Shown: in pieces, positions 1 through 62,929 of the stretch
Layout of the letters: the number at the start of each line of letters is the position of its first letter
Numbering within the stretch: position 1 is the first letter of the stretch
Source: Gammaproteobacteria bacterium 54_18_T64
GTDB taxonomy: Bacteria; Pseudomonadota; Gammaproteobacteria; Pseudomonadales; Porticoccaceae
Assembly: GCA_002162825.1 (NCBI GenBank)
Contig: MAAU01000012.1
Span: forward strand, 1 to 62,929
Reading direction: 5' to 3'
DNA length: 62,929 nt
The notes under the pieces: generated by a model
What the model saw: only the letters and a program-made list of their open reading frames with translations
What the model was told of the DNA's origin: nothing
The model's database searches: none
Made by a program: the position numbers and the translations under genes

Positions 1-2
1 AT

Positions 3-101
3 GCAGAGCAGTCGAAGGCAGTGGAGGATAAATACTATCGATTGAAACCGCCTGAATTCTTTGCGGTGGGTGGATTGTCCCATCTTAGTTGCTCGTCGTG
101 A
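3..101 (+). CDS. Possible 3' end of an upstream gene (partial)
   Basis: An open frame enters from the left edge and runs 32 codons to a TGA at 99-101. The visible peptide is hydrophilic (it starts [15 protein letters not shown]) and ends in a Cys/Ser-rich tail. No family is recognisable from so short a piece. It could equally be a chance open frame in non-coding DNA. It is listed only because it is the one frame that stays open from the window edge. Confidence 0.25.
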
Positions 102-158
102 TTGTTTGGACTTAAAAAAGCGCAAAATAGGATCAGGCTGGGAGTGTTTTTTTATAGT

Positions 159-180
159 GAATTTTCTCTGAATTTTCTCT
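159..180. repeat. 11-bp tandem duplication
   Basis: The unit GAATTTTCTCT occurs twice in direct succession (159-169 and 170-180). This is a perfect tandem duplication in non-coding DNA. Confidence 0.8.
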
Positions 181-254
181 GAGCTTTCTAGTCTATTGCT
201 CGACCGCAAGCAGCGCTGGTTGATTCAGACACCATCAAAAATATTCACCTGCAG

Positions 255-300
255 CAAATAATATAGCCAGACATCCACAAATAATATAGCCAGACATCCA
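255..300. repeat. 23-bp perfect tandem duplication
   Basis: A 23-base unit beginning CAAATAATATAGCCAG is present twice without any mismatch (255-277 and 278-300). It lies in non-coding DNA. The lack of divergence indicates a recent slippage or duplication event. Confidence 0.85.
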
Positions 301-417
301 TACTAAAAATGACAATGCTTTCTAGCTCTATGGCTAGGGCTATGTTCGAAACTTAGAGGTGTGCCGTGAGTCGATGGGAATTCTTCGCGTCTGCCCCGAT
401 ATGCTCTGTTGGACGTA

Positions 418-573
418 TTTCATTAACGCAATATTTTTATCTGCTATACAGCCTTTATCCGCCTCAAATTTCAATTGGTGGATGAGCGGGGGGTAAGACG
501 TGCCAGCAGGTATTGCTCGGCCACCTCGCAACGTACTAACATTTGTGAAGATTATCGGCAGGGATCGCTGCTG
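418..573 (-). pseudogene. Decayed fragment of a modC 3' end (TOBE region)
   Basis: This stretch aligns base for base, with a few indels, to the last part of the intact modC (5201-5360). The two share the block GGTAAGACGTGCCA and, further on, CATTTGTGA and GGGATCG. On the minus strand it can be read as a peptide resembling the ModC C-terminus: QLKFEADKG...IALMK against LLKIEVGKK...VALMK. The frame is broken between the two halves and there is no ATPase domain. It is therefore a remnant of a duplicated or replaced modC, about 4.8 kb from the intact copy, with the large secreted-protein gene in between. Confidence 0.7.
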
Positions 574-746
574 CAACTGGCGGCGCGTTTATGAAATATA
601 TCTTTTAATATATTTTTTCGTAGTGAGACGTATGCAGCTATCATTATTTTTTGTTGTTTGCTATGGCGGTCGCTTCACTCTGTGGCGTTTAATAATTTAA
701 TTTTTTGTATTGCATTATTTAATGATTGTTTTAAAAGGATTTTTTC

Positions 747-3700
747 ATGAAGGATCGCTGCCGAAATTTTTTGACAATATACTGTCTTTTTATAACAGTT
801 TTTATTTCCTCCATAACACATGCTCTTGATACACACGTCACCCTACAGGCTGACGCGACAATTTCTCCACTTAACAGCGAGCTAATCACCTTCGGTCTGC
901 CTATTGCAAAAGGGCAGGTGTTTGATGTTGGTGAGATTAAAGTCATGCTTGGCACGACTGAGTTGCCCGCCTATGTTGAAGCTGGGTTGATATACCACTG
1001 GTTAGATAACTCTATTCGTTCGATAACAGTACAAATTGATAACATTGATATGCGTGATGGCAATATCAATCTTCGCATTACGAATCAAGGGTCGGATGTG
1101 GAAAGAGTTGTAGAGCGCTCCCACAGTGAGGGTTGGGCATCTGCAGGTGCAGATAAAAATAATTTACCCTTCCCCAGGATATTCGCACTCCATGATAATG
1201 AATATTTGGCACGCTCGGGCCTTACTTCGCCTTACGCAATCGCGACTAGTTCGGAAACTGTCTTTGAAGATTTTCGCTTATCCCAGTTTGATGATTGGGC
1301 AGGAGGGCTTGATTTCAGCAAATCGAGTAAGGCAAATTGGTTGTTTGATCGCGCTACTGCAATGTTCACATCCTATCTGGCAACCGGGCGTGTTGAGTTT
1401 TTAAAAGAAGCCTTTTTATCCAAGCAGTTCTATTTTTCCTATGTGCGCAATGACGGTTCGCCACCTTCCAGTAGTGGTGGTTCAGGTTGCTGGACTTACG
1501 ATACAGTCGCTTGTGCGGATGGTAAGTATATTGCGCCACAGCAAGCCAAATTGGCTTGGGCGCTGTTGGGAGACGACAGTCAATGGGATGAAACATTGAT
1601 CGTCAATATGGCCTTGCAGGCCGACTTGGGTAACTACCAACCCTCGACGCGCGATGAATTTGACAGTGAAAATAAAGCCTTTACCGAGCGCGCAGCGGGA
1701 CTTGTTGGGCTTGCTGAAATCAATGTATTTGAAATGACGGGCAATGCGACTGTTTTGTCCCATTTAATTGAGCGTATCGATGCGCTGAAAGATATGCAGC
1801 AAACCGAAAAGCAATGGGATAGTGATTATGGATGGACGCCCAAAAGTGGTGCCTGGACTCACAACATAGATGTTCATGAAGGTAATGTATCCGCCAGCAG
1901 TGCGCCCACCGGGGAGAGTAATGCCCGTGGTTTTTCACCGTGGATGAGTGAGAATATTGTTGATTTTCTTTGGCAAAGTTATTGGATAACGGGTAACAGC
2001 GATATACCGGATATGTTGCGGAATATGTCCAATGCCCTTGATCTCTATGGTTTTACCTCCTCATACAATGAGGCCTTGGGAGAGTACGACAGGTTGCCTG
2101 AGTACGACCGGGTAAAAGCGCATAGTTGTAACAGTACTAACGAAGACAGCGAATTATTGTATTTTGCCAGTGCCCATGCCGACGCCTCTAAACGGACAGA
2201 CAGTGAGTGGTGGCCCTGGTATACGGATAGCCACAATATACAAAGCGTACTGACGCTGGCGGCGGGTTATTATTTTGAGACCGATGAATTGCGAAGAGCG
2301 CGCCTGCAGTCAAGGATAGAAGTGCTAATTGAAGGTTGGGCCAATGCCAGCTGCGCGACGATATCAGCCACTCCTCGTTTGTGGAATTGGCAGCATCGTT
2401 CGAACTCCGTTAGAACTTGGCACTGGATTGCCGATGAGAATAATTCCGGGGGGATAGCTGAGAATTCACTGCCCATACTGGATATTCCCGATGTGCCTGC
2501 AAGCCCAGATATACCCATGGCCCCTGTTGATCCGGTGGTGGTATTTGTTGCCACAGCAGATTGTAAAGAAGGCAGCGACCCCCATTGGCAATGTGTCGGC
2601 CGTTGGACGACCTACGACAGCGTAGTACCCAATGATTATATCGCGGTGTGCGTCGGTGCTGAGGCAACGGAATATACCCAGTGCATGAACAATGACCAAT
2701 ACATGCTGTTTTCAGATGTTGGCACGCAGGATGGCCTGTTTGTCTGTGTGGACGGCATTACCTTGGGCTTGGGCAGGCTTGGTGGGTGTAATAACGCAGA
2801 CTGGGTATTTACGGAAAATTTAGTAGGGCCGTTGGGCAGTGGCGAAGAAGTGGTCGATATGCCTGAGGTCCCTGTAAACCCAGATATACCGACAGAGCCT
2901 ATTGCTGAGGTCGCGGTATTTATTGCTACAGCAGATTGTAAAGAAGGCAACGACCCCCATTGGCAATGTGTCGGCCGTTGGATGACCTACGACAGCGTAG
3001 CACCCAATGATTATATCGCGGTGTGTGTCGGTGCTGAGGCAACGGAATATACCCAGTGCATGAACAATGACCAATACATGCTGTTTTCAGATGTTGGTAC
3101 GCAGGATGGCCTGTTTGTCTGTGTGGACGGCATTACCTTGGGCTTGGGCAGGCTTGGTGGGTGTAATAATGCCGACTGGGTATTTACTGCGAATTTCGGG
3201 GGCGTGACCAACGGTGGTGACAGCGTGGGTGATGTAGACGATACAGGTGATGCAGGAGATGTAGATGGCGACCCTACTGGTGGTATTTCTTTTTTGAATG
3301 TTACAACTACTGCTATTGATCTTGCCCCCCATGTGCAAAACCATTTTTGGGCGGGACTACCTGATTTAAATGGTGACGGTTGTTTTGATTTGTTTGTAGG
3401 GGCTCATTCCGACGCTTACGATAGTGCAATGTATCTACATGATAATACCAGCGGTACATGTGAGGGCACTTTTACCTACCTCCCCAATTCAGATAATTAC
3501 TCTCAATCATCGCCTCCAATGCCACGCATTACTTCCCGCTACATGTTTGGCAACTGGTATAACCACCCGGAAGGCCTGTGGTCTTATTATGGACACGATG
3601 TGGATGGTAGCCCCGCTGCTCGCTATACCTTGTCGCCGTTGAGTGCTTATGGTGACAAGCCCTTTTATCTTGCCAAGCAAAACGGTTGTTACTACTCACG

Positions 3701-4850
3701 TTCTAGCTGCCTTCCGTTGGATGTTACGGGTGATGGGGATATTGAATTAGTCATCAAAGGTTTTATTCATACATCTCCCCTATCTAGGCAAATTGTCGAT
3801 GCTATTGATGGCCGTGTTGAATACCTAAGCGATGGGGATCGGGAAGGTGATTATGGTTCCAGCTACATGGTTTTTGATGTGAATAACAATGGCTTTCCTG
3901 AAATAATTTCCACCCATTCAGGAGGATATTTTTCTTATTCCGCATTAACAGACTCCTGGTCTTGGGTTACAGACGTGTTTATTAGTCCACTTGATTCCGA
4001 TACGTATTACTCGTCAGGCAACAATCATGGTGTGGCGCTGGATTACGATAATGATGGAGATCTTGATGTTTGGTCTGGGCGGGGTGTTTTCTCCGCCGAT
4101 GGGAAAATGGTATTTACCTTAAGCAGGAATAACGGAGATGGCACATTTACCGATGTTTCCGAAATTGCAGGCCTTGCGTCTCTAGGCATTTCTAATGAAA
4201 GTTATTGGACTACTTACGGAAATTCCGTTGTAGCTGATCTCAATCTTGATGGTTACCCCGACATATTGATTGGCGCAGAGGGATATGCGCAAAATATTAC
4301 AGTATTAATGAATAGGGGTGACGGAACATTCTCTGTCGATCGTACCGTTGATTTTGGTAGGTCTCATGTGGATGACATTGGAAAAGCCTGGTTCAACGTG
4401 GCAGATTATAATAACGATGGTCTAATCGATATTGTAAAGACTCATGATCGAATTGGTGACACTCATGCCTCGATTGGTCTTTTTAAAAATACCACGGCGA
4501 CTGACAACCATTGGTTGCGGGTCAGAGCCCGTGGTTTCGGAGAAAATACCGATGGTCTGCATACACGTATAACACTACTGGCGCCGGGTACTTCAACAAT
4601 TATTGGTCATTATCAAGTTGGTGCTTTTAGCGTAGGTTATCAAAACCTTGTGACTCACGCGGGTACAGGTTCAGCAGCTACGGTAGATCTCCTGATTGAG
4701 TACCCCCATGGAGGGCCGGCGTATATGTTCGAAAATGTTGCCAGCGATCAGGATGTCATCGTTTTTTATGATGGGGGTATTGTTGAAGGCTATATACCGG
4801 GACAGCCTATACCGCTGTCTGCGGATCAGGCCCAGGTAGGCCCTGATTAA
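747..4850 (+). CDS. Very large secreted FG-GAP/ASPIC-UnbV repeat protein
   Basis: The product has 1367 residues and an N-terminal signal peptide ending near residue 26 (SSITHA). Residues about 30-590 form a Trp/Tyr-rich, mostly helical region that looks like an alpha-toroid of the kind seen in polysaccharide-active enzymes; no family was identified. Next come Pro/Asp-rich linkers and two nearly identical 91-residue Cys-rich modules (about 599-689 and 724-814). Residues about 850-1240 hold FG-GAP/VCBS calcium-binding blades, with repeated motifs such as DLNGDG, DVTGDGD, DYDNDGD, DLNLDG and DYNNDG. The C-terminus (about 1245-1340) resembles the ASPIC/UnbV domain of CRTAC1-type proteins. The role is probably extracellular glycan or surface binding. 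Codon usage and low GC, next to a decayed gene fragment, suggest horizontal acquisition. The ATG has an AAAAGGA ribosome site. Confidence 0.8.
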   Translation: MKDRCRNFLTIYCLFITVFISSITHALDTHVTLQADATISPLNSELITFGLPIAKGQVFDVGEIKVMLGTTELPAYVEAGLIYHWLDNSIRSITVQIDNIDMRDGNINLRITNQGSDVERVVERSHSEGWASAGADKNNLPFPRIFALHDNEYLARSGLTSPYAIATSSETVFEDFRLSQFDDWAGGLDFSKSSKANWLFDRATAMFTSYLATGRVEFLKEAFLSKQFYFSYVRNDGSPPSSSGGSGCWTYDTVACADGKYIAPQQAKLAWALLGDDSQWDETLIVNMALQADLGNYQPSTRDEFDSENKAFTERAAGLVGLAEINVFEMTGNATVLSHLIERIDALKDMQQTEKQWDSDYGWTPKSGAWTHNIDVHEGNVSASSAPTGESNARGFSPWMSENIVDFLWQSYWITGNSDIPDMLRNMSNALDLYGFTSSYNEALGEYDRLPEYDRVKAHSCNSTNEDSELLYFASAHADASKRTDSEWWPWYTDSHNIQSVLTLAAGYYFETDELRRARLQSRIEVLIEGWANASCATISATPRLWNWQHRSNSVRTWHWIADENNSGGIAENSLPILDIPDVPASPDIPMAPVDPVVVFVATADCKEGSDPHWQCVGRWTTYDSVVPNDYIAVCVGAEATEYTQCMNNDQYMLFSDVGTQDGLFVCVDGITLGLGRLGGCNNADWVFTENLVGPLGSGEEVVDMPEVPVNPDIPTEPIAEVAVFIATADCKEGNDPHWQCVGRWMTYDSVAPNDYIAVCVGAEATEYTQCMNNDQYMLFSDVGTQDGLFVCVDGITLGLGRLGGCNNADWVFTANFGGVTNGGDSVGDVDDTGDAGDVDGDPTGGISFLNVTTTAIDLAPHVQNHFWAGLPDLNGDGCFDLFVGAHSDAYDSAMYLHDNTSGTCEGTFTYLPNSDNYSQSSPPMPRITSRYMFGNWYNHPEGLWSYYGHDVDGSPAARYTLSPLSAYGDKPFYLAKQNGCYYSRSSCLPLDVTGDGDIELVIKGFIHTSPLSRQIVDAIDGRVEYLSDGDREGDYGSSYMVFDVNNNGFPEIISTHSGGYFSYSALTDSWSWVTDVFISPLDSDTYYSSGNNHGVALDYDNDGDLDVWSGRGVFSADGKMVFTLSRNNGDGTFTDVSEIAGLASLGISNESYWTTYGNSVVADLNLDGYPDILIGAEGYAQNITVLMNRGDGTFSVDRTVDFGRSHVDDIGKAWFNVADYNNDGLIDIVKTHDRIGDTHASIGLFKNTTATDNHWLRVRARGFGENTDGLHTRITLLAPGTSTIIGHYQVGAFSVGYQNLVTHAGTGSAATVDLLIEYPHGGPAYMFENVASDQDVIVFYDGGIVEGYIPGQPIPLSADQAQVGPD
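2541..2812 (+). repeat. Internal module repeat, copy 1
   Basis: First copy of a 272-base coding repeat inside the large secreted-protein gene. It encodes a module with conserved Cys residues (ATADCKEG, WQCVGRW, AVCVGA, TQCMNND, FVCVDG, GGCNNADW). It differs from copy 2 (2916-3187) by about nine bases counted by eye, several of them synonymous. Confidence 0.85.
2916..3187 (+). repeat. Internal module repeat, copy 2
   Basis: Second copy of the repeat, offset by exactly 375 bases (125 codons) from copy 1. The linkers before the two copies (PDIPMAPVDP and PDIPTEPIAE) are related but more diverged than the modules. This points to recent duplication or gene conversion confined to the module. Confidence 0.85.
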
Positions 4851-5197
4851 TTAGTTGTTTTTTCTTATTTGGCAAAAATACTTAACTCGTTTTCACACTA
4901 CATCCATTTTATAGGATGACCAGTGAGCCTCTGGCATATTGAATGTGCCAGAGGCTCACTGGAGCGCATTATAATTCGCCCCAAAACGCCTTGAAAAACG
5001 TGGATATTTGCGCGTGGTAATGATGGTTCATGAGTGCGCTGGTGGTAATGCCGAAAAGGTCGTTACGTTATTAATCGCTGGGGCGCCCGGTTAAAGAAAA
5101 TAAAGGGTAGTCCCCTTTTAATGAAGCTGTTGTTCACCTTTCTTATAACTTACCATCTCCGACCTCCATGGGAAGGGTTCTGGGCGCGGGATGTTGC
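4851..5197. other. Convergent intergenic region
   Basis: This lies between the stop of the secreted-protein gene and the stop of modC. It contains a perfect 17-bp hairpin (4920-4962), a TATAAT-like hexamer at 4970-4975, and a weak hairpin AAAGGG...CCCTTT at 5102-5118. No gene is visible. Confidence 0.6.
4920..4962. terminator. Perfect 17-bp hairpin between convergent genes
   Basis: The arm CCAGTGAGCCTCTGGCA (4920-4936) is followed after a 9-base loop by its exact reverse complement (4946-4962). There is no U-tract on either side. The position between two convergent genes fits a bidirectional terminator or mRNA 3'-end stabiliser. Confidence 0.6.
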
Positions 5198-6298
5198 TCA
5201 CTTCATTAGAGCGACACTTTTCACCTGGGCATAGACTTTTTTGCCGACCTCGATTTTCAAGAGGTGGATGGAGCGGCGGGTAAGACGTGCCAAGAGGTGC
5301 TGTCCGCCCACTTCACAGCGCACCAGCATTTGTGAGGGCTCGCGGTCGGGATCGATGCTGACCACTCTTACCGCAAAGCTATTGCTGATGCTGATTTGCT
5401 GGGGTTGAACCAGTGCCAGACTGACATCGCGGGCAGAGATGCGCAGCCGCGCTTTGTGGCCCAGGGGCAAGCCATTGTAGGACACGGAAACCTCGGCGCC
5501 GTCAAAGGCGAGACTACTTAGGTGAAAGGCCTTATCGTGGCCAATGACCGTCGCCTCGAGCACGGCAGCCGCTTCCGCAAAGTGGGCAATACTCAATTGC
5601 GGGTCGGTGAGCAGGGCGTTGAGTTCACCGGCGGCCACGACGCGGCCCTCTTCCAGCAGTACCAGGTAGTCGGCCAGCTGCTGTACCTCCTGGGGGGAGT
5701 GACTGACGTAGAGCACGGGGATGTCCAGTTGTTGCCAGAGACTTTCGAGATAGGGCAGGATTTCCGCTTTGCCGTTGGCATCGAGGCTGGCCAATGGCTC
5801 GTCCATCAATAATAATTCTGGGCTGGTGAGCAGGGCGCGGGCGATGGCAACACGCTGGCGCTGGCCGCCGGATAATTGCTCTGGCCGGTGCTCGAGCAAG
5901 GTCTCGAGGCCGAGCCAGGCGCTGACGTCATCGAAGTGTATTTTGCGTTGTCTCGCGGCAATGCGCCGCCAGCCGTAGAGCATGTTCTCGCGCACATTGA
6001 GATGGGTAAACAGGCTCGCTTCCTGGAATACATAGGCGATGGGACGCCGGTGCACGGCAAGGCTCTTATGGGCATCGTGCCAGCAATGGCCATTGATTTT
6101 GAAGTGGCCGCTGTCGGGTTTTTCCAGCCCGGCAATGCAGCGCAGCAGGGTGGTTTTACCGGAGCCAGAGGGGCCGAACAGTGCGGTGACCCCACGGCCG
6201 GGTGCTGTGAAGCTAATATCCAGCCCAAAGTCTTTACGCTGCAGTGCAAAGCGAGCTTCTATGCGCTGCTCAAGGGGCAGGCTAGTGTCTACCAACAA
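5198..6298 (-). CDS. modC: Molybdate ABC transporter ATP-binding protein ModC
   Basis: This is the cytoplasmic ATPase that powers molybdate import with ModB. Visible motifs are Walker A (GPSGSGKTT, residues 42-50), the ABC signature LSGGQ (142-146), Walker B (LLLMDE, 162-167) followed by an SLD D-loop, and a switch His (VSHSP). The C-terminal third matches the TOBE/MOP-type molybdate-binding region typical of ModC. The length of 366 residues is normal. The start is TTG (6298), five bases after the modB stop, so the two are co-transcribed. A second, decayed copy of the gene's 3' end sits at 418-573. No modA or modE is beside it. Confidence 0.93.
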   Translation of the reverse strand: MLVDTSLPLEQRIEARFALQRKDFGLDISFTAPGRGVTALFGPSGSGKTTLLRCIAGLEKPDSGHFKINGHCWHDAHKSLAVHRRPIAYVFQEASLFTHLNVRENMLYGWRRIAARQRKIHFDDVSAWLGLETLLEHRPEQLSGGQRQRVAIARALLTSPELLLMDEPLASLDANGKAEILPYLESLWQQLDIPVLYVSHSPQEVQQLADYLVLLEEGRVVAAGELNALLTDPQLSIAHFAEAAAVLEATVIGHDKAFHLSSLAFDGAEVSVSYNGLPLGHKARLRISARDVSLALVQPQQISISNSFAVRVVSIDPDREPSQMLVRCEVGGQHLLARLTRRSIHLLKIEVGKKVYAQVKSVALMK

Positions 6299-6303
6299 AA
6301 CGC

Positions 6304-6987
6304 TTAAACCCGCTCGAGGGGGCGCTGGCCCGTGCGCCAGTACAGGGCGAGCAGAACCATAAACGAGAAGCCCAACATGCCGGCGGCAAGGACATGGGCG
6401 GCGGCGTATTCGTAGGCCTCGACATGGTCGAAAATGGCGACGGATAAGACCTGGGTTTGACCGGGAATATTACCACCCATCATCAACACCACGCCAAACT
6501 CCCCGAGGGTGTGGGCAAAACCGAGTACGGCACCGGTCAATAGGCCGGGTTTCGCCAGCGGCAGGGCGACGCTGATGAAGCGATCCCAGGGCGAGGCCCG
6601 CAGTGTGGCGGCAACTTCCAGGGGGCGTTGGCCAATGGCAATAAAGGCGTTTTGAATGGGTTGTACGGCAAAGGGTAGGGAGTAGATCACAGAGGCGAGC
6701 ACCAGGCCTGCGAAGGTGAAAGGCAGGGTGCCAAGGCCGAGGCTTTCGGTCAGTTGCCCGCCCCAACCCTGGGGCCCGAGCAGCAATAATAGGTAAAACC
6801 CCAGCACCGTTGGCGGCAGTACCAGCGGCAGTGCGACGAGGGCGTTGATGACCTGCCGATAGCGCCAGGAGGTATTGGCCAGCCACCAGGCCAATGGTGT
6901 AGCGAGGCAGAGTAATAGTGCCGTGCTAATGCTGGCCAGTTGTAGGGTTAGCCAGACGGGCTGGAAGTCAATTTGAGAGAAGTTCAT
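6304..6987 (-). CDS. modB: Molybdate ABC transporter permease ModB
   Basis: This is the inner-membrane permease of the molybdate importer: 227 residues with about five to six hydrophobic helices. The cytoplasmic coupling (EAA-like) loop is visible as [25 protein letters not shown], followed by the typical LGEFG and [11 protein letters not shown] segments of ModB. The ATG lies at 6987. It is the first gene of the pair with modC. In most genomes modA precedes modB, but upstream here comes only a 148-base gap and then rmf. Confidence 0.93.
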
Positions 6988-7135
6988 GACCGCTATTTTG
7001 TCAGTTCTTTACCGACTTTGTTAGCGTTAGAGGTCTAGGCTGGTAGTGAGAAGAGGCTTTGGCTTTGTGCTTGTGGGGGTTAAAATGGCTGGGGGGCTGC
7101 TGACAGCCCCCCAATTTTGATGTGTGATTTACTGT

Positions 7136-7351
7136 TTAAACAGTGTTTTGGGCGACAATTTTTTGTTGTAGTGTGTGCATCTTGAAACCCTCCGATTGGT
7201 CGTCTCGGCCCTCACGCCAACCATTCATCCATTCATGGGCAAAAACACTATTGGTGTGATGGGGACAAGAATCTTCAGAACGACCGTCAAAACCGAGTTG
7301 GTATCCTTTAATATAGGCGCGTTGGGAGGGGTTTCTTTTTTGTCTTTTCAT
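7136..7351 (-). CDS. rmf: Ribosome modulation factor
   Basis: This is a 71-residue basic protein that dimerises 70S ribosomes into inactive 100S particles in stationary phase. The N-terminus MKRQKRNPSQRAYIKGYQ and the later GGRS-like (DGRSEDSCP) and WMNGWREGRDD segments match Rmf. The 71-residue length with a short C-terminal tail resembles the Pseudomonas form rather than the 55-residue E. coli form. It is divergent from rlmKL, as in Pseudomonas. Growth-phase control is expected from the family, but no specific promoter element was identified. Confidence 0.92.
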   Translation of the reverse strand: MKRQKRNPSQRAYIKGYQLGFDGRSEDSCPHHTNSVFAHEWMNGWREGRDDQSEGFKMHTLQQKIVAQNTV

Positions 7352-7497
7352 CTAGGTAATGCTCCTTCGCCACATTGAGTGGTAAGTATTGAGGTTTTTT
7401 CTATTTTTGCCGATCAAGTTGACCAAAAAGCTTAGACCCTGTCGAAGATTTTGTTTGTCTATAAATTATCCGTTTTAATATCCTCCGGGAATCATCA

Positions 7498-9720
7498 ATG
7501 AAAGAAATAAATGCGCTGAGCTATTGGTTTACAAGCTGCCCCAAGGGCTTAGAAGGACTTCTTCTTAAAGAACTTCAGGACCTGGGTTTAAGCCAGCTAC
7601 GCGAGACTGTTGCTGGGGTGGAGTTTAAAGGCGACCTTGAGAGTGCCTACCGAGTGTGTTTGTGGTCGCGCCTGGCCAACCGCTTGCTGTTGCCCCTCAG
7701 TAGTTTCTCCGTTGCCAGTGCCGATGACCTCTACGCCGGTGTGGCCGCGGTGAACTGGACGCAGCACTTTTCTGACAAGGTCAGTATTGCCATCGACTTT
7801 GTCGGCACCGGCGAGGGTGTTAACAATACGCAGTATGGTGCCCAGCGGGTGAAGGACGGCATTGTCGACCACTTCCGTGAGGCCACCGGAAATCGCCCCG
7901 ATGTTGATCTGCGCCAACCCGATATTCGCATCAATGCGCGTTTTGCCAGGGAAAAGGTCACCCTAAGTCTCGATTTTTCCGGCGAGAGTTTGCACAAGCG
8001 TGGCTATCGCATTGCCCAGACCGCGGCGCCACTGAAGGAAAATCTCGCCGCTGCGCTGTTGATACGGGCCGGCTGGCCGGGAAAACAGGGCGCGCTGATC
8101 GATCCGATGTGCGGCAGTGGCACTCTGTTGATCGAGGGCGCCATGATGGCGGCCGATATCGCGCCCAGTTTGCAACGGCAGAACTTCGGCTTTACACACT
8201 GGCATGGCCATCAAGCCGATATTTGGCAGACCTTGCGCGATGAGGCCGAGGAACGTCGAGAGCGCGGTCTGGCCGGGCCCTTGCCACTGATGCGTGGCCA
8301 TGACCAGGACCACCGCGCCCTCACCGCCGCTCAGCGCAATGTCGAACAGGCCGGCCTGGCTGAATATATTGAGCTGGGTCGCCAGCCTCTTAGCGCATTA
8401 CAGCGACCGGCACTGGAGGATGGCGCTAGCGGTTTATTGCTCACCAACCCGCCCTATGGTGCTCGGCTGGGGGACCAGGAGACCCTGAAGGGTCTGTATC
8501 AGGAATTGGGTGAGGTGCTCAAGCGCGAGTTTAGCGGCTGGTCGGTGGCTGTTTTTACCGGCAATGAATACCTCGGTTTTGCTCTGGGTCTGCGCAGTCA
8601 CAAAATCTACAAGTTATTTAATGGCGCCATTCCCGGCCAGCTTTTACTTTTTGAACTCTTCGAGGGTGAGCGGGCGCCGAAGAAAACGACCGAGAATGAA
8701 GCTGGCGTCGACCCCTGGGGTAAGTCCGCCAAGCTCAGTGATGGTGCGACCATGCTGGCCAATCGCCTGCGCAAGAACCAGCGCAAATTGGCACCCTGGC
8801 TGAAGCAACAAAATATCAGCTGTTATCGACTCTACGATGCCGACCTGCCCGAGTATGCGGTGGCCATCGATTGCTACGGCAGTGCGATACACGTGCAGGA
8901 ATATCAGCCCCCGGCCAGTATTGATGCCAGCGCGGCGCGACGGCGCCTGGCCGAGGTCAGCGATGCGGTGTACGCCGTACTAAAGCCCGAACAGAGTCAA
9001 TTCTTTGTCAAGCAGCGCCAGCGCCAACGCGGTGACAAGCAGTACCAACGCCTCAACGAACAGAGCGAGCAGGCCGGGCAAAGTAAATTTGAGGTGCTGG
9101 AAAATGGCGCGCGCTATGAAGTGAATCTGGGTGACTACCTCGACAGTGGTCTGTTTCTCGATCATCGCCCGGTGCGTAAACTGCTAGCCGAGCTCTGTGT
9201 TGGCAAACGCTTCCTCAATCTATTCTGCTATACCGCAACGGCCACCGTACAGGTGGCTCAGGGCGGGGCCGGTGAGAGTTTGAGCATCGATATGTCCAAT
9301 ACCTACCTCGACTGGGCGGGGCGCAATTTCGCACTCAATAAACTTGATACCGAGCGCCACAAACTGCTGCGCGCCGATTGTCTGAGCTGGCTGGCGGCCA
9401 CCGAAGGTGAGGACCTGGAGGGTAGCTTTGAGGTCATCTTGCTCGACCCGCCAACCTTCTCGAACTCGGCAAAAATGGACGATGTGCTCGATATTCAGCG
9501 CGACCACCAGCGCCTGGTTGAGCAGTGCATGGGCCTGTTGAGCAAAGATGGCGTGCTGGTTTTTTCCAATAACTTTCGTCGTTTTAAGCTGGCTCCAGAG
9601 CTTGAAGTCAAGTTTGAGGTGGAGAATATTAGCCCGGCTACCATCGACAAAGACTTTGCCCGCCGCCCGCGCATTCACCAGTGTTGGCTGATTCGCAAGG
9701 GCAGTGTCGAGAGCGTTTGA
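7498..9720 (+). CDS. rlmL: Bifunctional 23S rRNA methyltransferase RlmKL
   Basis: This fusion enzyme makes m2G2445 (RlmL half) and m7G2069 (RlmK half) in 23S rRNA. Its 740 residues are ordered as an N-terminal THUMP region (about 45-155), a first SAM-dependent domain with DPMCGSGT (202 onward) and NPPY (317-320), and then the RlmK half. The RlmK half has a SAM motif NLFCYTATATVQ near 575 and the LLDPPTFSNS motif near 650. The length is close to E. coli RlmKL. The ATG follows a CCTCCGGGA leader. A small thiol-redox gene follows after 29 bases. Confidence 0.95.
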   Translation: MKEINALSYWFTSCPKGLEGLLLKELQDLGLSQLRETVAGVEFKGDLESAYRVCLWSRLANRLLLPLSSFSVASADDLYAGVAAVNWTQHFSDKVSIAIDFVGTGEGVNNTQYGAQRVKDGIVDHFREATGNRPDVDLRQPDIRINARFAREKVTLSLDFSGESLHKRGYRIAQTAAPLKENLAAALLIRAGWPGKQGALIDPMCGSGTLLIEGAMMAADIAPSLQRQNFGFTHWHGHQADIWQTLRDEAEERRERGLAGPLPLMRGHDQDHRALTAAQRNVEQAGLAEYIELGRQPLSALQRPALEDGASGLLLTNPPYGARLGDQETLKGLYQELGEVLKREFSGWSVAVFTGNEYLGFALGLRSHKIYKLFNGAIPGQLLLFELFEGERAPKKTTENEAGVDPWGKSAKLSDGATMLANRLRKNQRKLAPWLKQQNISCYRLYDADLPEYAVAIDCYGSAIHVQEYQPPASIDASAARRRLAEVSDAVYAVLKPEQSQFFVKQRQRQRGDKQYQRLNEQSEQAGQSKFEVLENGARYEVNLGDYLDSGLFLDHRPVRKLLAELCVGKRFLNLFCYTATATVQVAQGGAGESLSIDMSNTYLDWAGRNFALNKLDTERHKLLRADCLSWLAATEGEDLEGSFEVILLDPPTFSNSAKMDDVLDIQRDHQRLVEQCMGLLSKDGVLVFSNNFRRFKLAPELEVKFEVENISPATIDKDFARRPRIHQCWLIRKGSVESV

Positions 9721-9749
9721 TTTTTGCAATTGAGGCAGGGCTCGAGCTA

Positions 9750-9998
9750 ATGGACAGCAATAAAATCGTCACTCTCTATAGCGGCACCGATTGCCATTTG
9801 TGTGAGCAGGCCAGAGCTCTGATTGAGCCGCTGCTCGAACAACTCGGCTGGTATTGTCGGGAAGTGAATATCCGCGGCGATGAGGCTTTGGAGGCACTGT
9901 ATGGGCTACGCATCCCCGTGTTGAAAACACCCTCGGGGGCTGAAAAGGCCTGGCCTTTTAGCGCGGGCCAGGTACGGCGTCTATTACTTGCCGGTTGA
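9750..9998 (+). CDS. Glutaredoxin-like thiol-redox protein
   Basis: This is an 82-residue single thioredoxin-fold protein. It has a CxxC active site (DCHLCEQA, Cys15 and Cys18) and the cis-proline motif of the fold (IPVL, Pro56). It belongs to the glutaredoxin-like group often encoded next to rRNA methylase genes in gammaproteobacteria. The ATG at 9750 gives the family's normal length; a longer in-frame start inside rlmKL is unlikely. Its substrate is unknown. It is probably co-transcribed with rlmKL. Confidence 0.85.
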   Translation: MDSNKIVTLYSGTDCHLCEQARALIEPLLEQLGWYCREVNIRGDEALEALYGLRIPVLKTPSGAEKAWPFSAGQVRRLLLAG

Positions 9999-10045
9999 GA
10001 TGGCGAGTGCCGAAGTTCTTGTTAAAGAGTTCTTGTCTAAGTACT

Positions 10046-10063
10046 CAAGCTCAGTGGAGCTTG
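10046..10063 (-). terminator. Hairpin overlapping the stop of the SirB1-type gene
   Basis: CAAGCTC and GAGCTTG flank a 4-base loop. The hairpin overlaps the stop codon of the minus-strand gene (10051-10053) and lies between convergent genes. Confidence 0.45.
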
Positions 10064-10923
10064 CCCTTGACCTGTGCACGTAACTCAGCGATTTTACGCT
10101 CTAGAGCCTGGGCCCCCTGCATCGTCGGTTTATTGGAGAGGACTTGCTCCAGATCCTGGGCGGCGGGCTCGTAACATTGCAGTTGTTCCAGTACGCCGGC
10201 GCGGTCAATTCGATCCTGTACCGAGTCTTTGTCGAGTAGTAGCAAGCGATCGCAGAGACTCAAGGCCTGTTCAAAATCGGCCCGGTTGGTGTAGATGGCT
10301 TTTAGGTTGCCGAGCATGCGGCGCAGGATGGCCCGTTTGCCAATACTCTCTAGAAACTCGCTTTTAAAGGGCAGGGTGTTGCCCGACGAGACGGCGAGTA
10401 GATCCTTACAATCGTCGATAGTGAGCACTTGTCCGGCAAATGGGTCGATAATCACGACTTCCTGCTGGTCACCTTCCACTACCTGCACGTTACCGGCGAC
10501 ACTGAGCTTCAACAGAAAGTGACCGGGGAAGCCAACGCCTTCGATACATAGGCCGAGGGCTTCACCGACGCTGATATAGACCAGTGCGAGGCTGATGGGA
10601 ATACCACGGCGGGTTTCCAGAACCCTATTGAGATAACTGTTCTCGGGGTTGTAGTAATCCTTGCTATCACCACTAAAGCCGACCTGGCGATAGAGCAGGT
10701 GGCAGAGCTTAGTGGCGATAGTGTCGAGACTCTGCGAGGTGTCGATTTGCACCCGGGCCCGTGCGGCGAGTTGCTCCAGCCGTCGATAGCTGTCCTCGGG
10801 CTTGAGTTCGGGGTCTTGTTCTGCGGCGATACAAAGCGCGGCACGGATCAGATCAATAGCCTCATCACTACCCATCAGCATGGCGGCGAACTCTGCTTCC
10901 GGTTCAAAGGGGGCTGTGCTCAA
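10051..10923 (-). CDS. SirB1-family transglutaminase-like/TPR protein
   Basis: This 290-residue cytoplasmic protein matches the SirB1 family. Residues about 40-200 form the transglutaminase-like core, with NSYLNRVLETRRGIPISL and the GFPGHFLLK segment. Residues about 205-285 form TPR-like helices (LKAIYTNRADFEQALSLCDRLL). No catalytic role is established for the family; in E. coli the gene lies near prmC and kdsA. The start is TTG (10923), which gives a normal N-terminus. A strong hairpin separates it from tatD upstream. Confidence 0.85.
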   Translation of the reverse strand: MSTAPFEPEAEFAAMLMGSDEAIDLIRAALCIAAEQDPELKPEDSYRRLEQLAARARVQIDTSQSLDTIATKLCHLLYRQVGFSGDSKDYYNPENSYLNRVLETRRGIPISLALVYISVGEALGLCIEGVGFPGHFLLKLSVAGNVQVVEGDQQEVVIIDPFAGQVLTIDDCKDLLAVSSGNTLPFKSEFLESIGKRAILRRMLGNLKAIYTNRADFEQALSLCDRLLLLDKDSVQDRIDRAGVLEQLQCYEPAAQDLEQVLSNKPTMQGAQALERKIAELRAQVKGKLH

Positions 10924-10973
10924 TTTTAGTTTCTCGATATGTCAGTTGTTAGCTTTATTGTACAAGTCGATAG

Positions 10974-11008
10974 CGAATCACTGTCAGCACACTGCTGACA
11001 GTGATTCG
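10974..11008 (-). terminator. Perfect 16-bp hairpin after tatD
   Basis: The 16-base arm CGAATCACTGTCAGCA (10974-10989) and its exact reverse complement (10993-11008) flank a 3-base loop. It starts one base beyond the tatD stop codon on the minus strand. It has no U-tract, and is likely the end signal of the slt-tatD transcript. Confidence 0.6.
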
Positions 11009-11009
11009 T

Positions 11010-11834
11010 CTAGGAGTCTAAACGAAAAAACTGCCGCGCCGTAGTACTTGTTGCCTGGGCGATAAGCTCGGCGGTCTCACTGCGAAATTTTGCCACGGAG
11101 TCGAGTACCCAGGGTAGATAAGCGGGTTCATTGCGGCTCGACTTTGGCTTGGGCTGCAGGGTGCGAGGAGTCAGGTAGGGGGCGTCGGTTTCGAGCATCA
11201 GTCGATTTAGAGGGATGTTTTTAACCAGGTTTTGCAGTTCCTGGCCTCGGCGCTCGTCGCAAATCCAGCCGGTGACGCCAATGTGTAGGTCGAGGTCGAG
11301 ATAATTAAACAGGGATTTTTTATCGCCGGTAAAACAGTGGATCACGCCATCAACCAGGTGGTCACGATAGCAGTGTAGTATTTCTAGCTGCCGTTTGTGG
11401 GCATCGCGCTCGTGAAGAAACACCGGTAGTTGCAGCTCGCTGGCGAGTTCGAGCTGAGCCTCAAAGGCCAACTCCTGCTGAGGCCGGGGTGAGAAATCAC
11501 GGTTGAAGTCGAGCCCGGTTTCACCAATGGCGACCACGGCGCCATGACTGGCGAGCTCTGCTAGTACACCGGCGCTGGCCCGGTGCCAGTTTTTAGCCTC
11601 GTGGGGATGCACACCCGCGGTGCAGGAGAGCATGGCGGGAAACTCTTCGGCGTAGCGCTCACACAGGTCGATTAGCTCGTGGCTAATGGACTCGCTGGTG
11701 GCGGTGAGAATACAGGCGCTGACGCCACTGTCGCGGGCGCGCTCGAGTACAGCGTGGGTCTCACCCTTAAAGCGTTTGTCGGCAAGATTGACGCCGATAT
11801 CAACCAGGGGGCGGGCGTGTTGCTCAGTGTCCAT
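11010..11834 (-). CDS. tatD: TatD-family metal-dependent deoxyribonuclease
   Basis: This 274-residue TIM-barrel hydrolase matches TatD closely. It starts with the TatD-type DIGVNL motif (not the HxH of other family members), then has TAGVHPHEAKNW, IGETGLDFNRDFS (metal-ligand Glu), PVFLHERDAH, GVIHCFTG and LMLETDAPYL. TatD is a Mg-dependent 3'-5' exonuclease linked to oxidative DNA repair. The ATG at 11834 was chosen because it lies 8 bases after the slt stop and places DIGVNL near the N-terminus. A longer reading would overlap slt. Confidence 0.92.
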   Translation of the reverse strand: MDTEQHARPLVDIGVNLADKRFKGETHAVLERARDSGVSACILTATSESISHELIDLCERYAEEFPAMLSCTAGVHPHEAKNWHRASAGVLAELASHGAVVAIGETGLDFNRDFSPRPQQELAFEAQLELASELQLPVFLHERDAHKRQLEILHCYRDHLVDGVIHCFTGDKKSLFNYLDLDLHIGVTGWICDERRGQELQNLVKNIPLNRLMLETDAPYLTPRTLQPKPKSSRNEPAYLPWVLDSVAKFRSETAELIAQATSTTARQFFRLDS

Positions 11835-11842
11835 GGTGAAGA

Positions 11843-13912
11843 CTACAGCAGTTGTTGTTTTTCGGCGGGTGAGAGTAGGGGTAGGGTTTGCTCGAGGTGG
11901 TGAGCAAAAATAAGGCAATAGGCGAGAACGTTTTGTACATATTGACGGGTTTCACTGTAGGGGATGGTTTCTATCCATACGTCGTAGGTCAGTTTGCCGG
12001 CGCTCTCTTTGCGCCAGCGGGCAACGCGGTGGGGTCCAGCATTATAGGAGGCGGTGGCGAGAATGCGATTGTCGGCGAAACGTAACATCATGTCCTTGTA
12101 ATAGCGACTGCCGAGACTGAGGTTTTTACTGGGTTGAAATAATTGTCGGCTGCTTTTGTAGCGGATGTTGTGCTGTCGGGCCACTTGCTTAGCGGTGGCG
12201 GGCATCAGCTGCATTAAGCCCTTGGCTCCTGCGGGCGAGGTGACGTCGGCGGCAAAGGCACTCTCCTGACGGGAAATGGCAAACAGTAGACTGAGAGGTA
12301 GATCCATCTCTTGCGCCTGTTTTTCGAACTCCCGACGATAGGCCTGGGGGAAGCGAATATCAATATCGTCCCAGTAACGCGCCTTCGACATGGCGAGAAT
12401 GGCCTGCTGATACCAGTGTTCGCGGTGAGCCAGCTGGGCGGCAATCAACCATTGCTCGGTACTGAAGTTTTTCGTGGCCTGGTACCACTCGCGCCGAGCG
12501 CGCAGGTTTTCGCCCTGGATGAAAAATTCCCTTACCCGCTGTAGTGCTGGGGTTTTGGCCAGAGCATCGATCTCGTCAGTTTTCAGAGGCAGAGGGTGTT
12601 GAGCCATGCGGTAGGGGTTGCCGACCCGGTCGCTGGCGAGAAAGCCGTAAAAGCTGCGAAAGCGCGACAACTCCCGGAAGGTGGTTTTGGCCTGGTCGAT
12701 GACCTCTGGGTCACCACTGGTCATCAGTTGCGCCCGGGCCTGCCAGTAGCGCCAGCGCTGCTGTGTACGGATGGCCTCTGGCAAGCTGTGAATCCAGGGT
12801 TTGATTACCTGCCAGTTGTTGTCGCGTAGCAGAATGCGCAGTTGCCACTCGAGTAAGGTGCTGTTGGCCACCACGATATTGGCGTTGATGTAGTTGAGTG
12901 CGGCTGCGTGCTTATCCTGTTTGTGCAGGCCCTTGATCAGCCGCGCTAGCACACGGCCCTGGCTGGCTTCGTCAAAGCGGTGACTCTGGCGATAGTGCTC
13001 CCAGTGCTTTATAGCCTGTGTGGCATTTTGCCTGGCGAGGTGGACGATAGCGTGTTCGATGAGAGCGCGGTTATCGGGGCGGTCGGCACTGAGCCGAGAA
13101 TAATTGCCAACGAGGGCGGGTTGGCGGTCGACAGTACGGTACAGGGCGGCCTTGTCGCGATAGGCGGCGCTGGTAAAAAAACGTTCGATGTAGTGCGCCA
13201 ACTGGAACTGGTGTTTGAATATGGCCCGGGTATAGCGTTGCCAGGCGACGGCCTCGGTGATATGACCCCGGTCGATCAGCAGTTTAAACAGGGGGTCGCA
13301 GGCTTTGGGTTGCGACTTGCCGACACTCCATAGGGGCAGAGCTGCGCTCAGGGCGGCGTTTGTATGGCCACTTTTATAACGGGCGTATTGATACTCACAC
13401 TGTTGAGCGCTGGAGCTTGTGGCCGGGTCGTAGTAATACAGTAACTTTTGCCACTGTTGCCTCTTGTAGAGCAGGTGCAGCCAGCGCTTGCGCAGTTTCC
13501 TGGTCACGGGCAGAGTAGGGTAATCGCGTAAAAAATCGGCGACAAGGGCTTCATTACTCAAGCGAATATTGCCACTAATACGGCTGTAAAGCAGGTAGGG
13601 GTAAAGCGGATAGGTTTCTAGGCTCGAGCGGAGGGCCTTAAAACTTGCCGTAGCGCCACGGCGCAAATCTTTATTCACCTTTTTATAGAGTTGTCGCTGC
13701 CGGGTGAGGGCTCTGTCGGAGGCGAGTGAGGCAGTGGAGGGGGCTTTTTGTTCGTCACTGCTGACGGTGCTGGTGACCGTGAGTTCGGCTTGCACCATGG
13801 CGGGGCTAAAAAATGTATGGGCGAATATGAGGGCTAATGACAGGAATAGCCGTCGGCTCTGTAGCGAAGAGGCCTGTGAACAGTATTTTCTAAGGCTAAA
13901 AAAAAGCTTCAT
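11843..13912 (-). CDS. slt: Soluble lytic murein transglycosylase
   Basis: This periplasmic enzyme cleaves the MurNAc-GlcNAc bond of peptidoglycan to give 1,6-anhydro-MurNAc products. The 689 residues begin with a signal sequence ending near AMVQA. A long alpha-helical superhelix (U and L domains) follows. The C-terminal lysozyme-like domain has the catalytic Glu in AISRQESAF (about Glu550), followed by SPAGAKGLMQLMP and NAGP. It is slightly longer than E. coli Slt70. It is probably co-transcribed with tatD, 8 bases downstream. Confidence 0.95.
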   Translation of the reverse strand: MKLFFSLRKYCSQASSLQSRRLFLSLALIFAHTFFSPAMVQAELTVTSTVSSDEQKAPSTASLASDRALTRQRQLYKKVNKDLRRGATASFKALRSSLETYPLYPYLLYSRISGNIRLSNEALVADFLRDYPTLPVTRKLRKRWLHLLYKRQQWQKLLYYYDPATSSSAQQCEYQYARYKSGHTNAALSAALPLWSVGKSQPKACDPLFKLLIDRGHITEAVAWQRYTRAIFKHQFQLAHYIERFFTSAAYRDKAALYRTVDRQPALVGNYSRLSADRPDNRALIEHAIVHLARQNATQAIKHWEHYRQSHRFDEASQGRVLARLIKGLHKQDKHAAALNYINANIVVANSTLLEWQLRILLRDNNWQVIKPWIHSLPEAIRTQQRWRYWQARAQLMTSGDPEVIDQAKTTFRELSRFRSFYGFLASDRVGNPYRMAQHPLPLKTDEIDALAKTPALQRVREFFIQGENLRARREWYQATKNFSTEQWLIAAQLAHREHWYQQAILAMSKARYWDDIDIRFPQAYRREFEKQAQEMDLPLSLLFAISRQESAFAADVTSPAGAKGLMQLMPATAKQVARQHNIRYKSSRQLFQPSKNLSLGSRYYKDMMLRFADNRILATASYNAGPHRVARWRKESAGKLTYDVWIETIPYSETRQYVQNVLAYCLIFAHHLEQTLPLLSPAEKQQLL

Positions 13913-13979
13913 ATCTTGGCAGACAACTCCGTCCTTGAAGTATCAGGGGGTACTATGTGACCACTACCGGGGTGAAATG

Positions 13980-14423
13980 TTACGTTTTTTGTTTTTTTAT
14001 TCTCACCGCTAGTACATCACACACCGAACCGTGCAATACCCCATTGGCCGTTGAGCCGAAGACTAGTGCCAGACCGTGGCGGCCGTGGCTGCCGACGACA
14101 GTGAGGTCGACATCATTTTCTTTGGCAAAGTGGTGCATTTCCTGGGCCGGTTGCCCGATCAAGACATGGCCATGTTCAGAGGATAAGCCCAGCTGCTGAC
14201 AAAAACTTTGTAGGCGGCTGTGGGCCTGTTCTTCCATTTGCGCCTGTACCTCGCTGAGGTCCATGGGGATATCGCCACCGTAGGCGAAAGACAGGGGCTC
14301 TTGAACATGTAAGAGGCTAATGCGCACATCTTTGTCATCGAATAACTCTTTGACGCGGTCGATAACCAGCTGTGATTCCGGGGATAAATCGAGGCCAACA
14401 AGAATGTGGTTGTAGTAAGACAT
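13980..14423 (-). CDS. Universal stress protein (UspA family)
   Basis: This 147-residue single-domain Usp starts MSYYNHILVGLDLSPES, the typical beta1/DLSPES opening of UspA. The C-terminal part VVGSHGRHGLALVFGSTANGV resembles the nucleotide-binding glycine motif (GxxG...GS) of ATP-binding Usp proteins. The ATG at 14423 was preferred to an upstream in-frame ATG because it begins at the conserved beta strand. It is divergent from the membrane protein gene at 14488. Individual stress roles cannot be told apart by sequence. Confidence 0.9.
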   Translation of the reverse strand: MSYYNHILVGLDLSPESQLVIDRVKELFDDKDVRISLLHVQEPLSFAYGGDIPMDLSEVQAQMEEQAHSRLQSFCQQLGLSSEHGHVLIGQPAQEMHHFAKENDVDLTVVGSHGRHGLALVFGSTANGVLHGSVCDVLAVRIKKQKT

Positions 14424-14487
14424 AGATAAAGTTGCTCCATGATTCGCGCTATAGTGTAAACCTATCGCCACCCAGAGTAGAACCGCT

Positions 14488-14976
14488 GTGAGTTATTTAG
14501 TTATTGTCGTTGCCGTACTGGTGATGATCTCTGTTTTGACCTCATTTAAACCCTCTGCACGGCAGAAGCGGCTGGTCATATTGCGCCGTTATGCCAATGA
14601 GCGGGGTTTACATATAGAGATCGTTGCCGATGCCGTCACGGATCAAAGGGGCTCTAGTCCTACGGCGGTGCGCTATCTCCTGCCCTGGACGGCGAAAAAT
14701 ATTCGCCATGACGATCAGCGCCACTGGTTATTGGTACGGGGCAAACGGGGCAAGTTGTCACCCTGGAAGGGTTGGTGCTGGTTTCAGCAGGAGGCCCCGG
14801 AGGATTGTCACGGCTCGATTCGCCGCGCCCTGGACAAGATGCCCAGCAGCGTGAATGCCATTTGTAGTAATAGCTTTGGTCTCGGGGCCTACTGGCCCGA
14901 GAAGGGTAAGATCGATGAAATTGACAAGATTGCCGCTGGCCTGCGCATCATTTCAAGCAACAAAACTACCGAATAA
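14488..14976 (+). CDS. Conserved hypothetical protein with N-terminal membrane anchor
   Basis: This 162-residue product starts with a GTG. Residues 2-19 form a hydrophobic helix. The rest is soluble and basic, rich in Trp (KGWCWFQQEAP), with a putative substrate pocket of unknown nature. I do not recognise the family. It lies between a usp gene and topA. A short GC hairpin with a T-run (15119-15136) could end its transcript before topA. Confidence 0.7.
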   Translation: MSYLVIVVAVLVMISVLTSFKPSARQKRLVILRRYANERGLHIEIVADAVTDQRGSSPTAVRYLLPWTAKNIRHDDQRHWLLVRGKRGKLSPWKGWCWFQQEAPEDCHGSIRRALDKMPSSVNAICSNSFGLGAYWPEKGKIDEIDKIAAGLRIISSNKTTE

Positions 14977-15118
14977 GCCCTTGAAAGTAGCCTTGAAGCG
15001 AGCTCTGTCATACCTGGATAGAGGCTTGTGGATAGTTTTAGAACTGAGACCTCCGACAAATAAATATTCAAAATTCCTTGACCGCCGGGGTTTCAGGCCT
15101 TATATATCGCACCTTGTC

Positions 15119-15136
15119 AGCCCTGTCGGGCTTTTT
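15119..15136 (+). terminator. Short GC hairpin with T-run upstream of topA
   Basis: AGCCC and GGGCT flank a 4-base loop and are followed by TTTTT, a classical intrinsic terminator shape. It lies 26 bases before the topA ATG. It either ends the upstream transcript or acts as an attenuator in the topA leader. Confidence 0.5.
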
Positions 15137-15161
15137 CCAATAAATGATATTGTAGGTTTGC

Positions 15162-17795
15162 ATGGGTAAATCACTGGTTATTGTTGAATCACCAGCAAAA
15201 GCGAAAACCATTAATAAGTACCTGGGTAGCGATTTCATCGTTAAATCCAGTATTGGCCACGTGCGCGACCTACCCACCGGGGCCTCTAATCGCAAGCCCG
15301 CGGACCCCAAAGAGCGGGCCAAGCAGGCGGCCATTACTCGCAAGTTGTCGCCGGCGAAAAAAATAATTCACAAACAAAAGAAGGCTAAAAAACAGCTGAT
15401 TACCCGCATGGGCATCAACCCCGATAAGGATTGGGCCGCGGATTACCAAATACTGCCGGGTAAGGAAAAAGTCGTCAGTGAGCTGGTTAAGTTGGCGAAG
15501 AATGCCGACACCATCTATCTGGCGACGGATTTGGACCGCGAGGGTGAGGCCATTGCCTGGCACCTGCAGCAAACCATCGGCGGCGATGACAGTCGTTATA
15601 AACGCGTGGTCTTTAACGAGATCACCAAGAAGGCGATTCAGGAGGCCTTTGCAAAGCCGGGTAAACTCGACACCAATCAGGTCAACGCCCAGCAGGCGCG
15701 TCGCTTTCTCGATCGGGTGGTGGGCTTTATGGTCTCGCCACTGCTCTGGGCCAAGGTCGCTCGTGGCCTCTCTGCTGGTCGAGTGCAGTCCGTTGCCGTG
15801 AAGTTGGTGGTGGAACGGGAGCGGGAAATCCAGGCTTTTGTGCCCGAGGAGTACTGGACCTTACACGCCGACCTTGAAAAGAAGACTGAAGAGCAGGTGC
15901 GCTTTGAAGTGCGCAGCCACAATGGTAAGGCCTATCGCCCGGTCGGTGAAGCCGGTAGTGTTGCCGCCGTCAGCGCCCTGCAAAATGCCGAGTTTTTAGT
16001 CACCTCCCGTGATGACAAGCCAACGCAAACCAAACCGCCCAAGCCCTTTATTACCTCAACCCTGCAACAGGCCGCGAGCACGCGCCTCGGCTTTGGCGTG
16101 AAGAAAACCATGATGATGGCCCAGCGTTTGTACGAGGCTGGCTACATCACCTATATGCGTACGGACTCCACTAATCTGAGCAAAGATGCAGTGGGAAACT
16201 GCCGCGAATTAATCGCCACTCGCTACGGTAAAGACTATTTGCCCGAGCAACCGAATGTGTACTCGAGTAAAGAGGGTGCTCAGGAGGCGCACGAAGCTGT
16301 GCGGCCATCGAATGTCGATATTGGTGTTGCCGATATTCAGGGTGTCGATGAAGACGCCGTACGTCTTTATGAAATGATCTGGCAGCAATTTGTTGCCTGT
16401 CAAATGGTGCCTGCAAAATTCACCAGCACTAGTGTCGGTGTGACTGCGGGCGAGTACGGCTTGCAGGTGCGGGGTCGCGTGGTGCGCTTTGAAGGCTTCC
16501 TTCGCGCCATACCGGTACTGCGTAATAAAGACGATACCGAACTGCCCGAATATACGGTGGGCGAAATTTTAAAAATGTTGGTGCTAGTACCGCGCCAGCA
16601 CTTTACCAAACCACCCGCCCGTTTCAGTGAGGCGGCCCTGGTGCGCGAACTTGAAAAAAGAGGCATTGGCCGACCGTCCACTTACGCGGCGATTATTTCC
16701 ACCATTCAGGATCGTGGTTATGTGCGTTTGGAAACGAAACGTTTTTATGCGGAAAAAATTGGCGATATTGTCACCAGCCGCCTGAGTGATAATTTTAGTG
16801 ATCTAATGGATTACGGCTTTACCGCGACGCTTGAAGAGCAGCTCGATGAAATTGCCGATGGCACTCTAGACTGGAAAGAGGTGCTCAATCGTTTTTACGC
16901 GGGCTTTAGTGACAAGCTAGAAAAAGCCCAGGCGGAAGAGGGTGGCATGGCACCGAATGGCGCCACCGATACCGATATTCCCTGCCCCAAGTGCGAGCGT
17001 ACGATGATGATTCGCACCGGTAGCACAGGTGTCTTCCTCGGTTGTTCCGGTTACAACCTGCCGCCCAAGGAGCGCTGTAAGGAAACGCTGAACCTGGTTG
17101 CTGGCGATGAGGCCATCAGTGCCGATGAGGACGAAGAGGCGGAATCAAAACGCCTGTTGAGTAAGCATCACTGCGGTATTTGTGCGACGCAAATGGACAG
17201 TTATTTAATTGACGAGACGCGTAAACTCCATATTTGCGGTAAAAACCCCGATTGCCCGGGTTATGAAGTTGAAGCCGGAACCTATCGTATCAAAGGCTAC
17301 GAAGGTCCCCTTATCGAATGTGATAAATGTGGTGCCGACATGCAACTAAAGTCGGGCCGTTTCGGTAAGTATTTTGGCTGCACGGCGGATGAGTGTAAAA
17401 ACACCCGTAAATTATTGCGCAGTGGTCAGGCAGCACCACCGAAGATGGATCCGGTGCCGATGCCTGAACTGGCTTGCGTAAAAGTGGATGACACTTATAT
17501 ATTGCGCGACGGTGCTGCGGGCTTATTTCTTGCCGCTAGCCAGTTTCCCAAGAACCGTGAAACGCGGGCGCCCCTGGTCAAAGAGCTGTTGCCCCACAAA
17601 GATGAAATTGACCCTAAATATACCTTCTTGTTTTCTGCCCCTACGGAAGATCCCGATGGCAATAAAACGGTGGTGCGTTTTAGTCGTAAGACTCAGGAGA
17701 TTTACGTGCAGTCAGAAGTCGAAGGCAAGGCCAGTGGCTGGAAGGTGTTTTATCAAAATGAAAAATGGGTGGTGACTGACAAACGGAAAAAGTAG
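15162..17795 (+). CDS. topA: DNA topoisomerase I
   Basis: This type IA topoisomerase relaxes negative supercoils. Its 877 residues start with the Toprim domain ([12 protein letters not shown], then [13 protein letters not shown]). The catalytic Tyr is in ITYMRTDS (Tyr331, the counterpart of E. coli Tyr319). Three C4 zinc ribbons follow after residue about 605 ([24 protein letters not shown]), and a C-terminal basic tail ends KRKK. The length matches gammaproteobacterial TopA. A DUF6586-like gene follows after 31 bases, as in Pseudomonas. Confidence 0.97.
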
Positions 17796-17809
17796 CTACG
17801 GGATTAGTT

Positions 17810-17828
17810 ATTTACCAGAGGGGTAAAT
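17810..17828 (+). promoter_or_regulatory. Hairpin that covers the ribosome site and first ATG after topA
   Basis: ATTTACC (17810-17816) pairs with GGTAAAT (17822-17828). The right arm ends inside the ATG at 17827 and the loop holds the GAGGGG ribosome site. The hairpin could lower translation of the next gene or end topA mRNA. A second in-frame ATG at 17833 lies outside it. Confidence 0.4.
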
Positions 17829-18336
17829 GAAGATGGCTTATCTAACGTTGGTTAATCAACATTTATCCTCAGCTCGCTTCTTACTTGCCGAGTTAAGGGC
17901 CACCGAACAGTCGGCCCTTACTCTAGGCCGCGCCTTAGAACAAAGTGTCTTACATCTATTAAATAGCGCCTATCTCTGCCAGCTGCGCCATATTGCCGAC
18001 AATTATCAATGCGCAGATGTCGCCGCAATCGGCGATGTTCAGGCCCTGCTCGAGGCTCTTGCTGTTATCGGCACTCCGGCTCCCGAAGCCGCAGAAATTG
18101 CGGTTTTGCTTGACGAAGGTTGGTTGGGAGAAATGTTACAAGCCCTGCAGCAGCTCTGTTTGCCCACTGCCCTTGGCAGTGCTGTCAATATGCTTGCAGT
18201 GGCAAGTCAGTCAGATATTGCCCTGCGTGACGATAGCCAACAACAGCCAGGGCTCAATGCAGATACACTTCAGCACTGGTTGCTCACTCTCGAGGAGTTG
18301 GTGCAACGCCATTGCGAAATGATGGTTGAGTATTAA
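17827..18336 (+). CDS. DUF6586-like hypothetical protein downstream of topA
   Basis: This 169-residue, acidic, all-helical protein has no signal peptide and no catalytic motif. Its position just after topA and its overall look (NQHLSSARFLL at the N-terminus, many Leu/Ala/Gln) match the small protein found at the same place in Pseudomonas (DUF6586). Function is unknown. The ATG at 17827 or the one at 17833 may be used. A hairpin overlaps the first. Confidence 0.65.
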   Translation: MKMAYLTLVNQHLSSARFLLAELRATEQSALTLGRALEQSVLHLLNSAYLCQLRHIADNYQCADVAAIGDVQALLEALAVIGTPAPEAAEIAVLLDEGWLGEMLQALQQLCLPTALGSAVNMLAVASQSDIALRDDSQQQPGLNADTLQHWLLTLEELVQRHCEMMVEY

Positions 18337-18855
18337 TTAATGCTGTATTTCTTTTATTTCTATATAGGGGTGAAAGCTCACTTCGTCACCGTCGATACTG
18401 GTCTGCATACGCTTTTCAAATAGGCGTTCGTCAGCGTTGCGCAAACGCCTTGTCACCTCACGTCCCAGGTTCATTTGCAGTAGGGTAAATTGCTCAAGAT
18501 CTCGATGGTAAATGTTGAGTAAATCCTCGGCGGTGATTTCAATCAATTCCGTTTTTTCGGTACTGATTATCGAGGCGCTACGGGGGAAAAAATCGAACAG
18601 GGCCATCTCGCCAATACAGTCGCCCTGGCTCAATTGCTTGAGTAAATATTTATCACCGTCCCAGTGTTTAATGACGGACATGCGACCGCTTTCGATAATG
18701 TACATTGAGGTGCCCTTGTCGCCCTCGTGAAATAAATAATCACCTTGTTGCACTTGAATGAGTGGAGCTTTCTCGACCAAGCGGGCAATAATGTCTTTGC
18801 GAATAGCGCCAAAGACGGGTACCTGCATTAATAAATCAATTCGTTGCTCGTCCAT
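18337..18855 (-). CDS. Cyclic-nucleotide-binding domain protein without DNA-binding domain
   Basis: The 172 residues are almost entirely one cNMP-binding domain. The phosphate-binding cassette is visible as GDCIGEMALFDFFPRSAS, with the Gly-Glu and Arg expected for ligand contact. No helix-turn-helix follows, only a helical C-terminus (LFEKRMQTS), so this is a stand-alone sensor rather than a Crp-type regulator. It converges on the DUF6586-like gene, with the two stop codons directly abutting. The partner protein is unknown. Confidence 0.85.
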   Translation of the reverse strand: MDEQRIDLLMQVPVFGAIRKDIIARLVEKAPLIQVQQGDYLFHEGDKGTSMYIIESGRMSVIKHWDGDKYLLKQLSQGDCIGEMALFDFFPRSASIISTEKTELIEITAEDLLNIYHRDLEQFTLLQMNLGREVTRRLRNADERLFEKRMQTSIDGDEVSFHPYIEIKEIQH

Positions 18856-18933
18856 TGGGCCGTACCCCCGTTTGGGGCTCGTTGTTTTTATGTGGCTTCG
18901 CTGTGCCTATAGTAGTTTGGAAAGCCGAGCTTT

Positions 18934-18983
18934 GCCCCAACAAAACCCGCGATACGTTGAAGGCACGAGGCCTTTGTTGGGGC
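18934..18983 (-). terminator. 11-bp inverted repeat
   Basis: GCCCCAACAAA (18934-18944) and TTTGTTGGGGC (18973-18983) form a perfect inverted repeat with a 28-base spacer. It sits downstream of the amidohydrolase pseudogene and upstream of the cNMP gene on the minus strand. It may be a terminator stem or an operator. Confidence 0.35.
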
Positions 18984-19040
18984 AGCGAGCGCTTGATTGA
19001 TAAATAAAAATGCCATGTTTTTACTTCGCTCTGGGCCGCT

Positions 19041-20246
19041 TTACCGGCTGGCTTTAGCGCCGCGCAACAATTGACCGGGCAGTGGTCCCTCCGGGTCTAA
19101 TTGATCTTCGTTCTGTTGACGCAGCAGTGTGCCGTTAACGATGACCGCTTCGATGCCAAAGGCTTCGGCAATTAGGCGGTCCTGGCCTGCGGGCTGGTCA
19201 TAAACCCGCTGCAGTTTTCCACAGTGAACGTTTTTTGGGTCGATGATAAGGACATTGGCGGGGCGACCCACTTTTAACAGACCGCGATCGCTAATGCCGA
19301 ATACTTGAGCAGGGCGCGAGCTGAGCATGCGAATGCCCTCTTCGAAGGCAATGACTTGTTTTTCCCGTACCCAGTGGCCGAGTAAATAGGTTGGCAAACC
19401 GGCATCGCAAAGTTGACTGGCGTGGGTGCCGGCATTGGAAAGACCGACCACGGTATTTTTATCGGTGATTAGTTTTTCCACTCCGTCTTCATCGGCATTC
19501 GCCACGGGCATACGAAAGCGGGCCTCGAGATCATTCTCCAGCGCCAGGTCAAAGCCGAGATCCATCGTATGTATACCCAGCTCAGTGGCGACGTCGATGA
19601 CGGTGCGCTCCTCGTATTCAGGTTTACTGGGACAGCTGGAAATCAGTGAGTTCTCCCAGGCGATGCGGAAGGAGGGTCGCACATTGTCCATTTTGGTTTT
19701 ACCGCAGTGCGGAATTCACCATCTCCATAGAGCACTTTTTTGCCGGCAAAGTCGCTGCTCGATATGGGCTTGAATACCGCTAGGGCTTCAAACGGGAAGG
19801 GCTCCTTAAACTGGAACTCAAAACATAGAGGCCGTGGGGTCACCTGGGGCACTATGGCCAGGCCTTGCTCGGCGAGTTCCCTTGAGCGCTGCTGCTGGGC
19901 GACGTGGGCATCGGGTGAGGCCATGCCGGCGAGCATTGCCGTCCAGCTGATGGTCATACCGTATTTGCGGGTGAGGTCTTCGTATTCATCTAACCAGAAG
20001 CCCTTGCCGGCGGTGACCTGCATTACCAGGGTTGAGGCCAGACTCTCCAGCTCGTCCAGAGAGGCTATGCGGCTGGTACAGGCTTACCCTTAAACCCGAC
20101 ATGGGTCGGTGACTTGGAGGTAACGAAACCGAGGGCCACACCTAAGGCGACGATTTGCCGTCTTCAATGCTGATATCACCGGGGTAGGCCAGTTGGCCAC
20201 TACCGTCGACAATACTGCCGCCAGTGATTTTTATATCGTAATCTAT
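19041..20246 (-). pseudogene. Broken N-acyl-D-amino-acid deacylase (D-aminoacylase-type amidohydrolase)
   Basis: Recognisable pieces lie in order on the minus strand but in different frames. The N-terminal strand (DIKITGGSIVDGSG) is near 20200-20243. LGFVTSKSPTHVG is near 20110-20150. TSRIASLDELESLAS and the middle domain run from about 20080 to 19690. The C-terminal part (MDNVRPSFRIAWE, then GLSNAGTHASQ and VLIIDP) runs from about 19691 to 19041. Lesions: the expected start codon reads ATA (20244-20246), there is a frame change near 20170 followed by loss of much of the N-terminal barrel, and there are further frame changes near 20080 and near 19690. The intact family hydrolyses N-acyl-D-amino acids. 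It lies downstream of another amidohydrolase in the same direction, so it probably belonged to that operon. Confidence 0.82.
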
Positions 20247-20334
20247 TGTGCTTTACAAAAAGACAAGACCCGACAAGCTCGCGCTATGCCGGGTGTTGTT
20301 TAAGCCCTTATTTAGCTTTTTGGCTGCGGTGTTA

Positions 20335-21447
20335 TTAGATGGGCAGGTTGTAACACTGGCTGACATTGTCGTGCAGAATCCAGTCCTTTTCCTGCTGGTT
20401 CATGTCCTTGGTGTGTTCCTCCAAAATACTTTGAGACCAGGGCCAGGTCGAATCACTGTGGGGGAAGTCATTGGCCCACATCAGCCGCTGGGGGTTCATT
20501 TCATTACGATGCTTGAAGGCCGTCCAGTCGTCCTGGAAGGTCAGATAGATATTGTTAAGAAAGTACTCGCTGGGCATTTTTTCTAAGGGTGGTGCCTTCA
20601 TCCAATAACGGTGACGGTCGTAGGCATGGTCCATGCGATAGATGAAGTGGGGTACCCAGCCGGCATCGGCTTCGGCACAGACCACCTTTAATTCGGGGTG
20701 GCGTTCAAACACTCCACCAAATACGAAGGTGCCCAGTATGTCCTGACAGCCACGCATAATACCGAGGAAGCTGTTAATTTTCGGTCCGCGCTGAGCTTTT
20801 AATTGATCGGCCTTGGAGGTGAGGATGTGGAAGGACAGGGGCATATCCATATCCACGGCCGCTTCCCAAAGGGGGTCGTACATGGGGTCGTGGTAATCGG
20901 CCTCGGGTGGATTGCCGGTCATCATTACGCCGACAAAGCCTCGTTTCTTGGCGTCCTCGATTTCTTTAATGCCTTCTTCAACGGTACGCAGAGCCACTTG
21001 ACCGAGGCCGAAGAGACGGTTTTCGGGTGCGTTGCCGACGTACTCTTCGAGCCAGCGGTTATAGGCCGTAAAGCAGGCGTATTGATAGTTGGTGTCGGGG
21101 TGGTTGCAGAGCATCATGCCGACGGTGGGGTAGATGATTTCGGCCGCCACACCGTCGGTGTCCTGGTCGGCAACACGGTGGGTGGCATCCCAGGAACTTC
21201 TCGGCAGCTCGTCGAAGCTGACGCCACTGGCGGTGAGTTCGGAAGGTTTTTTGCCCGCTGCGGCAATTAAACCCATGGGAATAGGCTGGTCGAGACCATC
21301 GATCACAAAGACATCACCGTATTTCGGATGTACTTCAATGTGAGGAGCGCGGTCTTTAAAACTGGGTTCAATGTAATCGAGATAACAATTGGGCGGTTCG
21401 GCGATATGGGAATCGGCGGAAATAATGGGTTTATTGGTGGTGCTCAT
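20335..21447 (-). CDS. Amidohydrolase-2 family metal-dependent hydrolase
   Basis: This 370-residue protein has the amidohydrolase-2 (ACMSD-like) barrel. It shows an N-terminal metal motif ISADSHIAEP, an internal GVMMTGNPP strand, LSFHILTS with a ligand His, and the C-terminal MWANDFPHSDSTWP with the catalytic Asp. Relatives act as decarboxylases or hydrolases on aromatic or lactone substrates; the substrate here is not known. The ATG at 21447 starts MSTTNKPIISADSH. The gene just downstream is a broken D-aminoacylase. Confidence 0.85.
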   Translation of the reverse strand: MSTTNKPIISADSHIAEPPNCYLDYIEPSFKDRAPHIEVHPKYGDVFVIDGLDQPIPMGLIAAAGKKPSELTASGVSFDELPRSSWDATHRVADQDTDGVAAEIIYPTVGMMLCNHPDTNYQYACFTAYNRWLEEYVGNAPENRLFGLGQVALRTVEEGIKEIEDAKKRGFVGVMMTGNPPEADYHDPMYDPLWEAAVDMDMPLSFHILTSKADQLKAQRGPKINSFLGIMRGCQDILGTFVFGGVFERHPELKVVCAEADAGWVPHFIYRMDHAYDRHRYWMKAPPLEKMPSEYFLNNIYLTFQDDWTAFKHRNEMNPQRLMWANDFPHSDSTWPWSQSILEEHTKDMNQQEKDWILHDNVSQCYNLPI

Positions 21448-21642
21448 GGCAAGGCCTCTCTATTAATGGATTTTTATAATTTATAAGTTTTTATATCCCC
21501 GGCGTTTATTAATTCTTATCGCAAAGGGGAATAGAGCCTTAGACAGTTAAGCGGAAATAAGGATAAATTGCTACCTGCAGGGTGGCGCTGCGTTGATCCG
21601 CTGGGGCCGTCGATGACAGCGGAGCTTGCTGGCGAGTTAAAT

Positions 21643-23691
21643 TTATATTTTGCGTCGTTTCAGGTCGCGAATAATGAAGCGCGCGGGATGGAGTGCCATC
21701 AGTAAGTCCCGTTCCAGGGCGGGCGGTTCGCCATTGATTTGGCTGGCCAATAATTCCGCGCCAAGTGGTGCATAGCTTAGGCCGCGGGAGCCCAGACCAC
21801 AGTGAATATAGAGCCCCGGCCAGTACTGCCCCAGAGTGGGGATGTTAGTACTGGCATCGCGACGTAGATCGGCATAATCCTCAAGGAAGGCCGCGTAGTT
21901 GGGTGCCGGCCCAATAAGAGGTAGGTAGTCGAGAGTGGTACAGCGCAGGGCGGCGCGGCCACTGAGCTTTTCAGCTGCGGGTAGTTGTAGCGCCCTTGTC
22001 AGACCGGCTGCGGTTTTTTCCAGCAAAGCGATATTGTGTTGATGATCCTCCACGCGAGTTTCAAGACTGGTGTCGTTGAGGTTATAGCTAGCACCAAAGG
22101 TATATTGGCCCTGACTACTGGGCGCGATATAGCCAGCGCCGCAGAGTACGGTCTCAAGTTGTCGGGGTGGTGTCGTGCCCTTGTGACTGGGGGCAATGGA
22201 GATTTGGCCGCGAATGGCTTTCAGGGGCAGGTGATCCACCTGGCTAAATTGTTTCATCGATGTGCTGGCGGCGAGTACCACGGTGTCGGCGCGGGCGACG
22301 TCACTTTGCTGGGCACTGCTCAATTGCCAATTCGAAGTGCTGGTGTCGTAAGTCAGAGCGCTAATATTGGCTCGCTCTAACTGAATCAGCGGATGGTTGA
22401 GTAGGGCACGGCAAACTTGGGGCGGATTAATCCAGCCGAGTTGTGGGTAGTAGAGGCCGATAGCGGCGTCAATTTCAAGGCCGGAAATTTGTTCTATGGC
22501 CTTTTTGTCGAGCCTTTGAATAAAGCCATGTTGGTCTTTGAAATTATTGGCAATGGTATTAAAGGCAGCCCTTTCCTTTTCACTGTCTGGCAGTACCAAC
22601 ACGCCGCACTGTTGCCCGTATGCAATGGCTTGAGGCGAGCTGTGCCAGAAGTGGTGATAGTAGCGGCTGGCAAATTGAAGGGCCGCTAGATTGATGCGGC
22701 TGAGGGGAGAAGACTGGGGTGAGAGCTTGGGGTAAATAATGCCCTGGGGATTGCCTGAACCCTCGCTGGCGGGTATGCCGTGTCGCTCGTACACTGTCAC
22801 CCGCCAACCGCGTTGTGCCAGTGCCGCTGCGGTGGTGCAAGCGGCGATGCCGCCACCGACAATGGCTGCATGTCTCGAGGGTGAGCGCTGGGTTGTGGCG
22901 CTGATATGCCAGGGTGGTTGATGACGTGTTTTACGCTTGTGCTGAGGAGGCCTGGGCTCTGCTGCGTTGTTTTGATCCACTGTTTTGGGTGCCCGCCACG
23001 AGCCGTAAAACAGGTCTTGTTTGCTGTCTGTGGGGGACGCTTTTTTAAGATCAAAGCCAATGGCTTGTAGCCGTTGCTGGCTGGACTCGTCGGCAGCCAA
23101 ACTGACCAAGGTGCTGTTGGTATTACTGAGATGTCTGATATGTTCAAACAGCGTTGTATGTACCGAGATAGGCAGGAACCAGGCATCGACACTAAAGTCT
23201 TGAATAGCCGCAGTACCGGGGTGGAGGCTGGGTCTTAGTTGCACCAGGCCACCTTCCGAACTGCTGTCGGTATCGACAACGATGAGTGTTAGGCAAATAC
23301 GTTGTCCGGCCAAAAAAAGGCGGTGGAAGCCCGGACTCAGGACGGGGTAGTTAGCAATGAGCTCATCGGCCAGCTCATTATTTGGCGAGCCTTGTTGTAG
23401 AGCATCCTGTAGATCGGCTTTACAAAGAGGCGCTGGGTCAAGGGCAATAAAATGCAGTTTTGCCTTGGCCGGCGCACATCGTAGCCAAAGCTCGGCGGCC
23501 GCCAAAAAATTCTGCCCCGCAGTAAAATCGGTTTCGACAATCACAAAACTGTTGTTGCTATGTTGGTCGAGCGCCTGCCAACGTTGACCCAACTTGTTGT
23601 ATCTGAGCAGTGGGTTTTCAGCCCCGGTGGTGTTGGGGTAGTGATGCTCTGCCAGTTGAGCAGGACTGAGCGCCGTCAGTTTTGGACTCAT
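21643..23691 (-). CDS. mnmC: MnmC-like tRNA wobble-uridine enzyme with degenerate methyltransferase half
   Basis: MnmC converts cmnm5(s2)U34 to nm5U through a C-terminal FAD oxidase, and then to mnm5U through an N-terminal methyltransferase. The C-terminal half is intact: HAAIVGGGIAACTTAAAL (dinucleotide motif about 279-284), SGNPQGIIYPKLSP, and ALRCTTLDYLPLIG. The N-terminal half is still collinear, with ETDFTAGQNFL at 53-63, FIALDPAPL at 81-89 and VDAWFLP at 168-174. However, the SAM-binding GFGTGLNF has become DFTAGQNF, and the catalytic DGFAPAKNPDMW segment after DAWFL is absent. It overlaps the LysR gene upstream by 4 bases (ATGA), so the two are co-transcribed. Confidence 0.88.
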   Translation of the reverse strand: MSPKLTALSPAQLAEHHYPNTTGAENPLLRYNKLGQRWQALDQHSNNSFVIVETDFTAGQNFLAAAELWLRCAPAKAKLHFIALDPAPLCKADLQDALQQGSPNNELADELIANYPVLSPGFHRLFLAGQRICLTLIVVDTDSSSEGGLVQLRPSLHPGTAAIQDFSVDAWFLPISVHTTLFEHIRHLSNTNSTLVSLAADESSQQRLQAIGFDLKKASPTDSKQDLFYGSWRAPKTVDQNNAAEPRPPQHKRKTRHQPPWHISATTQRSPSRHAAIVGGGIAACTTAAALAQRGWRVTVYERHGIPASEGSGNPQGIIYPKLSPQSSPLSRINLAALQFASRYYHHFWHSSPQAIAYGQQCGVLVLPDSEKERAAFNTIANNFKDQHGFIQRLDKKAIEQISGLEIDAAIGLYYPQLGWINPPQVCRALLNHPLIQLERANISALTYDTSTSNWQLSSAQQSDVARADTVVLAASTSMKQFSQVDHLPLKAIRGQISIAPSHKGTTPPRQLETVLCGAGYIAPSSQGQYTFGASYNLNDTSLETRVEDHQHNIALLEKTAAGLTRALQLPAAEKLSGRAALRCTTLDYLPLIGPAPNYAAFLEDYADLRRDASTNIPTLGQYWPGLYIHCGLGSRGLSYAPLGAELLASQINGEPPALERDLLMALHPARFIIRDLKRRKI

Positions 23692-24569
23692 TGGCTGCCA
23701 CTGCTGTCGTTGCGAAGGAGTTGGATAAAGGCCTCGGCGGCATTCGAGAGGCTTCGATTCTGGTGGTGGATGTAGCCCAGAGTGCGCTCGAGGGCGAGGC
23801 CCTGGCAGCGCAGTTGCCGCAGGCTGTCGTCGATCATAATGGCCGGTAGCATACTCCAGCCGAGCCCCACCGAGACCATCATTTTAATGGTCTCCAAATA
23901 GTTGGTGGCGATGCTGGTCGAGAGCTGATGTTCCCCCTGGTCAAAGAACTGTTTGATCTTGCGCCCCGTATAGGTCGACAGGTCGGGCAGGATGGCTGGG
24001 TAGTTACTGAGCCTGGTAACGTCGAGTCCGGCGACTTGCGTAAGAGGGTGGTCGGGGGCCACTACCAATTGCAAGTGATCCCGCCACAGAGGGAAGGCTT
24101 GTAAGCTGGGGTGTTGCTCGGGGGCGAGGGTAATCACGGCTATTTCGAAGCGCCCCTGGCGCACCGCCTCATAGGCAGTCTCCGACTCCATGAAATCAAT
24201 ATCGACCCGGACTTTGGGGTGGCGTGTGGTGAAGTCCTTCAGCACCGGAGGCAAGCGGTGCAGGCCAATATGATGACTGATGGCCAGGCGCAAGTTACCA
24301 GCTACCGTCCCTGAAAGATCACGAATGCTCTGGCGGGTCTCCTCAACGCTGAGCAGTATATTGCGCGCTCGCGGTAGTAGGGCTGTACCGGCCTCGGTAA
24401 GGCTGACGTTGCGGGCAATGCGATCAAACAGGCGGCAGTCGAGTTGCTGTTCGAGCTGAGCGATACGTTTGCTGACGGCGGGCTGGGTTAAATGTACACG
24501 CTCGGCGGCGAGGGAAAATGAGCCGCTTTCTACGACGGCAATGAAGGCTTCAAGTAGCTGTGTGTCCAT
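23688..24569 (-). CDS. LysR-family transcriptional regulator divergent from leuC
   Basis: This 293-residue LysR protein starts MDTQLLEAFIAVVESGSFS, with the winged helix-turn-helix in residues 5-60 (AAERVHLTQPAVSKRIAQLE). A substrate-binding domain follows. The start at 24569 is chosen because it begins at the conserved helix; a longer in-frame reading would extend into the leuC promoter region. In Pseudomonas a LysR gene occupies the same place next to leuC. The shared gap contains inverted repeats that fit LysR operators (24602-24654). The effector is unknown. Confidence 0.9.
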   Translation of the reverse strand: MDTQLLEAFIAVVESGSFSLAAERVHLTQPAVSKRIAQLEQQLDCRLFDRIARNVSLTEAGTALLPRARNILLSVEETRQSIRDLSGTVAGNLRLAISHHIGLHRLPPVLKDFTTRHPKVRVDIDFMESETAYEAVRQGRFEIAVITLAPEQHPSLQAFPLWRDHLQLVVAPDHPLTQVAGLDVTRLSNYPAILPDLSTYTGRKIKQFFDQGEHQLSTSIATNYLETIKMMVSVGLGWSMLPAIMIDDSLRQLRCQGLALERTLGYIHHQNRSLSNAAEAFIQLLRNDSSGSQ

Positions 24570-24601
24570 TTTTATCCTGGCAAACTCATCTTTAACTTCG
24601 C

Positions 24602-24654
24602 ATTCCAGTTTGGAATCCAAATAATAAAAATTATAAATTTGTTTTATTTGGATT
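24602..24654. promoter_or_regulatory. Candidate LysR operator region upstream of leuC
   Basis: Two nested inverted repeats lie in the divergent gap. ATTCCA-N3-TGGAAT (24602-24616) contains TTCCAGTTTGGAA, an exact T-N11-A LysR box. AATCCAAATAA (24614-24624) pairs with TTATTTGGATT (24644-24654). The AT-rich centre may hold the promoters of both genes. Confidence 0.5.
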
Positions 24655-24696
24655 GCGACCCTAAAATTCACCCAACGCAAACAGATGGAGAGAGCA

Positions 24697-26133
24697 ATGG
24701 CTGGCCTTACCTTATATGACAAACTCTGGGATTCTCACCTGGTGAAGCAGCGTGACGATGGCTCGGCCCTGCTTTATATCGATCGGCATTTGCTGCACGA
24801 GGTGACCTCGCCCCAGGCCTTTGAAGGCCTGCGTAATGCCGGTCGCAAACCCTGGCGCATCGACGCCAACCTGGCGACGGCCGATCACAACGTGCCGACC
24901 ACCACCAGTGAGCGCGCCGGCGGCATTGCCGGCATCACCGACAAGGTGGCGCGCATTCAGGTACAGACCCTCGATGATAACTGCGAGGCCTTTGGTATTA
25001 CCGAATACAAAATGAATGATGCCGGTCAGGGCATCGTCCATGTGATTGGCCCGGAGCAGGGTGCGACCTTGCCGGGTATGACGGTCGTTTGTGGTGATTC
25101 TCATACGGCCACCCACGGTGCCCTCGGCGCCCTGGCCCACGGTATCGGTACTTCGGAAGTCGAGCATGTATTGGCCAGCCAGTGTCTGGTGGCGAAGAAA
25201 ATGAAGAATATGCTGGTGCGGGTTGATGGTGAACTTGGTCTCGGCGTGACGGCAAAAGACGTGGTGCTGGCGGTGATCGCCCGGCTCGGTACGGCCGGGG
25301 GTACCGGTTATGCTATTGAATTCGGCGGTGAAGTCTTTCGCAGCATGTCGATGGAAGGGCGCATGACGGTCTGTAATATGGCCATCGAAGCCGGTGCTCG
25401 GGTGGGCATGGTCGGCGTCGATGACATCACTATCGACTACGTTAAAGGTCGCAAGTTCGCCCCTACCGGTGAATTGTGGCAGCGGGCCGTGGCCAATTGG
25501 CAGACCTTGCACAGCGATGAGGATGCGGTGTTTGATGCCGTGGTTGAATTTCAGGGCGAGGCTATCCAGCCCCAGGTGAGCTGGGGAACTTCCCCGGAAA
25601 TGGTCTTGCCGGTGAATGCCGTGGTGCCCGATCCCGAGCAAATGGCAGACCCAGTGAAGCGCGAGGGCGCCAGTCGGGCGCTGAGTTATATGGGTCTCAA
25701 CGTCGGGCAGAAGCTGACCGATATTAAGGTCGATAGGGTTTTTATCGGCTCCTGCACCAATTCGCGGATTGAAGATCTGCGCGCTGCCGCCGCCGTGGCG
25801 AAGGGTCGCAAGGTCGCCGCCAATGTGAAGCAGGTCTTGATTGTGCCCGGTTCCCAGGCGGTCAAGGTTCAGGCGGAAGAAGAGCAGCTTGACCAGATCT
25901 TTATTGCAGCGGGTATGGAGTGGCGCGAGCCCGGTTGCTCCATGTGTTTGGCCATGAATGCCGATAAGTTGGGTGCCGGTGAGCACTGTGCATCGACTTC
26001 GAATCGCAACTTCGAGGGGCGCCAGGGCAATGGTGGTAGAACCCATTTGGTGAGCCCGGCAATGGCTGCTGCCGCTGCGGTGGCTGGGCATTTTGTGGAT
26101 GTGCGTGAATTGATGTCGGCTGAGACGGCCTGA
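24697..26133 (+). CDS. leuC: 3-isopropylmalate dehydratase large subunit
   Basis: With LeuD this enzyme isomerises 2- to 3-isopropylmalate in leucine synthesis, using a 4Fe-4S cluster. Cluster ligands are visible in FIGSCTNSR and in CSMCLAMN. Other family motifs are [21 protein letters not shown] and the C-terminal [10 protein letters not shown]. The length of 478 residues is typical. The ATG at 24697 follows a GGAGAG ribosome site, and the earlier in-frame ATG at 24685 lies upstream of it. leuD follows after six bases. Confidence 0.97.
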
Positions 26134-26139
26134 GGACGA

Positions 26140-26787
26140 ATGATGAAGAGTTTTAAGCAACACAGCGGCCTCGTGGCCCCGATGGATCGTGCCAATGTCG
26201 ATACCGACATGATTATTCCCAAGCAGTTTTTGAAGTCGATTAAGCGCAGTGGCTTTGGCCCGAATTTGTTCGACGAGTTGCGCTATCTGGATGAGGGCTT
26301 TCCCGATCAGGACAATAGCCAGCGGCCCCTGAATATGGACTTCCCCCTCAATCAGTCGCGTTTCAAGGGCGCTTCGATTTTGCTGGCGCGAGAAAATTTT
26401 GGTTGTGGCTCGAGCCGTGAACACGCGCCCTGGGCTCTCGATGACTATGGTTTTCGCGTGGTTATTGCCTCCAGCTTTGCTGATATTTTCTACAATAACT
26501 GCTTTAAGAATGGTTTGTTACCCATTGTTTTATCAAAAGATCTTGTCGAAAGTTTGTTTCTCGCTCTGGATGCCAATGAGGGCTACGAACTTCTGGTTGA
26601 TCTCGAGCAACAGAGCATTAGCCTACCCGATGGCACCAATCTGAGTTTTGATATCGATGCCTTTTATAAACAGTGTTTATTGGAGGGACTCGATGAAATT
26701 GGTTTGACCCTGCAGGACGCCGCAACGATCTCTACTTTCGAGCGCCAGTGGCGTCAAGATAGCCCCTGGTTATTTGATGCACTATAG
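26140..26787 (+). CDS. leuD: 3-isopropylmalate dehydratase small subunit
   Basis: This is the swivelling small subunit of the LeuCD isomerase, 215 residues. Conserved segments are [31 protein letters not shown] and [17 protein letters not shown]. The start is one of two adjacent ATGs after a GGACGA site, translationally close to leuC. In Pseudomonas leuB follows, but here the next gene is asd, 62 bases downstream. Confidence 0.96.
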
Positions 26788-26849
26788 CTCAAGTAAACTT
26801 TAAGTAATCTCTGTAACCTATTGTTAATTAGTTGTTTGGTGGTTTAAGT

Positions 26850-27962
26850 ATGAAGCGTGTGGGTATTGTTGGTTGGCGAGGCATGGTGGGCTCTGTATTG
26901 GTGGAGCGGATGCTGACAGAGAATGATTTTGCTCTGTTTGAACCGGTGTTTTTTTCCACCTCTCAGCAGGGCCAGCCGGGACCGGATATCGGCCAGGATG
27001 TGCCCGCGTTGGCGGACGCCTTCGCTATCGAAGCCTTGATGACCCTGGATATTATTCTCACCTGTCAGGGCGGTGAATACACCAAACAGGTCTATCCGCA
27101 ATTGCGAGCGGCTGGCTGGACTGGCGTGTGGATTGATGCGGCTTCGGCGCTGCGTATGGCCGACGAGGCGGTGATCGTGTTAGATCCGGTGAATAGCCCA
27201 GTTATTGACCAGGCCCTTGCACAGGGCGGCAATTGTTTCGTTGGCGGCAATTGCACGGTTAGCTTGATGTTGATGGCGCTTGGGGGCCTGTTTGCCGGTG
27301 GCCATGTCGAGTGGGCCAGCGCCATGACCTATCAGGCGGCCTCCGGTGCCGGGGCGCAAAATATGCGGGAATTGATTGGCCAGATGGGCGCGATTCACCA
27401 GCACGTTGCCGGCGAGCTGGCCGACCCCGCGGCGGCTATTTTGGATATTGATCGCAAGGTGTCGAACTTTATTAATAGTGCGGCCATGCCGACGGATAAT
27501 TTCGGCTTTCCCCTGGCGGGTAGCTTGTTGCCGTGGATCGATACCGAGCTGGATAACGGCCAGAGCCGTGAAGAGTGGAAGGGGCAGGCGGAGACCAACA
27601 AGATCCTCGGGCGAGAAGGCGATCCCATTCCCCTCGATGGCCTCTGTGTCCGCGTTGGCGCGATGCGCAGCCACAGTCAGGCGCTAACCATTAAACTAAA
27701 AAATGACCTGCCGATGGCCGAGATTGAAGAGCTTTTGGCAAATGGCAATGATTGGGTAAAAGTGGTGCCCAACCACCGCGATGACAGTTTGCAAGAGCTA
27801 TCGCCGGCTGCTGTCAGCGGCAAGATGCATGTGCCAGTGGGGCGTCTACGCAAGATGAATATGGGTGGTGAGTACCTCTCGGCCTTTACCGTCGGCGATC
27901 AATTACTGTGGGGTGCCGCTGAGCCGCTGCGTCGCATGCTGAGAATTTTGTTGGAACAATAG
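26850..27962 (+). CDS. asd: Aspartate-semialdehyde dehydrogenase
   Basis: This enzyme reduces aspartyl phosphate to aspartate semialdehyde with NADPH, feeding the Lys, Met, Thr and diaminopimelate pathways. It starts [17 protein letters not shown] (nucleotide fold). The catalytic Cys is in [10 protein letters not shown] at residue 135, the same number as in E. coli. The 370-residue length matches the gammaproteobacterial type. The ATG at 26850 is preferred to an upstream in-frame start because it begins at the conserved strand. Confidence 0.96.
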
Positions 27963-27966
27963 TCAC

Positions 27967-27983
27967 TCCAAAGCTTCTTTGGA
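27967..27983 (+). terminator. Small hairpin after asd
   Basis: TCCAAAG and CTTTGGA flank a 3-base loop, four bases after the asd stop codon. It has no U-tract and may be a partial terminator between asd and its paralogue. Confidence 0.4.
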
Positions 27984-28018
27984 ATATCGAATAATTGACC
28001 CCGTAAGTGGAGTAATAA

Positions 28019-29044
28019 ATGCCAGAACTTGTTGATATTGCCGTGATCGGTGCCACTGGCGCCGTCGGTGAGTCTATTATTGAGCAACTCGGCGATGTTG
28101 AATTCGCCATTGGCCAGATCTATCCCGTCGCCAGTTCGGCCTCTGTCGGTGAAACGGTGATGATCGCCAGGCGCCCGGCAAATGTTGCTGAACTGAGTGC
28201 TTTTGACTTCTCCACGGTGCGCCTGGCTATTTTTGCCGTGCCTGCCGAGGTCGCCGCTGAATATGTACCCCAGGCTGTGGATCTGGGTTGTACAGTGATC
28301 GATTGTTCATCGGCTTTTCGCGTTGACCCCAATGTGCCACTGGTGATAGCGGGCGCTTTAAATGATGAGGCTATAGCCGTTCTCGGAGGGCAGTCTATTC
28401 TCGCTATACCGGGAAGTTTGGCAGCAGAATTGGCCTTATTGCTTAAACCCGTCAATGCCGAAGTGGAAATTACCAGTGTCAGTGTTACGGCATGCATGTC
28501 CGCATCGGATACAGGCAAGGCCGGTGTTAGTGAATTGGCGAGTCAGTCGGCCGGTTTGCTCGGCGGTCAGTCGGCTGAGGCGGAGGTTTTTGCCCATCAG
28601 TCAGCCTTCAACCTAATTCCTGAAGTGGGTGTCATGGCTGAGGACGGCTATACAGTCACTGAGACCAATGCTGCCAATGAGCTACAACGCTTGCTTGAAG
28701 CGAGTGAAATGGCTGTCGATGTCAGCTGTATCCAGGTTCCGGTGTTTTACGGCAATAGCATGTGCGTAACGATTGAAACCCGCTATCCGTTTAGCGCGGA
28801 GGAATTGACACAAATCTTTGGCAACATCGACGGTGTGAGTTTATTTTCAGGGGCAGAGCAAAGGGGGCTGCCGACTCCGGTTACCGACTTGCAGAACTCA
28901 GCGCAAACCTGTGTGGGCCGCATTCGCGAGAGCAGAGCGCGGCAAAATGCACTGAATTTGTGGATTACGTCAGATAATGTGCGAAAAAGTGCCGCAAAAA
29001 ACGCAATAGCCATCAGCCAGGTCTTGCTAGAATCCTATTTATAA
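28019..29044 (+). CDS. Asd-like paralogue (USG-1 type), probably non-catalytic
   Basis: This 341-residue protein has the class-2 Asd fold (IAVIGATGAVGESII at the N-terminus). At the catalytic cysteine position (normally NPNCST) it reads IPGSLA, Ser133. The catalytic His segment VPVFYGHS reads VPVFYGNS, Asn246. It is therefore unlikely to be a dehydrogenase. Pseudomonas carries a comparable Asd-like gene in the same place between asd and fimV. Role unknown. Confidence 0.85.
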   Translation: MPELVDIAVIGATGAVGESIIEQLGDVEFAIGQIYPVASSASVGETVMIARRPANVAELSAFDFSTVRLAIFAVPAEVAAEYVPQAVDLGCTVIDCSSAFRVDPNVPLVIAGALNDEAIAVLGGQSILAIPGSLAAELALLLKPVNAEVEITSVSVTACMSASDTGKAGVSELASQSAGLLGGQSAEAEVFAHQSAFNLIPEVGVMAEDGYTVTETNAANELQRLLEASEMAVDVSCIQVPVFYGNSMCVTIETRYPFSAEELTQIFGNIDGVSLFSGAEQRGLPTPVTDLQNSAQTCVGRIRESRARQNALNLWITSDNVRKSAAKNAIAISQVLLESYL

Positions 29045-29196
29045 TAAATGCTTACAATCTTCTACTGTTGTAACTTATACATTTATTAGCAGTGGGGGCA
29101 ATAGGGCTGAAATTTAGGTTTTGCTCTGGCGATAAAAGCTCCGGCTGAGACCAATAAATTAGTCAAAGCTCTAGGACATAAAAAGGGTAAAGGATC

Positions 29197-31728
29197 ATGG
29201 CGTTGCGCAAATCATCTGTACTGACCGGGCTATTTGCTCTGGGGTTTTCCTGCTGGGTGACGGCATTGGGTCTCGGTGAATTGACCTTACATTCGGCACT
29301 GGATGAGCCCTTTGAAGCCGATATCGAAATAGTCAACATCGGTGAGGTCGATGAAAATCAGATTTTTGTGGCGCTGGGTTCGAAGGCGGATTTTGAGCGG
29401 GCTGGCGTCCCCTGGGAATTCCACCTCGTCAACTTAACGTTTAAGGTTGATCTGTCTGATGCTGAGCACCCGGTTGTCAAAGTCAGTTCTAGACAATCGA
29501 TCCAGGAACCCTACCTCGATTTTGTTACGCAACTCGAATGGCCCTCGGGTCGATTGTTGCGCGAGTACACGCTATTTCTTGATCTTCCCGTATTCGATGA
29601 CAATAAAGCACCAGCGCATACAGAATCAACGCTGACAGCGCCCGCGGCTAAAACAACCAGCCCGGGGGGCGGGTCAAAAAATCAGTCATCCGCTGAGGGC
29701 AAAAGCTCAACTCGATCGACTGCTACGACGGCTGCTGGCTCGAATAGTACTAAATACCGTGTTCGCGGCGGCGATACTCTTTGGAAGATCGCCTCACGAG
29801 AAGAGTTGGGTAGTACCAGCGTACAACAGCGTATGGTGGCCATTCATCGTGCAAATCCCAGGGCCTTTGTTAATGGTAATGCCAACCTGCTAAAGAAAGG
29901 CGCCGTGCTGCGTATGCCCGGTCTCGAGGGTACCGAATCTATAAACCCTCGTGAAGCGCTGCAAGTAGTTGCCGATCAATCGCGTGCCTGGAGCGAACAG
30001 CATAAAAACCGTGCAGTGCGAGAATTGATCGGTGATGTACCCGGGGCTGTTGCTAAAAAGAAGCCTGCGCCAGAAGAGGGCTTATTGCGCTTGTCGACAC
30101 CCACTGCCGGCAGCGCCTCCACAGGCTCTCAATTGGGCCGCACTGCCGGTGGAGAAGGCAGCTCTACTGGCTCGCAAAGCCTACAGAGTGAGCTGGGTCT
30201 TGCTCAGGAAGAACTCGATCGCTCGAAACGGGAAAACCTGGAGCTCAAGGCTAAGCTTGCCGGTCTCGAAGCGCAGTTAAATACTACCTCTAAACTTCTA
30301 GAGATAGAGAGCGACGAGCTGAAGGCGGTCCAGCTTGGTGTTAGGGTGCGAGATAGCGTTGTTGACATAGAGGCTAAGGACAGTGCTAAAAAAGCTGTGA
30401 CTGAAGCGCTTGCTGTCGCTGACAGTCCTGCCGAACCTAGTCCCGGAACGGGGGAGCCTGGTCCGGGTAGCGAAGGTGTCACTTCAGCCCCGGTGAGCGG
30501 GCTTTTTGCTTTTTTACAGTCTAACTGGATGCCTTTGCTTGGCCTTGTGGCGGTGTTACTTGGTGTTTTGTTGCTGATCTCGAAAAGTAAAAAAGAGGAC
30601 GAGTCAGATTCTCTAGAACCCTTTATAAGCCCTATGATCGAAGATGCCGAGGCGGACCAGCAGAGCTCAGTGGCTGTTGACGAAGTGGTGGAAGAGCGGG
30701 CTTCGATTGCCGCTGAGCCCGTGTCGCTGGCACCTGATAGTCTGGATGTTGCGCCGGCTGAAGTGCTAGAAGAGGTCGATCCTATCGGTGAGGCGGATAT
30801 CTATGCCTCACTAGGAAATTATAGCGAAGCCGAAAGTGTCATTGAAAAAGCGCTGGTAACGGCTCCGAATGATAGCAAACTGCATTTAAAGCGCCTCGAC
30901 CTGTTTGCCGCTCAGCAAGATGGCAGCGGCTTCGATGCCTATTACCCCACCTTGGTGGCCCTGGGTGATGAGGCGGCAACGGCGACGGCCGATCGTTTGC
31001 GAGCGAATATTACCGAACCGGTGCTTGCTGAAGAGGATGCAGAACCACGTGAATTAACACTGGAAGAACAAGTGGCCGAAGAGCTGGGTATTGCAGACCT
31101 GGAACTCGATCTCTCCGGTGTGTCCGAGCCTCAAGCCGAATCCGTGGATGACATTGTTACTACAGATATAGATGCCGAGCTTGACAGTAGCTTTGTAGAG
31201 AGCGGCGAGAGTGAGCTCGATCTGAGTGATGTTGAACTGGATTTAAGTGAAATTGAGCTTGACCTCAAGCCGGGAAAAACTACGACAGTAGAGGCGAGTG
31301 AGGAGCCGGATGATGAACTCGAAGAGGCTTTATTTGGTGATATTTCTTTGCCCGATGAGCTCGATGACCTAGCCTCGGATATCTCGAGCGAGGACAGTAG
31401 CGCTGAGCTTGATCTGCCGATTCTCGAAACGGATGAGCTTGAGTTGCCAGATCTTGCCAGTGAGGGCAGTGACCTGAGCGAGGCCGAGCTTGACGGCGAA
31501 GACGTCGAGGGCCTTGAGCTGAGTTTGGACAGTTTCGACTTTGATAATGATGATGACCTCGACCTTGAAATTGGTGAGGACGAAAGTAACACTCAGCTAG
31601 AATTAGCCCAGGCCTATATCGACATGGGTGATGCATCGGGTGCCAAGGACATTCTGGCAGGGGTCTTGAGCAGTGGTAGTAACGAGCAGCAACAACAGGC
31701 CAATGAATTACTTGCCAAACTGGCGTAA
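29197..31728 (+). CDS. fimV: FimV-family peptidoglycan-binding hub protein
   Basis: FimV organises the polar type IV pilus and type II secretion machinery in Pseudomonas. The 843 residues begin with a signal-like segment and the FimV N-terminal beta domain (LGLGELTLHSALDEPFEADIEI). A LysM domain spans about 186-240 (KYRVRGGDTLWKIA). A coiled coil lies at about 325-375 and one transmembrane helix near 440-462 (LLGLVAVLLGVLLLI). A long acidic cytoplasmic region follows, with repeats of the type ELDLS. The C-terminal FimV/TPR motif is LELAQAYIDMGDASGAKDIL. It lies upstream of truA, as in Pseudomonas. Confidence 0.95.
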   Translation: MALRKSSVLTGLFALGFSCWVTALGLGELTLHSALDEPFEADIEIVNIGEVDENQIFVALGSKADFERAGVPWEFHLVNLTFKVDLSDAEHPVVKVSSRQSIQEPYLDFVTQLEWPSGRLLREYTLFLDLPVFDDNKAPAHTESTLTAPAAKTTSPGGGSKNQSSAEGKSSTRSTATTAAGSNSTKYRVRGGDTLWKIASREELGSTSVQQRMVAIHRANPRAFVNGNANLLKKGAVLRMPGLEGTESINPREALQVVADQSRAWSEQHKNRAVRELIGDVPGAVAKKKPAPEEGLLRLSTPTAGSASTGSQLGRTAGGEGSSTGSQSLQSELGLAQEELDRSKRENLELKAKLAGLEAQLNTTSKLLEIESDELKAVQLGVRVRDSVVDIEAKDSAKKAVTEALAVADSPAEPSPGTGEPGPGSEGVTSAPVSGLFAFLQSNWMPLLGLVAVLLGVLLLISKSKKEDESDSLEPFISPMIEDAEADQQSSVAVDEVVEERASIAAEPVSLAPDSLDVAPAEVLEEVDPIGEADIYASLGNYSEAESVIEKALVTAPNDSKLHLKRLDLFAAQQDGSGFDAYYPTLVALGDEAATATADRLRANITEPVLAEEDAEPRELTLEEQVAEELGIADLELDLSGVSEPQAESVDDIVTTDIDAELDSSFVESGESELDLSDVELDLSEIELDLKPGKTTTVEASEEPDDELEEALFGDISLPDELDDLASDISSEDSSAELDLPILETDELELPDLASEGSDLSEAELDGEDVEGLELSLDSFDFDNDDDLDLEIGEDESNTQLELAQAYIDMGDASGAKDILAGVLSSGSNEQQQQANELLAKLA

Positions 31729-31774
31729 TAACAGGGACAATCGCCGACTTGTTGAGTAGCTGATGTAAGGTTTT

Positions 31775-32650
31775 ATGCTAGAGAATAGTCATTGGCGTTA
31801 TTTGCCGAATTGTAAAGTGCCCGAGGGAGAACAACTACCCTTGGGCGCTTTTCGTTATGGTGCCGTGCTTGAATATGACGGTAATAAGTTTTGTGGCTGG
31901 CAGCGTCAATTGCACTGTGAAGGTGTACAGCAAGCCGTTGAAAGAGCACTTTCTAAGGTGGCTAATCAAGCCCTTACCGTCGCCTGTGCCGGTAGAACCG
32001 ATACCGGGGTTCACGCCTGGCATCAGGTTATTCACTTTGATAGCACGGTGATACGCGCGCCACGCAACTGGCTGCTAGGTGCCAATGCCAATTTACCGGA
32101 AAGTATCCGCCTGCACTGGGTTGAAGCTTTGCCGGCGCAATTTCATGCGCGCTTTAGTGCGCGGTCGCGCACTTACCGCTACTTGATTTTGAACCGGCGT
32201 GTGAAGGCTGCGGTCATGCATGGTGGTTTATCCTGGTGCCGCCACCCACTATCGATTACACCGATGGCCGAAGCGGCAGAGGCCCTACTCGGCGAGCAGG
32301 ATTTTTCTGCCTTTCGGGGTGCTGGCTGCCAATCGAATACCCCGATGCGCAATGTGAAATCGGTAAAGGTTTTTCAGCAAGGCGATATTATTGCGATTGA
32401 AATATGCGCCAACGCCTTTTTACTGCACATGGTGCGCAATATTGCCGGTGCGTTAATGGCGGTTGGGCGGGGCCAGCAAAGCGTCTCCTGGATAAGCGAG
32501 TTGCTGGCGGGGCGCGATCGCACCCAGTCGGCGGCAACTGCGCCCGCGGCCGGCCTTTACTTAATCGATGTTAATTATCCTGAGCAATTTCAGTTGCCCT
32601 ACAGACCACCGCCGGCGTACTTACTGGGATCGGGAGAAGAGGGAGAATAA
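31775..32650 (+). CDS. truA: tRNA pseudouridine(38-40) synthase
   Basis: TruA makes pseudouridine at positions 38-40 of the tRNA anticodon arm. The catalytic Asp lies in AGRTDTGVHAW (Asp76). Other conserved parts are EYDGNKFCGWQRQ, FHARFSARSRTYRY and FLLHMVRNIAGALM. The 291 residues include about 20 extra N-terminal residues, as in Pseudomonas relatives. A strong hairpin overlaps the stop codon. Confidence 0.95.
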   Translation: MLENSHWRYLPNCKVPEGEQLPLGAFRYGAVLEYDGNKFCGWQRQLHCEGVQQAVERALSKVANQALTVACAGRTDTGVHAWHQVIHFDSTVIRAPRNWLLGANANLPESIRLHWVEALPAQFHARFSARSRTYRYLILNRRVKAAVMHGGLSWCRHPLSITPMAEAAEALLGEQDFSAFRGAGCQSNTPMRNVKSVKVFQQGDIIAIEICANAFLLHMVRNIAGALMAVGRGQQSVSWISELLAGRDRTQSAATAPAAGLYLIDVNYPEQFQLPYRPPPAYLLGSGEEGE

Positions 32651-32675
32651 AAGACGATTCAAGTGTCTTTTATTC
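32645..32675 (+). terminator. Hairpin overlapping the truA stop codon
   Basis: GAATAAAAGAC (32645-32655) and GTCTTTTATTC (32665-32675) are exact reverse complements with a 9-base loop. The left arm includes the truA TAA. Confidence 0.6.
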
Positions 32676-32690
32676 TTAGTAGAGGGTGGT

Positions 32691-32731
32691 GAATCGATAG
32701 TTGATCGATTCGCAATGACTATTGATAGTCA
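32691..32731 (+). terminator. Two further hairpins in the truA-trpF gap
   Basis: GAATCGAT (32691-32698) pairs with ATCGATTC (32704-32711). Directly after it, TGACTAT (32716-32722) pairs with ATAGTCA (32725-32731). Together with the hairpin at the truA stop, this makes three perfect stems in about 90 bases before trpF. They may form a terminator array or a structured trpF leader. Confidence 0.4.
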
Positions 32732-32767
32732 CTAAAATGTAATTTTATTCTTTGCTGGGATCTAACT

Positions 32768-33409
32768 TTGACTGCGTCGGGCATAAACACCAGGGTGAAA
32801 ATTTGTGGGATTACCAACCTTGAGGACGCCGAGGCTGCGGTAGCCGCCGGTGCTGATGCCATTGGCTTGGTGTTTTATCCACCCAGTTCGCGCTATGTCA
32901 CGCCCTCTGTGGCGGCGCAGATAGTTGCTGCACTGGGTCCCTTTGTGACGACGGTGGGTTTGTTTGTTAATGAGGAGGCTTCGGTTGTTAAAGAAACCCT
33001 GGCGCTGACGGGCTTGCAATTACTGCAATTTCACGGTGATGAGTCGGCACAATATTGTCGGCAATTTGATCGCCCTTATATTAAAGCCCTGCGCATGTCT
33101 CCCGATCTTAATCCGGCAGTTGCAATGGCTGCCTATCCCGGGGCCAGTGGTTATCTTTTTGATGCCTGGCAGCCTGATAAATTTGGCGGCACGGGCGCAA
33201 CCTTTGACTGGCAGCGAATCGTCGACCTGGCTGCTGACAATGTGATTTTGGCCGGTGGCTTGAACCCGGATAATGTAGCGGAGGCGGTTGGCCGGGTGCG
33301 CCCCTACGCGGTGGATGTCAGTGGTGGGGTAGAGCAGGTACCCGGCAAAAAAGACTCTGTGTTATTAAAAGCCTTTATCAGCGCTGCAAAGCGCGGTAAA
33401 GCGATGTGA
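32768..33409 (+). CDS. trpF: Phosphoribosylanthranilate isomerase
   Basis: This TIM-barrel enzyme performs the Amadori rearrangement in tryptophan synthesis. The catalytic Cys is in VKICGITN (Cys13) and the general-acid Asp in YAVDVSGGVE. Phosphate-binding GGLNPDNV is also present. The 213-residue length is normal. The start is TTG (32768). It stands apart from trpAB, next to accD, as in Pseudomonas. Confidence 0.95.
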   Translation: MTASGINTRVKICGITNLEDAEAAVAAGADAIGLVFYPPSSRYVTPSVAAQIVAALGPFVTTVGLFVNEEASVVKETLALTGLQLLQFHGDESAQYCRQFDRPYIKALRMSPDLNPAVAMAAYPGASGYLFDAWQPDKFGGTGATFDWQRIVDLAADNVILAGGLNPDNVAEAVGRVRPYAVDVSGGVEQVPGKKDSVLLKAFISAAKRGKAM

Positions 33410-33535
33410 TTACGGGTTATAATTTGCCCGGCTGTACCGGATGAGACACTCATGCTGCAAAGATAAGGGCGCTGGTGTTTAATTTACCCGCGTGCTGTGA
33501 AGCGTTGCCATACAACTACCTTTTGGATTCGATTG

Positions 33536-34486
33536 ATGAGCTGGTTAGACAAGATAAGGCCCAGTGGGCTGGGAACAAAGAAAAGTGACAGAAGCACCAG
33601 TGTACCGGAAGGGCTGTGGATCAAGTGTCCTCGCTGTGACGCTTTACTCTATAGACCGGAGCTAGAACGAAATTTAAATGTCTGCCCCAAGTGCGATCAC
33701 CACTTGCGCATCGGTGCTCGTCGGCGACTCGACATCTTCCTCGATGAGGATAACCGGATTGAGTTAGGGGTGGATATCGAACCGGTTGATAGACTTAAAT
33801 TTAAAGATATTAAAAAATATAAGGACCGCCTGACGGCAGCACAGAAGGCAACCGGCGAGAAAGACGCATTGATAGCCTTGCGCGGTGCGCTTTATCAACA
33901 GCCGGTGGTCGCGATTGCCTTTGAATTTGCCTTTCACGGTGGTTCCATGGGCTACGCCGTTGGTGAGAAGTTCACTCAGGCTGCTAAGTTGTGTCTGGAG
34001 GAGAGGATCCCCCTGGTGTGTTTTTCGGCCACCGGTGGTGCGCGTATGCAGGAAGCCTTGATATCCCTGATGCAAATGGCCAAGACCAGCGCCATTATCG
34101 AGCGCCTCAAGCAGGCCGGTATTCCCTATATTTCAATCATGACAGACCCCGTGTACGGCGGTGTGTCGGCGAGTCTAGCCATGCTGGGTGATATCAATAT
34201 TGCCGAGCCCGGTGCTCGAGCCGGCTTTGCCGGCCCCAACATTATTGAGCAGACCATTCGCCAAAAATTGCCGCCGGGCTTTCAGCGCAGTGAATTCCTA
34301 CTCGACCATGGCTCCATCGACATGATTGTCTCCCGCCTCGAGATGCGCAAGACCGTGGCTAGTTTGTTAAGTAAGTTCACCAATGTCGAAGAGCCCGATA
34401 CCGAGGTCGACACAGTCTCGGAGGTCGAACTCGATTCCGAGACGGCGGCGGATACAACTTCTGCCGACAGTGCTGCCGAGGAATAA
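33536..34486 (+). CDS. accD: Acetyl-CoA carboxylase carboxyltransferase beta subunit
   Basis: This subunit, with AccA, transfers carboxyl from biotin to acetyl-CoA to give malonyl-CoA. The N-terminal C4 zinc ribbon is complete (Cys31, Cys34, Cys50, Cys53). The crotonase-type core contains [30 protein letters not shown] and [16 protein letters not shown]. The 316 residues end in an acidic tail of about 30 residues. The ATG at 33536 gives the usual MSWL-type N-terminus; an upstream in-frame GTG at 33497 is less likely. folC follows after 3 bases. Confidence 0.96.
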
Positions 34487-34489
34487 CCC

Positions 34490-35824
34490 TTGCTAGAACA
34501 GGGTGAGTGCCAGCCCTCACAGCGCTCGCTTGGTGAGTGGTTGACACTGTTGGAGGCTCGTCACCCTTGTGAGATAGAGCTCGGCCTGGAGCGTATCGCG
34601 CAGGTCGGGGCCAGCCTCAAACTTGTTAGGCCCGCAGCACAGGTGGTTTCTGTAGCCGGAACCAATGGCAAGGGTTCGGCGGTGGCGGTGATGGAAGCGC
34701 TGTTACTGCAACAAGGACGGCGAGTGGGTGCCTATACCTCTCCCCACCTCTTGCACTACAACGAACGGGTGCGCATTGACGGCCAGCCGGTCTCCGATGA
34801 GGCACTTTGTGCTGCTTTTGTGCAAATTGAAGCGGCGTGTGGCGCGACCAGCCTCAGCTACTTCGAGTTTGGCACCCTGGCGGCTTTGTTGTTGTTTCAA
34901 CAGGCCGGTCTCGATGTGGCTCTGTTGGAGGTGGGTCTTGGCGGCCGCCTCGATGCGGTCAATATAGTCGATGCCGATGTTGCTATTATTACCAGTGTGG
35001 CACTGGATCACGAGAGCTGGCTGGGTGACAGTCGCGAGCAAATTGCCCTCGAAAAAGCCGGTATTGCCCGTTGCGGTAAGCCTGTGATTTACGCCGATAG
35101 CGATATTCCATCCACATTGTTACCGTATTTACTGCAATTGGGTGCTCGACCCTATTTGTTGGGTAGTAGTGATTTTAATTACTTCTGCAGCGATGAAGAC
35201 TTGACCTTGCGTTGTGCCGATGCGCAGGGTGAGCGCCATACCTACAATAAACTTCCCCTACCTCGGGTCGCTTTGCCCAGTGCCCTGTGTGCCGTACAGG
35301 CCCTGTTATTACTGGGTGAATTGAATCTTGATGGCGTCGAAATAGCCCAGGTGTTTGGTGAAGTTAGCTTACCAGGGCGCTGCCAGGAGCTGTGCTTTAG
35401 CAAGAGAAATGTTTTGCTCGATGTGGCCCACAATCCAGCTGCTGCACAGTTGTTGGCTGAGCAGCTGGCGACTCGCGAGTCAGAGAAAATACACGCCATA
35501 TTTGCGGTGATGAGCGATAAAAATATTCCCGCTATTGTTGCCCCCCTGTACCAACAGGTTGCTCACTGGCACCTCGGCGAGCTTTCGCATATTGCCAGAG
35601 CGGCGCGGGCCGACGATATTGCCGAGATTTTGCAATCCTGCGATATGAAGGCGTGCACGGTCAGTACTTATGCCGATATTAGGGAGGCAATGGTCGGGGC
35701 CCTGAGCCATATGCAGGTGACAGACCTACTGCTGGTTTTTGGCTCCTTTTTTACCGTGGCTGAAGTGTTGAGCCTGGTTGAATCGGGTGAGGCGTTGCTA
35801 GTCGGAGATGCAAGCGATGAATGA
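34490..35824 (+). CDS. folC: Dihydrofolate synthase/folylpolyglutamate synthase
   Basis: This enzyme adds glutamate to dihydropteroate and then to folates. Mur-ligase-type motifs are visible: P-loop AGTNGKGSA (about 56-64), TSPHLLHYNERVRIDG, FEFGTLAALL, and the C-terminal DVAHNPAAA. The 444 residues start at a TTG (34490), three bases after accD, which makes translational coupling likely. Its end overlaps the start of the SPOR gene by 8 bases. Confidence 0.95.
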   Translation: MLEQGECQPSQRSLGEWLTLLEARHPCEIELGLERIAQVGASLKLVRPAAQVVSVAGTNGKGSAVAVMEALLLQQGRRVGAYTSPHLLHYNERVRIDGQPVSDEALCAAFVQIEAACGATSLSYFEFGTLAALLLFQQAGLDVALLEVGLGGRLDAVNIVDADVAIITSVALDHESWLGDSREQIALEKAGIARCGKPVIYADSDIPSTLLPYLLQLGARPYLLGSSDFNYFCSDEDLTLRCADAQGERHTYNKLPLPRVALPSALCAVQALLLLGELNLDGVEIAQVFGEVSLPGRCQELCFSKRNVLLDVAHNPAAAQLLAEQLATRESEKIHAIFAVMSDKNIPAIVAPLYQQVAHWHLGELSHIARAARADDIAEILQSCDMKACTVSTYADIREAMVGALSHMQVTDLLLVFGSFFTVAEVLSLVESGEALLVGDASDE

Positions 35825-36362
35825 GGGCATGAAACAGCGCCTGGTTGGCGCCCTGGTACTACTGGCATTGGCTACGGTGGTGTTGCCGATAGTATTCGAC
35901 TTTGATGGCGCCTACCAGGTCGACACTCGCAGCCTCATTCCTCCGGCCCCCGATATTCAAAGGGTTGATATTGCCAGGGCCGGCCCACAGCCAGGCCGGG
36001 TAGCAACGGCCGCGCAGAATGAGATGTTTCGCTTTAGCGAGAGTCGAACAAGAGCCGAGCGGGGAACAGGTGAGTCGACTGCGACTCAAGATCAAGGGCC
36101 GGGACTTGATGCCGAGGGCATACCCAGGGCCTGGGTCCTACAGGTGGCGAGTTTTTCCGATCTCGCCAAGGCTCGCGTCCTGGTTGAACAATTGCTGGAC
36201 GATGACTACAAGGCATACAGTCGCAGTGCCGTGGTCGATGGTGAGACTATCTACCGCATTTATGTGGGCCCGAAGATGTCAAAACAAACCCTGCTGCAAC
36301 AACAGCGCCTGATTGAGCAGAAATATCAACTGCAAAGCCTGATGTTGAAGTTTTCACCCTGA
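35817..36362 (+). CDS. SPOR-domain inner-membrane protein (DedD-like)
   Basis: This small bitopic protein starts MNEGMKQRLVGALVLLALATVVLP. One N-terminal membrane helix is followed by a disordered linker and a C-terminal SPOR domain (about 104-180, WVLQVASFSDLAKARVL and YRIYVGP). SPOR domains bind denuded septal peptidoglycan. DedD-type proteins act in cell division. The ATG at 35817 has a GGAG site 9 bases upstream and overlaps the folC stop; nearby ATGs at 35808 and 35829 are alternatives. Confidence 0.85.
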   Translation: MNEGMKQRLVGALVLLALATVVLPIVFDFDGAYQVDTRSLIPPAPDIQRVDIARAGPQPGRVATAAQNEMFRFSESRTRAERGTGESTATQDQGPGLDAEGIPRAWVLQVASFSDLAKARVLVEQLLDDDYKAYSRSAVVDGETIYRIYVGPKMSKQTLLQQQRLIEQKYQLQSLMLKFSP

Positions 36363-36417
36363 CCGCGATGCTGGTTTTTGCTAAACTGCGCGCCCCTACT
36401 GAGAGCGATCAACCACT

Positions 36418-36912
36418 GTGAATTGGGCCGACTGGGCGATACTTGCCATTCTTTTTATGTCGATGCTAATCGGCATTGTCAGGGGCCTCGTCAAAGAGGC
36501 AATGTCATTGGCAGTATGGATTTCCGCTGGTGCGCTGGCCATGCTGCTCTATCGACCACTGGCTACCTATTTGGTAGATCTCATTAGTACCCCCTCGCTG
36601 CGTTTTTTGGCGGCCTGGGCGGGAATATTTGTCGCTGTTTTACTGGTTGGTGGGCTCTTGAATTACCTGCTGGGCAAGCTGGTCGATGCCACCGGACTCA
36701 GTGGCACCGATCGCTTACTGGGTCTGTTTTTCGGAGCGGCCCGGGGCGGGATTATTATTATGGCAATTTTGGTGATTGTGCCGGGTATATTGCCGGTTGC
36801 CGGGGATGCCTGGTGGCACCAGTCTATACTCATCCCCCAGTTCCTGCGCTTTGAGGGTTGGGCGCGGGAAGTGGCGACAACGGTTTCAAGTTTGATTCAA
36901 CAGCTTTTTTAG
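36418..36912 (+). CDS. cvpA: CvpA-family membrane protein
   Basis: This 164-residue protein has four hydrophobic helices. The N-terminal segment WADWAILAILFMSMLIGIVRGLVKE matches CvpA, which is needed for colicin V production in E. coli and for envelope integrity in other bacteria. The start is GTG (36418). It lies directly upstream of purF (12-base gap), the common CvpA-PurF arrangement. Confidence 0.93.
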   Translation: MNWADWAILAILFMSMLIGIVRGLVKEAMSLAVWISAGALAMLLYRPLATYLVDLISTPSLRFLAAWAGIFVAVLLVGGLLNYLLGKLVDATGLSGTDRLLGLFFGAARGGIIIMAILVIVPGILPVAGDAWWHQSILIPQFLRFEGWAREVATTVSSLIQQLF

Positions 36913-36924
36913 AGGTAGTCTGCG

Positions 36925-38451
36925 ATGTGTGGCGTGGTCGGTATTGTCGGTAAAACTGATGTTAATTTAAAGCTCTATGATGCATTGATTATGCTGCAAC
37001 ATCGTGGTCAGGATGCCGCGGGCATTATGACCTGCCTCGATGGTCAGCTGCACCAGCGCAAGAATATTGGCCTGGTCAGTGACGTGTTTAAAAGTAGCCA
37101 TATGAAGGAATTGCTCGGCCCCATGGGTGTTGGCCATGTGCGCTATCCCACCGCTGGTAGTTCCGGACCCTCTCTGGCGCAACCCTTTTATGTCAACTCG
37201 CCCTACGGCATTTGCATGGCTCACAACGGCAACTTGACCAACTCCAGCGAGTTGTCGGAACACGTGTTTAAAAGCGATTTACGCCACGTCAATACCGATT
37301 CCGATTCTGAAATACTGCTCAATGTCTTTGCCCATGAATTGCAATTACAGGGCAAATTGCAGCCCGAGCCGGCGGATGTGTTCACAGCGGTGGCACGGGT
37401 ACATCGCCGTTGCCGCGGTGCCTATGCAGTCGTCGGCATGATTGCCAACTACGGTCTTTTCGCCTTTCGCGATCCCCATGGTATTCGCCCCCTGGTCTTT
37501 GGCAAGCGACGTACCGAGCAGGGGTACGAGTACATGGTGGCCTCGGAAAGTGTTGCTCTCGACGTCCTGGGTTTTGAATTGGAGCGCGATGTTGCTCCCG
37601 GAGAGGCCATCTTCATCGATACCGATGGTAATTTTTTCGCCCAGCAATGTGTGGAAAATGCTCAGCTCGCCCCCTGCATTTTTGAACAGGTTTATTTTGC
37701 TCGCCCCGATTCCCTTATGGACAATATCTCCGTCTATAAGGCGCGCCTGCGCATGGGTGAGAAGCTGGCGGCCAAATTATTGCGCGAGCGGCCCGATCAC
37801 GATATTGATGTGGTGATACCGGTGCCCGATACCAGCCGTGTTTCCGCTCAGGCCATGGCCGAGGGTTTGGGGGTCAAGTTTCGCGAGGGCTTGATGAAAA
37901 ACCGCTATATTGGCCGCACCTTTATTATGCCCGGGCAGAAACAACGCAAGAAATCGGTTCAGCAAAAGCTCAACGCGGTTAAATTGGAGTTTCAGGGTAA
38001 AAATGTCATGTTGGTCGATGACTCCATCGTGCGCGGTACGACCTCTGGTGAAATTATTCAAATGGCTCGCGATGCCGGTGCCAACAAGGTGTATATGGCC
38101 TCGGCGGCGCCACCGGTGCGCCACCCCAATGTCTACGGTATTGATATGCCCGCGGCCAGCGAGCTCATTGCTCACGGTCGTAGCGTCGCAGAGGTGGCCG
38201 AGTGTATTGGTGCCGATTGGCTGATTTATCAAGATATTGATGATCTCATTGCCTGCGGCAAAGAGGGCAACCCCGACATTGAGCATTTTGATTGCGCCGT
38301 GTTTACCGGTGAATATATTACCAATGATGTCGATGCCGAGTACCTCGAAAAATTGGCGCAGAATCGCAGTGACAATGCCAAGCGGGGAGATGAGGCCGGT
38401 GCTTCTCCCGAAGTCATTGGTCTGCACAACTCATCTGCGGGGATACACTGA
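36925..38451 (+). CDS. purF: Amidophosphoribosyltransferase
   Basis: PurF performs the first committed step of purine synthesis, moving the glutamine amide to PRPP. The N-terminal nucleophile Cys2 is exposed after Met removal (MCGVVGIVG). The PRPP loop is visible as [16 protein letters not shown], and [17 protein letters not shown] is also conserved. The 508-residue length matches the E. coli type without a propeptide. Its stop abuts the metZ ATG. Confidence 0.97.
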
Positions 38452-39660
38452 ATGAGCCAGCACGGCGATGAACAATTAGAAGACCCCCTGGCGGGTGCCA
38501 TGCTCGATACGCTCGCGGTCAGGGCGGGACAGCGCAGGTCCATGGAGGGCGAGCACAGCGAGGCCATTTACACCACGTCGAGCTATGTCTTCGCCAGTGC
38601 AGCTGAGGCGGCGGCGCGCTTTAGCGGTGAACAGCCGGGCAATGTCTACTCACGTTACACCAACCCCACGGTGCGCACCTTTGAGGATCGCATCGCGGCG
38701 CTGGAAGGTGCCGAGCAGGCAGTGGCGACATCATCGGGCATGGCGGCCATTCTCAGTACTTGCCTGGCGCTATTAAAGAGTGGCGATCACATCGTTTGCT
38801 CGCGCAGTGTTTTTGGTACTACCACGGTACTGCTCAATAAATTTCTCGGTAAGTTCGGCGTCGATACCAGTGTTGTTCCCCTCACCGATATTGGAGCCTG
38901 GGAAGCGGCTATTCGCCCGCAAACAAAAATGTTGTTTCTCGAAACCCCTTCCAATCCTCTGTGTGAGGTGGGCGATCTTGCCGCCTTGTCGGCACTGGCG
39001 AAACGCCACGATGTACTATTGGTGGTCGATAACTGCCTTTGTACCCCAGCCCTGCAGCGGCCGCTGGAAATGGGCGCCGATATTGTCATTCACTCGGCCA
39101 CCAAATATCTCGATGGTCAGGGTCGCTGTCTCGGCGGTGTCGCTCTGGGACGCAGTGAATTGATGGACGAGGTACTGGGTTTTGTGCGCTCCGCGGGGCC
39201 AACCATGAGCCCCTTCAATGCCTGGGTGTTCCTCAAGGGCCTCGAGACTCTGCGCCTGCGCATGGAGGCCCACAGCGCCAGCGCCATGATACTGGCACGC
39301 TGGCTTAGCGAGCAGTCTGTGGTCGAACAAGTGTTTTATAACGGCTTGGAGACTCACCCCGGTCATGAACTCGCGGCACGACAGCAAAGCGCTTTTGGTG
39401 GTGTTTTATCATTTCGAGTGGTCGGCGGCCGCGAGCAGGCCTGGCAGGTCATCGACAGCACGCGTATTCTTTCGCTAACCGCCAATCTTGGCGATGCCAA
39501 GACCACCATCGTGCACCCCGCAACCACCACTCACGGCAGGCTCAGCGCCGAAGATAAGGCGGCATCGGGCATTAGCGAAAACCTAATCCGCGTGGCTGTT
39601 GGCCTCGAGGCAATTGAGGACATCAAAGCCGATTTACAGCGCGGCCTGGCACAGATTTAG
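38452..39660 (+). CDS. metZ: O-succinylhomoserine sulfhydrylase
   Basis: This PLP enzyme uses sulfide and O-succinylhomoserine to make homocysteine. It has the Cys/Met-metabolism PLP fold, with YSRYTNPTVRTFEDRIAALEGAE at the N-terminal side. The PLP Lys is in HSATKYLDGQGR (about Lys218), and NLGDAKTTIVHPATTTHG lies near the C-terminus. The position directly after purF (TGAATG junction) is the Pseudomonas metZ locus, which favours MetZ over MetB or MegL. Confidence 0.93.
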   Translation: MSQHGDEQLEDPLAGAMLDTLAVRAGQRRSMEGEHSEAIYTTSSYVFASAAEAAARFSGEQPGNVYSRYTNPTVRTFEDRIAALEGAEQAVATSSGMAAILSTCLALLKSGDHIVCSRSVFGTTTVLLNKFLGKFGVDTSVVPLTDIGAWEAAIRPQTKMLFLETPSNPLCEVGDLAALSALAKRHDVLLVVDNCLCTPALQRPLEMGADIVIHSATKYLDGQGRCLGGVALGRSELMDEVLGFVRSAGPTMSPFNAWVFLKGLETLRLRMEAHSASAMILARWLSEQSVVEQVFYNGLETHPGHELAARQQSAFGGVLSFRVVGGREQAWQVIDSTRILSLTANLGDAKTTIVHPATTTHGRLSAEDKAASGISENLIRVAVGLEAIEDIKADLQRGLAQI

Positions 39661-39757
39661 GTAGATGACGCCTGGTATCAGGACAGCTTGGCAAGTAGTC
39701 TTGAGATAGATCGGTATCGGCAAACGGAATTGAGATAACAGACTTGAGCGTGGCAAT

Positions 39758-40681
39758 TTGAGTAAAGAAAGCCAACAAATTACCGAGGCCATTGTCGAGC
39801 GCGTCGAAAGCGTGCTCGTTGGCAAGCAACACTCGGTGCGCTTGGCCCTGGCCTGCCTCTACGCGGGCGGGCATCTATTAATCGAAGATCTACCGGGCAT
39901 GGGCAAGACCACTCTCGCTCAGGCACTCGCCGCAGCCATCGGCCTGAGCTATACCCGCGTGCAATTTACCAGTGATTTACTGCCCGCGGATATTATTGGC
40001 GTCTCGGTTTACGACAGAAATAAAGCGTCCTTTGAATTCCACCCCGGACCCATATTCAATCAGCTGGTACTGGCGGATGAAATTAATCGCACCACACCAA
40101 AAACACAGAGCGCATTGCTCGAGGCCATGGCCGAGGGTCAGGTGTCGGTGGAGGGGGAAACCCGGCCGCTGCCCCAACCTTTTTATGTTATAGCCACACA
40201 AAATCCACTGTCACAGTCGGGTACCTTTCCACTGCCCGAATCTCAGCTCGACCGCTTTTTAATGCGCCTGCGTCTGGGTTATCCCGACCCAGAGGCTGAA
40301 CGACAGTTGCTATCCGGTGCCGACCCGCGCTCAAAACTGGCGACCCTTTCCAGGGGCGTCACACCGCTGCAGTTGGCGGCCATCCAGGGTGCTGTCAGCC
40401 GGGTTAAGGTCTCGGAGAGTTTGGTCGACTATTTACAGCGCCTGCTGCAGTTCACCCGCAGCAGTGCCGATATCGACTACGGCATTTCACCCCGTGGCGG
40501 TATGGCGGTGCTGAAAAGTGCGCGTGCATGGGCCTTAATGGATGGTCGGGACTACGTCATACCAGAAGATATTCAGGCCGTCTTCTCTCCGGTGTGTGCC
40601 CACCGTTTACCGGTCAGTGGTGGCGAGCACAGAGCCGAAAATTTAATTCAGCAGACCTTGAATTCGGTCGACATCATTTAA
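39758..40681 (+). CDS. MoxR-family AAA+ ATPase
   Basis: This 307-residue AAA+ ATPase of the MoxR type has Walker A LPGMGKTTL (about 45-53), Walker B LVLADEIN (about 103-110), sensor motif YVIATQNPL and a C-terminal lid (SPRGGMAVLKSARAWALMDGRDYV). MoxR proteins act as chaperones in assembling partner complexes. The start is TTG (39758). It heads the moxR-DUF58-tgpA unit known from Pseudomonas. Confidence 0.92.
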   Translation: MSKESQQITEAIVERVESVLVGKQHSVRLALACLYAGGHLLIEDLPGMGKTTLAQALAAAIGLSYTRVQFTSDLLPADIIGVSVYDRNKASFEFHPGPIFNQLVLADEINRTTPKTQSALLEAMAEGQVSVEGETRPLPQPFYVIATQNPLSQSGTFPLPESQLDRFLMRLRLGYPDPEAERQLLSGADPRSKLATLSRGVTPLQLAAIQGAVSRVKVSESLVDYLQRLLQFTRSSADIDYGISPRGGMAVLKSARAWALMDGRDYVIPEDIQAVFSPVCAHRLPVSGGEHRAENLIQQTLNSVDII

Positions 40682-40704
40682 TCGCAATTTACAGGTGGCG
40701 AATA

Positions 40705-41703
40705 ATGATTATACGGTGGCGGCAAGTATTCAACGGGCTCTACCAGCGATGGATTGAGCGGCGTTTACCGCCGATCAAAAAAATAAGACTCGACAACCGT
40801 AAACTGTTTATTTTCCCCACCCGCGCCGGTTTTTCCTTTATTGGATTGTTGATTTTACTCTGGTTAATTGCCACCAACTTCGAAAATAATGTGGTTTTTG
40901 CACTGACTTTTTTGCTCGCATCACTGTTTATTATTACTGTCTTCCACACCTTTTTGAATGTATCTGGCCTGCAAATAGAGGGGGGCAGGGTGACGCCGGG
41001 CTTTGCCGGTCAAACAGCCGAGTTTGAATATTTATTGAGCCAGACCGGTAGACGCCAGCGTTTCAGTATTGAATTTTCACACCCGGGGCTTGAAGCCACT
41101 GTTGTGTCGTTGAGCGGTAGTGAAATAAAGTCGATTTACCTTTCCATCCCGGTCAACAGGCGGGGTTGGTTTCAAGCCAGGCGCATTACGGTACGGAGTG
41201 TTTATCCTCTGGGCTTGTTAAAAGTCTGGACCTACCTGCAATTTAATACCGAGGCCCTGGTCTACCCACGGCCCATCGAAGCCGAATTGCCCAGGCAAGG
41301 AGCCACAGGGCAGGGTGATAAACCGCCGCCCGATAACTACATGCCCCATAACAGTGGTAGCGAGGATTTTGTCGGCCTGGAAAAATACCGTCTCGGAGAA
41401 TCGCTGCGCCATATTGCCTGGAAGCAGTTTGCCCGAGAGCAGGGTTTGCAAACCAAGCACTACGCCGATGCCATCGACGATGAACTTTGGCTCGACTGGG
41501 AACTATTACCAGGTATGGACGGCGAAGCTCGTTTATCCAGACTTTGTGCCTGGACCCAGAGTTTTAGTGAAGCACAACTACCCTATGGTTTACGGCTGCC
41601 GGGTGTCGAGCTGGCACCGGGTACGGGCCGTGTCCACCGCGATACTGTGTTACGGGAGTTGGCACTTTTTGAGCAGCCGCAAATAGTCGGGGGTCGGGCA
41701 TGA
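40705..41703 (+). CDS. DUF58-domain membrane protein
   Basis: The 332 residues include two N-terminal membrane helices (about 35-75). The DUF58 motif is visible as GLEKYRLGESLRHIAWKQFAREQGL, followed by a cytoplasmic vWA-like C-terminal part. DUF58 proteins are regular partners of MoxR ATPases. The ATG at 40705 is preferred because earlier in-frame starts would overlap moxR. Its stop overlaps the tgpA start by 4 bases (ATGA). Confidence 0.88.
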   Translation: MIIRWRQVFNGLYQRWIERRLPPIKKIRLDNRKLFIFPTRAGFSFIGLLILLWLIATNFENNVVFALTFLLASLFIITVFHTFLNVSGLQIEGGRVTPGFAGQTAEFEYLLSQTGRRQRFSIEFSHPGLEATVVSLSGSEIKSIYLSIPVNRRGWFQARRITVRSVYPLGLLKVWTYLQFNTEALVYPRPIEAELPRQGATGQGDKPPPDNYMPHNSGSEDFVGLEKYRLGESLRHIAWKQFAREQGLQTKHYADAIDDELWLDWELLPGMDGEARLSRLCAWTQSFSEAQLPYGLRLPGVELAPGTGRVHRDTVLRELALFEQPQIVGGRA

Positions 41704-43730
41704 GACCGCTCTGGCAAATCCCGAGGGATTGCCTGTTCTGGCTCCTGGTCAGCGTGTTTGTCAGTATTGGCCTGCACCTTGAACACCTGCCCCCTTGGGT
41801 TGCACTGTCGGGTATTGTCGCAGCGCTTTGGCAAATCCAGCTCTATCGTGAGCGCTGGCATCAGCCGGGCCGCCTGCTGAAGTGGAGTTTGGCGGGCGCC
41901 TGTGGTGCGGGTTTACTATTGCACTACGGGCGCATGACAGGCCTGGAGCCCATGGTGGCACTCTTATTCACGGGCTACATACTTAAACTATTAGAGATTC
42001 ATCACCGCCGCGACGCCCTCGTACTGCTCTATCTTTCCTATTTAATTATTATTTTACAAAGCCTATTTTCAAGCACCATTGTGGCAAGTGTATTGGTACT
42101 AGTGGCTCTGTTGCCGGTGACGGCGGCCCTGGTCGCCATGCATGGGGCCACTGACAATAGCCGGCCCACCACAGCCCTGCGCACGGGGCTGGCTATGATC
42201 CTACAGGCGATTCCGCTAATGCTGGTGATGTTTATTGTCATGCCGCGCATTGGCTCTCTGTGGGCAGTACCACAACCAAACAGTGCCACCACCGGTGTCA
42301 GTGACAGCATGTCGCCGGGTGATATGACGCAACTGGGCCGCAATGGCGCCATTGCTTTTCGTGTTGAATTTGACGGTCCCATACCCGAGCAAAATAAGCT
42401 TTACTGGCGCGGCCTGGTGTTCTCGTCTTTTGACGGCCGTCGTTGGCAGCAGCAAGCACCGCAGTCATACCGGGATGGTCGATTTTTGCAGTGGTCAAAT
42501 CAAGCGCTGGAGGCATGGGATAAGGATATTATTCGCCGTGGCCAGCCGCTGTCCTATCGGGTCACGCTGGAGGCGACAAATAGTCACTGGCTTTTTGCCC
42601 TGTCGACACCTCTGTCGCCATCGTCGAGCGTCGCCCTGAGTCGAGATTTTCGCTTGGTTAACAATGAACCGGTGGTATCCAAGCTGCTATACCCGGTGCG
42701 TTCGTGGCTTGATAATCAACTGCAAGCCGAGAGCCTACCGGGCTGGCGCCATCAAATAGAGCTGGCACTACCTGCGGGCTACAATCCGAAGACTCGCGCC
42801 ATTGCCAAACAATGGCGCGCAGAAACGCCAGATACCGCTGCGTTTATTAATCGTTTGCTGGGCCTATATAATCAGGAGTTTATTTATACACTGCGGCCCC
42901 CGGCACTGGGTCGGCACACGGTGGATGAATTCTTGTGGGGCACAAAAAAAGGCTTTTGTGAATTTTACGCCAGCAGTTTTGTTTTTTTTATGCGTGCTGC
43001 TGGCATACCGGCCCGCGTCGTGGTTGGTTACCAGGGCGGTGAGCGCCACCCCAGCGAAAACTATTTAATAGTGCGCCAGTACGACGCTCATGCCTGGGCG
43101 GAGGTGTGGATAGAGGGGCGAGGTTGGTTACGGGTTGACCCGACGGCAGCCGTTGCCCCGGAGCGGATTGAGTTGAGTTTTGCCGATTTGTTCGCCGAGC
43201 AGGATGAGTTTTTGTCGGAGTCGCCCTTTTCGTTGGAGCACCTGCGCCACATTAATTGGCTCAATAACCTGCGTTTAAAGTTGGACTCTCTGGACTATGC
43301 CTGGGCGAAGTGGGTATTGGGTTACGATAATATACAAAATGACTTGCTACTCGACCTGCTAGGTGCCATCAAGCCCCAGCGCATTGCCCTATTGTTATTA
43401 TTCGCCGGTGGTATTGCTCTATTACCGGTATTCATCATGTTGTATTTGAGTCGGGAAAAAAATACTCGGGATGAGCTGGATAGACTGTTTTTACAGTATT
43501 GTGCGCGCTTAGACAATATTGGTCTGCCCCGAGAACCGGGGGAGGGGCCTCGGGATTTCGCTCAGCGTATCGGGCAGCAAGCCCCGAGCCTTACGGCGCA
43601 GGTTGATGCCTTGACTCAGCTCTATGAAAGCGCACGTTATTCAGAGGTTCAGGGGGACGATTTGAAACGATTTAAAGCGGCGCTCAAGGCCTTTAAACCC
43701 TCACGTAAGGCTTTCCTCCACGGTGCTTAA
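41700..43730 (+). CDS. tgpA: TgpA-type membrane transglutaminase-like protein
   Basis: This 676-residue inner-membrane protein has about five to six N-terminal helices (DUF3488 region), a periplasmic transglutaminase-like domain, one further helix near residues 560-580 and a DUF4129-like C-terminus. The catalytic triad is visible: Cys420 in KKGFCEFYA, His464 in YDAHAWAEVW and Asp480 in RVDPTAAV. TgpA is essential in P. aeruginosa; its substrate is not settled. Its stop overlaps by 4 bases the stop of the converging dioxygenase gene. Confidence 0.92.
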   Translation: MRPLWQIPRDCLFWLLVSVFVSIGLHLEHLPPWVALSGIVAALWQIQLYRERWHQPGRLLKWSLAGACGAGLLLHYGRMTGLEPMVALLFTGYILKLLEIHHRRDALVLLYLSYLIIILQSLFSSTIVASVLVLVALLPVTAALVAMHGATDNSRPTTALRTGLAMILQAIPLMLVMFIVMPRIGSLWAVPQPNSATTGVSDSMSPGDMTQLGRNGAIAFRVEFDGPIPEQNKLYWRGLVFSSFDGRRWQQQAPQSYRDGRFLQWSNQALEAWDKDIIRRGQPLSYRVTLEATNSHWLFALSTPLSPSSSVALSRDFRLVNNEPVVSKLLYPVRSWLDNQLQAESLPGWRHQIELALPAGYNPKTRAIAKQWRAETPDTAAFINRLLGLYNQEFIYTLRPPALGRHTVDEFLWGTKKGFCEFYASSFVFFMRAAGIPARVVVGYQGGERHPSENYLIVRQYDAHAWAEVWIEGRGWLRVDPTAAVAPERIELSFADLFAEQDEFLSESPFSLEHLRHINWLNNLRLKLDSLDYAWAKWVLGYDNIQNDLLLDLLGAIKPQRIALLLLFAGGIALLPVFIMLYLSREKNTRDELDRLFLQYCARLDNIGLPREPGEGPRDFAQRIGQQAPSLTAQVDALTQLYESARYSEVQGDDLKRFKAALKAFKPSRKAFLHGA

Positions 43731-44584
43731 TGAGGCGCTAGTGATGGGCCGAACTGGATTGCGGAGACCTGGGCACCCAGCACCTGGTCGCGATAGATAG
43801 CAACACCTTCCTCGTTTTCCGCAGCACCAGCGGCAAGCATTAAAGGCAGTAAGTGCTCCTCTCGTGGGTGAGCTTCGAGGGCACCAGGTGCGTTTTGCCA
43901 ATCACAGAGCAAGTGCGCTCTTTCCCGTCCCATCGTTGCACAGGTACTGCGCAACCAGTGATCGAATTCCCGGGCATCGGTTTTATCTTTGCCGGGTGTC
44001 ATCAAGGTCTGCATATTATGATAACTCATGCCGCTGCCCACAATTAATGTGCCTTGTTGGCGCAGGGGCGCCAGGGCTCGCCCGACGGCAATGTGGTGGG
44101 TTGGATCGAGATCATGGCGCAATGAAATTTGTACCAGAGGTATATTGGCCTCGGGATAAATAAGTTTAAAGGGAATAAAGGTGCCGTGGTCGAAGCCGTG
44201 TTCACTATCTAAGGCGGCGCTAATCCCCGCTGTATCGAGTAGGGCTTTAATCTGTGTTGCTAGCTGTGGCGATCCCGGTGCGGGGTATTCAAGCTCGTAG
44301 GTGTGAGGCGGGAAGCCGGCGTAATCATAAATAAGGGCAGGGCTTGGGTTGGCGTTAATGTGTATGCTTTCGCTCTCCCAATGCGCGGAACAGACCACTA
44401 TCTGTGAGGGCCTGGCACCGATAGACTCGCCCAACTGACACAGCCAGCTGGCCATCTTGTGCCAGGTGTCCTCTGGACCCATTGTCCAGTCCATAAAAAA
44501 ACAGGGGCCACCACCGTGGGGAATGTAGAGGGTGGGGAAGGTTTGTTGTTGATTGCCTGAAGCCATATTTTGGTCGCTTGTCAT
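43727..44584 (-). CDS. DODA/YgiD-type extradiol ring-cleavage dioxygenase
   Basis: This 285-residue protein belongs to the class III extradiol dioxygenases of the DOPA 4,5-dioxygenase type. Metal-ligand segments are YIPHGGGP near the N-terminus, CSAHWES in the middle and GFDHGTFIPF with a catalytic-type His. GSGMSYHN is also conserved. Relatives open catechol-like rings (E. coli YgiD uses L-DOPA). The natural substrate here is unknown. The ATG at 44584 is chosen; an in-frame GTG at 44590 overlaps an 8-bp hairpin (44587-44609), and neither has a clear ribosome site. Confidence 0.87.
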   Translation of the reverse strand: MTSDQNMASGNQQQTFPTLYIPHGGGPCFFMDWTMGPEDTWHKMASWLCQLGESIGARPSQIVVCSAHWESESIHINANPSPALIYDYAGFPPHTYELEYPAPGSPQLATQIKALLDTAGISAALDSEHGFDHGTFIPFKLIYPEANIPLVQISLRHDLDPTHHIAVGRALAPLRQQGTLIVGSGMSYHNMQTLMTPGKDKTDAREFDHWLRSTCATMGRERAHLLCDWQNAPGALEAHPREEHLLPLMLAAGAAENEEGVAIYRDQVLGAQVSAIQFGPSLAPH

Positions 44585-45005
44585 TAGCACTGCGTGGTCG
44601 GCGCAGTGCCATCCATTATTTCATTGCTAAAAGTAGGGTGCACTGGATTAGAACTTTAACATCAATACCTTGTGTCAAAGGGTTAATGTGGTGATATTAG
44701 TCTAGGCTGAGTTGTTGCCAGGCGTGAATAAGGCGAGTATGGAAGGGCTTTTTACCATAAGTCCTGAGATTTACATTCCACAGGAAAGAGCATCGATGCT
44801 GAAATAATTGCGCGTAGGAGGTGGAAATATGTGCCAGTTTTTTTGTTACTTACAGGTTTTCTTCTGCTTGCTGTGTCAGTGCTTGCTCATTAAATAGTAT
44901 GGGTAAGTAACGGAACCTTAGTAGTATAAAGTTTACATGTGTTTTTTTTGGTATTAAACAAGGGTGGGCGTTTATCACTGCCACCATAAAGGCCAATGAT
45001 ATTGG
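44585..45005. other. Intergenic region with a hairpin and a possible tiny gene
   Basis: This lies between the starts of the dioxygenase gene and the end of a GST gene, both on the minus strand. It holds the hairpin GCACTGCG...CGCAGTGC (44587-44609), a plus-strand mini-ORF with a near-perfect ribosome site (44829-44897), and the 9-bp inverted repeat GTTACTTAC (44845-44853) / GTAAGTAAC (44903-44911) that spans most of the mini-ORF. Nothing else is recognisable. Confidence 0.5.
44829..44897 (+). CDS. Possible 22-residue Cys-rich hydrophobic peptide
   Basis: ATG at 44829 is preceded by AGGAGGTGG (44816-44824) at ideal distance, one of the strongest ribosome sites in the window. The 22 codons encode a hydrophobic peptide with five cysteines (MCQFFCYLQVF, then FCLLCQCLLIK) ending at TAG. 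An inverted repeat starts inside it and ends just downstream, so a leader-peptide role is conceivable. No family is known to me. With so few codons the frame could still be chance. Confidence 0.35.
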   Translation: MCQFFCYLQVFFCLLCQCLLIK

Positions 45006-45806
45006 TCATTTAAATATTAAGCCCAGAGATACTTTGGCAGTTTTTAGGTGGTCGGCGGCACTCAATATTGGCAAGTCGCCGGATTTGTAATCCGTCGACA
45101 AATCACTGTAATAGTCCTGTATTATCTTACTGCAAAAACTCACCAGATTCGGCTTTGTCAGGGCGTATTGCTTGATCGGTGATTCAATGGGGCAAGCCAG
45201 CGTATTCACTAAAAAGCCAAAGGCGCAGGCATCAATAGAGCTGGGTGTATCACCAAGAAAAAATGCTTTGTCGCCCAAGAATGTTGACAGCGTGTCGATG
45301 TCGTCTCTGGCAAGCTGAAATACCTCTTCCGGTAAATGTCGACCTAGCCCTTGCCCGAATATCTGTCGCCTGATTTGCCATCTAAAAAACCTTGCCAGGC
45401 AAGACACGATAAACCCGGGTAGAGGCACAGCATGAAATACGGTGTCTTTAATTACCGCCCAGTTTTTCTCGCTGTAATTCCATCGCGTGTACATGGTGGC
45501 CCAGAAAAGATGATCTTCGCAAATTCGTTGAATTGCGGTAGAAAGTGCTTTTTCCTGGGCGCTTAAACCCTTGTCGAGTGGATCGCCATACTGCTCTTTT
45601 AGATAACGAATAATAAAATCAGAGTCTGCCACCGTGTTTTCACCATCAACGATGAAAGGCAGCTTGCCTTTCGGTGAGGTTGTGGGTAGGGCGGGGACCA
45701 TGATGTATTCAAGTTTCGCAAAACGTAGATAGGTTTCTACTTTGCAGCAAAAATGAGACTGATTCGGCAGGCCCCAGGTGCGGCGAAATTGATACAGCCT
45801 AATCAT
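45006..45806 (-). CDS. Metaxin/Fax-like glutathione S-transferase family protein
   Basis: This 266-residue protein has a thioredoxin-fold N-terminus (GLPNQSHFCCKVETYLRFAKLEY, then SPKGKLPFIVDGENTVADSDFIIRYL). A helical C-terminal GST domain contains FFLGDTPSSIDACAFGFL. The pattern is that of the Fax/metaxin-type GST group, common in marine proteobacteria and of unknown substrate. It is divergent from a LysR gene at 45932, which may control it. Confidence 0.82.
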   Translation of the reverse strand: MIRLYQFRRTWGLPNQSHFCCKVETYLRFAKLEYIMVPALPTTSPKGKLPFIVDGENTVADSDFIIRYLKEQYGDPLDKGLSAQEKALSTAIQRICEDHLFWATMYTRWNYSEKNWAVIKDTVFHAVPLPGFIVSCLARFFRWQIRRQIFGQGLGRHLPEEVFQLARDDIDTLSTFLGDKAFFLGDTPSSIDACAFGFLVNTLACPIESPIKQYALTKPNLVSFCSKIIQDYYSDLSTDYKSGDLPILSAADHLKTAKVSLGLIFK

Positions 45807-45840
45807 ATATCCATTACCTACGTTTTCGACCAGAGAACAA

Positions 45841-45911
45841 GGGCTAGATTATTAGCCCGGAAGAAGGTCTAGACAAGCAATTATTTCTTGGCTATGGTTT
45901 AGCGAAACTAA
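45841..45911. promoter_or_regulatory. Candidate LysR operators between the GST and LysR genes
   Basis: GGGCTA-N6-TAGCCC (45841-45858) and TTAG-N5-CTAA (45899-45911, a T-N11-A box) lie in the 125-base divergent gap. This layout fits a LysR protein that controls itself and the neighbouring gene. Confidence 0.4.
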
Positions 45912-45931
45912 TCTATAAAGGCGGTTTATCC

Positions 45932-46822
45932 ATGCTCAATCGACAGCCGCCTCGCGCACCGCCGATTCACTATCTTGTTGCCTTTGAAGCTGCCGCCCGC
46001 TGTAAAAGTTTCAAGGAGGCAGCCGCAGAGCTCAATGTCACAGCCTCTGCCGTTAGCCAACAAATTAAATCTCTCGAGAAACAGCTTGGCCTGGCTTTAT
46101 TCGCCCGAAAAACGCGAGCGATTATGCTGACTAGTGCCGGCGAATCCTTTTATCACCTGGCGTCAAAAACCACTCGTCGTTATCAACAAGGCTTTGCGCA
46201 ATTTAAAGAGGAATACTATTCGCCAAGAATTAAAATCAGCATGTTTTCATACATTGCTAATGAGCTGGTGATCCCCAATTTACAGCAGTTTCAACAAGCT
46301 TGCCCCGATATTGAGCTGGTGATTGAAACCAGTATGAAGGTGGAAAACCTGATAGAAAGTGATCTTGATTGCGCCCTGCGTTTCGGCAAGCCCCCTTGGC
46401 ACGGTTGCCAACACACACTCCTCAGTCATGTGGATTACAATATATTGGCAAGTCGGGCATACCTACAAAAAACCCCTTTCAAGGTAATGGCTGACTTAAA
46501 AAATCATACTATTATTCACCACCGCAGTCATATCAACGACTGGCAAGCACTCTTTGATAGGCATCAGATCAGCCCGAAAGAAGAACTTTTCTTTAGCTCA
46601 TACGCGGCAGCAATAAAAGCCGCTGAGCAGGGTTTGGGCCTTGCATTTGGTCTATTCCCTACAGTGGATGAAACTTTAAGGGCGGGAAACCTGGTGGCAC
46701 TACTACGCGAACACAAACCCTTAGAAGAGGCGTATTACTTTATCAGCAAGGCCAATAACTATAAGGACGCTAGTTATCAATCCTTGCAACGATGGCTGAC
46801 GGGATTGTTTCAGGCTTTATAA
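45932..46822 (+). CDS. GcvA-like LysR-family regulator
   Basis: This 296-residue LysR protein has an N-terminal helix-turn-helix of the GcvA/AmpR type (PPIHYLVAFEAAARCKSFKEAAAELNVTASAVSQQIKSLE). A periplasmic-binding-like effector domain follows. It is divergent from the metaxin-like GST gene. A hairpin overlaps its stop codon. The effector and regulon are unknown. Confidence 0.9.
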   Translation: MLNRQPPRAPPIHYLVAFEAAARCKSFKEAAAELNVTASAVSQQIKSLEKQLGLALFARKTRAIMLTSAGESFYHLASKTTRRYQQGFAQFKEEYYSPRIKISMFSYIANELVIPNLQQFQQACPDIELVIETSMKVENLIESDLDCALRFGKPPWHGCQHTLLSHVDYNILASRAYLQKTPFKVMADLKNHTIIHHRSHINDWQALFDRHQISPKEELFFSSYAAAIKAAEQGLGLAFGLFPTVDETLRAGNLVALLREHKPLEEAYYFISKANNYKDASYQSLQRWLTGLFQAL

Positions 46823-46843
46823 ATATGCTCGTCGTGCATATTT
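46821..46843 (+). terminator. Hairpin overlapping the LysR stop codon
   Basis: AAATATGC (46821-46828) and GCATATTT (46836-46843) are exact complements; the left arm includes part of the TAA. A second stem, CCTGCC...GGCAGG (46908-46934), lies further down. Confidence 0.5.
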
Positions 46844-47000
46844 GGCTGAATGGCAGCATCCAGGTGACTAGGCGATTGGGAGTCAATATCGTGCCCCCAT
46901 CGATAAACCTGCCGGTGCTAGTGACGCTGGCAGGGTTACCTGATGCATTGTAGTCGTAGCATAGAGGCCGCTAGCTGGGGCTAGTGGCTTATCAAATTAT

Positions 47001-47375
47001 TTATTCCTCTACCGGCCACACTTCGGCCAGTACCCGAAAGGCACTGGCCGCTACTGGCCAGCCTGCATAATGGGCGGCATGGGTAATCATCGCCTCGAGC
47101 TGATCTCGTTTCACCCCAAGATTCCTGGCCCCCGGGAAGTGGATACGCTGTTCAGCCTCGCGGTTAAGCGCGACGAGAATGGTGCAGGTGATGAGGGAGC
47201 GCTGCTCCAGGCTTAACTCATCGCCCTGCCAGACATCGCCAAATAGATGTTCCAGGGTGTAGTCGATGAACTTCTCTGGCATGGCGCCTTTACTCAATGC
47301 GGGTGGGTTATCGGCCCCTTCGATGAGTTTTTTAAAAAAGGCGATACCCTTTTCTCTTTTTTCTTGATCCGACAT
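47001..47375 (-). CDS. Carboxymuconolactone decarboxylase-family protein
   Basis: This 124-residue single-domain protein of the CMD family contains FGDVWQGDELSLEQRSLITCTILVALNRE and the segment QRIHFPGARNLGVKRDQLEAMITHAAHYAGWP, with the conserved His near the end. The CxxC of AhpD-type peroxidases is absent, so it resembles true CMD decarboxylases. It lies next to an SDR, a thioesterase and a second CMD gene, which suggests a shared catabolic job. The substrate is unknown. Confidence 0.88.
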   Translation of the reverse strand: MSDQEKREKGIAFFKKLIEGADNPPALSKGAMPEKFIDYTLEHLFGDVWQGDELSLEQRSLITCTILVALNREAEQRIHFPGARNLGVKRDQLEAMITHAAHYAGWPVAASAFRVLAEVWPVEE

Positions 47376-47554
47376 TGTCTGTGCTCCTTATTGTTAGCTG
47401 ACATTGTATTACTTGGACAGAGGTGCCTCGAAGGTGGGGCTATGTGCGAAAATAGTTTACGATGGTTTATCTATAAATTTAAACAATAAACTTGGGATGG
47501 CACTTATCACCAGCCATCTTGCCGACAATAATAAAATACCGGGTGGTATCAATA

Positions 47555-48337
47555 ATGAAACGATTAGACCAGCAGGTGGCCATCGTCACGGGTGCCGGGC
47601 GGGGCATAGGCAAGGCCATTGCCAGTCACTACGCTCGCGAGGGGGCCAAAGTCGTTATCGCCGAACGTGATGAAAGTCTGGGTAAAAGCCTGACTCAGGA
47701 CTTGTCTGACGCTGGTGGTGAGGCCCTGTTTATTCAAACCGACATCAGCCAATTAGCGGATATCGCCGACTTAACGGCGCGGACGAAACAACACTTTGGT
47801 GGCATTGATATTTTGGTGAACAACGCTGCCGTGACCAAAAGCCTGGGTTTTTTTGATGTTAGCGAAGCCGACTGGGAGTGGATACACGGTGTCGGCTCCA
47901 AGGGACTGTTTTTTTGCATGCAAAGTGTCGCCGCGGTGATGAAGGAACAGGGCCATGGTCGCATCGTCAATATTGCCTCCATTGCTGGCAAGGGTTATCC
48001 ATCGACCTCAAACATAGCTTATGCCGGCGCCAAGGGCGCGGTAATAGCGATGACGCGAATTGCGGCCTCGACACTGGCTGTAGACAATATCAACGTCAAT
48101 GCCATTTGCCCGGGGGTCACCCGCACCGAGCTTTACTACGAGGTGGTCAAGGGCAAGATGAAAACTCTGGACAAATCCGAAGCCGAAATTATCGCTATGT
48201 TTGATGGCACCATTCCCATCAAACGCTCCAACGAGCCGGCAGACATCGCCGACCTGGCGGTATTTCTCGCCTCTAAGGAGGCGCGAAACATTACCGGTCA
48301 ATCATGGAATGTCGATGGTGGCCTGGTGTGTGACTGA
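47555..48337 (+). CDS. Short-chain dehydrogenase/reductase
   Basis: This 260-residue classical SDR has NAD(P)-binding TGAGRGIGKA near residue 12 and the structural NNAAV motif. The catalytic Ser-Tyr-Lys are visible in IASIAGKGYPSTSNIAYAGAKGA, and NVDGGLVCD lies at the C-terminus. The ATG at 47555 begins at the conserved MKRLDQQVAIVTG; an upstream in-frame start lacks conservation. The substrate cannot be read from the sequence, but the neighbours (CMD, thioesterase) point to degradation of a cyclic or acyl compound. Confidence 0.92.
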   Translation: MKRLDQQVAIVTGAGRGIGKAIASHYAREGAKVVIAERDESLGKSLTQDLSDAGGEALFIQTDISQLADIADLTARTKQHFGGIDILVNNAAVTKSLGFFDVSEADWEWIHGVGSKGLFFCMQSVAAVMKEQGHGRIVNIASIAGKGYPSTSNIAYAGAKGAVIAMTRIAASTLAVDNINVNAICPGVTRTELYYEVVKGKMKTLDKSEAEIIAMFDGTIPIKRSNEPADIADLAVFLASKEARNITGQSWNVDGGLVCD

Positions 48338-48406
48338 TAGGCGCTGTTTGATAGGCGCAACAATAAAGTACAAATTTTAATTTTTTAGAAATGATGAGGC
48401 GCAAAC

Positions 48407-49222
48407 TTGAGCGAGACTAAACAAAGCCTGGGCAGTGAATTTGCCCGCAGTACGGCCCTGAGGAAAATTGATGAGCAGGTGTGGGAAGGCGACTTCTCTG
48501 CCGATTGGTGCATAGGCCAAGTGCCCAACGGAGGGTACACTCTGGCATTGGGCGCCAGGGTTTTGAGTGAGGCACTGCCCCATTGTGACCCTCTCAACGT
48601 CAGCGCATATTATCTGGCGCGCACTGAGCCTGGACCGGTGCGTTGTGAGGTGGAATTACTGCGAGTGGGTAAATCGACCTCCAACGGCATGGTTAAATTG
48701 ATTCAAAATGGCGAGGTGAAAATACAAATCATCGGCGTATTTCAGGATATCGAGCGCTTGTCTGGTGAGACCCAGGTGAAGGAGACAATTCCCGATATGA
48801 AGGGCTTTGATCGCTGTGTCGATATGCCCCATGCACCGAACTTAAAACTTCGCGATCGTTTAATTCAGCGTCTGGTTCCCAACAATATTAATGCCCTGGT
48901 CAATGGCCCCGATGGCGATTCGACCTGGCTTGGTTGGCAGGATTTTAAGGACGGTGGCGCCATTGACCTCTTTGCTGTACTGATGTTCTGCGATGCCTTG
49001 CCGCCACCTGCCTTTGCTATTTACGGTGCTAAGGGCAGGGTGCCGACCATTGAAATGTCGGTGCAAATTCATCGTCGCCCTTGTGCGGGACCACTGCGCT
49101 GCCAATTTAAGACCAGCTTTATTACCGAAGGCGTGGTCAATGAAGACGGTATGATTTGGGATAGCGCCGATAACCTGGTGGCACTATCTCGGCAAACGGC
49201 GAAGTTGCGAGTTAGCCGCTAA
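48407..49222 (+). CDS. Acyl-CoA thioesterase-like double hotdog protein
   Basis: This 271-residue protein resembles the TesB-like 4HBT_3 family. The N-terminal hotdog contains WCIGQVPNGGYTLALGARVL and the C-terminal hotdog contains IEMSVQIHRRPCAGPLRC, with the Asp/Gln-type active-site surroundings of the family. The start is TTG (48407) after a GAGG site. It follows the SDR gene by 69 bases on the same strand. It probably hydrolyses a CoA thioester in the same pathway. Confidence 0.8.
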   Translation: MSETKQSLGSEFARSTALRKIDEQVWEGDFSADWCIGQVPNGGYTLALGARVLSEALPHCDPLNVSAYYLARTEPGPVRCEVELLRVGKSTSNGMVKLIQNGEVKIQIIGVFQDIERLSGETQVKETIPDMKGFDRCVDMPHAPNLKLRDRLIQRLVPNNINALVNGPDGDSTWLGWQDFKDGGAIDLFAVLMFCDALPPPAFAIYGAKGRVPTIEMSVQIHRRPCAGPLRCQFKTSFITEGVVNEDGMIWDSADNLVALSRQTAKLRVSR

Positions 49223-49275
49223 AGCCAGAAAAGGCTTTTCAACTTTTTATTAAAAATAAAATGGCAGAATAAATA

Positions 49276-50142
49276 ATGAAAAAAATAAGCGTTAGTTTGA
49301 TATTTTTTATAACAGCTAGTATTTCAACAATGTTTTCTATGGCCAGCGCCGGTGAGACAGATTATGAACAACGTCGTGCCCGCGGTATTGCGGTGTTCGG
49401 TTCTCTCCTCGGTCAAGCAGATGCCAGCGCAGTGGCGGCTAAGTTTGAGGCTGAGAACGGTGCCCTGGGTTCTTTCGCTTTAGATTTTGTGCTCGGTGAT
49501 ATTTGGAGCCGCCCCGGTCTGAGTAAGCGCGATCGCAATCTTATTGTCTTGACCATGCTCGCGACTCTGCACCAAACCAATCAATTGAGTTATTACGTAC
49601 CGGGGGGCTTGAATCACGGGCTCAGTGCCACAGAAATCCGCGAAATCATGACTCACATTGCGGCCTACGCGGGTTTCCCCCGGGCCCTCGATGCCATGGC
49701 CGAAACCAATCGCATACTCACCTCACTGGGCCATGGGCCGGAAAACGGCAAGCTGCCAGCCGCTGAGAAATTCTCTGATGCCCAACGTCGCGAGCGTGGT
49801 GCTGCGGTGATGGCGAAACTCTCTGGCAATCCGGCCACCGATCCCGATAAGGTGCTTGCCGCACTGGCCGGTAAGCTCGGGCCTCTGGGCGCCTATGGCA
49901 TCGATTTCGCCTTTGGCGAGGTGTGGGCCCGCTCACAGCTATCGCGGCGCGATCGCAGTCTCCTGGTTGTTTCTGTATTGACGGCACTGGGTCGCACGGA
50001 AGAACTGCATATCCACGTGCCGGCGGCGATACGTCACGGTGTGACGAAAGCAGAATTGGAAGAGTTAATGCTAACGGCCTTTGCCTATGCTGGCGCACCG
50101 CTGGCGGTAGAGGGGATGCATGTGGTGCAGGAACTGAAGTGA
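49276..50142 (+). CDS. Exported two-domain carboxymuconolactone decarboxylase-like protein
   Basis: The 288 residues start with a signal peptide (MKKISVSLIFFITASISTMF...MASA, cleavage near 25). Two CMD domains follow. The first (about 60-145) has NHGLSATEIREIMTHIAAYAGFP, with the conserved His. The second (about 185-280) has RHGVTKAELEELMLTAFAYAGAP, where that His is replaced. Tandem fusion plus export is unusual for a CMD protein. It is last in the SDR-thioesterase run. Activity, if any, would be periplasmic. Confidence 0.82.
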   Translation: MKKISVSLIFFITASISTMFSMASAGETDYEQRRARGIAVFGSLLGQADASAVAAKFEAENGALGSFALDFVLGDIWSRPGLSKRDRNLIVLTMLATLHQTNQLSYYVPGGLNHGLSATEIREIMTHIAAYAGFPRALDAMAETNRILTSLGHGPENGKLPAAEKFSDAQRRERGAAVMAKLSGNPATDPDKVLAALAGKLGPLGAYGIDFAFGEVWARSQLSRRDRSLLVVSVLTALGRTEELHIHVPAAIRHGVTKAELEELMLTAFAYAGAPLAVEGMHVVQELK

Positions 50143-50273
50143 GGGTAGGGCGGAGTTTTTGCTGTTAGAGCCGGATTTTCAGTAGAGACTAAGTTCCAGG
50201 CAGTAAGTTGAAGTGGTCGGGCTGGTTGCAATAGTTAACCGGCCCGACCAGGCTTTCCTTAGCCTTTCATACC

Positions 50274-50924
50274 TTAGCCCTTCATACCAACGGCGGCGCT
50301 GCTGGGGTGTAGGCTTCCCTGGGCACTCGGGCGTTGCTCCATACGCTGAAACCAGGCGCCGATATTTTTCAGCTCAGGATTCAGGGCCTGGCCAATGCCG
50401 GCAGCGAAATCGAGGCAGCAATACAGGACTAAATCGGCGAGGCCGAGGTTGTCGCCACCCACGTATTCACGGTCCGCCATCAAGCCATCGAGCCACTCAA
50501 GCTGTCCTCGAGACTTGGCTTTCAGACCGTCGGCGGCCTCGGGAATGCAGTGCAAGCGGTCCTTGAAGAGCTCGAGTCCCTCGGAGTAGCGAAAGGCATT
50601 GTAGATGTTTTCGGTAATGTTGAGCTCCACGCGGCGCGTCCACATACGATTGCTGGCGCGCTCCTCGAGGCTCTCGCCCAGCAGAGATTGACCGGGGTGT
50701 TTTTCATCCAGGTATTCACAGATGCAGGTGGTCTCTGCCAATACTGAACCGTCATCCAGTTCCAGGGCCGGCATTTGGCCGCCGGGATTGCGCGCAGTGT
50801 AGGCGGCTTGGCGGTTTTCTCCGGCCAATAAATCAAGCTCCTCTGTCGCTAGCTCGATGCCCCTTTCTACCAGAAACATGCGAACCATGCGGGGGTTGGG
50901 GCCAAAAGAATTAATGAGTTTCAT
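50274..50924 (-). CDS. Glutathione S-transferase
   Basis: This 216-residue two-domain GST has a thioredoxin-fold N-terminus (MKLINSFGPNPRMVRMFLVERGIEL; the SNAIL-like segment PALELDDGSVLAETTCICEYL) and a helical C-terminus (NLGLADLVLYCCLDFA). It likely conjugates or reduces an electrophile. It lies opposite to the catabolic genes on the left, and its function may support the same detoxification. Confidence 0.88.
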   Translation of the reverse strand: MKLINSFGPNPRMVRMFLVERGIELATEELDLLAGENRQAAYTARNPGGQMPALELDDGSVLAETTCICEYLDEKHPGQSLLGESLEERASNRMWTRRVELNITENIYNAFRYSEGLELFKDRLHCIPEAADGLKAKSRGQLEWLDGLMADREYVGGDNLGLADLVLYCCLDFAAGIGQALNPELKNIGAWFQRMEQRPSAQGSLHPSSAAVGMKG

Positions 50925-51227
50925 AGTTACCTCTTGTTGTTAGTGTTATTGACGCACACAGGAGGGCGGATCTTAGCACCCTTAGTAAAACAATTGCGCC
51001 GGGTAGGCCGGGATGGAAGTTTGTTTGAAGGCCTCAGTCAGGCTGCCGCGCAATACTATGGTGTCGGCCGATTTGGGCGAAAAACTCAAGCCTGGGTCGT
51101 GTGTTTTGCTAGTATTACCGTATTGCGTTATCTGTTAATAGAAAACAAAGCAGGCTTCTCAGCAAGACCGCGTTTTGCCCCACAGCAGTAGCCATATACC
51201 AATACTCCTCCGTAATAGGCCCCGAAT

Positions 51228-51569
51228 ATGAGCGATCACCCCAGCTGTCCCGAATGTCAATCAAGCTACACCTATGAAGACCGAGACATGTATGTCTGCC
51301 CCGAGTGTGCCCACGAGTGGCCCCAGGTGGCGGCCGAGGAAGTTGATGACGATGCCCTGCACATCAAGGACAGCAACGGTAATCTATTGCAGGACGGTGA
51401 CAGCGTGGTGGTGATTAAGGACCTGAAAGTGAAGGGCTCATCCTCTGTGGTTAAGGTCGGCACCAAGGTGAAGAATATTCGCCTGGTCGAAGGTGATCAC
51501 GATATCGATTGTAAAATCGACGGTATTGGTGCGATGAAATTGAAGTCTGAGTTTGTCAAAAAAGCCTGA
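51228..51569 (+). CDS. yjdM: YjdM/PhnA-type zinc-ribbon protein
   Basis: This 113-residue protein starts with a C4 zinc ribbon ([21 protein letters not shown]). The conserved C-terminal beta domain contains [25 protein letters not shown] and [27 protein letters not shown]. It matches E. coli YjdM (formerly PhnA), whose link to phosphonate use is historical and unproved. It appears to stand alone. Confidence 0.93.
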
Positions 51570-51951
51570 TCTTGCCCGCGGTTCAATTCCTGAGTCTAGG
51601 GCAGACAAAGCGCAGCCTGCCTTCGCAATCTCAGCAAACAGAGCGTCGACAATGAGCTGGAGCTTTTTACGTGCCGCTTGACAGTCTTTGTTGAGTGAGC
51701 ACTTTTTAAGTGCTCACCGAGTGAATCGCTATCCAGCAAATTTCAGTGCTAGAGGGCTAGAGGCTGTGCTGGGCTGGGCTGGGCAGGTTTGCTTGGTTGC
51801 GGGTACGAGTACCTTGAGATGCGTTATCGGTTGGCGGTATCGGCAGCATAAGATATAAGTGCAACAACTGTGTTTGATCATTCAGCGTAATAAAAGGCAA
51901 GGCAAACCCACAGACTTACTGTAGGCTGCGCGAAAACTAAGAGAACAGACT
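51570..51951. other. Intergenic region with terminator and short GGGCT repeats
   Basis: After yjdM this holds a hairpin with a T-rich loop (51695-51717) and a run of CTGGG repeats near 51769-51784 (CTGGGCTGGGCTGGGC). It presumably also holds the promoter of the spermidine-synthase-like gene, where AAGAGAACAG precedes the ATG. No RNA gene or ORF of note is visible. Confidence 0.5.
51695..51717 (+). terminator. Hairpin downstream of yjdM
   Basis: GTGAGCACTT (51695-51704) and AAGTGCTCAC (51708-51717) are exact complements with a TTT loop. Confidence 0.5.
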
Positions 51952-52686
51952 ATGGCCTTTGTCTTTGAAGAACTCGACTGCCAAGCTAGCCCGCTGGGCG
52001 ATATCAGCCTACGGCGTAGGAGTGAACCGCGCCTCAATAATGAGCTGGTTTATGAGGTGAAACTGGGGGACGAGTTTTTAATGTCCAGTCTATTTGTGGA
52101 GGCCGAAGAACAGCTGGCGAGTCTGGCTCTGGCTGCGCTTAAAGGCAACGGTCATTGTGAGGATCACGAAATAGTGGTCGGTGGTCTCGGTCTCGGTTAT
52201 ACCGCTGTCGAAGCCTTGAAAGACCCAGCCCTTAAATCGATGCGGGTGATCGATATCATGCCTGCAGTCATTAGCTGGCATCAAAAGGGCCTGTTGCCGG
52301 TTGGCGATATTTTGGCTAGCGACCCGCGCAGTACGCTGGTTGAGGGCGACTTCTTCAAGTTGGCGACCAGTAGCGAGGCCGGTTTTGATAGCAGTGAGCC
52401 AGAGGGGAAGGTACACGCCGTGCTACTCGATATTGACCACTCGCCCAGCCACTGGCTCAATGACGCCAATCAAAGCTTTTATACCGAGACTTCACTGCGT
52501 AGCGTTGCCGATAAAATATGTACTGGTGGGGTTTTTGCGTTGTGGTCGAATGAATTACCCGATGCGCAATTTGGTGAACTGCTAAATCGTGTGTTTGTCG
52601 ATTGCGAGGCCCATGTTGTCAACTTCCCCAACCCCTATACGGGGGGCGAGTCCTGTAATTCGGTCTATGTCGCCACTGTCAAATAA
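51952..52686 (+). CDS. Spermidine-synthase-like SAM-dependent methyltransferase fold protein
   Basis: This 244-residue Rossmann-fold protein has the SAM-binding loop VVGGLGLGYTAVEAL (about 76-90), an acidic strand-end MRVIDIMPAV, and HAVLLDIDHSPSHWL in the place of the polyamine-synthase catalytic Asp region. It resembles spermidine-synthase-like proteins without the polyamine tetramer N-terminus. No speD is beside it. A polyamine or other aminopropyl role is possible but not shown. Confidence 0.75.
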   Translation: MAFVFEELDCQASPLGDISLRRRSEPRLNNELVYEVKLGDEFLMSSLFVEAEEQLASLALAALKGNGHCEDHEIVVGGLGLGYTAVEALKDPALKSMRVIDIMPAVISWHQKGLLPVGDILASDPRSTLVEGDFFKLATSSEAGFDSSEPEGKVHAVLLDIDHSPSHWLNDANQSFYTETSLRSVADKICTGGVFALWSNELPDAQFGELLNRVFVDCEAHVVNFPNPYTGGESCNSVYVATVK

Positions 52687-52828
52687 GTACAGCCGTGCAT
52701 AAGTGTCTTCCTACATTTGTCTTAGAGCAAGAAGCCCGTCATACCGAGCCTTTTTATAGCTTTTAACAAAGGACATTTTTGGGGTATTACCTGGTGGCTT
52801 GCTGAATAGAAGCACAGGGCCGCGTCTG

Positions 52829-52847
52829 GGCCATTATTTTTATGGCC
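52829..52847. terminator. Hairpin between convergent genes
   Basis: GGCCAT and ATGGCC flank a T-rich 7-base loop, between the spermidine-synthase-like gene and the diguanylate cyclase gene, which converge here. Confidence 0.4.
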
Positions 52848-52861
52848 AAGCTTGATGCAAA

Positions 52862-53929
52862 TTAGCCTGTAACAGATTGCACTAATTTAGCCGGTGGCTC
52901 CGATGGCTCTTTCACATAGGGCGGCCAAACGCGGTTGCGGCCTCTGCGCTTCGCCTCGTAGAGGTTGGTATCGGCCTGGTGAATCCAGGCGTCGACGCTC
53001 TGCCCCTCCCGGTAGCTGGCGACACCAATACTAATGGTGATCCTTTGTCCGGGTAAAATATCCGCCTCCTGGACCGTCATCCGCAGGCCGTCGGCAAAGG
53101 CGAGAGACTCCCCTGGCTCAATGTTATGGGCAAGCACAAAGAACTCTTCGCCGCCGGTTCTGAAAATCGTATCGAGTTTTCGTTTGCGGCCTAAGAGAGT
53201 ATGTACCAGACCTTTGAGCGCCTCATCGCCAGTGAGGTGGCCGAGGCTATCGTTAATTTTTTTAAAATAATCAATATCAATGGCTATCAGGCTTGCTGTA
53301 CCGATTCCTCGGCGACAGCTTTCAGCAGCTTCATCAAGGCGGGGCAAAAAGGTGCGTCGATTGTAGGCTCCGGTTAATGGATCTGTGGTGGCGAGGTGAG
53401 CCTGTTGTTTTTGAGATTGGTCAACTAAGTTCACGACAATATCGCCAAACAGGCAGACCAACAGGTAGGATGCAAGGAAACTAGCCGCAATACTCGTTTC
53501 GAGGGCATAGAAGGCGGCGGGTATGAAGACTAAAAGGCTGAAGCCCAGCATCATTCTAGCCTGTCGATGGTCGACAATAGAGAGAATTATAAAAGCGAAA
53601 GGGTAGCACCAGAAGATGACGTTCGGACCCTGTGTGAATAGTCCCGCCACCAGGGTGCTTAAAAGCAGTAAGAAAAAATAAGTTAAGGGTAGGGTTTGTA
53701 TCCCGCGGCGATAAATGGAAAGCGAGTTACAGGAAGATAGCAAGACGATAAAAATAGTGGCTGCGGCCATCGTAAAGTGCTTTTGCCATAAATGAATAAT
53801 CACATAGGGCGATAATACCAATAAGGTCAATGCACCAAAATACATCTCGAAATTAAGGCGGAAATCAGCGATGAAATCTTCCTCTTGTGCCCGCGCACGG
53901 GGCGTACAGAATGCCTTGAAGGTGCACAT
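52862..53929 (-). CDS. Membrane-bound diguanylate cyclase (GGEEF)
   Basis: This 355-residue protein has about six membrane helices in residues 25-180, followed by a GGDEF domain (about 190-345). The active-site signature is RTGGEEF. An RxxD inhibitory site (RKLD) lies five residues upstream, so product inhibition is expected. Other domain motifs are DPLTGAYNRRTFLPRLD and IDIDYFKKINDSLGH. It should make c-di-GMP in response to an unknown membrane signal. Confidence 0.93.
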   Translation of the reverse strand: MCTFKAFCTPRARAQEEDFIADFRLNFEMYFGALTLLVLSPYVIIHLWQKHFTMAAATIFIVLLSSCNSLSIYRRGIQTLPLTYFFLLLLSTLVAGLFTQGPNVIFWCYPFAFIILSIVDHRQARMMLGFSLLVFIPAAFYALETSIAASFLASYLLVCLFGDIVVNLVDQSQKQQAHLATTDPLTGAYNRRTFLPRLDEAAESCRRGIGTASLIAIDIDYFKKINDSLGHLTGDEALKGLVHTLLGRKRKLDTIFRTGGEEFFVLAHNIEPGESLAFADGLRMTVQEADILPGQRITISIGVASYREGQSVDAWIHQADTNLYEAKRRGRNRVWPPYVKEPSEPPAKLVQSVTG

Positions 53930-54209
53930 TTTTGATCGTCCTTGCTGGTGTGTACCGGGGTAATTCCGGCTAATTATTATAAAATACCGAGTTTTTTATT
54001 ATTGTTCTGCTGCTAAAAGATTAGCTTCGCTAGTTCTAAAGCACATTTTTTTGTTTGTCTTCGCCAATTTACTTGTGCCACTGTCTCAGAGGGCAGGTGA
54101 AGCCTGTCAAGACCATGATATTACCTGCGGTAATGCCTGGCAATCATATCAGTTATATTACGCTCTTCAAATATTGCTTGCTACGAGGGCATATTTTGCG
54201 ACAAGCGGC

Positions 54210-55190
54210 TTACTGGGATATGGTTTCAGCAATCAGCGCCTGCTCAATAAAATCAAAATCTCTTGAGCGCTTGATAGCTTCAAACAGGGTCGTGGCCTGA
54301 GGGTAGGTGCGTTGTAAGTAAAAGAGCCACTGCTTGATACGGTTACCCATGTGTTTGGCGGGGTAAAAGACCTGTGTCAGGCGCAATAACCTTAGCGCTA
54401 ATTCGGCTATTTTGGGCCAGGTTAAAAATTGATACTCTTTGCCCTGTACGTAGGCCTTGATGGCGAGGCCCAGGTCGGGGCGCGCCAGTATGCCGCGTCC
54501 GAGCATGACGCTGTCACACCCCGACTGCTCACGACAGTCGATGTAATCTTCCACCGTCCATATTTCGCCATTGGCGATCACGGGGATGTCGATGTTCTGC
54601 TTTATCTCTTTGATATAGCCCCAGTAGGCGGGGGGCTGGTAGCCGTCGGCTTTCGAGCGAGCATGAACGACCAACTCATCGGCGCCGGCCTGGGCAAGGG
54701 CGATGGCATTGCGTAGATAGCTGCCCCTGTCTTCATAGCCGAGGCGAATTTTGGCGGTCACCAGCGTTGACGCTGGCACTAGCTGGCGAGTGGCCTGCAC
54801 GATGTCATGCAGCAGCGCTGTCTCATCGAGTAGGCGCGCACCACCGTAGCTGCGATTGACGGTTTTGGCCGGGCAGCCAAAGTTAAAATCGATGGCCCGG
54901 GCACCCAGCTGCACTGCTTTTTGTGCATTTAAGGCAAGCAGCTCGGGGTCGCTGCCCAATAATTGCACGCGTGTGGTTGAACGGGCGCCATACATGGAAT
55001 CCTCTGTGTCAATGCGCTGAGCCTGGGGTGTCAGTTCTGGGCAAGCGCTTAAGAAAATATGGTTAGGCAGTACGGTCTTACTGACGCGAATAAACTCGGT
55101 GACACAGAGATCGATGCCGCCCAGTTGATCGAGCAGATAGCGCATATGGTTATCGATGACGCCCTCCATGGGGGCGAGATATATTTGCAT
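54210..55190 (-). CDS. dusC: tRNA-dihydrouridine(16) synthase
   Basis: This FMN-dependent enzyme reduces uridine to dihydrouridine, for DusC at position 16. The 326 residues begin LAPMEGVIDNHMRYLL, which is DusC-like. The catalytic Cys is in NFGCPAKTVNRSYGGA (Cys106). LVVHARSKADGY, VIANGEIWTVED and GCDSVMLGRGILARP follow. The MEGV and TEFIRV motifs favour DusC over DusA or DusB. Confidence 0.92.
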   Translation of the reverse strand: MQIYLAPMEGVIDNHMRYLLDQLGGIDLCVTEFIRVSKTVLPNHIFLSACPELTPQAQRIDTEDSMYGARSTTRVQLLGSDPELLALNAQKAVQLGARAIDFNFGCPAKTVNRSYGGARLLDETALLHDIVQATRQLVPASTLVTAKIRLGYEDRGSYLRNAIALAQAGADELVVHARSKADGYQPPAYWGYIKEIKQNIDIPVIANGEIWTVEDYIDCREQSGCDSVMLGRGILARPDLGLAIKAYVQGKEYQFLTWPKIAELALRLLRLTQVFYPAKHMGNRIKQWLFYLQRTYPQATTLFEAIKRSRDFDFIEQALIAETISQ

Positions 55191-55480
55191 AAGACCTTGG
55201 CGGCGAGCAGGAGAAAAGGCGGGCGATTTTACAGCAGAAGGCCTCGTGCGGCGATGTTTTGCGCTTGCTTATTATCCGCTATAACAAATCTTGGGGCCAA
55301 TAAAGCGATGAGCCCCCTTTACTGGGGGACGTTATTGGGATTGGCAATTAATAGGCCACAAATTGGCTAGCCCTCGCCACTTGTCAGCAAAAAGGACTGC
55401 TCATCAAATTTGCATGGGAACAGAGTCACAGAACGATAATATCCCCGGCCGATGGCAACTCTCCCAATTTGGACGAATAC

Positions 55481-56098
55481 ATGAAGTTATTCCTATCGTT
55501 AGTGCTCACCTGCGTGGCGGGTTTCAGCCAGTCGGCATGCGCCCTGCTTATCGGTAACGATGAGGTCGATGGTCGCAATAGCTTGTACGCCTCAGACTGG
55601 GGTCATGCCTACAAGGGGGGCAGTGATCTTGAATACGATGCGCTGTTGCGCGGTAATCCGGCAAGGGCCTTTGAGGTTGACGATATGGCCTATGGCTTTT
55701 CCTCCGGCGATAAACTGCAGATCAGTGCCAGCGGTTGTGTGGTTGATCTGGGAGAAGAATGTACCAGCCCTGGCTACGATGGCGGCCTTTATCGAGGCCT
55801 GCATGTCTACGGTTTGATTGGTTTATGGAGCACAGATGCGGCATCGATAGCCGCACTGGATCTTAGCCATGGTAATCCTGCTTTTTTTATTGGCAGTTTA
55901 CTTGAGCTCATCGTCCCCGATTTTAGCGCGCCTCTCTATCTCTTTATGGCCAGCAACGACGGTATTTTTGCGGATAATAGCGAGTCTTATTCCGTTCGCA
56001 TCGACAAAATATCGCCAGTGCCGGTGCCACCTGCCATCTTCCTTGTCGTATTGGGGCTGTTGCTGGGTAGAGGTTTTGTCTACAGGCGAGTGTGCTAG
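55481..56098 (+). CDS. Secreted protein with PEP-CTERM-like C-terminal tail
   Basis: This 205-residue product starts MKLFLSLVLTCVAGFSQSACA (signal peptide). The mature part is acidic, with two Cys (SGCVVDLGEECTSPG) and many Asp/Gly/Tyr. The last 26 residues read VPVPPAIFLVVLGLLLG followed by an Arg-containing end. This is the VPxPA-hydrophobic-helix-Arg architecture of exosortase (PEP-CTERM) sorting signals. No exosortase is in the window. The earlier in-frame ATG (55469) lies outside the signal peptide. Confidence 0.7.
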   Translation: MKLFLSLVLTCVAGFSQSACALLIGNDEVDGRNSLYASDWGHAYKGGSDLEYDALLRGNPARAFEVDDMAYGFSSGDKLQISASGCVVDLGEECTSPGYDGGLYRGLHVYGLIGLWSTDAASIAALDLSHGNPAFFIGSLLELIVPDFSAPLYLFMASNDGIFADNSESYSVRIDKISPVPVPPAIFLVVLGLLLGRGFVYRRVC

Positions 56099-56413
56099 GC
56101 GCGAAGCCTTTTGTAATGACCATGTTTTGCCCCCCAGCTAAGTGATTTCTGGGGTCGTGACGTAGCGCCCCCTGTGCGTTACCGCCACTTGATATATCGC
56201 CTACCTTTGCCCCGGCAATGGTTTTTTACCTGTCTTTGTCGCCTATCTTTGCCCTTCCTAGAGTCAGACGCCCAAAGAGCCTGTTCGTGCTTATGCACGG
56301 GCTGTATAATCGCGGCCATTTTGCCAGACTATGAATTGTCGCCACGGCGCAAGGCCTTGTTATTTTTGGCGCCATGATTCATCACCGGCCTTATTCCACG
56401 TGGGAAAACACCT
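56099..56413 (+). promoter_or_regulatory. prfC upstream region with candidate promoter
   Basis: No gene is visible in this gap. A TATAAT hexamer at 56305-56310 is a good -10 for prfC, but no convincing -35 is seen. A stem (CGTGC...GCACG) lies just upstream. A tandem CCTATCTTTGCCC-like pair (near 56199 and 56240) is also present. Confidence 0.35.
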
Positions 56414-58000
56414 ATGGCTGACGCCAGCTTTGTCAATGAAGTGAAGAAGCGACGCACCTTCGCGATCATCTCTCACCCCGATGCGGGTAAGACCACCATG
56501 ACCGAAAAAATGCTCTTGTTTGGCAATGCCATTCAGGTTGCCGGTACGGTGAAGGGCAAAAAGAGTGACCGCCACGCCACCTCCGACTGGATGGCGATGG
56601 AGAAGGAGAGGGGCATTTCTGTGACCTCCTCGGTGATGCAATTTCCCTACAAGGGCTGCACGGTGAACTTGCTCGATACCCCCGGCCACGGTGACTTTTC
56701 GGAGGATACCTACCGTACCTTAACGGCGGTCGATTCGGTATTGATGATGATCGATGGCGCCAAGGGTGTTGAAGACCGCACCATTAAATTGATGGATGTC
56801 TGCCGCCTGCGCGATACCCCCATTTTGACCTTTATCAATAAAATGGACAGGGAGGTGCGCGAGCCCATCGATGTCCTCGATGAGGTCGAAACTGTACTAA
56901 AAATTGATGCCGCGCCGATCAACTGGCCACTGGGCATGGGCAAGGCCTTTAAGGGCGTTTACGACCTCTATCGGGACAAAATCCACGTCTATCAACAGGG
57001 GCAGGGCAGCCACGTGCCCGACGATGTAGTGATCGACGGGCTCGACTCCGATGCGGCGCGCGAACTACTCGGATTTGAGTACGACAATATCCGTGATGAA
57101 ATTGAGCTGGTGCGCGGAGCGGCCAATGTCTTCGACCTCGACTCCTACCTCAATGGCAGCATGACCCCGGTGTTTTTTGGCACCGCCCTGGGTAACTTTG
57201 GTGTGCGCGAGATGCTCAATCACTTTGTGCAATGGGCCCCCGCACCCATCGGTCGCGACACCATTGATCGCCACGTCGAACCCGTTGAAGAGCCCCTAAC
57301 AGGCTTTATTTTTAAGATTCAGGCCAATATGGACCCCCGCCACCGGGACCGCATCGCCTTCATGCGCATCTGTTCGGGCAAGTACCGCCAGGGCATGAAG
57401 ATGCGCCATGTACGCATTAAGAAGGATGTCAAAATTGCCGATGCCGTGAGTTTTTTGGCCGGTGAGCGCAGCAGTGTCTCCGAGGCCATTGCCGGCGATA
57501 TTATCGGCCTGCACAACCATGGCACCATACAAATTGGCGATACCTTCACCGAGGGCGAGGTGCTGAAATTTACCGGCATTCCCCACTTTGCCCCGGAGCT
57601 GTTCCGCTCGATAAGGCTGAAAGATCCTTTAAGAATGAAGCAGTTACATAAGGGTTTGAAGCAACTTTCCGAAGAGGGGTCGACCCAGGTTTTCTACCCC
57701 AAACAGAACAACAATATTGTTGTCGGCGCGGTGGGCCAACTGCAATACGAAGTGGTCGCCTATCGCCTTAAAGATGAATACGGCGTCGAGGCCATTTACG
57801 AGCCGGTCAATGTCTATACCGCCCGCTGGGTCGATAGCGAGGATGAAAAAGCCCTCGAGGCCTTTATACGCAAGGCCGCCGACAACCTGGCCATCGATGG
57901 CGGGGGCCACCTCACCTACCTGGCCCCGACGCGGGTCAACCTGAGTCTGGCCGCCGAGCGCTATCCAGAAATCGAGTTCTTTTCAACCCGCGAGCACTAG
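56414..58000 (+). CDS. prfC: Peptide chain release factor 3
   Basis: This translational GTPase removes RF1/RF2 from terminated ribosomes. The 528 residues start with a G domain: G1 [10 protein letters not shown] (19-28), switch [18 protein letters not shown]3 [11 protein letters not shown]4 INKMDR. RF3-specific domains 2 and 3 follow. The length matches E. coli RF3. A strong hairpin follows the gene. Confidence 0.97.
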
Positions 58001-58044
58001 CCACACACTTGAGCTGTGGTTCTTTAAGCTCATTCACGCTACTT

Positions 58045-58076
58045 CAAAAGCAATTGACTGCCATCAATTGCTTTTG
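58045..58076 (+). terminator. 13-bp hairpin after prfC
   Basis: CAAAAGCAATTGA (58045-58057) and TCAATTGCTTTTG (58064-58076) are exact complements with a 6-base loop; the right arm ends in TTTTG. It works as a likely terminator of prfC. Confidence 0.65.
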
Positions 58077-58173
58077 CCAAGATCCACTTAGATAATCGAT
58101 AAACCTATGCTAGTGGCACAGCATTGGCCCTATAACGATAATCTAAAGGGGAAGCCTGAATGAGAAAAGTCCG

Positions 58174-59334
58174 ATGAAAAAAGCGACACGAATCGAGATG
58201 GTTGAGCGGGCCTTTACGCTGCTCGATAACAAAGACACGACCCGAGTCGACGATGTTTACTTAAGCCCCGTTGACTCTTATACCTGCAAGGATTGGCTGG
58301 CTCAGGAAGAGGCCATCCTGTTTAAGGACTACCCCCTGCTAGTGGCATTTACCTGTGACCTGCCCAATGCCGGCGACTTTATCACCAATGATGACATTGG
58401 CGCGCCGCTGCTGGTGGTGCGCGATAGAGACGGCGGCATCAATGCCTTCTTCAACACCTGTCGCCACCGCGGCGCCAAGCTGGCCAACGGCTGTGGTCGC
58501 GCCCAGGCGGGCTTCACCTGTCCCTACCATGCCTGGACCTATGACTTTACGGGTAAGCTGCGCGCGATTCCCGACCAGGTGAGTTTCCCCGGTGTCGACA
58601 AGGCCGAGCACGGCCTAGTGAAACTGCCGGTAGTAGAAAAGTACGGCATGATTTGGCTGTGCCCGACAACGGGTAAGGATTTTGATATCGACGCCCAGTT
58701 GGGCGGCCTGGATAGTGGTTTTGTAGAGGATTTACAGGCCTTCGAGTTTACCGACTACCACCCCTACAGCCAGCAGCGCATGCACTGCAAAATGAACTGG
58801 AAGATGATGCTCGACACCTTCCTCGAGCCCTACCACTTTGCACCCCTTCACCCGACTACTGTTGGCCCGCTGCTGTATCACAACCTTTGCCTACTCGACA
58901 CCTATGGGCAAAATCTGCGCGAAGCGGTAATTCGCAAATCCATTCAAAAGCAACGCGATCAACCTCGCGAGAGCTGGGACATCGTGCCCGATTCGGCCCT
59001 GGTGTATTTACTCTTCCCCAACGCCGGCCTGGTAATGCAGCGCGACCATGTCGAGCTGTGGCGCTCCTATCCCATTCCCGGCAAGCCCGATGAATGCATC
59101 GTGCAGATGGACTACTACATACCCGAGCCCGCCGAGACCCAGTCGGCGAAAGACCACTGGGAGCGCAACATGGATCTGGCGGTACGCACCGTACTGGAGG
59201 AAGATATTCCCGGTGTCGAGGGCATACAAGCTGGTCTCAGTAGTGGTGCCAATAGTCACTGTACCTTTGGCCGCAACGAGCCGGCCCTGATTCATTTTCA
59301 GCGAGAAGTGGCCAGGGCGATAGGGCGGGCTTGA
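58174..59334 (+). CDS. Rieske-type aromatic ring-hydroxylating oxygenase, alpha subunit
   Basis: This 386-residue oxygenase alpha subunit has a Rieske 2Fe-2S domain with Cys96, His98, Cys116 and His119 (CRHRG...CPYHAW). The mononuclear-iron domain has EPYHFAPLH (His221, His226). Electrons must come from a reductase or ferredoxin, and none is adjacent. Such alpha subunits act on aromatic, steroid or quaternary-amine substrates; which one is unknown. It is the last gene before the cassette region. Confidence 0.92.
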   Translation: MKKATRIEMVERAFTLLDNKDTTRVDDVYLSPVDSYTCKDWLAQEEAILFKDYPLLVAFTCDLPNAGDFITNDDIGAPLLVVRDRDGGINAFFNTCRHRGAKLANGCGRAQAGFTCPYHAWTYDFTGKLRAIPDQVSFPGVDKAEHGLVKLPVVEKYGMIWLCPTTGKDFDIDAQLGGLDSGFVEDLQAFEFTDYHPYSQQRMHCKMNWKMMLDTFLEPYHFAPLHPTTVGPLLYHNLCLLDTYGQNLREAVIRKSIQKQRDQPRESWDIVPDSALVYLLFPNAGLVMQRDHVELWRSYPIPGKPDECIVQMDYYIPEPAETQSAKDHWERNMDLAVRTVLEEDIPGVEGIQAGLSSGANSHCTFGRNEPALIHFQREVARAIGRA

Positions 59335-59786
59335 GTCGGTAGTCTCTTTGTGGCGGGCGGGGTTTTCTATCCTGTTTTTCCACGACCAAGCACCTTAAAT
59401 ACTTTGTCTCAGCGGCTCCCTGTTTATGGTATGGCGTATTTGATAAAGCAAAGAAATAGGCCTGCCTGATATTAACGTGCGCGCTGTGTTTATAGACAGT
59501 GTATTGGTCTTGTGCCAGCAATTTTGCGTGTTATCATTCCTGAGCTTGCGCGATATCATTCCGCTGTTTTTGGAAAGAATATAATAATCAATGGCTTATG
59601 GTTTTACGAGGGGAGGATACTGCGCAAAAGGTAAGGGAATATGGCGCATGCGCGTTTAGCGCGGCAGGGAGTTATGTATGCTTATAAATAGTGCTTTAAA
59701 TCAAAGGCTTGCGGGCAAGCGGCGGATATTGAATTCGACAAAGCGCGCATGCGCGATATACAAATATTAGGCTTCAAGGAGGAGTA
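59335..59786. other. Leader region of the cassette array
   Basis: No gene is visible. The gap contains two copies of the palindromic motif GCGCATGCGCG (59644-59654 and 59745-59755). Just before the first cassette start codon it has ATTAGGC (59766-59772), which resembles the GTTRRRY crossover box of integron sites. It may be a degenerate attI or attC, or it may carry the array promoter. No integrase gene is present. Confidence 0.4.
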
Positions 59787-60476
59787 ATGAACAAATTACC
59801 AACTGATAACTTATATAAGTTTGTTGCTCTTTCAGGCGTAACATTAGCGATAGCGTCGATTTATCTTTTTGTATCTAAAGTTTATGAATATAAAGATAAC
59901 TTGTTAGCGCATAAAGACGAACTTGAATTTCTAGGACCAGTTACACAGACTGGTGCAATAATAGGTTTACTTTTAGCTGGAGTTGGATTTTATTTGTGGT
60001 ATATAAAGCTTCAAAAACCGGCTGATTTAGAGTTAGAAGAAAAAGTAAAAATCGCACAAGTACAGTCCCAAAGAGATAAAGAAGCTCTAAGATTGAATAA
60101 ATATCAAACTATTTATGAAGAGCTTTCTAAATTAGAGCATCAAACAAATTTTACCAATTTCCTAATGCTGGGTGACTTAGCTTATGGAAGAAAATTTGAC
60201 CCAAGCCAGGTTCCTAAAAGTGATAGAAGTACGCTGAAAATGCACATATCATTTTATGCGCCTAGTTTAGAGCGGGTTTACGAAGGAATTGAAAAATTAG
60301 ATAGCGAATTTACTCGTATACTATCCGAATTTATTCTAAAAGTAGACCCAACTGAAGAAGAGAAGAAGGAATTTATTGTTGGGGGCACAATGACCGCTAA
60401 AATGATCGTAAAAGAAATAGCTACACTAAAAATCAAATTGTCTGAAATAGTAAAAAATGAAACGTCAAAAGCCTAA
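59787..60476 (+). CDS. Cassette 1: two-helix membrane protein with coiled coil, unknown
   Basis: This 229-residue product is not recognised. Residues about 11-30 and 50-72 form two membrane helices with a short charged loop. Residues about 80-120 are a charged coiled coil (EEKVKIAQVQSQRDKEALRL). The remainder is a helical, mostly soluble domain. The ATG follows a strong AAGGAGG ribosome site. The TAA stop lies inside the GCCTAAC box of attC1. The architecture (membrane anchor plus cytoplasmic effector-like domain) is seen in some defence proteins, but nothing here proves that role. Confidence 0.8.
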   Translation: MNKLPTDNLYKFVALSGVTLAIASIYLFVSKVYEYKDNLLAHKDELEFLGPVTQTGAIIGLLLAGVGFYLWYIKLQKPADLELEEKVKIAQVQSQRDKEALRLNKYQTIYEELSKLEHQTNFTNFLMLGDLAYGRKFDPSQVPKSDRSTLKMHISFYAPSLERVYEGIEKLDSEFTRILSEFILKVDPTEEEKKEFIVGGTMTAKMIVKEIATLKIKLSEIVKNETSKA

Positions 60477-60548
60477 CAAGTTTGTCATGTGGGACCGCCA
60501 TTCCAACGCTTCGCGTTTTCATGTCGGCCCCATACAAAAGCGTTATGC
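60471..60548 (+). repeat. attC site of cassette 1
   Basis: This spans 78 bases from GCCTAAC to GTTATGC. The inner part folds with imperfect pairing (TTTGTCATGTGGGACCG against CGGCCCCATACAAA), leaving unpaired bases of the kind needed for attC strand recognition. The cassette boundary is G|TT at 60542-60544. Confidence 0.8.
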
Positions 60549-60566
60549 TCAAGAAGAGTAATATAA

Positions 60567-61016
60567 ATGGATATTTCTGATTACATCTCGTTATTGCTAC
60601 AGCTTAAGAGCACCTCACAAACGATATGGGGATTTCTTTTGACTGGCTGCTTAGGCGCTGTAGCATTTATCGGCTCAGTAGATGCTATTAAGCTTCGTAC
60701 TCATGCATTTTTAATAATAGTCTTCATCGGTTTTGCAGTTAGTAACCATCACGCCCTGGATAAAAATTTTAAAGCTAGAGAAGAGGTGGCAAAATTGGTT
60801 AAAAACTGCGAAGACTATGATAAACATGAAAGTTTCATAGAACTGCTTACGCCTAAAGATAAATTTTGGCTGAATCAAAGTATAACGGCGCGTCAAGGAA
60901 ATCTGATTTTTCAGGCTTTAATGTCATTGTTGATTTTTATAGTTATGGGGTTTAGCGCACTAAAAGAGCATAACAAATCAAGCAAGCGGGACGCCGTAAC
61001 CGGCGCCCCTTCTTGA
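60567..61016 (+). CDS. Cassette 2: three-helix membrane protein, unknown
   Basis: This 149-residue product has three predicted membrane helices (about 20-40, 46-62 and 112-131) and a charged middle loop (EEVAKLVKNCEDYDKHESF). Translation runs on into attC2, so the last 17 residues (about KEHNKSSKRDAVTGAPS) come from the recombination site itself. I do not recognise the family. Confidence 0.8.
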   Translation: MDISDYISLLLQLKSTSQTIWGFLLTGCLGAVAFIGSVDAIKLRTHAFLIIVFIGFAVSNHHALDKNFKAREEVAKLVKNCEDYDKHESFIELLTPKDKFWLNQSITARQGNLIFQALMSLLIFIVMGFSALKEHNKSSKRDAVTGAPS

Positions 61017-61026
61017 GGCGTTAGGC
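60968..61026 (+). repeat. attC site of cassette 2 (59 bp)
   Basis: From GCATAAC to GTTAGGC is exactly 59 bases. The centre GACGCCGTAACCGGCG is self-complementary in part. It is nearly identical to attC3 (four or so differences in the shared part). It lies inside the cassette 2 reading frame. Confidence 0.85.
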
Positions 61027-61048
61027 CTGCCCGAAAAATGGAGAGAAA

Positions 61049-61651
61049 ATGAAATTATTTATAATTGTTTTAATTCAAATCGGGTTGGTTGGCTGTGCAA
61101 GCACTGGAAATATGGCTTCTTTCAGTGGCGCTAAAACCGATTATCAGTGGCCAGCCGAAGGAGATGTTGCCTATCTACAGCTAGAGACAGCAAAAAAGAC
61201 AGATGGTTTTGGTCTAGAGCCACATCCTCATACGGCGATTATTTATGATATGTGTGAATCTCAAGAAGAAGGGGAGTCTAAGTTTGGGTATGTAGGTGAT
61301 CTAAAAATATCTAGGAAGTCAAAGTATGGTAATCCAGCAATCGTAAAGGTTAAATCAGGAACACCGATGTTTCTCGCATTTGGTTTAATAAATCATATTA
61401 ATGGCTATGAATGTACTACTAAGCATATTTTCACACCAGAGAAAGACATTACATACACTTTTGTTAACTCAGTTTCTTGGTCAGCGTGTCCCACTAAAAC
61501 GAGTGCAGTTTTAAAGGATAGTACGGCCGTTCCAATAAAAGGTATCGAAAATTATGATAGCGCTACAGAAGAGCAGCTAATGCAGTTGGGTGTTAATCTT
61601 TCCAGGGTGCCCTGCAATGGCCTAACAAGTCAAGTAAGTGGGACGCCGTAA
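61049..61651 (+). CDS. Cassette 3: putative lipoprotein, unknown
   Basis: This 200-residue product starts MKLFIIVLIQIGLVGCAS, a clear lipobox (LVGC, Cys16). The mature part is a beta-rich soluble domain with several Cys (CESQEE, YECTTK, SACPTK), and there is no known motif. The stop TAA lies in attC3, so the final residues (LTSQVSGTP) are encoded by the site. It is probably anchored in the inner or outer membrane. Function unknown. Confidence 0.8.
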   Translation: MKLFIIVLIQIGLVGCASTGNMASFSGAKTDYQWPAEGDVAYLQLETAKKTDGFGLEPHPHTAIIYDMCESQEEGESKFGYVGDLKISRKSKYGNPAIVKVKSGTPMFLAFGLINHINGYECTTKHIFTPEKDITYTFVNSVSWSACPTKTSAVLKDSTAVPIKGIENYDSATEEQLMQLGVNLSRVPCNGLTSQVSGTP

Positions 61652-61678
61652 ACGGCGCCCCTTCTTGAGGCGTTAGGG
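61620..61678 (+). repeat. attC site of cassette 3 (59 bp)
   Basis: From GCCTAAC to GTTAGGG is 59 bases. It is very similar to attC2, sharing GGGACGCCGTAA, CGGCGCCCCTTCTTGAGG and CGTTAGG. The right box also acts as a short Shine-Dalgarno-like sequence 3 bases before the ATG of cassette 4. Confidence 0.85.
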
Positions 61679-61680
61679 CA

Positions 61681-62142
61681 ATGAATATATCTCCCAGGTA
61701 TTTAATTACTGGAATATTAAGTGTTTTTTCGTTAATAGGCGGCATATACATCGGATTCAAGATATGTGATGCGCGACAATTCGCCGTAGACACTCATATT
61801 TTTGTTCAGCAGTCAATCAAACTTGACCTTGCCAGGCGAGAAAGCACCCCAGAAGGCTACGAGGAAGCACTTAAGATGTATCAAGCATATCTCGACACTA
61901 GGAAAGGAGAATGGAATCTGCTTTTTGATGAAAGAACATATGCAATTGACTCTGCCCTTACCTATGCAAGATTAGCCAATTTAGCCAAGGACACAGGTGC
62001 AGATTTGAAGCGTGCCTCATACCAAAAGAAGGCGGAGTCATACTGCTCAATGACTAAATTTCGTGACTGCTCGGCGATAACACTTAGAGAAATGGCTACC
62101 CGTCTGGATAAAAAGCCCCTACTTCATGACAGTCAGGAATAA
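61681..62142 (+). CDS. Cassette 4: single-helix membrane protein, unknown
   Basis: This 153-residue product has one N-terminal membrane helix (YLITGILSVFSLIGGIYIGF). The helical soluble part looks TPR- or helical-hairpin-like (ESTPEGYEEALKMYQAYLD, YARLANLAKD), and a Cys pair (YCSMTKFRDCS) lies near the C-terminus. It is not recognised. Its ribosome site may be provided by the attC3 right box. Confidence 0.8.
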   Translation: MNISPRYLITGILSVFSLIGGIYIGFKICDARQFAVDTHIFVQQSIKLDLARRESTPEGYEEALKMYQAYLDTRKGEWNLLFDERTYAIDSALTYARLANLAKDTGADLKRASYQKKAESYCSMTKFRDCSAITLREMATRLDKKPLLHDSQE

Positions 62143-62147
62143 TAAGG

Positions 62148-62220
62148 CCCTAACAAGGCGCTGTTGTCGCAACCTACGGCCGCTGGGACGGCCTGCTGCG
62201 CAGTCCGCCCCAAAGCTTAG
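62148..62220 (+). repeat. Degenerate attC site of cassette 4
   Basis: It starts CCCTAACAAGGCG after the cassette 4 stop and ends near GCTTAG. The central part has GGCCG...CGGCC pairing. The right box does not match GTTRRRY well, so the site may be decayed or the array end. Confidence 0.5.
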
Positions 62221-62929
62221 AAGGGAAAATGGGGTCAAGTCTTTCCATGCCATATTTTCATTAGACATAAAGGGTAGCGCCCCCCTTTAATTCTGATGTT
62301 TGGCGCCTCGTTTGACCTAACTTGGTTTGGTTAAGGGCTGGCGCTGTAAACAAGCGGTAGTCATATCTGTTAGCTGGGGCTTTGTGTTATTGTGGCGCAC
62401 CACTTCCAGCCAGCAGGATATCTCTCCTGCGGTATTCCACCTTAGCGGACCTACTCGTTGACATTCGGCCAATTCTGGTCGGCACGATCCCGTCGTCGCC
62501 TCTGAGCTTTTCCCTCAAGGGGGATCTATGCCTACAAGACTGCTCGACTCATCTATCATCAAACGACCTGTTGTTCGCAAGAATGACATTGCAGCACGTA
62601 TTCCATCGCAACTTGTTTGTACTAAGCGCCGCACGGCAAGTTTTAAAGGACATCCATCTTCAATACTAGCGCCAAGAAATATGCTCTGGAGCCAAACATG
62701 GTCGTAGCGTCGTTATTTGTATATTGATTGAGGTGTGGCTGCTAAACGCGATGAAATCAGCTGCTATAAGGCCTGAGAAAGCGTGTATATATGATGATTG
62801 GACGAACTGATAGCGCCTCAGCTGTCTAGAAGAAAGGGTTTTTAATTGGTAAGGCTCAGTACTTTGACGCTATGTACTTTCAAACAGTCGTTTACAGTTG
62901 GCCATGCTCGGGGTACGTCGATAGTGCAG
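62221..62929. other. Unassigned region downstream of the cassette array
   Basis: No convincing gene family is seen here on either strand. The GGGGTCAAGTC motif (near 62231) is reminiscent of sequences flanking mobile elements. Near 62268-62289 there is AAAGGGTAGCGCCCCCC, similar to a motif near modC at 5102. One short ORF (62528-62707) has an AAGGGGGA ribosome-like site. The rest may be remnant or array-flanking DNA. Confidence 0.4.
62528..62707 (+). CDS. Possible short basic ORF (59 residues)
   Basis: ATG at 62528 is preceded by AAGGGGGA four bases upstream. The 59 residues are basic (MPTRLLDSSIIKRPVVRKND), with no known motif. Composition and length allow either a small gene or chance. Confidence 0.2.
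   Translation: MPTRLLDSSIIKRPVVRKNDIAARIPSQLVCTKRRTASFKGHPSSILAPRNMLWSQTWS

Follow-up and report, generated by a model that had tools for sequence, protein, structure and literature searches.

A predicted secreted exopolysaccharide lyase or hydrolase with twin six-cysteine modules in an uncultured gammaproteobacterium

What does a protein do that joins an enzyme-like N-terminal domain (N-domain), two nearly identical cysteine-rich modules and an FG-GAP C-terminal half in a single chain? Such a protein is encoded in the 62,929-nucleotide stretch of contig MAAU01000012.1 analyzed here (called the window in its entirety), from the uncultured gammaproteobacterium 54_18_T64. Its gene is a single open frame from ATG to stop, with one match within its own genome (E <= 0.001), and its parts are listed in Table 1. 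An earlier note made from the letters of the DNA had called it a giant secreted protein with its modules sandwiched between an enzyme-like helical domain and an FG-GAP/ASPIC-UnbV part. The sandwich layout was borne out and a putative signal peptide can be read by eye, while "giant" is generous for 1367 aa. The note had not recognized the combination, and no described family with this layout was found in the searches made; however, the nearest relative, in genome G117, shares the layout with one module in place of two, and the N-domain/FG-GAP pair recurs reshuffled in genome G071 and in a phage.

Table 1. Features of the 747-4850 gene and its upstream flank (window positions).
Feature	Position	Strand	Basis
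Diverged scrap of modC 3' end upstream of gene	484..573	-	76% identical to 5271-5360; frame broken relative to intact end
Whole gene, secreted multidomain protein, 1367 aa	747..4850	+	open frame
Putative signal peptide, residues 1-26	747..824	+	basic N-terminus, then hydrophobic core and THA/LDT junction, read by eye
RIFT-barrel-like beta part of N-domain, about residues 27-113	825..1085	+	strands in low-confidence model; PcRGLX_1st in 4/7 family members, not the window's
Helical toroid-like part, catalytic candidate, about residues 114-563	1086..2435	+	A14 alignment; helices in low-confidence model; fold matches
Cys module copy 1, residues 599-690	2541..2816	+	repeat and alignment
Cys module copy 2, residues 724-815	2916..3191	+	repeat and alignment
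Gly/Asp-rich linker	3198..3287	+	sequence
FG-GAP part with UnbV/ASPIC-like end (end by eye)	3288..4847	+	Pfam FG-GAP_3, FG-GAP

Among seven members of the N-domain family, four matched PcRGLX_1st (PF19501) at E <= 1, the best at 7.1e-9; one protein (L040:7585-9747) passes this model with 34.4 bits against a cut-off of 22.1, and its neighbor falls just under at 21.3. PcRGLX-type exo-rhamnogalacturonan lyases, which we take to be CAZy family PL26 with rhamnogalacturonan lyase activity, presumably have central and C-terminal domains with Pfam models of their own. The other PcRGLX models gave no match in the seven members (E <= 1), and the N-domain proteins were not classed as PcRGLX-like lyases. 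NCBIfam yielded no family over the N-domain in eight proteins scanned (five of them at E <= 0.001), and PDB sequences gave nothing useful for the whole protein, the N-domain profile or a relative in G520. A well-known enzyme family of identical layout, which the earlier note had named as the finding that would count against it, did not emerge: the window N-domain had no Pfam match at E <= 1, and only divergent relatives reach PcRGLX_1st.

The structure model of the N-domain was poor (mean pLDDT 45). Searched with this model, Foldseek returned a best E of 0.019, for BACCELL_00875 (presumably family PL27), with none below 0.001, and the matches listed were mostly toroid carbohydrate enzymes, including GH76, GH127 and AGE epimerases. 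Most of the 50 matches listed by VIA were also toroid carbohydrate enzymes, with Z of 9.8-11.2 (up to 11.2 at rmsd 5.0 over 272 aligned), in a range below about 13 where helical folds may reflect a common arrangement. Matches without a carbohydrate-enzyme title were also seen, e.g., 7tkv and 7xkx with VIA and 9hmf, 7ue2 and 8b6l with Foldseek. In the model, the N-domain looks like a RIFT barrel plus a helical toroid. An alignment (A14) of 13 N-domains, 12 cellular and the phage copy, some less than 20% identical to the window copy, showed invariant W198, L199, D201, R202, D258, K260, T313, E314, R315, E329, S397, W399, M400, H496, R544 and W548 (residue numbers are alignment positions plus 26).

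Of the 12 cellular N-domain proteins in this alignment, seven sit in exopolysaccharide loci. That of G117 encodes a glycosyltransferase, a flippase and a deacetylase, G520 has two N-domain proteins in such loci, and the locus of G1008 was judged by eye. The loci of G997, G1074 and G1090b all carry an exosortase (8TM_EpsH above cut-off in 3/3), with PrsT in G997; the XrtA-specific model stayed below its cut-off in all three, so the genes are called exosortases only. Short N-domain proteins without a propeller occur in exopolysaccharide loci as well. Two weak N-domain matches (E 1e-8) were also noted in G1008. No exopolysaccharide locus was seen around the copies in G003, G081, G071, G1090a and a G198 fragment (12-18 kb, by eye, ORFs of at least 200-250 aa). 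By eye, no exopolysaccharide genes are visible around the window copy, which is adjoined by molybdate-transport genes and has the contig end 746 bases upstream, and no SusCD or uronate-use genes were recognized within the window. A scan of genome contigs with the full protein as a single sequence returned four stretches and no relative. An ortholog of the gene was absent from all six other genomes of the genus (E <= 1e-8; drafts 93-97% complete), and different genes occupy all three modC flanks examined. The modC scrap upstream of the gene suggests that the region was rearranged or imported.

The phage relative comes from one 70 kb contig, found in two pattern scans of a viral collection. Its 1223-aa protein has an N-domain 56% identical and an FG-GAP part 34% identical to those of the window protein; the two parts follow each other in reverse order, and the Cys module is missing. 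By gene positions the phage gene lies within a virion structural cassette: the record encodes a portal, tape measure, tail protein and terminase, all on the same strand as this gene, and an endolysin. Its first residues resemble a signal peptide (by eye), an unusual feature in a tail spike. The N-domain was not found in 50,697 phage records; there the 1223-aa protein matched only by residues 49-132 (an Ig-like part), in two Listeria phages, and the neighboring 1282-aa protein had no match. In the tree, the phage copy groups with the window and G117 copies (100/99), and G071 and one G1090 protein branch outside this group.

Each of the modules has six cysteines in columns invariant across eight aligned copies. 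The module is rare: one pattern run on genome contigs gave 10 stretches, with eight relatives at six loci, and a scan of viral contigs with the module gave 27 stretches with no relative. Of the six module loci L027 was dropped, since its match spans 22 residues and lies antisense to a response-regulator-like gene. The module also occurs C-terminally in a CEMIP-type beta-helix protein (5.7e-24), and in a G698 protein it accompanies FG-GAP without the N-domain. No Pfam match covered the module in the window protein (E <= 1), and its profile found nothing useful among PDB sequences (best E 0.59, a cytidine deaminase taken as chance). The module model (pLDDT 77) had nothing credible among PDB folds (Foldseek best E 2.3, VIA Z 2.5), from which fold novelty does not follow. 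Structure prediction, which the earlier note had proposed for both parts, brought toroid-like matches for the N-domain, from a model at pLDDT 45, but none for the better-modeled module. By sequence and by model, no known family could be found for the module, and because its model matches nothing, we infer binding by the module from its company only.

The two modules belong to a repeat unit of 375 bases. About nine differences had been counted between them, and exactly 9 of 272 bases differ (2540-2811 versus 2915-3186), compared with 17/59 in the upstream linkers in the same register and 10/21 in the stretches behind the module. The modules are far closer than the linkers, as claimed (9/272 versus 27/80 for the flanks; Fisher p = 1.6e-12, with sites taken as independent and the stretch behind the module possibly non-homologous). 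Third codon positions behave similarly, with 5/91 differing in the module, 8/19 in the upstream linker and 5/7 behind the module (flanks pooled 13/26 versus 5/91, p = 7.7e-7), and between module copies dN is 0.019 and dS 0.093. These differences support the recent duplication or conversion proposed earlier, and single-module proteins exist; read from the bases, the 375-base unit is duplicated, and the modules then remained, or were made, alike.

In the C-terminal half, FG-GAP_3 (PF13517) matched over four stretches (2.5e-15, 57.2 bits, cut-off 26.9) and FG-GAP (PF01839) matched at 5.2e-5 (23.5 bits, cut-off 22.1). The FG-GAP assignment therefore stands, but its ASPIC/UnbV component is weak: Pfam at E <= 1 gave no UnbV_ASPIC match for the window protein, and the domain stayed below cut-off in the G117 protein (E 0.12, 12.7 bits, cut-off 23.4). 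Five plasmid records were matched, all by the FG-GAP half alone, and L003 in G007 was set aside as its match is limited to the FG-GAP part. No jacalin-like lectin domain of the Bap1/RbmC kind was matched by Pfam in the window protein (E <= 1).

PcRGLX_1st in relatives, the toroid fold matches, the exopolysaccharide loci, the phage context, the company of the module and a precedent in Vibrio cholerae lead us to regard it as fairly probable that the 747-4850 protein is secreted, is directed to the matrix and cuts exopolysaccharide as a lyase or hydrolase. In V. cholerae, exopolysaccharide is bound by the propeller of Bap1/RbmC (PMC10102183), which are FG-GAP-bearing and have a jacalin-like lectin domain next to the propeller (PMC7841849), and the matrix polysaccharide is the substrate of the lyase RbmB (PMC11637428). 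The signal peptide would export the protein, and residues 27-563, a RIFT barrel and then a helical toroid, would make up the catalytic unit; it most probably acts as a lyase or hydrolase through some of the invariant K260, E314, R315, H496 and R544. Each Cys module is probably stabilized by three disulfides; the two modules and the Asp-rich FG-GAP propeller would hold the enzyme on the polysaccharide, and the second module copy could raise avidity. The target would be an exopolysaccharide of a biofilm matrix or capsule: the host may use the enzyme to remodel its own matrix, to escape from it or to attack that of a neighbor, and in the phage the same two parts may act as a depolymerase opening host slime. 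The earlier "enzyme-like" and "glycan-active" labels gain support from relatives, low-confidence fold matches and gene neighborhood. Our literature searches found no report joining FG-GAP with a phage depolymerase, secreted FG-GAP/UnbV proteins with polysaccharide, or a RIFT barrel with rhamnogalacturonan.

The protein could also be a Bap1/RbmC-like matrix adhesin without catalysis, its propeller and Cys modules gluing cells to exopolysaccharide and its toroid a binding relic. The exopolysaccharide-binding, FG-GAP-bearing propeller described in PMC10102183 and PMC7841849 and the G698 protein, which has module and FG-GAP without the N-domain, would suit such a role. However, the invariance of K260, E314, R315, H496 and R544 across such divergent N-domains points to retained chemistry, and the occurrence of propeller-less short N-domain proteins in exopolysaccharide loci also argues against an adhesin, which we consider improbable. 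We hold to be similarly improbable that the enzyme serves nutrient scavenging, degrading a plant or algal, rhamnogalacturonan-like polysaccharide as PcRGLX does. Against this reading are the exopolysaccharide loci around seven of the 12 cellular members, the window itself, where we recognized no SusCD or uronate-use genes by eye, and the phage context, which suggests a polymer of the bacterial surface. In its favor are the resemblance of relatives to PcRGLX_1st and the G003 and G1090a proteins, whose C-terminal stretches look binding-like (by eye) and around which no exopolysaccharide locus was seen.

Capture of a phage tail-type depolymerase by the cell, with the modules gained later, would fit the grouping of the phage copy with the window and G117 copies (100/99), to which G071 and one G1090 protein attach farther out, as well as the absence of an ortholog from the six other genomes of the genus and the other genes at three modC flanks. 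Yet the tree shows a wider family of diverse cellular proteins, making cell-to-phage transfer equally likely, and the phage side amounts to one contig in two viral-collection scans and none among the 50,697 phage records; we judge this origin very improbable.

Extending the preferred reading of a matrix-targeted exopolysaccharide enzyme, we tentatively propose, as a view somewhat more apt to fail than to hold, an undescribed exopolysaccharide lyase family (RIFT barrel plus toroid) of gammaproteobacterial slime loci, some with exosortase. The family would have moved between cells and phage, there as a tail depolymerase, and in a few bacteria would have been joined to an FG-GAP propeller and to a new carbohydrate-binding module with six cysteines, the latter now changing in copy number by duplication and conversion. 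Slime-opening enzymes are sought for biofilm removal, but few have been paired with their slime locus. In the present case gene neighborhood connects exopolysaccharide loci, some with exosortase, to a domain family that has no NCBIfam name; with such loci on one side and a phage bearing the same domain and FG-GAP part on the other, the match of enzyme and polymer becomes testable from both sides. Should the six-cysteine module prove to bind, it would count as a new binding module.

Several known systems resemble parts of this protein. For PcRGLX-type lyases, the Pfam model of the N-terminal RIFT barrel (PF19501) passes its cut-off in one relative, and strands followed by helices are seen in the structure model, but the window copy is unmatched and its company differs (Cys module, FG-GAP, exopolysaccharide loci). 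Toroid enzymes (PL27 BACCELL_00875, GH76, GH127, GH105, AGE epimerases) resemble the putative helical toroid and fill most of the fold matches listed, yet at about 5-13% identity and through a low-confidence model. The FG-GAP half matches "CRTAC1 family protein" on the five plasmid records, but the likeness to CRTAC1-type FG-GAP/UnbV proteins is restricted to that half, and the UnbV domain is weak in the proteins studied here. One CEMIP-type beta-helix protein ends in this Cys module, although its Pfam-recognized part is unrelated to the window N-domain. Closest in outline, with no sequence match claimed, are RbmB and Bap1/RbmC of V. cholerae, a matrix lyase and FG-GAP-bearing propeller proteins (PMC11637428, PMC10102183 and PMC7841849); there they are separate proteins, whereas in the window the corresponding parts form one chain.

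The window gene (747-4850, +) is a single open frame of 1367 aa, and its product, judged from sequence, is best and most likely read as a secreted polysaccharide-cutting protein. FG-GAP repeats gave its only Pfam matches above cut-off, and an NCBIfam scan returned no family above cut-off. One match to the protein was found in its own genome, a 2.28 Mb draft that is ~83% complete. The contig begins 746 bases upstream of the gene and modC adjoins its 3' end; beyond modC, other genes are found in three same-genus genomes. The upstream stretch (1-746) has a GC of 0.41 vs the window mean of 0.52, and two perfect short tandem duplications fall within it (158-182, 11 bases x 2.3; 255-300, 23 bases x 2.0). 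At 484-573 (-) lies a 90-base diverged scrap of the modC 3' end (76%); the corresponding part of intact modC (5198-6298) is 4.8 kb away. The scrap is probably a remnant either of a rearrangement or of an import that brought in a second modC tail.

Layout of the window protein
Feature	Residues	Remark
Signal peptide	1-26	read by eye
N-domain	27-563	
Cys modules	599-690 and 724-815	
Gly/Asp linker		between second Cys module and FG-GAP part
FG-GAP part	848-1367	

No ortholog of the window gene was found in any of the six other genomes from its genus, although G003, among these six, encodes a distant relative (29% over 189-601). Profile searches with the N-domain, the enzyme-like front half, matched 5 of 390 genomes at order level, 2 of 369 at class level and 5 of 378 at phylum level, own genome counted each time. 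Our alignment of 13 N-domains, 12 cellular (including the window's) and one phage, omits a fragment from G198 and two weak G1008 matches. Residues P52, R91, W198, L199, D201, R202, D258, K260, T313, E314, R315, E329, S397, W399, M400, H496, R544 and W548 (window numbering) were invariant in 13/13. The closest partner of the window protein in the tree is that of genome G117, and the phage sequence joins next (100/99 each), followed by G071 (81/88) and one of two G1090 proteins (100/100). The G198 fragment (L020:5355-6038, +) is a broken relative: only the end of its N-domain remains, together with what by eye is an InlB-type repeat, and its Cys module is interrupted by an in-frame stop. A transposase-like gene, also by eye, lies at 2458-3678.

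One N-domain relative passed the PcRGLX_1st cut-off of 22.1 (34.4 bits), the gene neighbouring it scored just under (21.3 bits), and 4 of the 7 N-domain members scanned matched at E <= 1; the window N-domain itself had no Pfam match at E <= 1. Its predicted model was poor (mean pLDDT 45), with strands first and helices after. Toroid carbohydrate enzymes, as judged by structure title, predominated among the Foldseek matches listed, none below E 0.001, and made up most of the 50 VIA matches listed (rmsd 3.8-6.5; Z 9.8-11.2, a range that may be generic for helical folds). It is for this last reason that the predicted toroid fold is graded only as likely.

Exopolysaccharide loci hold 7 of the 12 cellular N-domain proteins. 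The G117 locus encodes a glycosyltransferase (4.3e-32), a flippase-type transporter (7.1e-14) and a deacetylase (4.6e-26). That of G520 has two divergent N-domain copies, an Acetyltransf_6 protein (8e-27) and, read by eye, glycosyltransferases and a deacetylase. CapK-like, deacetylase, flippase and glycosyltransferase genes were recognized in G1008 by eye only. In G997, G1074 and at the second G1090 protein, an exosortase exceeded the subfamily cut-off in 3/3, its gene adjoining the N-domain gene in G997 and lying ~4.4 kb away in the other two; all three loci contain glycosyltransferases (by eye), and G997 also encodes PrsT of the XrtA/PEP-CTERM system. No exopolysaccharide locus was seen around the window gene, G003, G071, G081 or the first G1090 protein (stretches read by eye, short genes excluded; the window contig starts 746 bases upstream), nor in the stretch read around the G198 fragment.

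G520 and G117 have in common a 393-aa gene (55% identity; L018:10796-11977, +, in G117) for which no Pfam or NCBIfam family was found. It occurs in 3 of 9 genomes queried, G117 itself counted, including G081 (40%, on another contig), and is possibly a new exopolysaccharide gene. Within the window's genus, for which an exosortase system is suggested, a 209-aa secreted protein (window 55469-56098, +) ends in VPVPPAIFLVVLGLLLGRGFVYRR, resembling an exosortase sorting signal, and G003 has a PEP-CTERM-like protein near modC (L059:2135-2974), both by eye.

Two N-domain profile scans of viral contigs recovered a single locus, IMGVR_UViG_3300005611_000014 (70,079 bases). Its 1223-aa protein runs from an Ig-like domain through an FG-GAP part (34% to the window's) to an N-domain (56%), the same two main parts as in the window protein with the order swapped and the Cys module lacking. 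The same strand encodes a terminase (1.4e-88), portal (9.3e-217), tape measure (1.9e-102), virion protein, tail protein and endolysin, and the last base of the N-domain gene is the first base of the following gene. This phage context is the strongest hint that the N-domain/FG-GAP pair acts on a bacterial surface polymer. Because its start resembles a signal peptide by eye, the phage protein may be secreted from the infected cell. The 1282-aa protein directly behind it (L041:6611-10459, +) had no Pfam, PHROG or NCBIfam match. By eye it resembles toroids of the heparinase/alginate-lyase type, which would make it a possible second depolymerase of the phage.

Eight copies of the Cys module from six proteins were aligned: window (2), G117, G698, G071 (2), G198 and L024. 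One peptide pattern searched against a collection of 84,980 species gave five credible loci besides the window, and 2 of 369 genomes in the class sample carried the module, own genome counted. Its partners include the N-domain, an FG-GAP part in G698 (a lipoprotein by eye, without N-domain), InlB-type repeats in G071, whose 1923-aa protein has a module at both ends, and a CEMIP beta-helix protein from a MAG named Opitutaceae, a binning that is uncertain because the contig is only 5.5 kb. By analogy, it is a putative binding module that would move among unrelated glycan-active parts as such modules do. Its predicted model (pLDDT 77) matched none of the solved folds compared.

A 375-base unit of linker plus module is present twice in the window gene. 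The earlier note's description of two near-identical modules, far less diverged than their linkers, was borne out: 9/272 bases differ in the module vs 17/59 in the upstream linker. Third codon positions differ at 5/91 vs 8/19 or, with the stretch behind the module included, 13/26 (p = 7.7e-7); dN/dS between the modules is ~0.2. Since silent positions differ too, protein constraint alone does not explain the contrast, for which conversion of the module, or partial re-duplication, would account. The G117 protein (62% identity overall) has one module, and copy number therefore varies. Behind the N-domain of the G003 protein (L009:8059-11025, -) are two near-identical binding-like modules, different in kind from the Cys module (by eye). 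Add-on modules thus appear, from sequence comparison, to have been duplicated more than once among N-domain proteins.

As far as searches of Pfam, NCBIfam, PDB and the literature show, the N-domain represents a candidate catalytic family without an NCBIfam name, and the Cys module is unclassified. The 'glycan-active' guess made previously for the window protein is supported by gene company and homology. We propose that the N-domain would cut exopolysaccharide, with the FG-GAP propeller and Cys modules holding the enzyme on it. In Vibrio cholerae, RbmB is the protein that cleaves VPS, and its mechanism is most likely that of a lyase (PMC11637428); the Bap1/RbmC propeller binds matrix exopolysaccharide (PMC10102183), and Bap1/RbmC are FG-GAP-bearing proteins (PMC7841849). 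In that system cutting and holding reside on separate proteins, whereas the window protein would combine both, an analogy of outline and not of membership.
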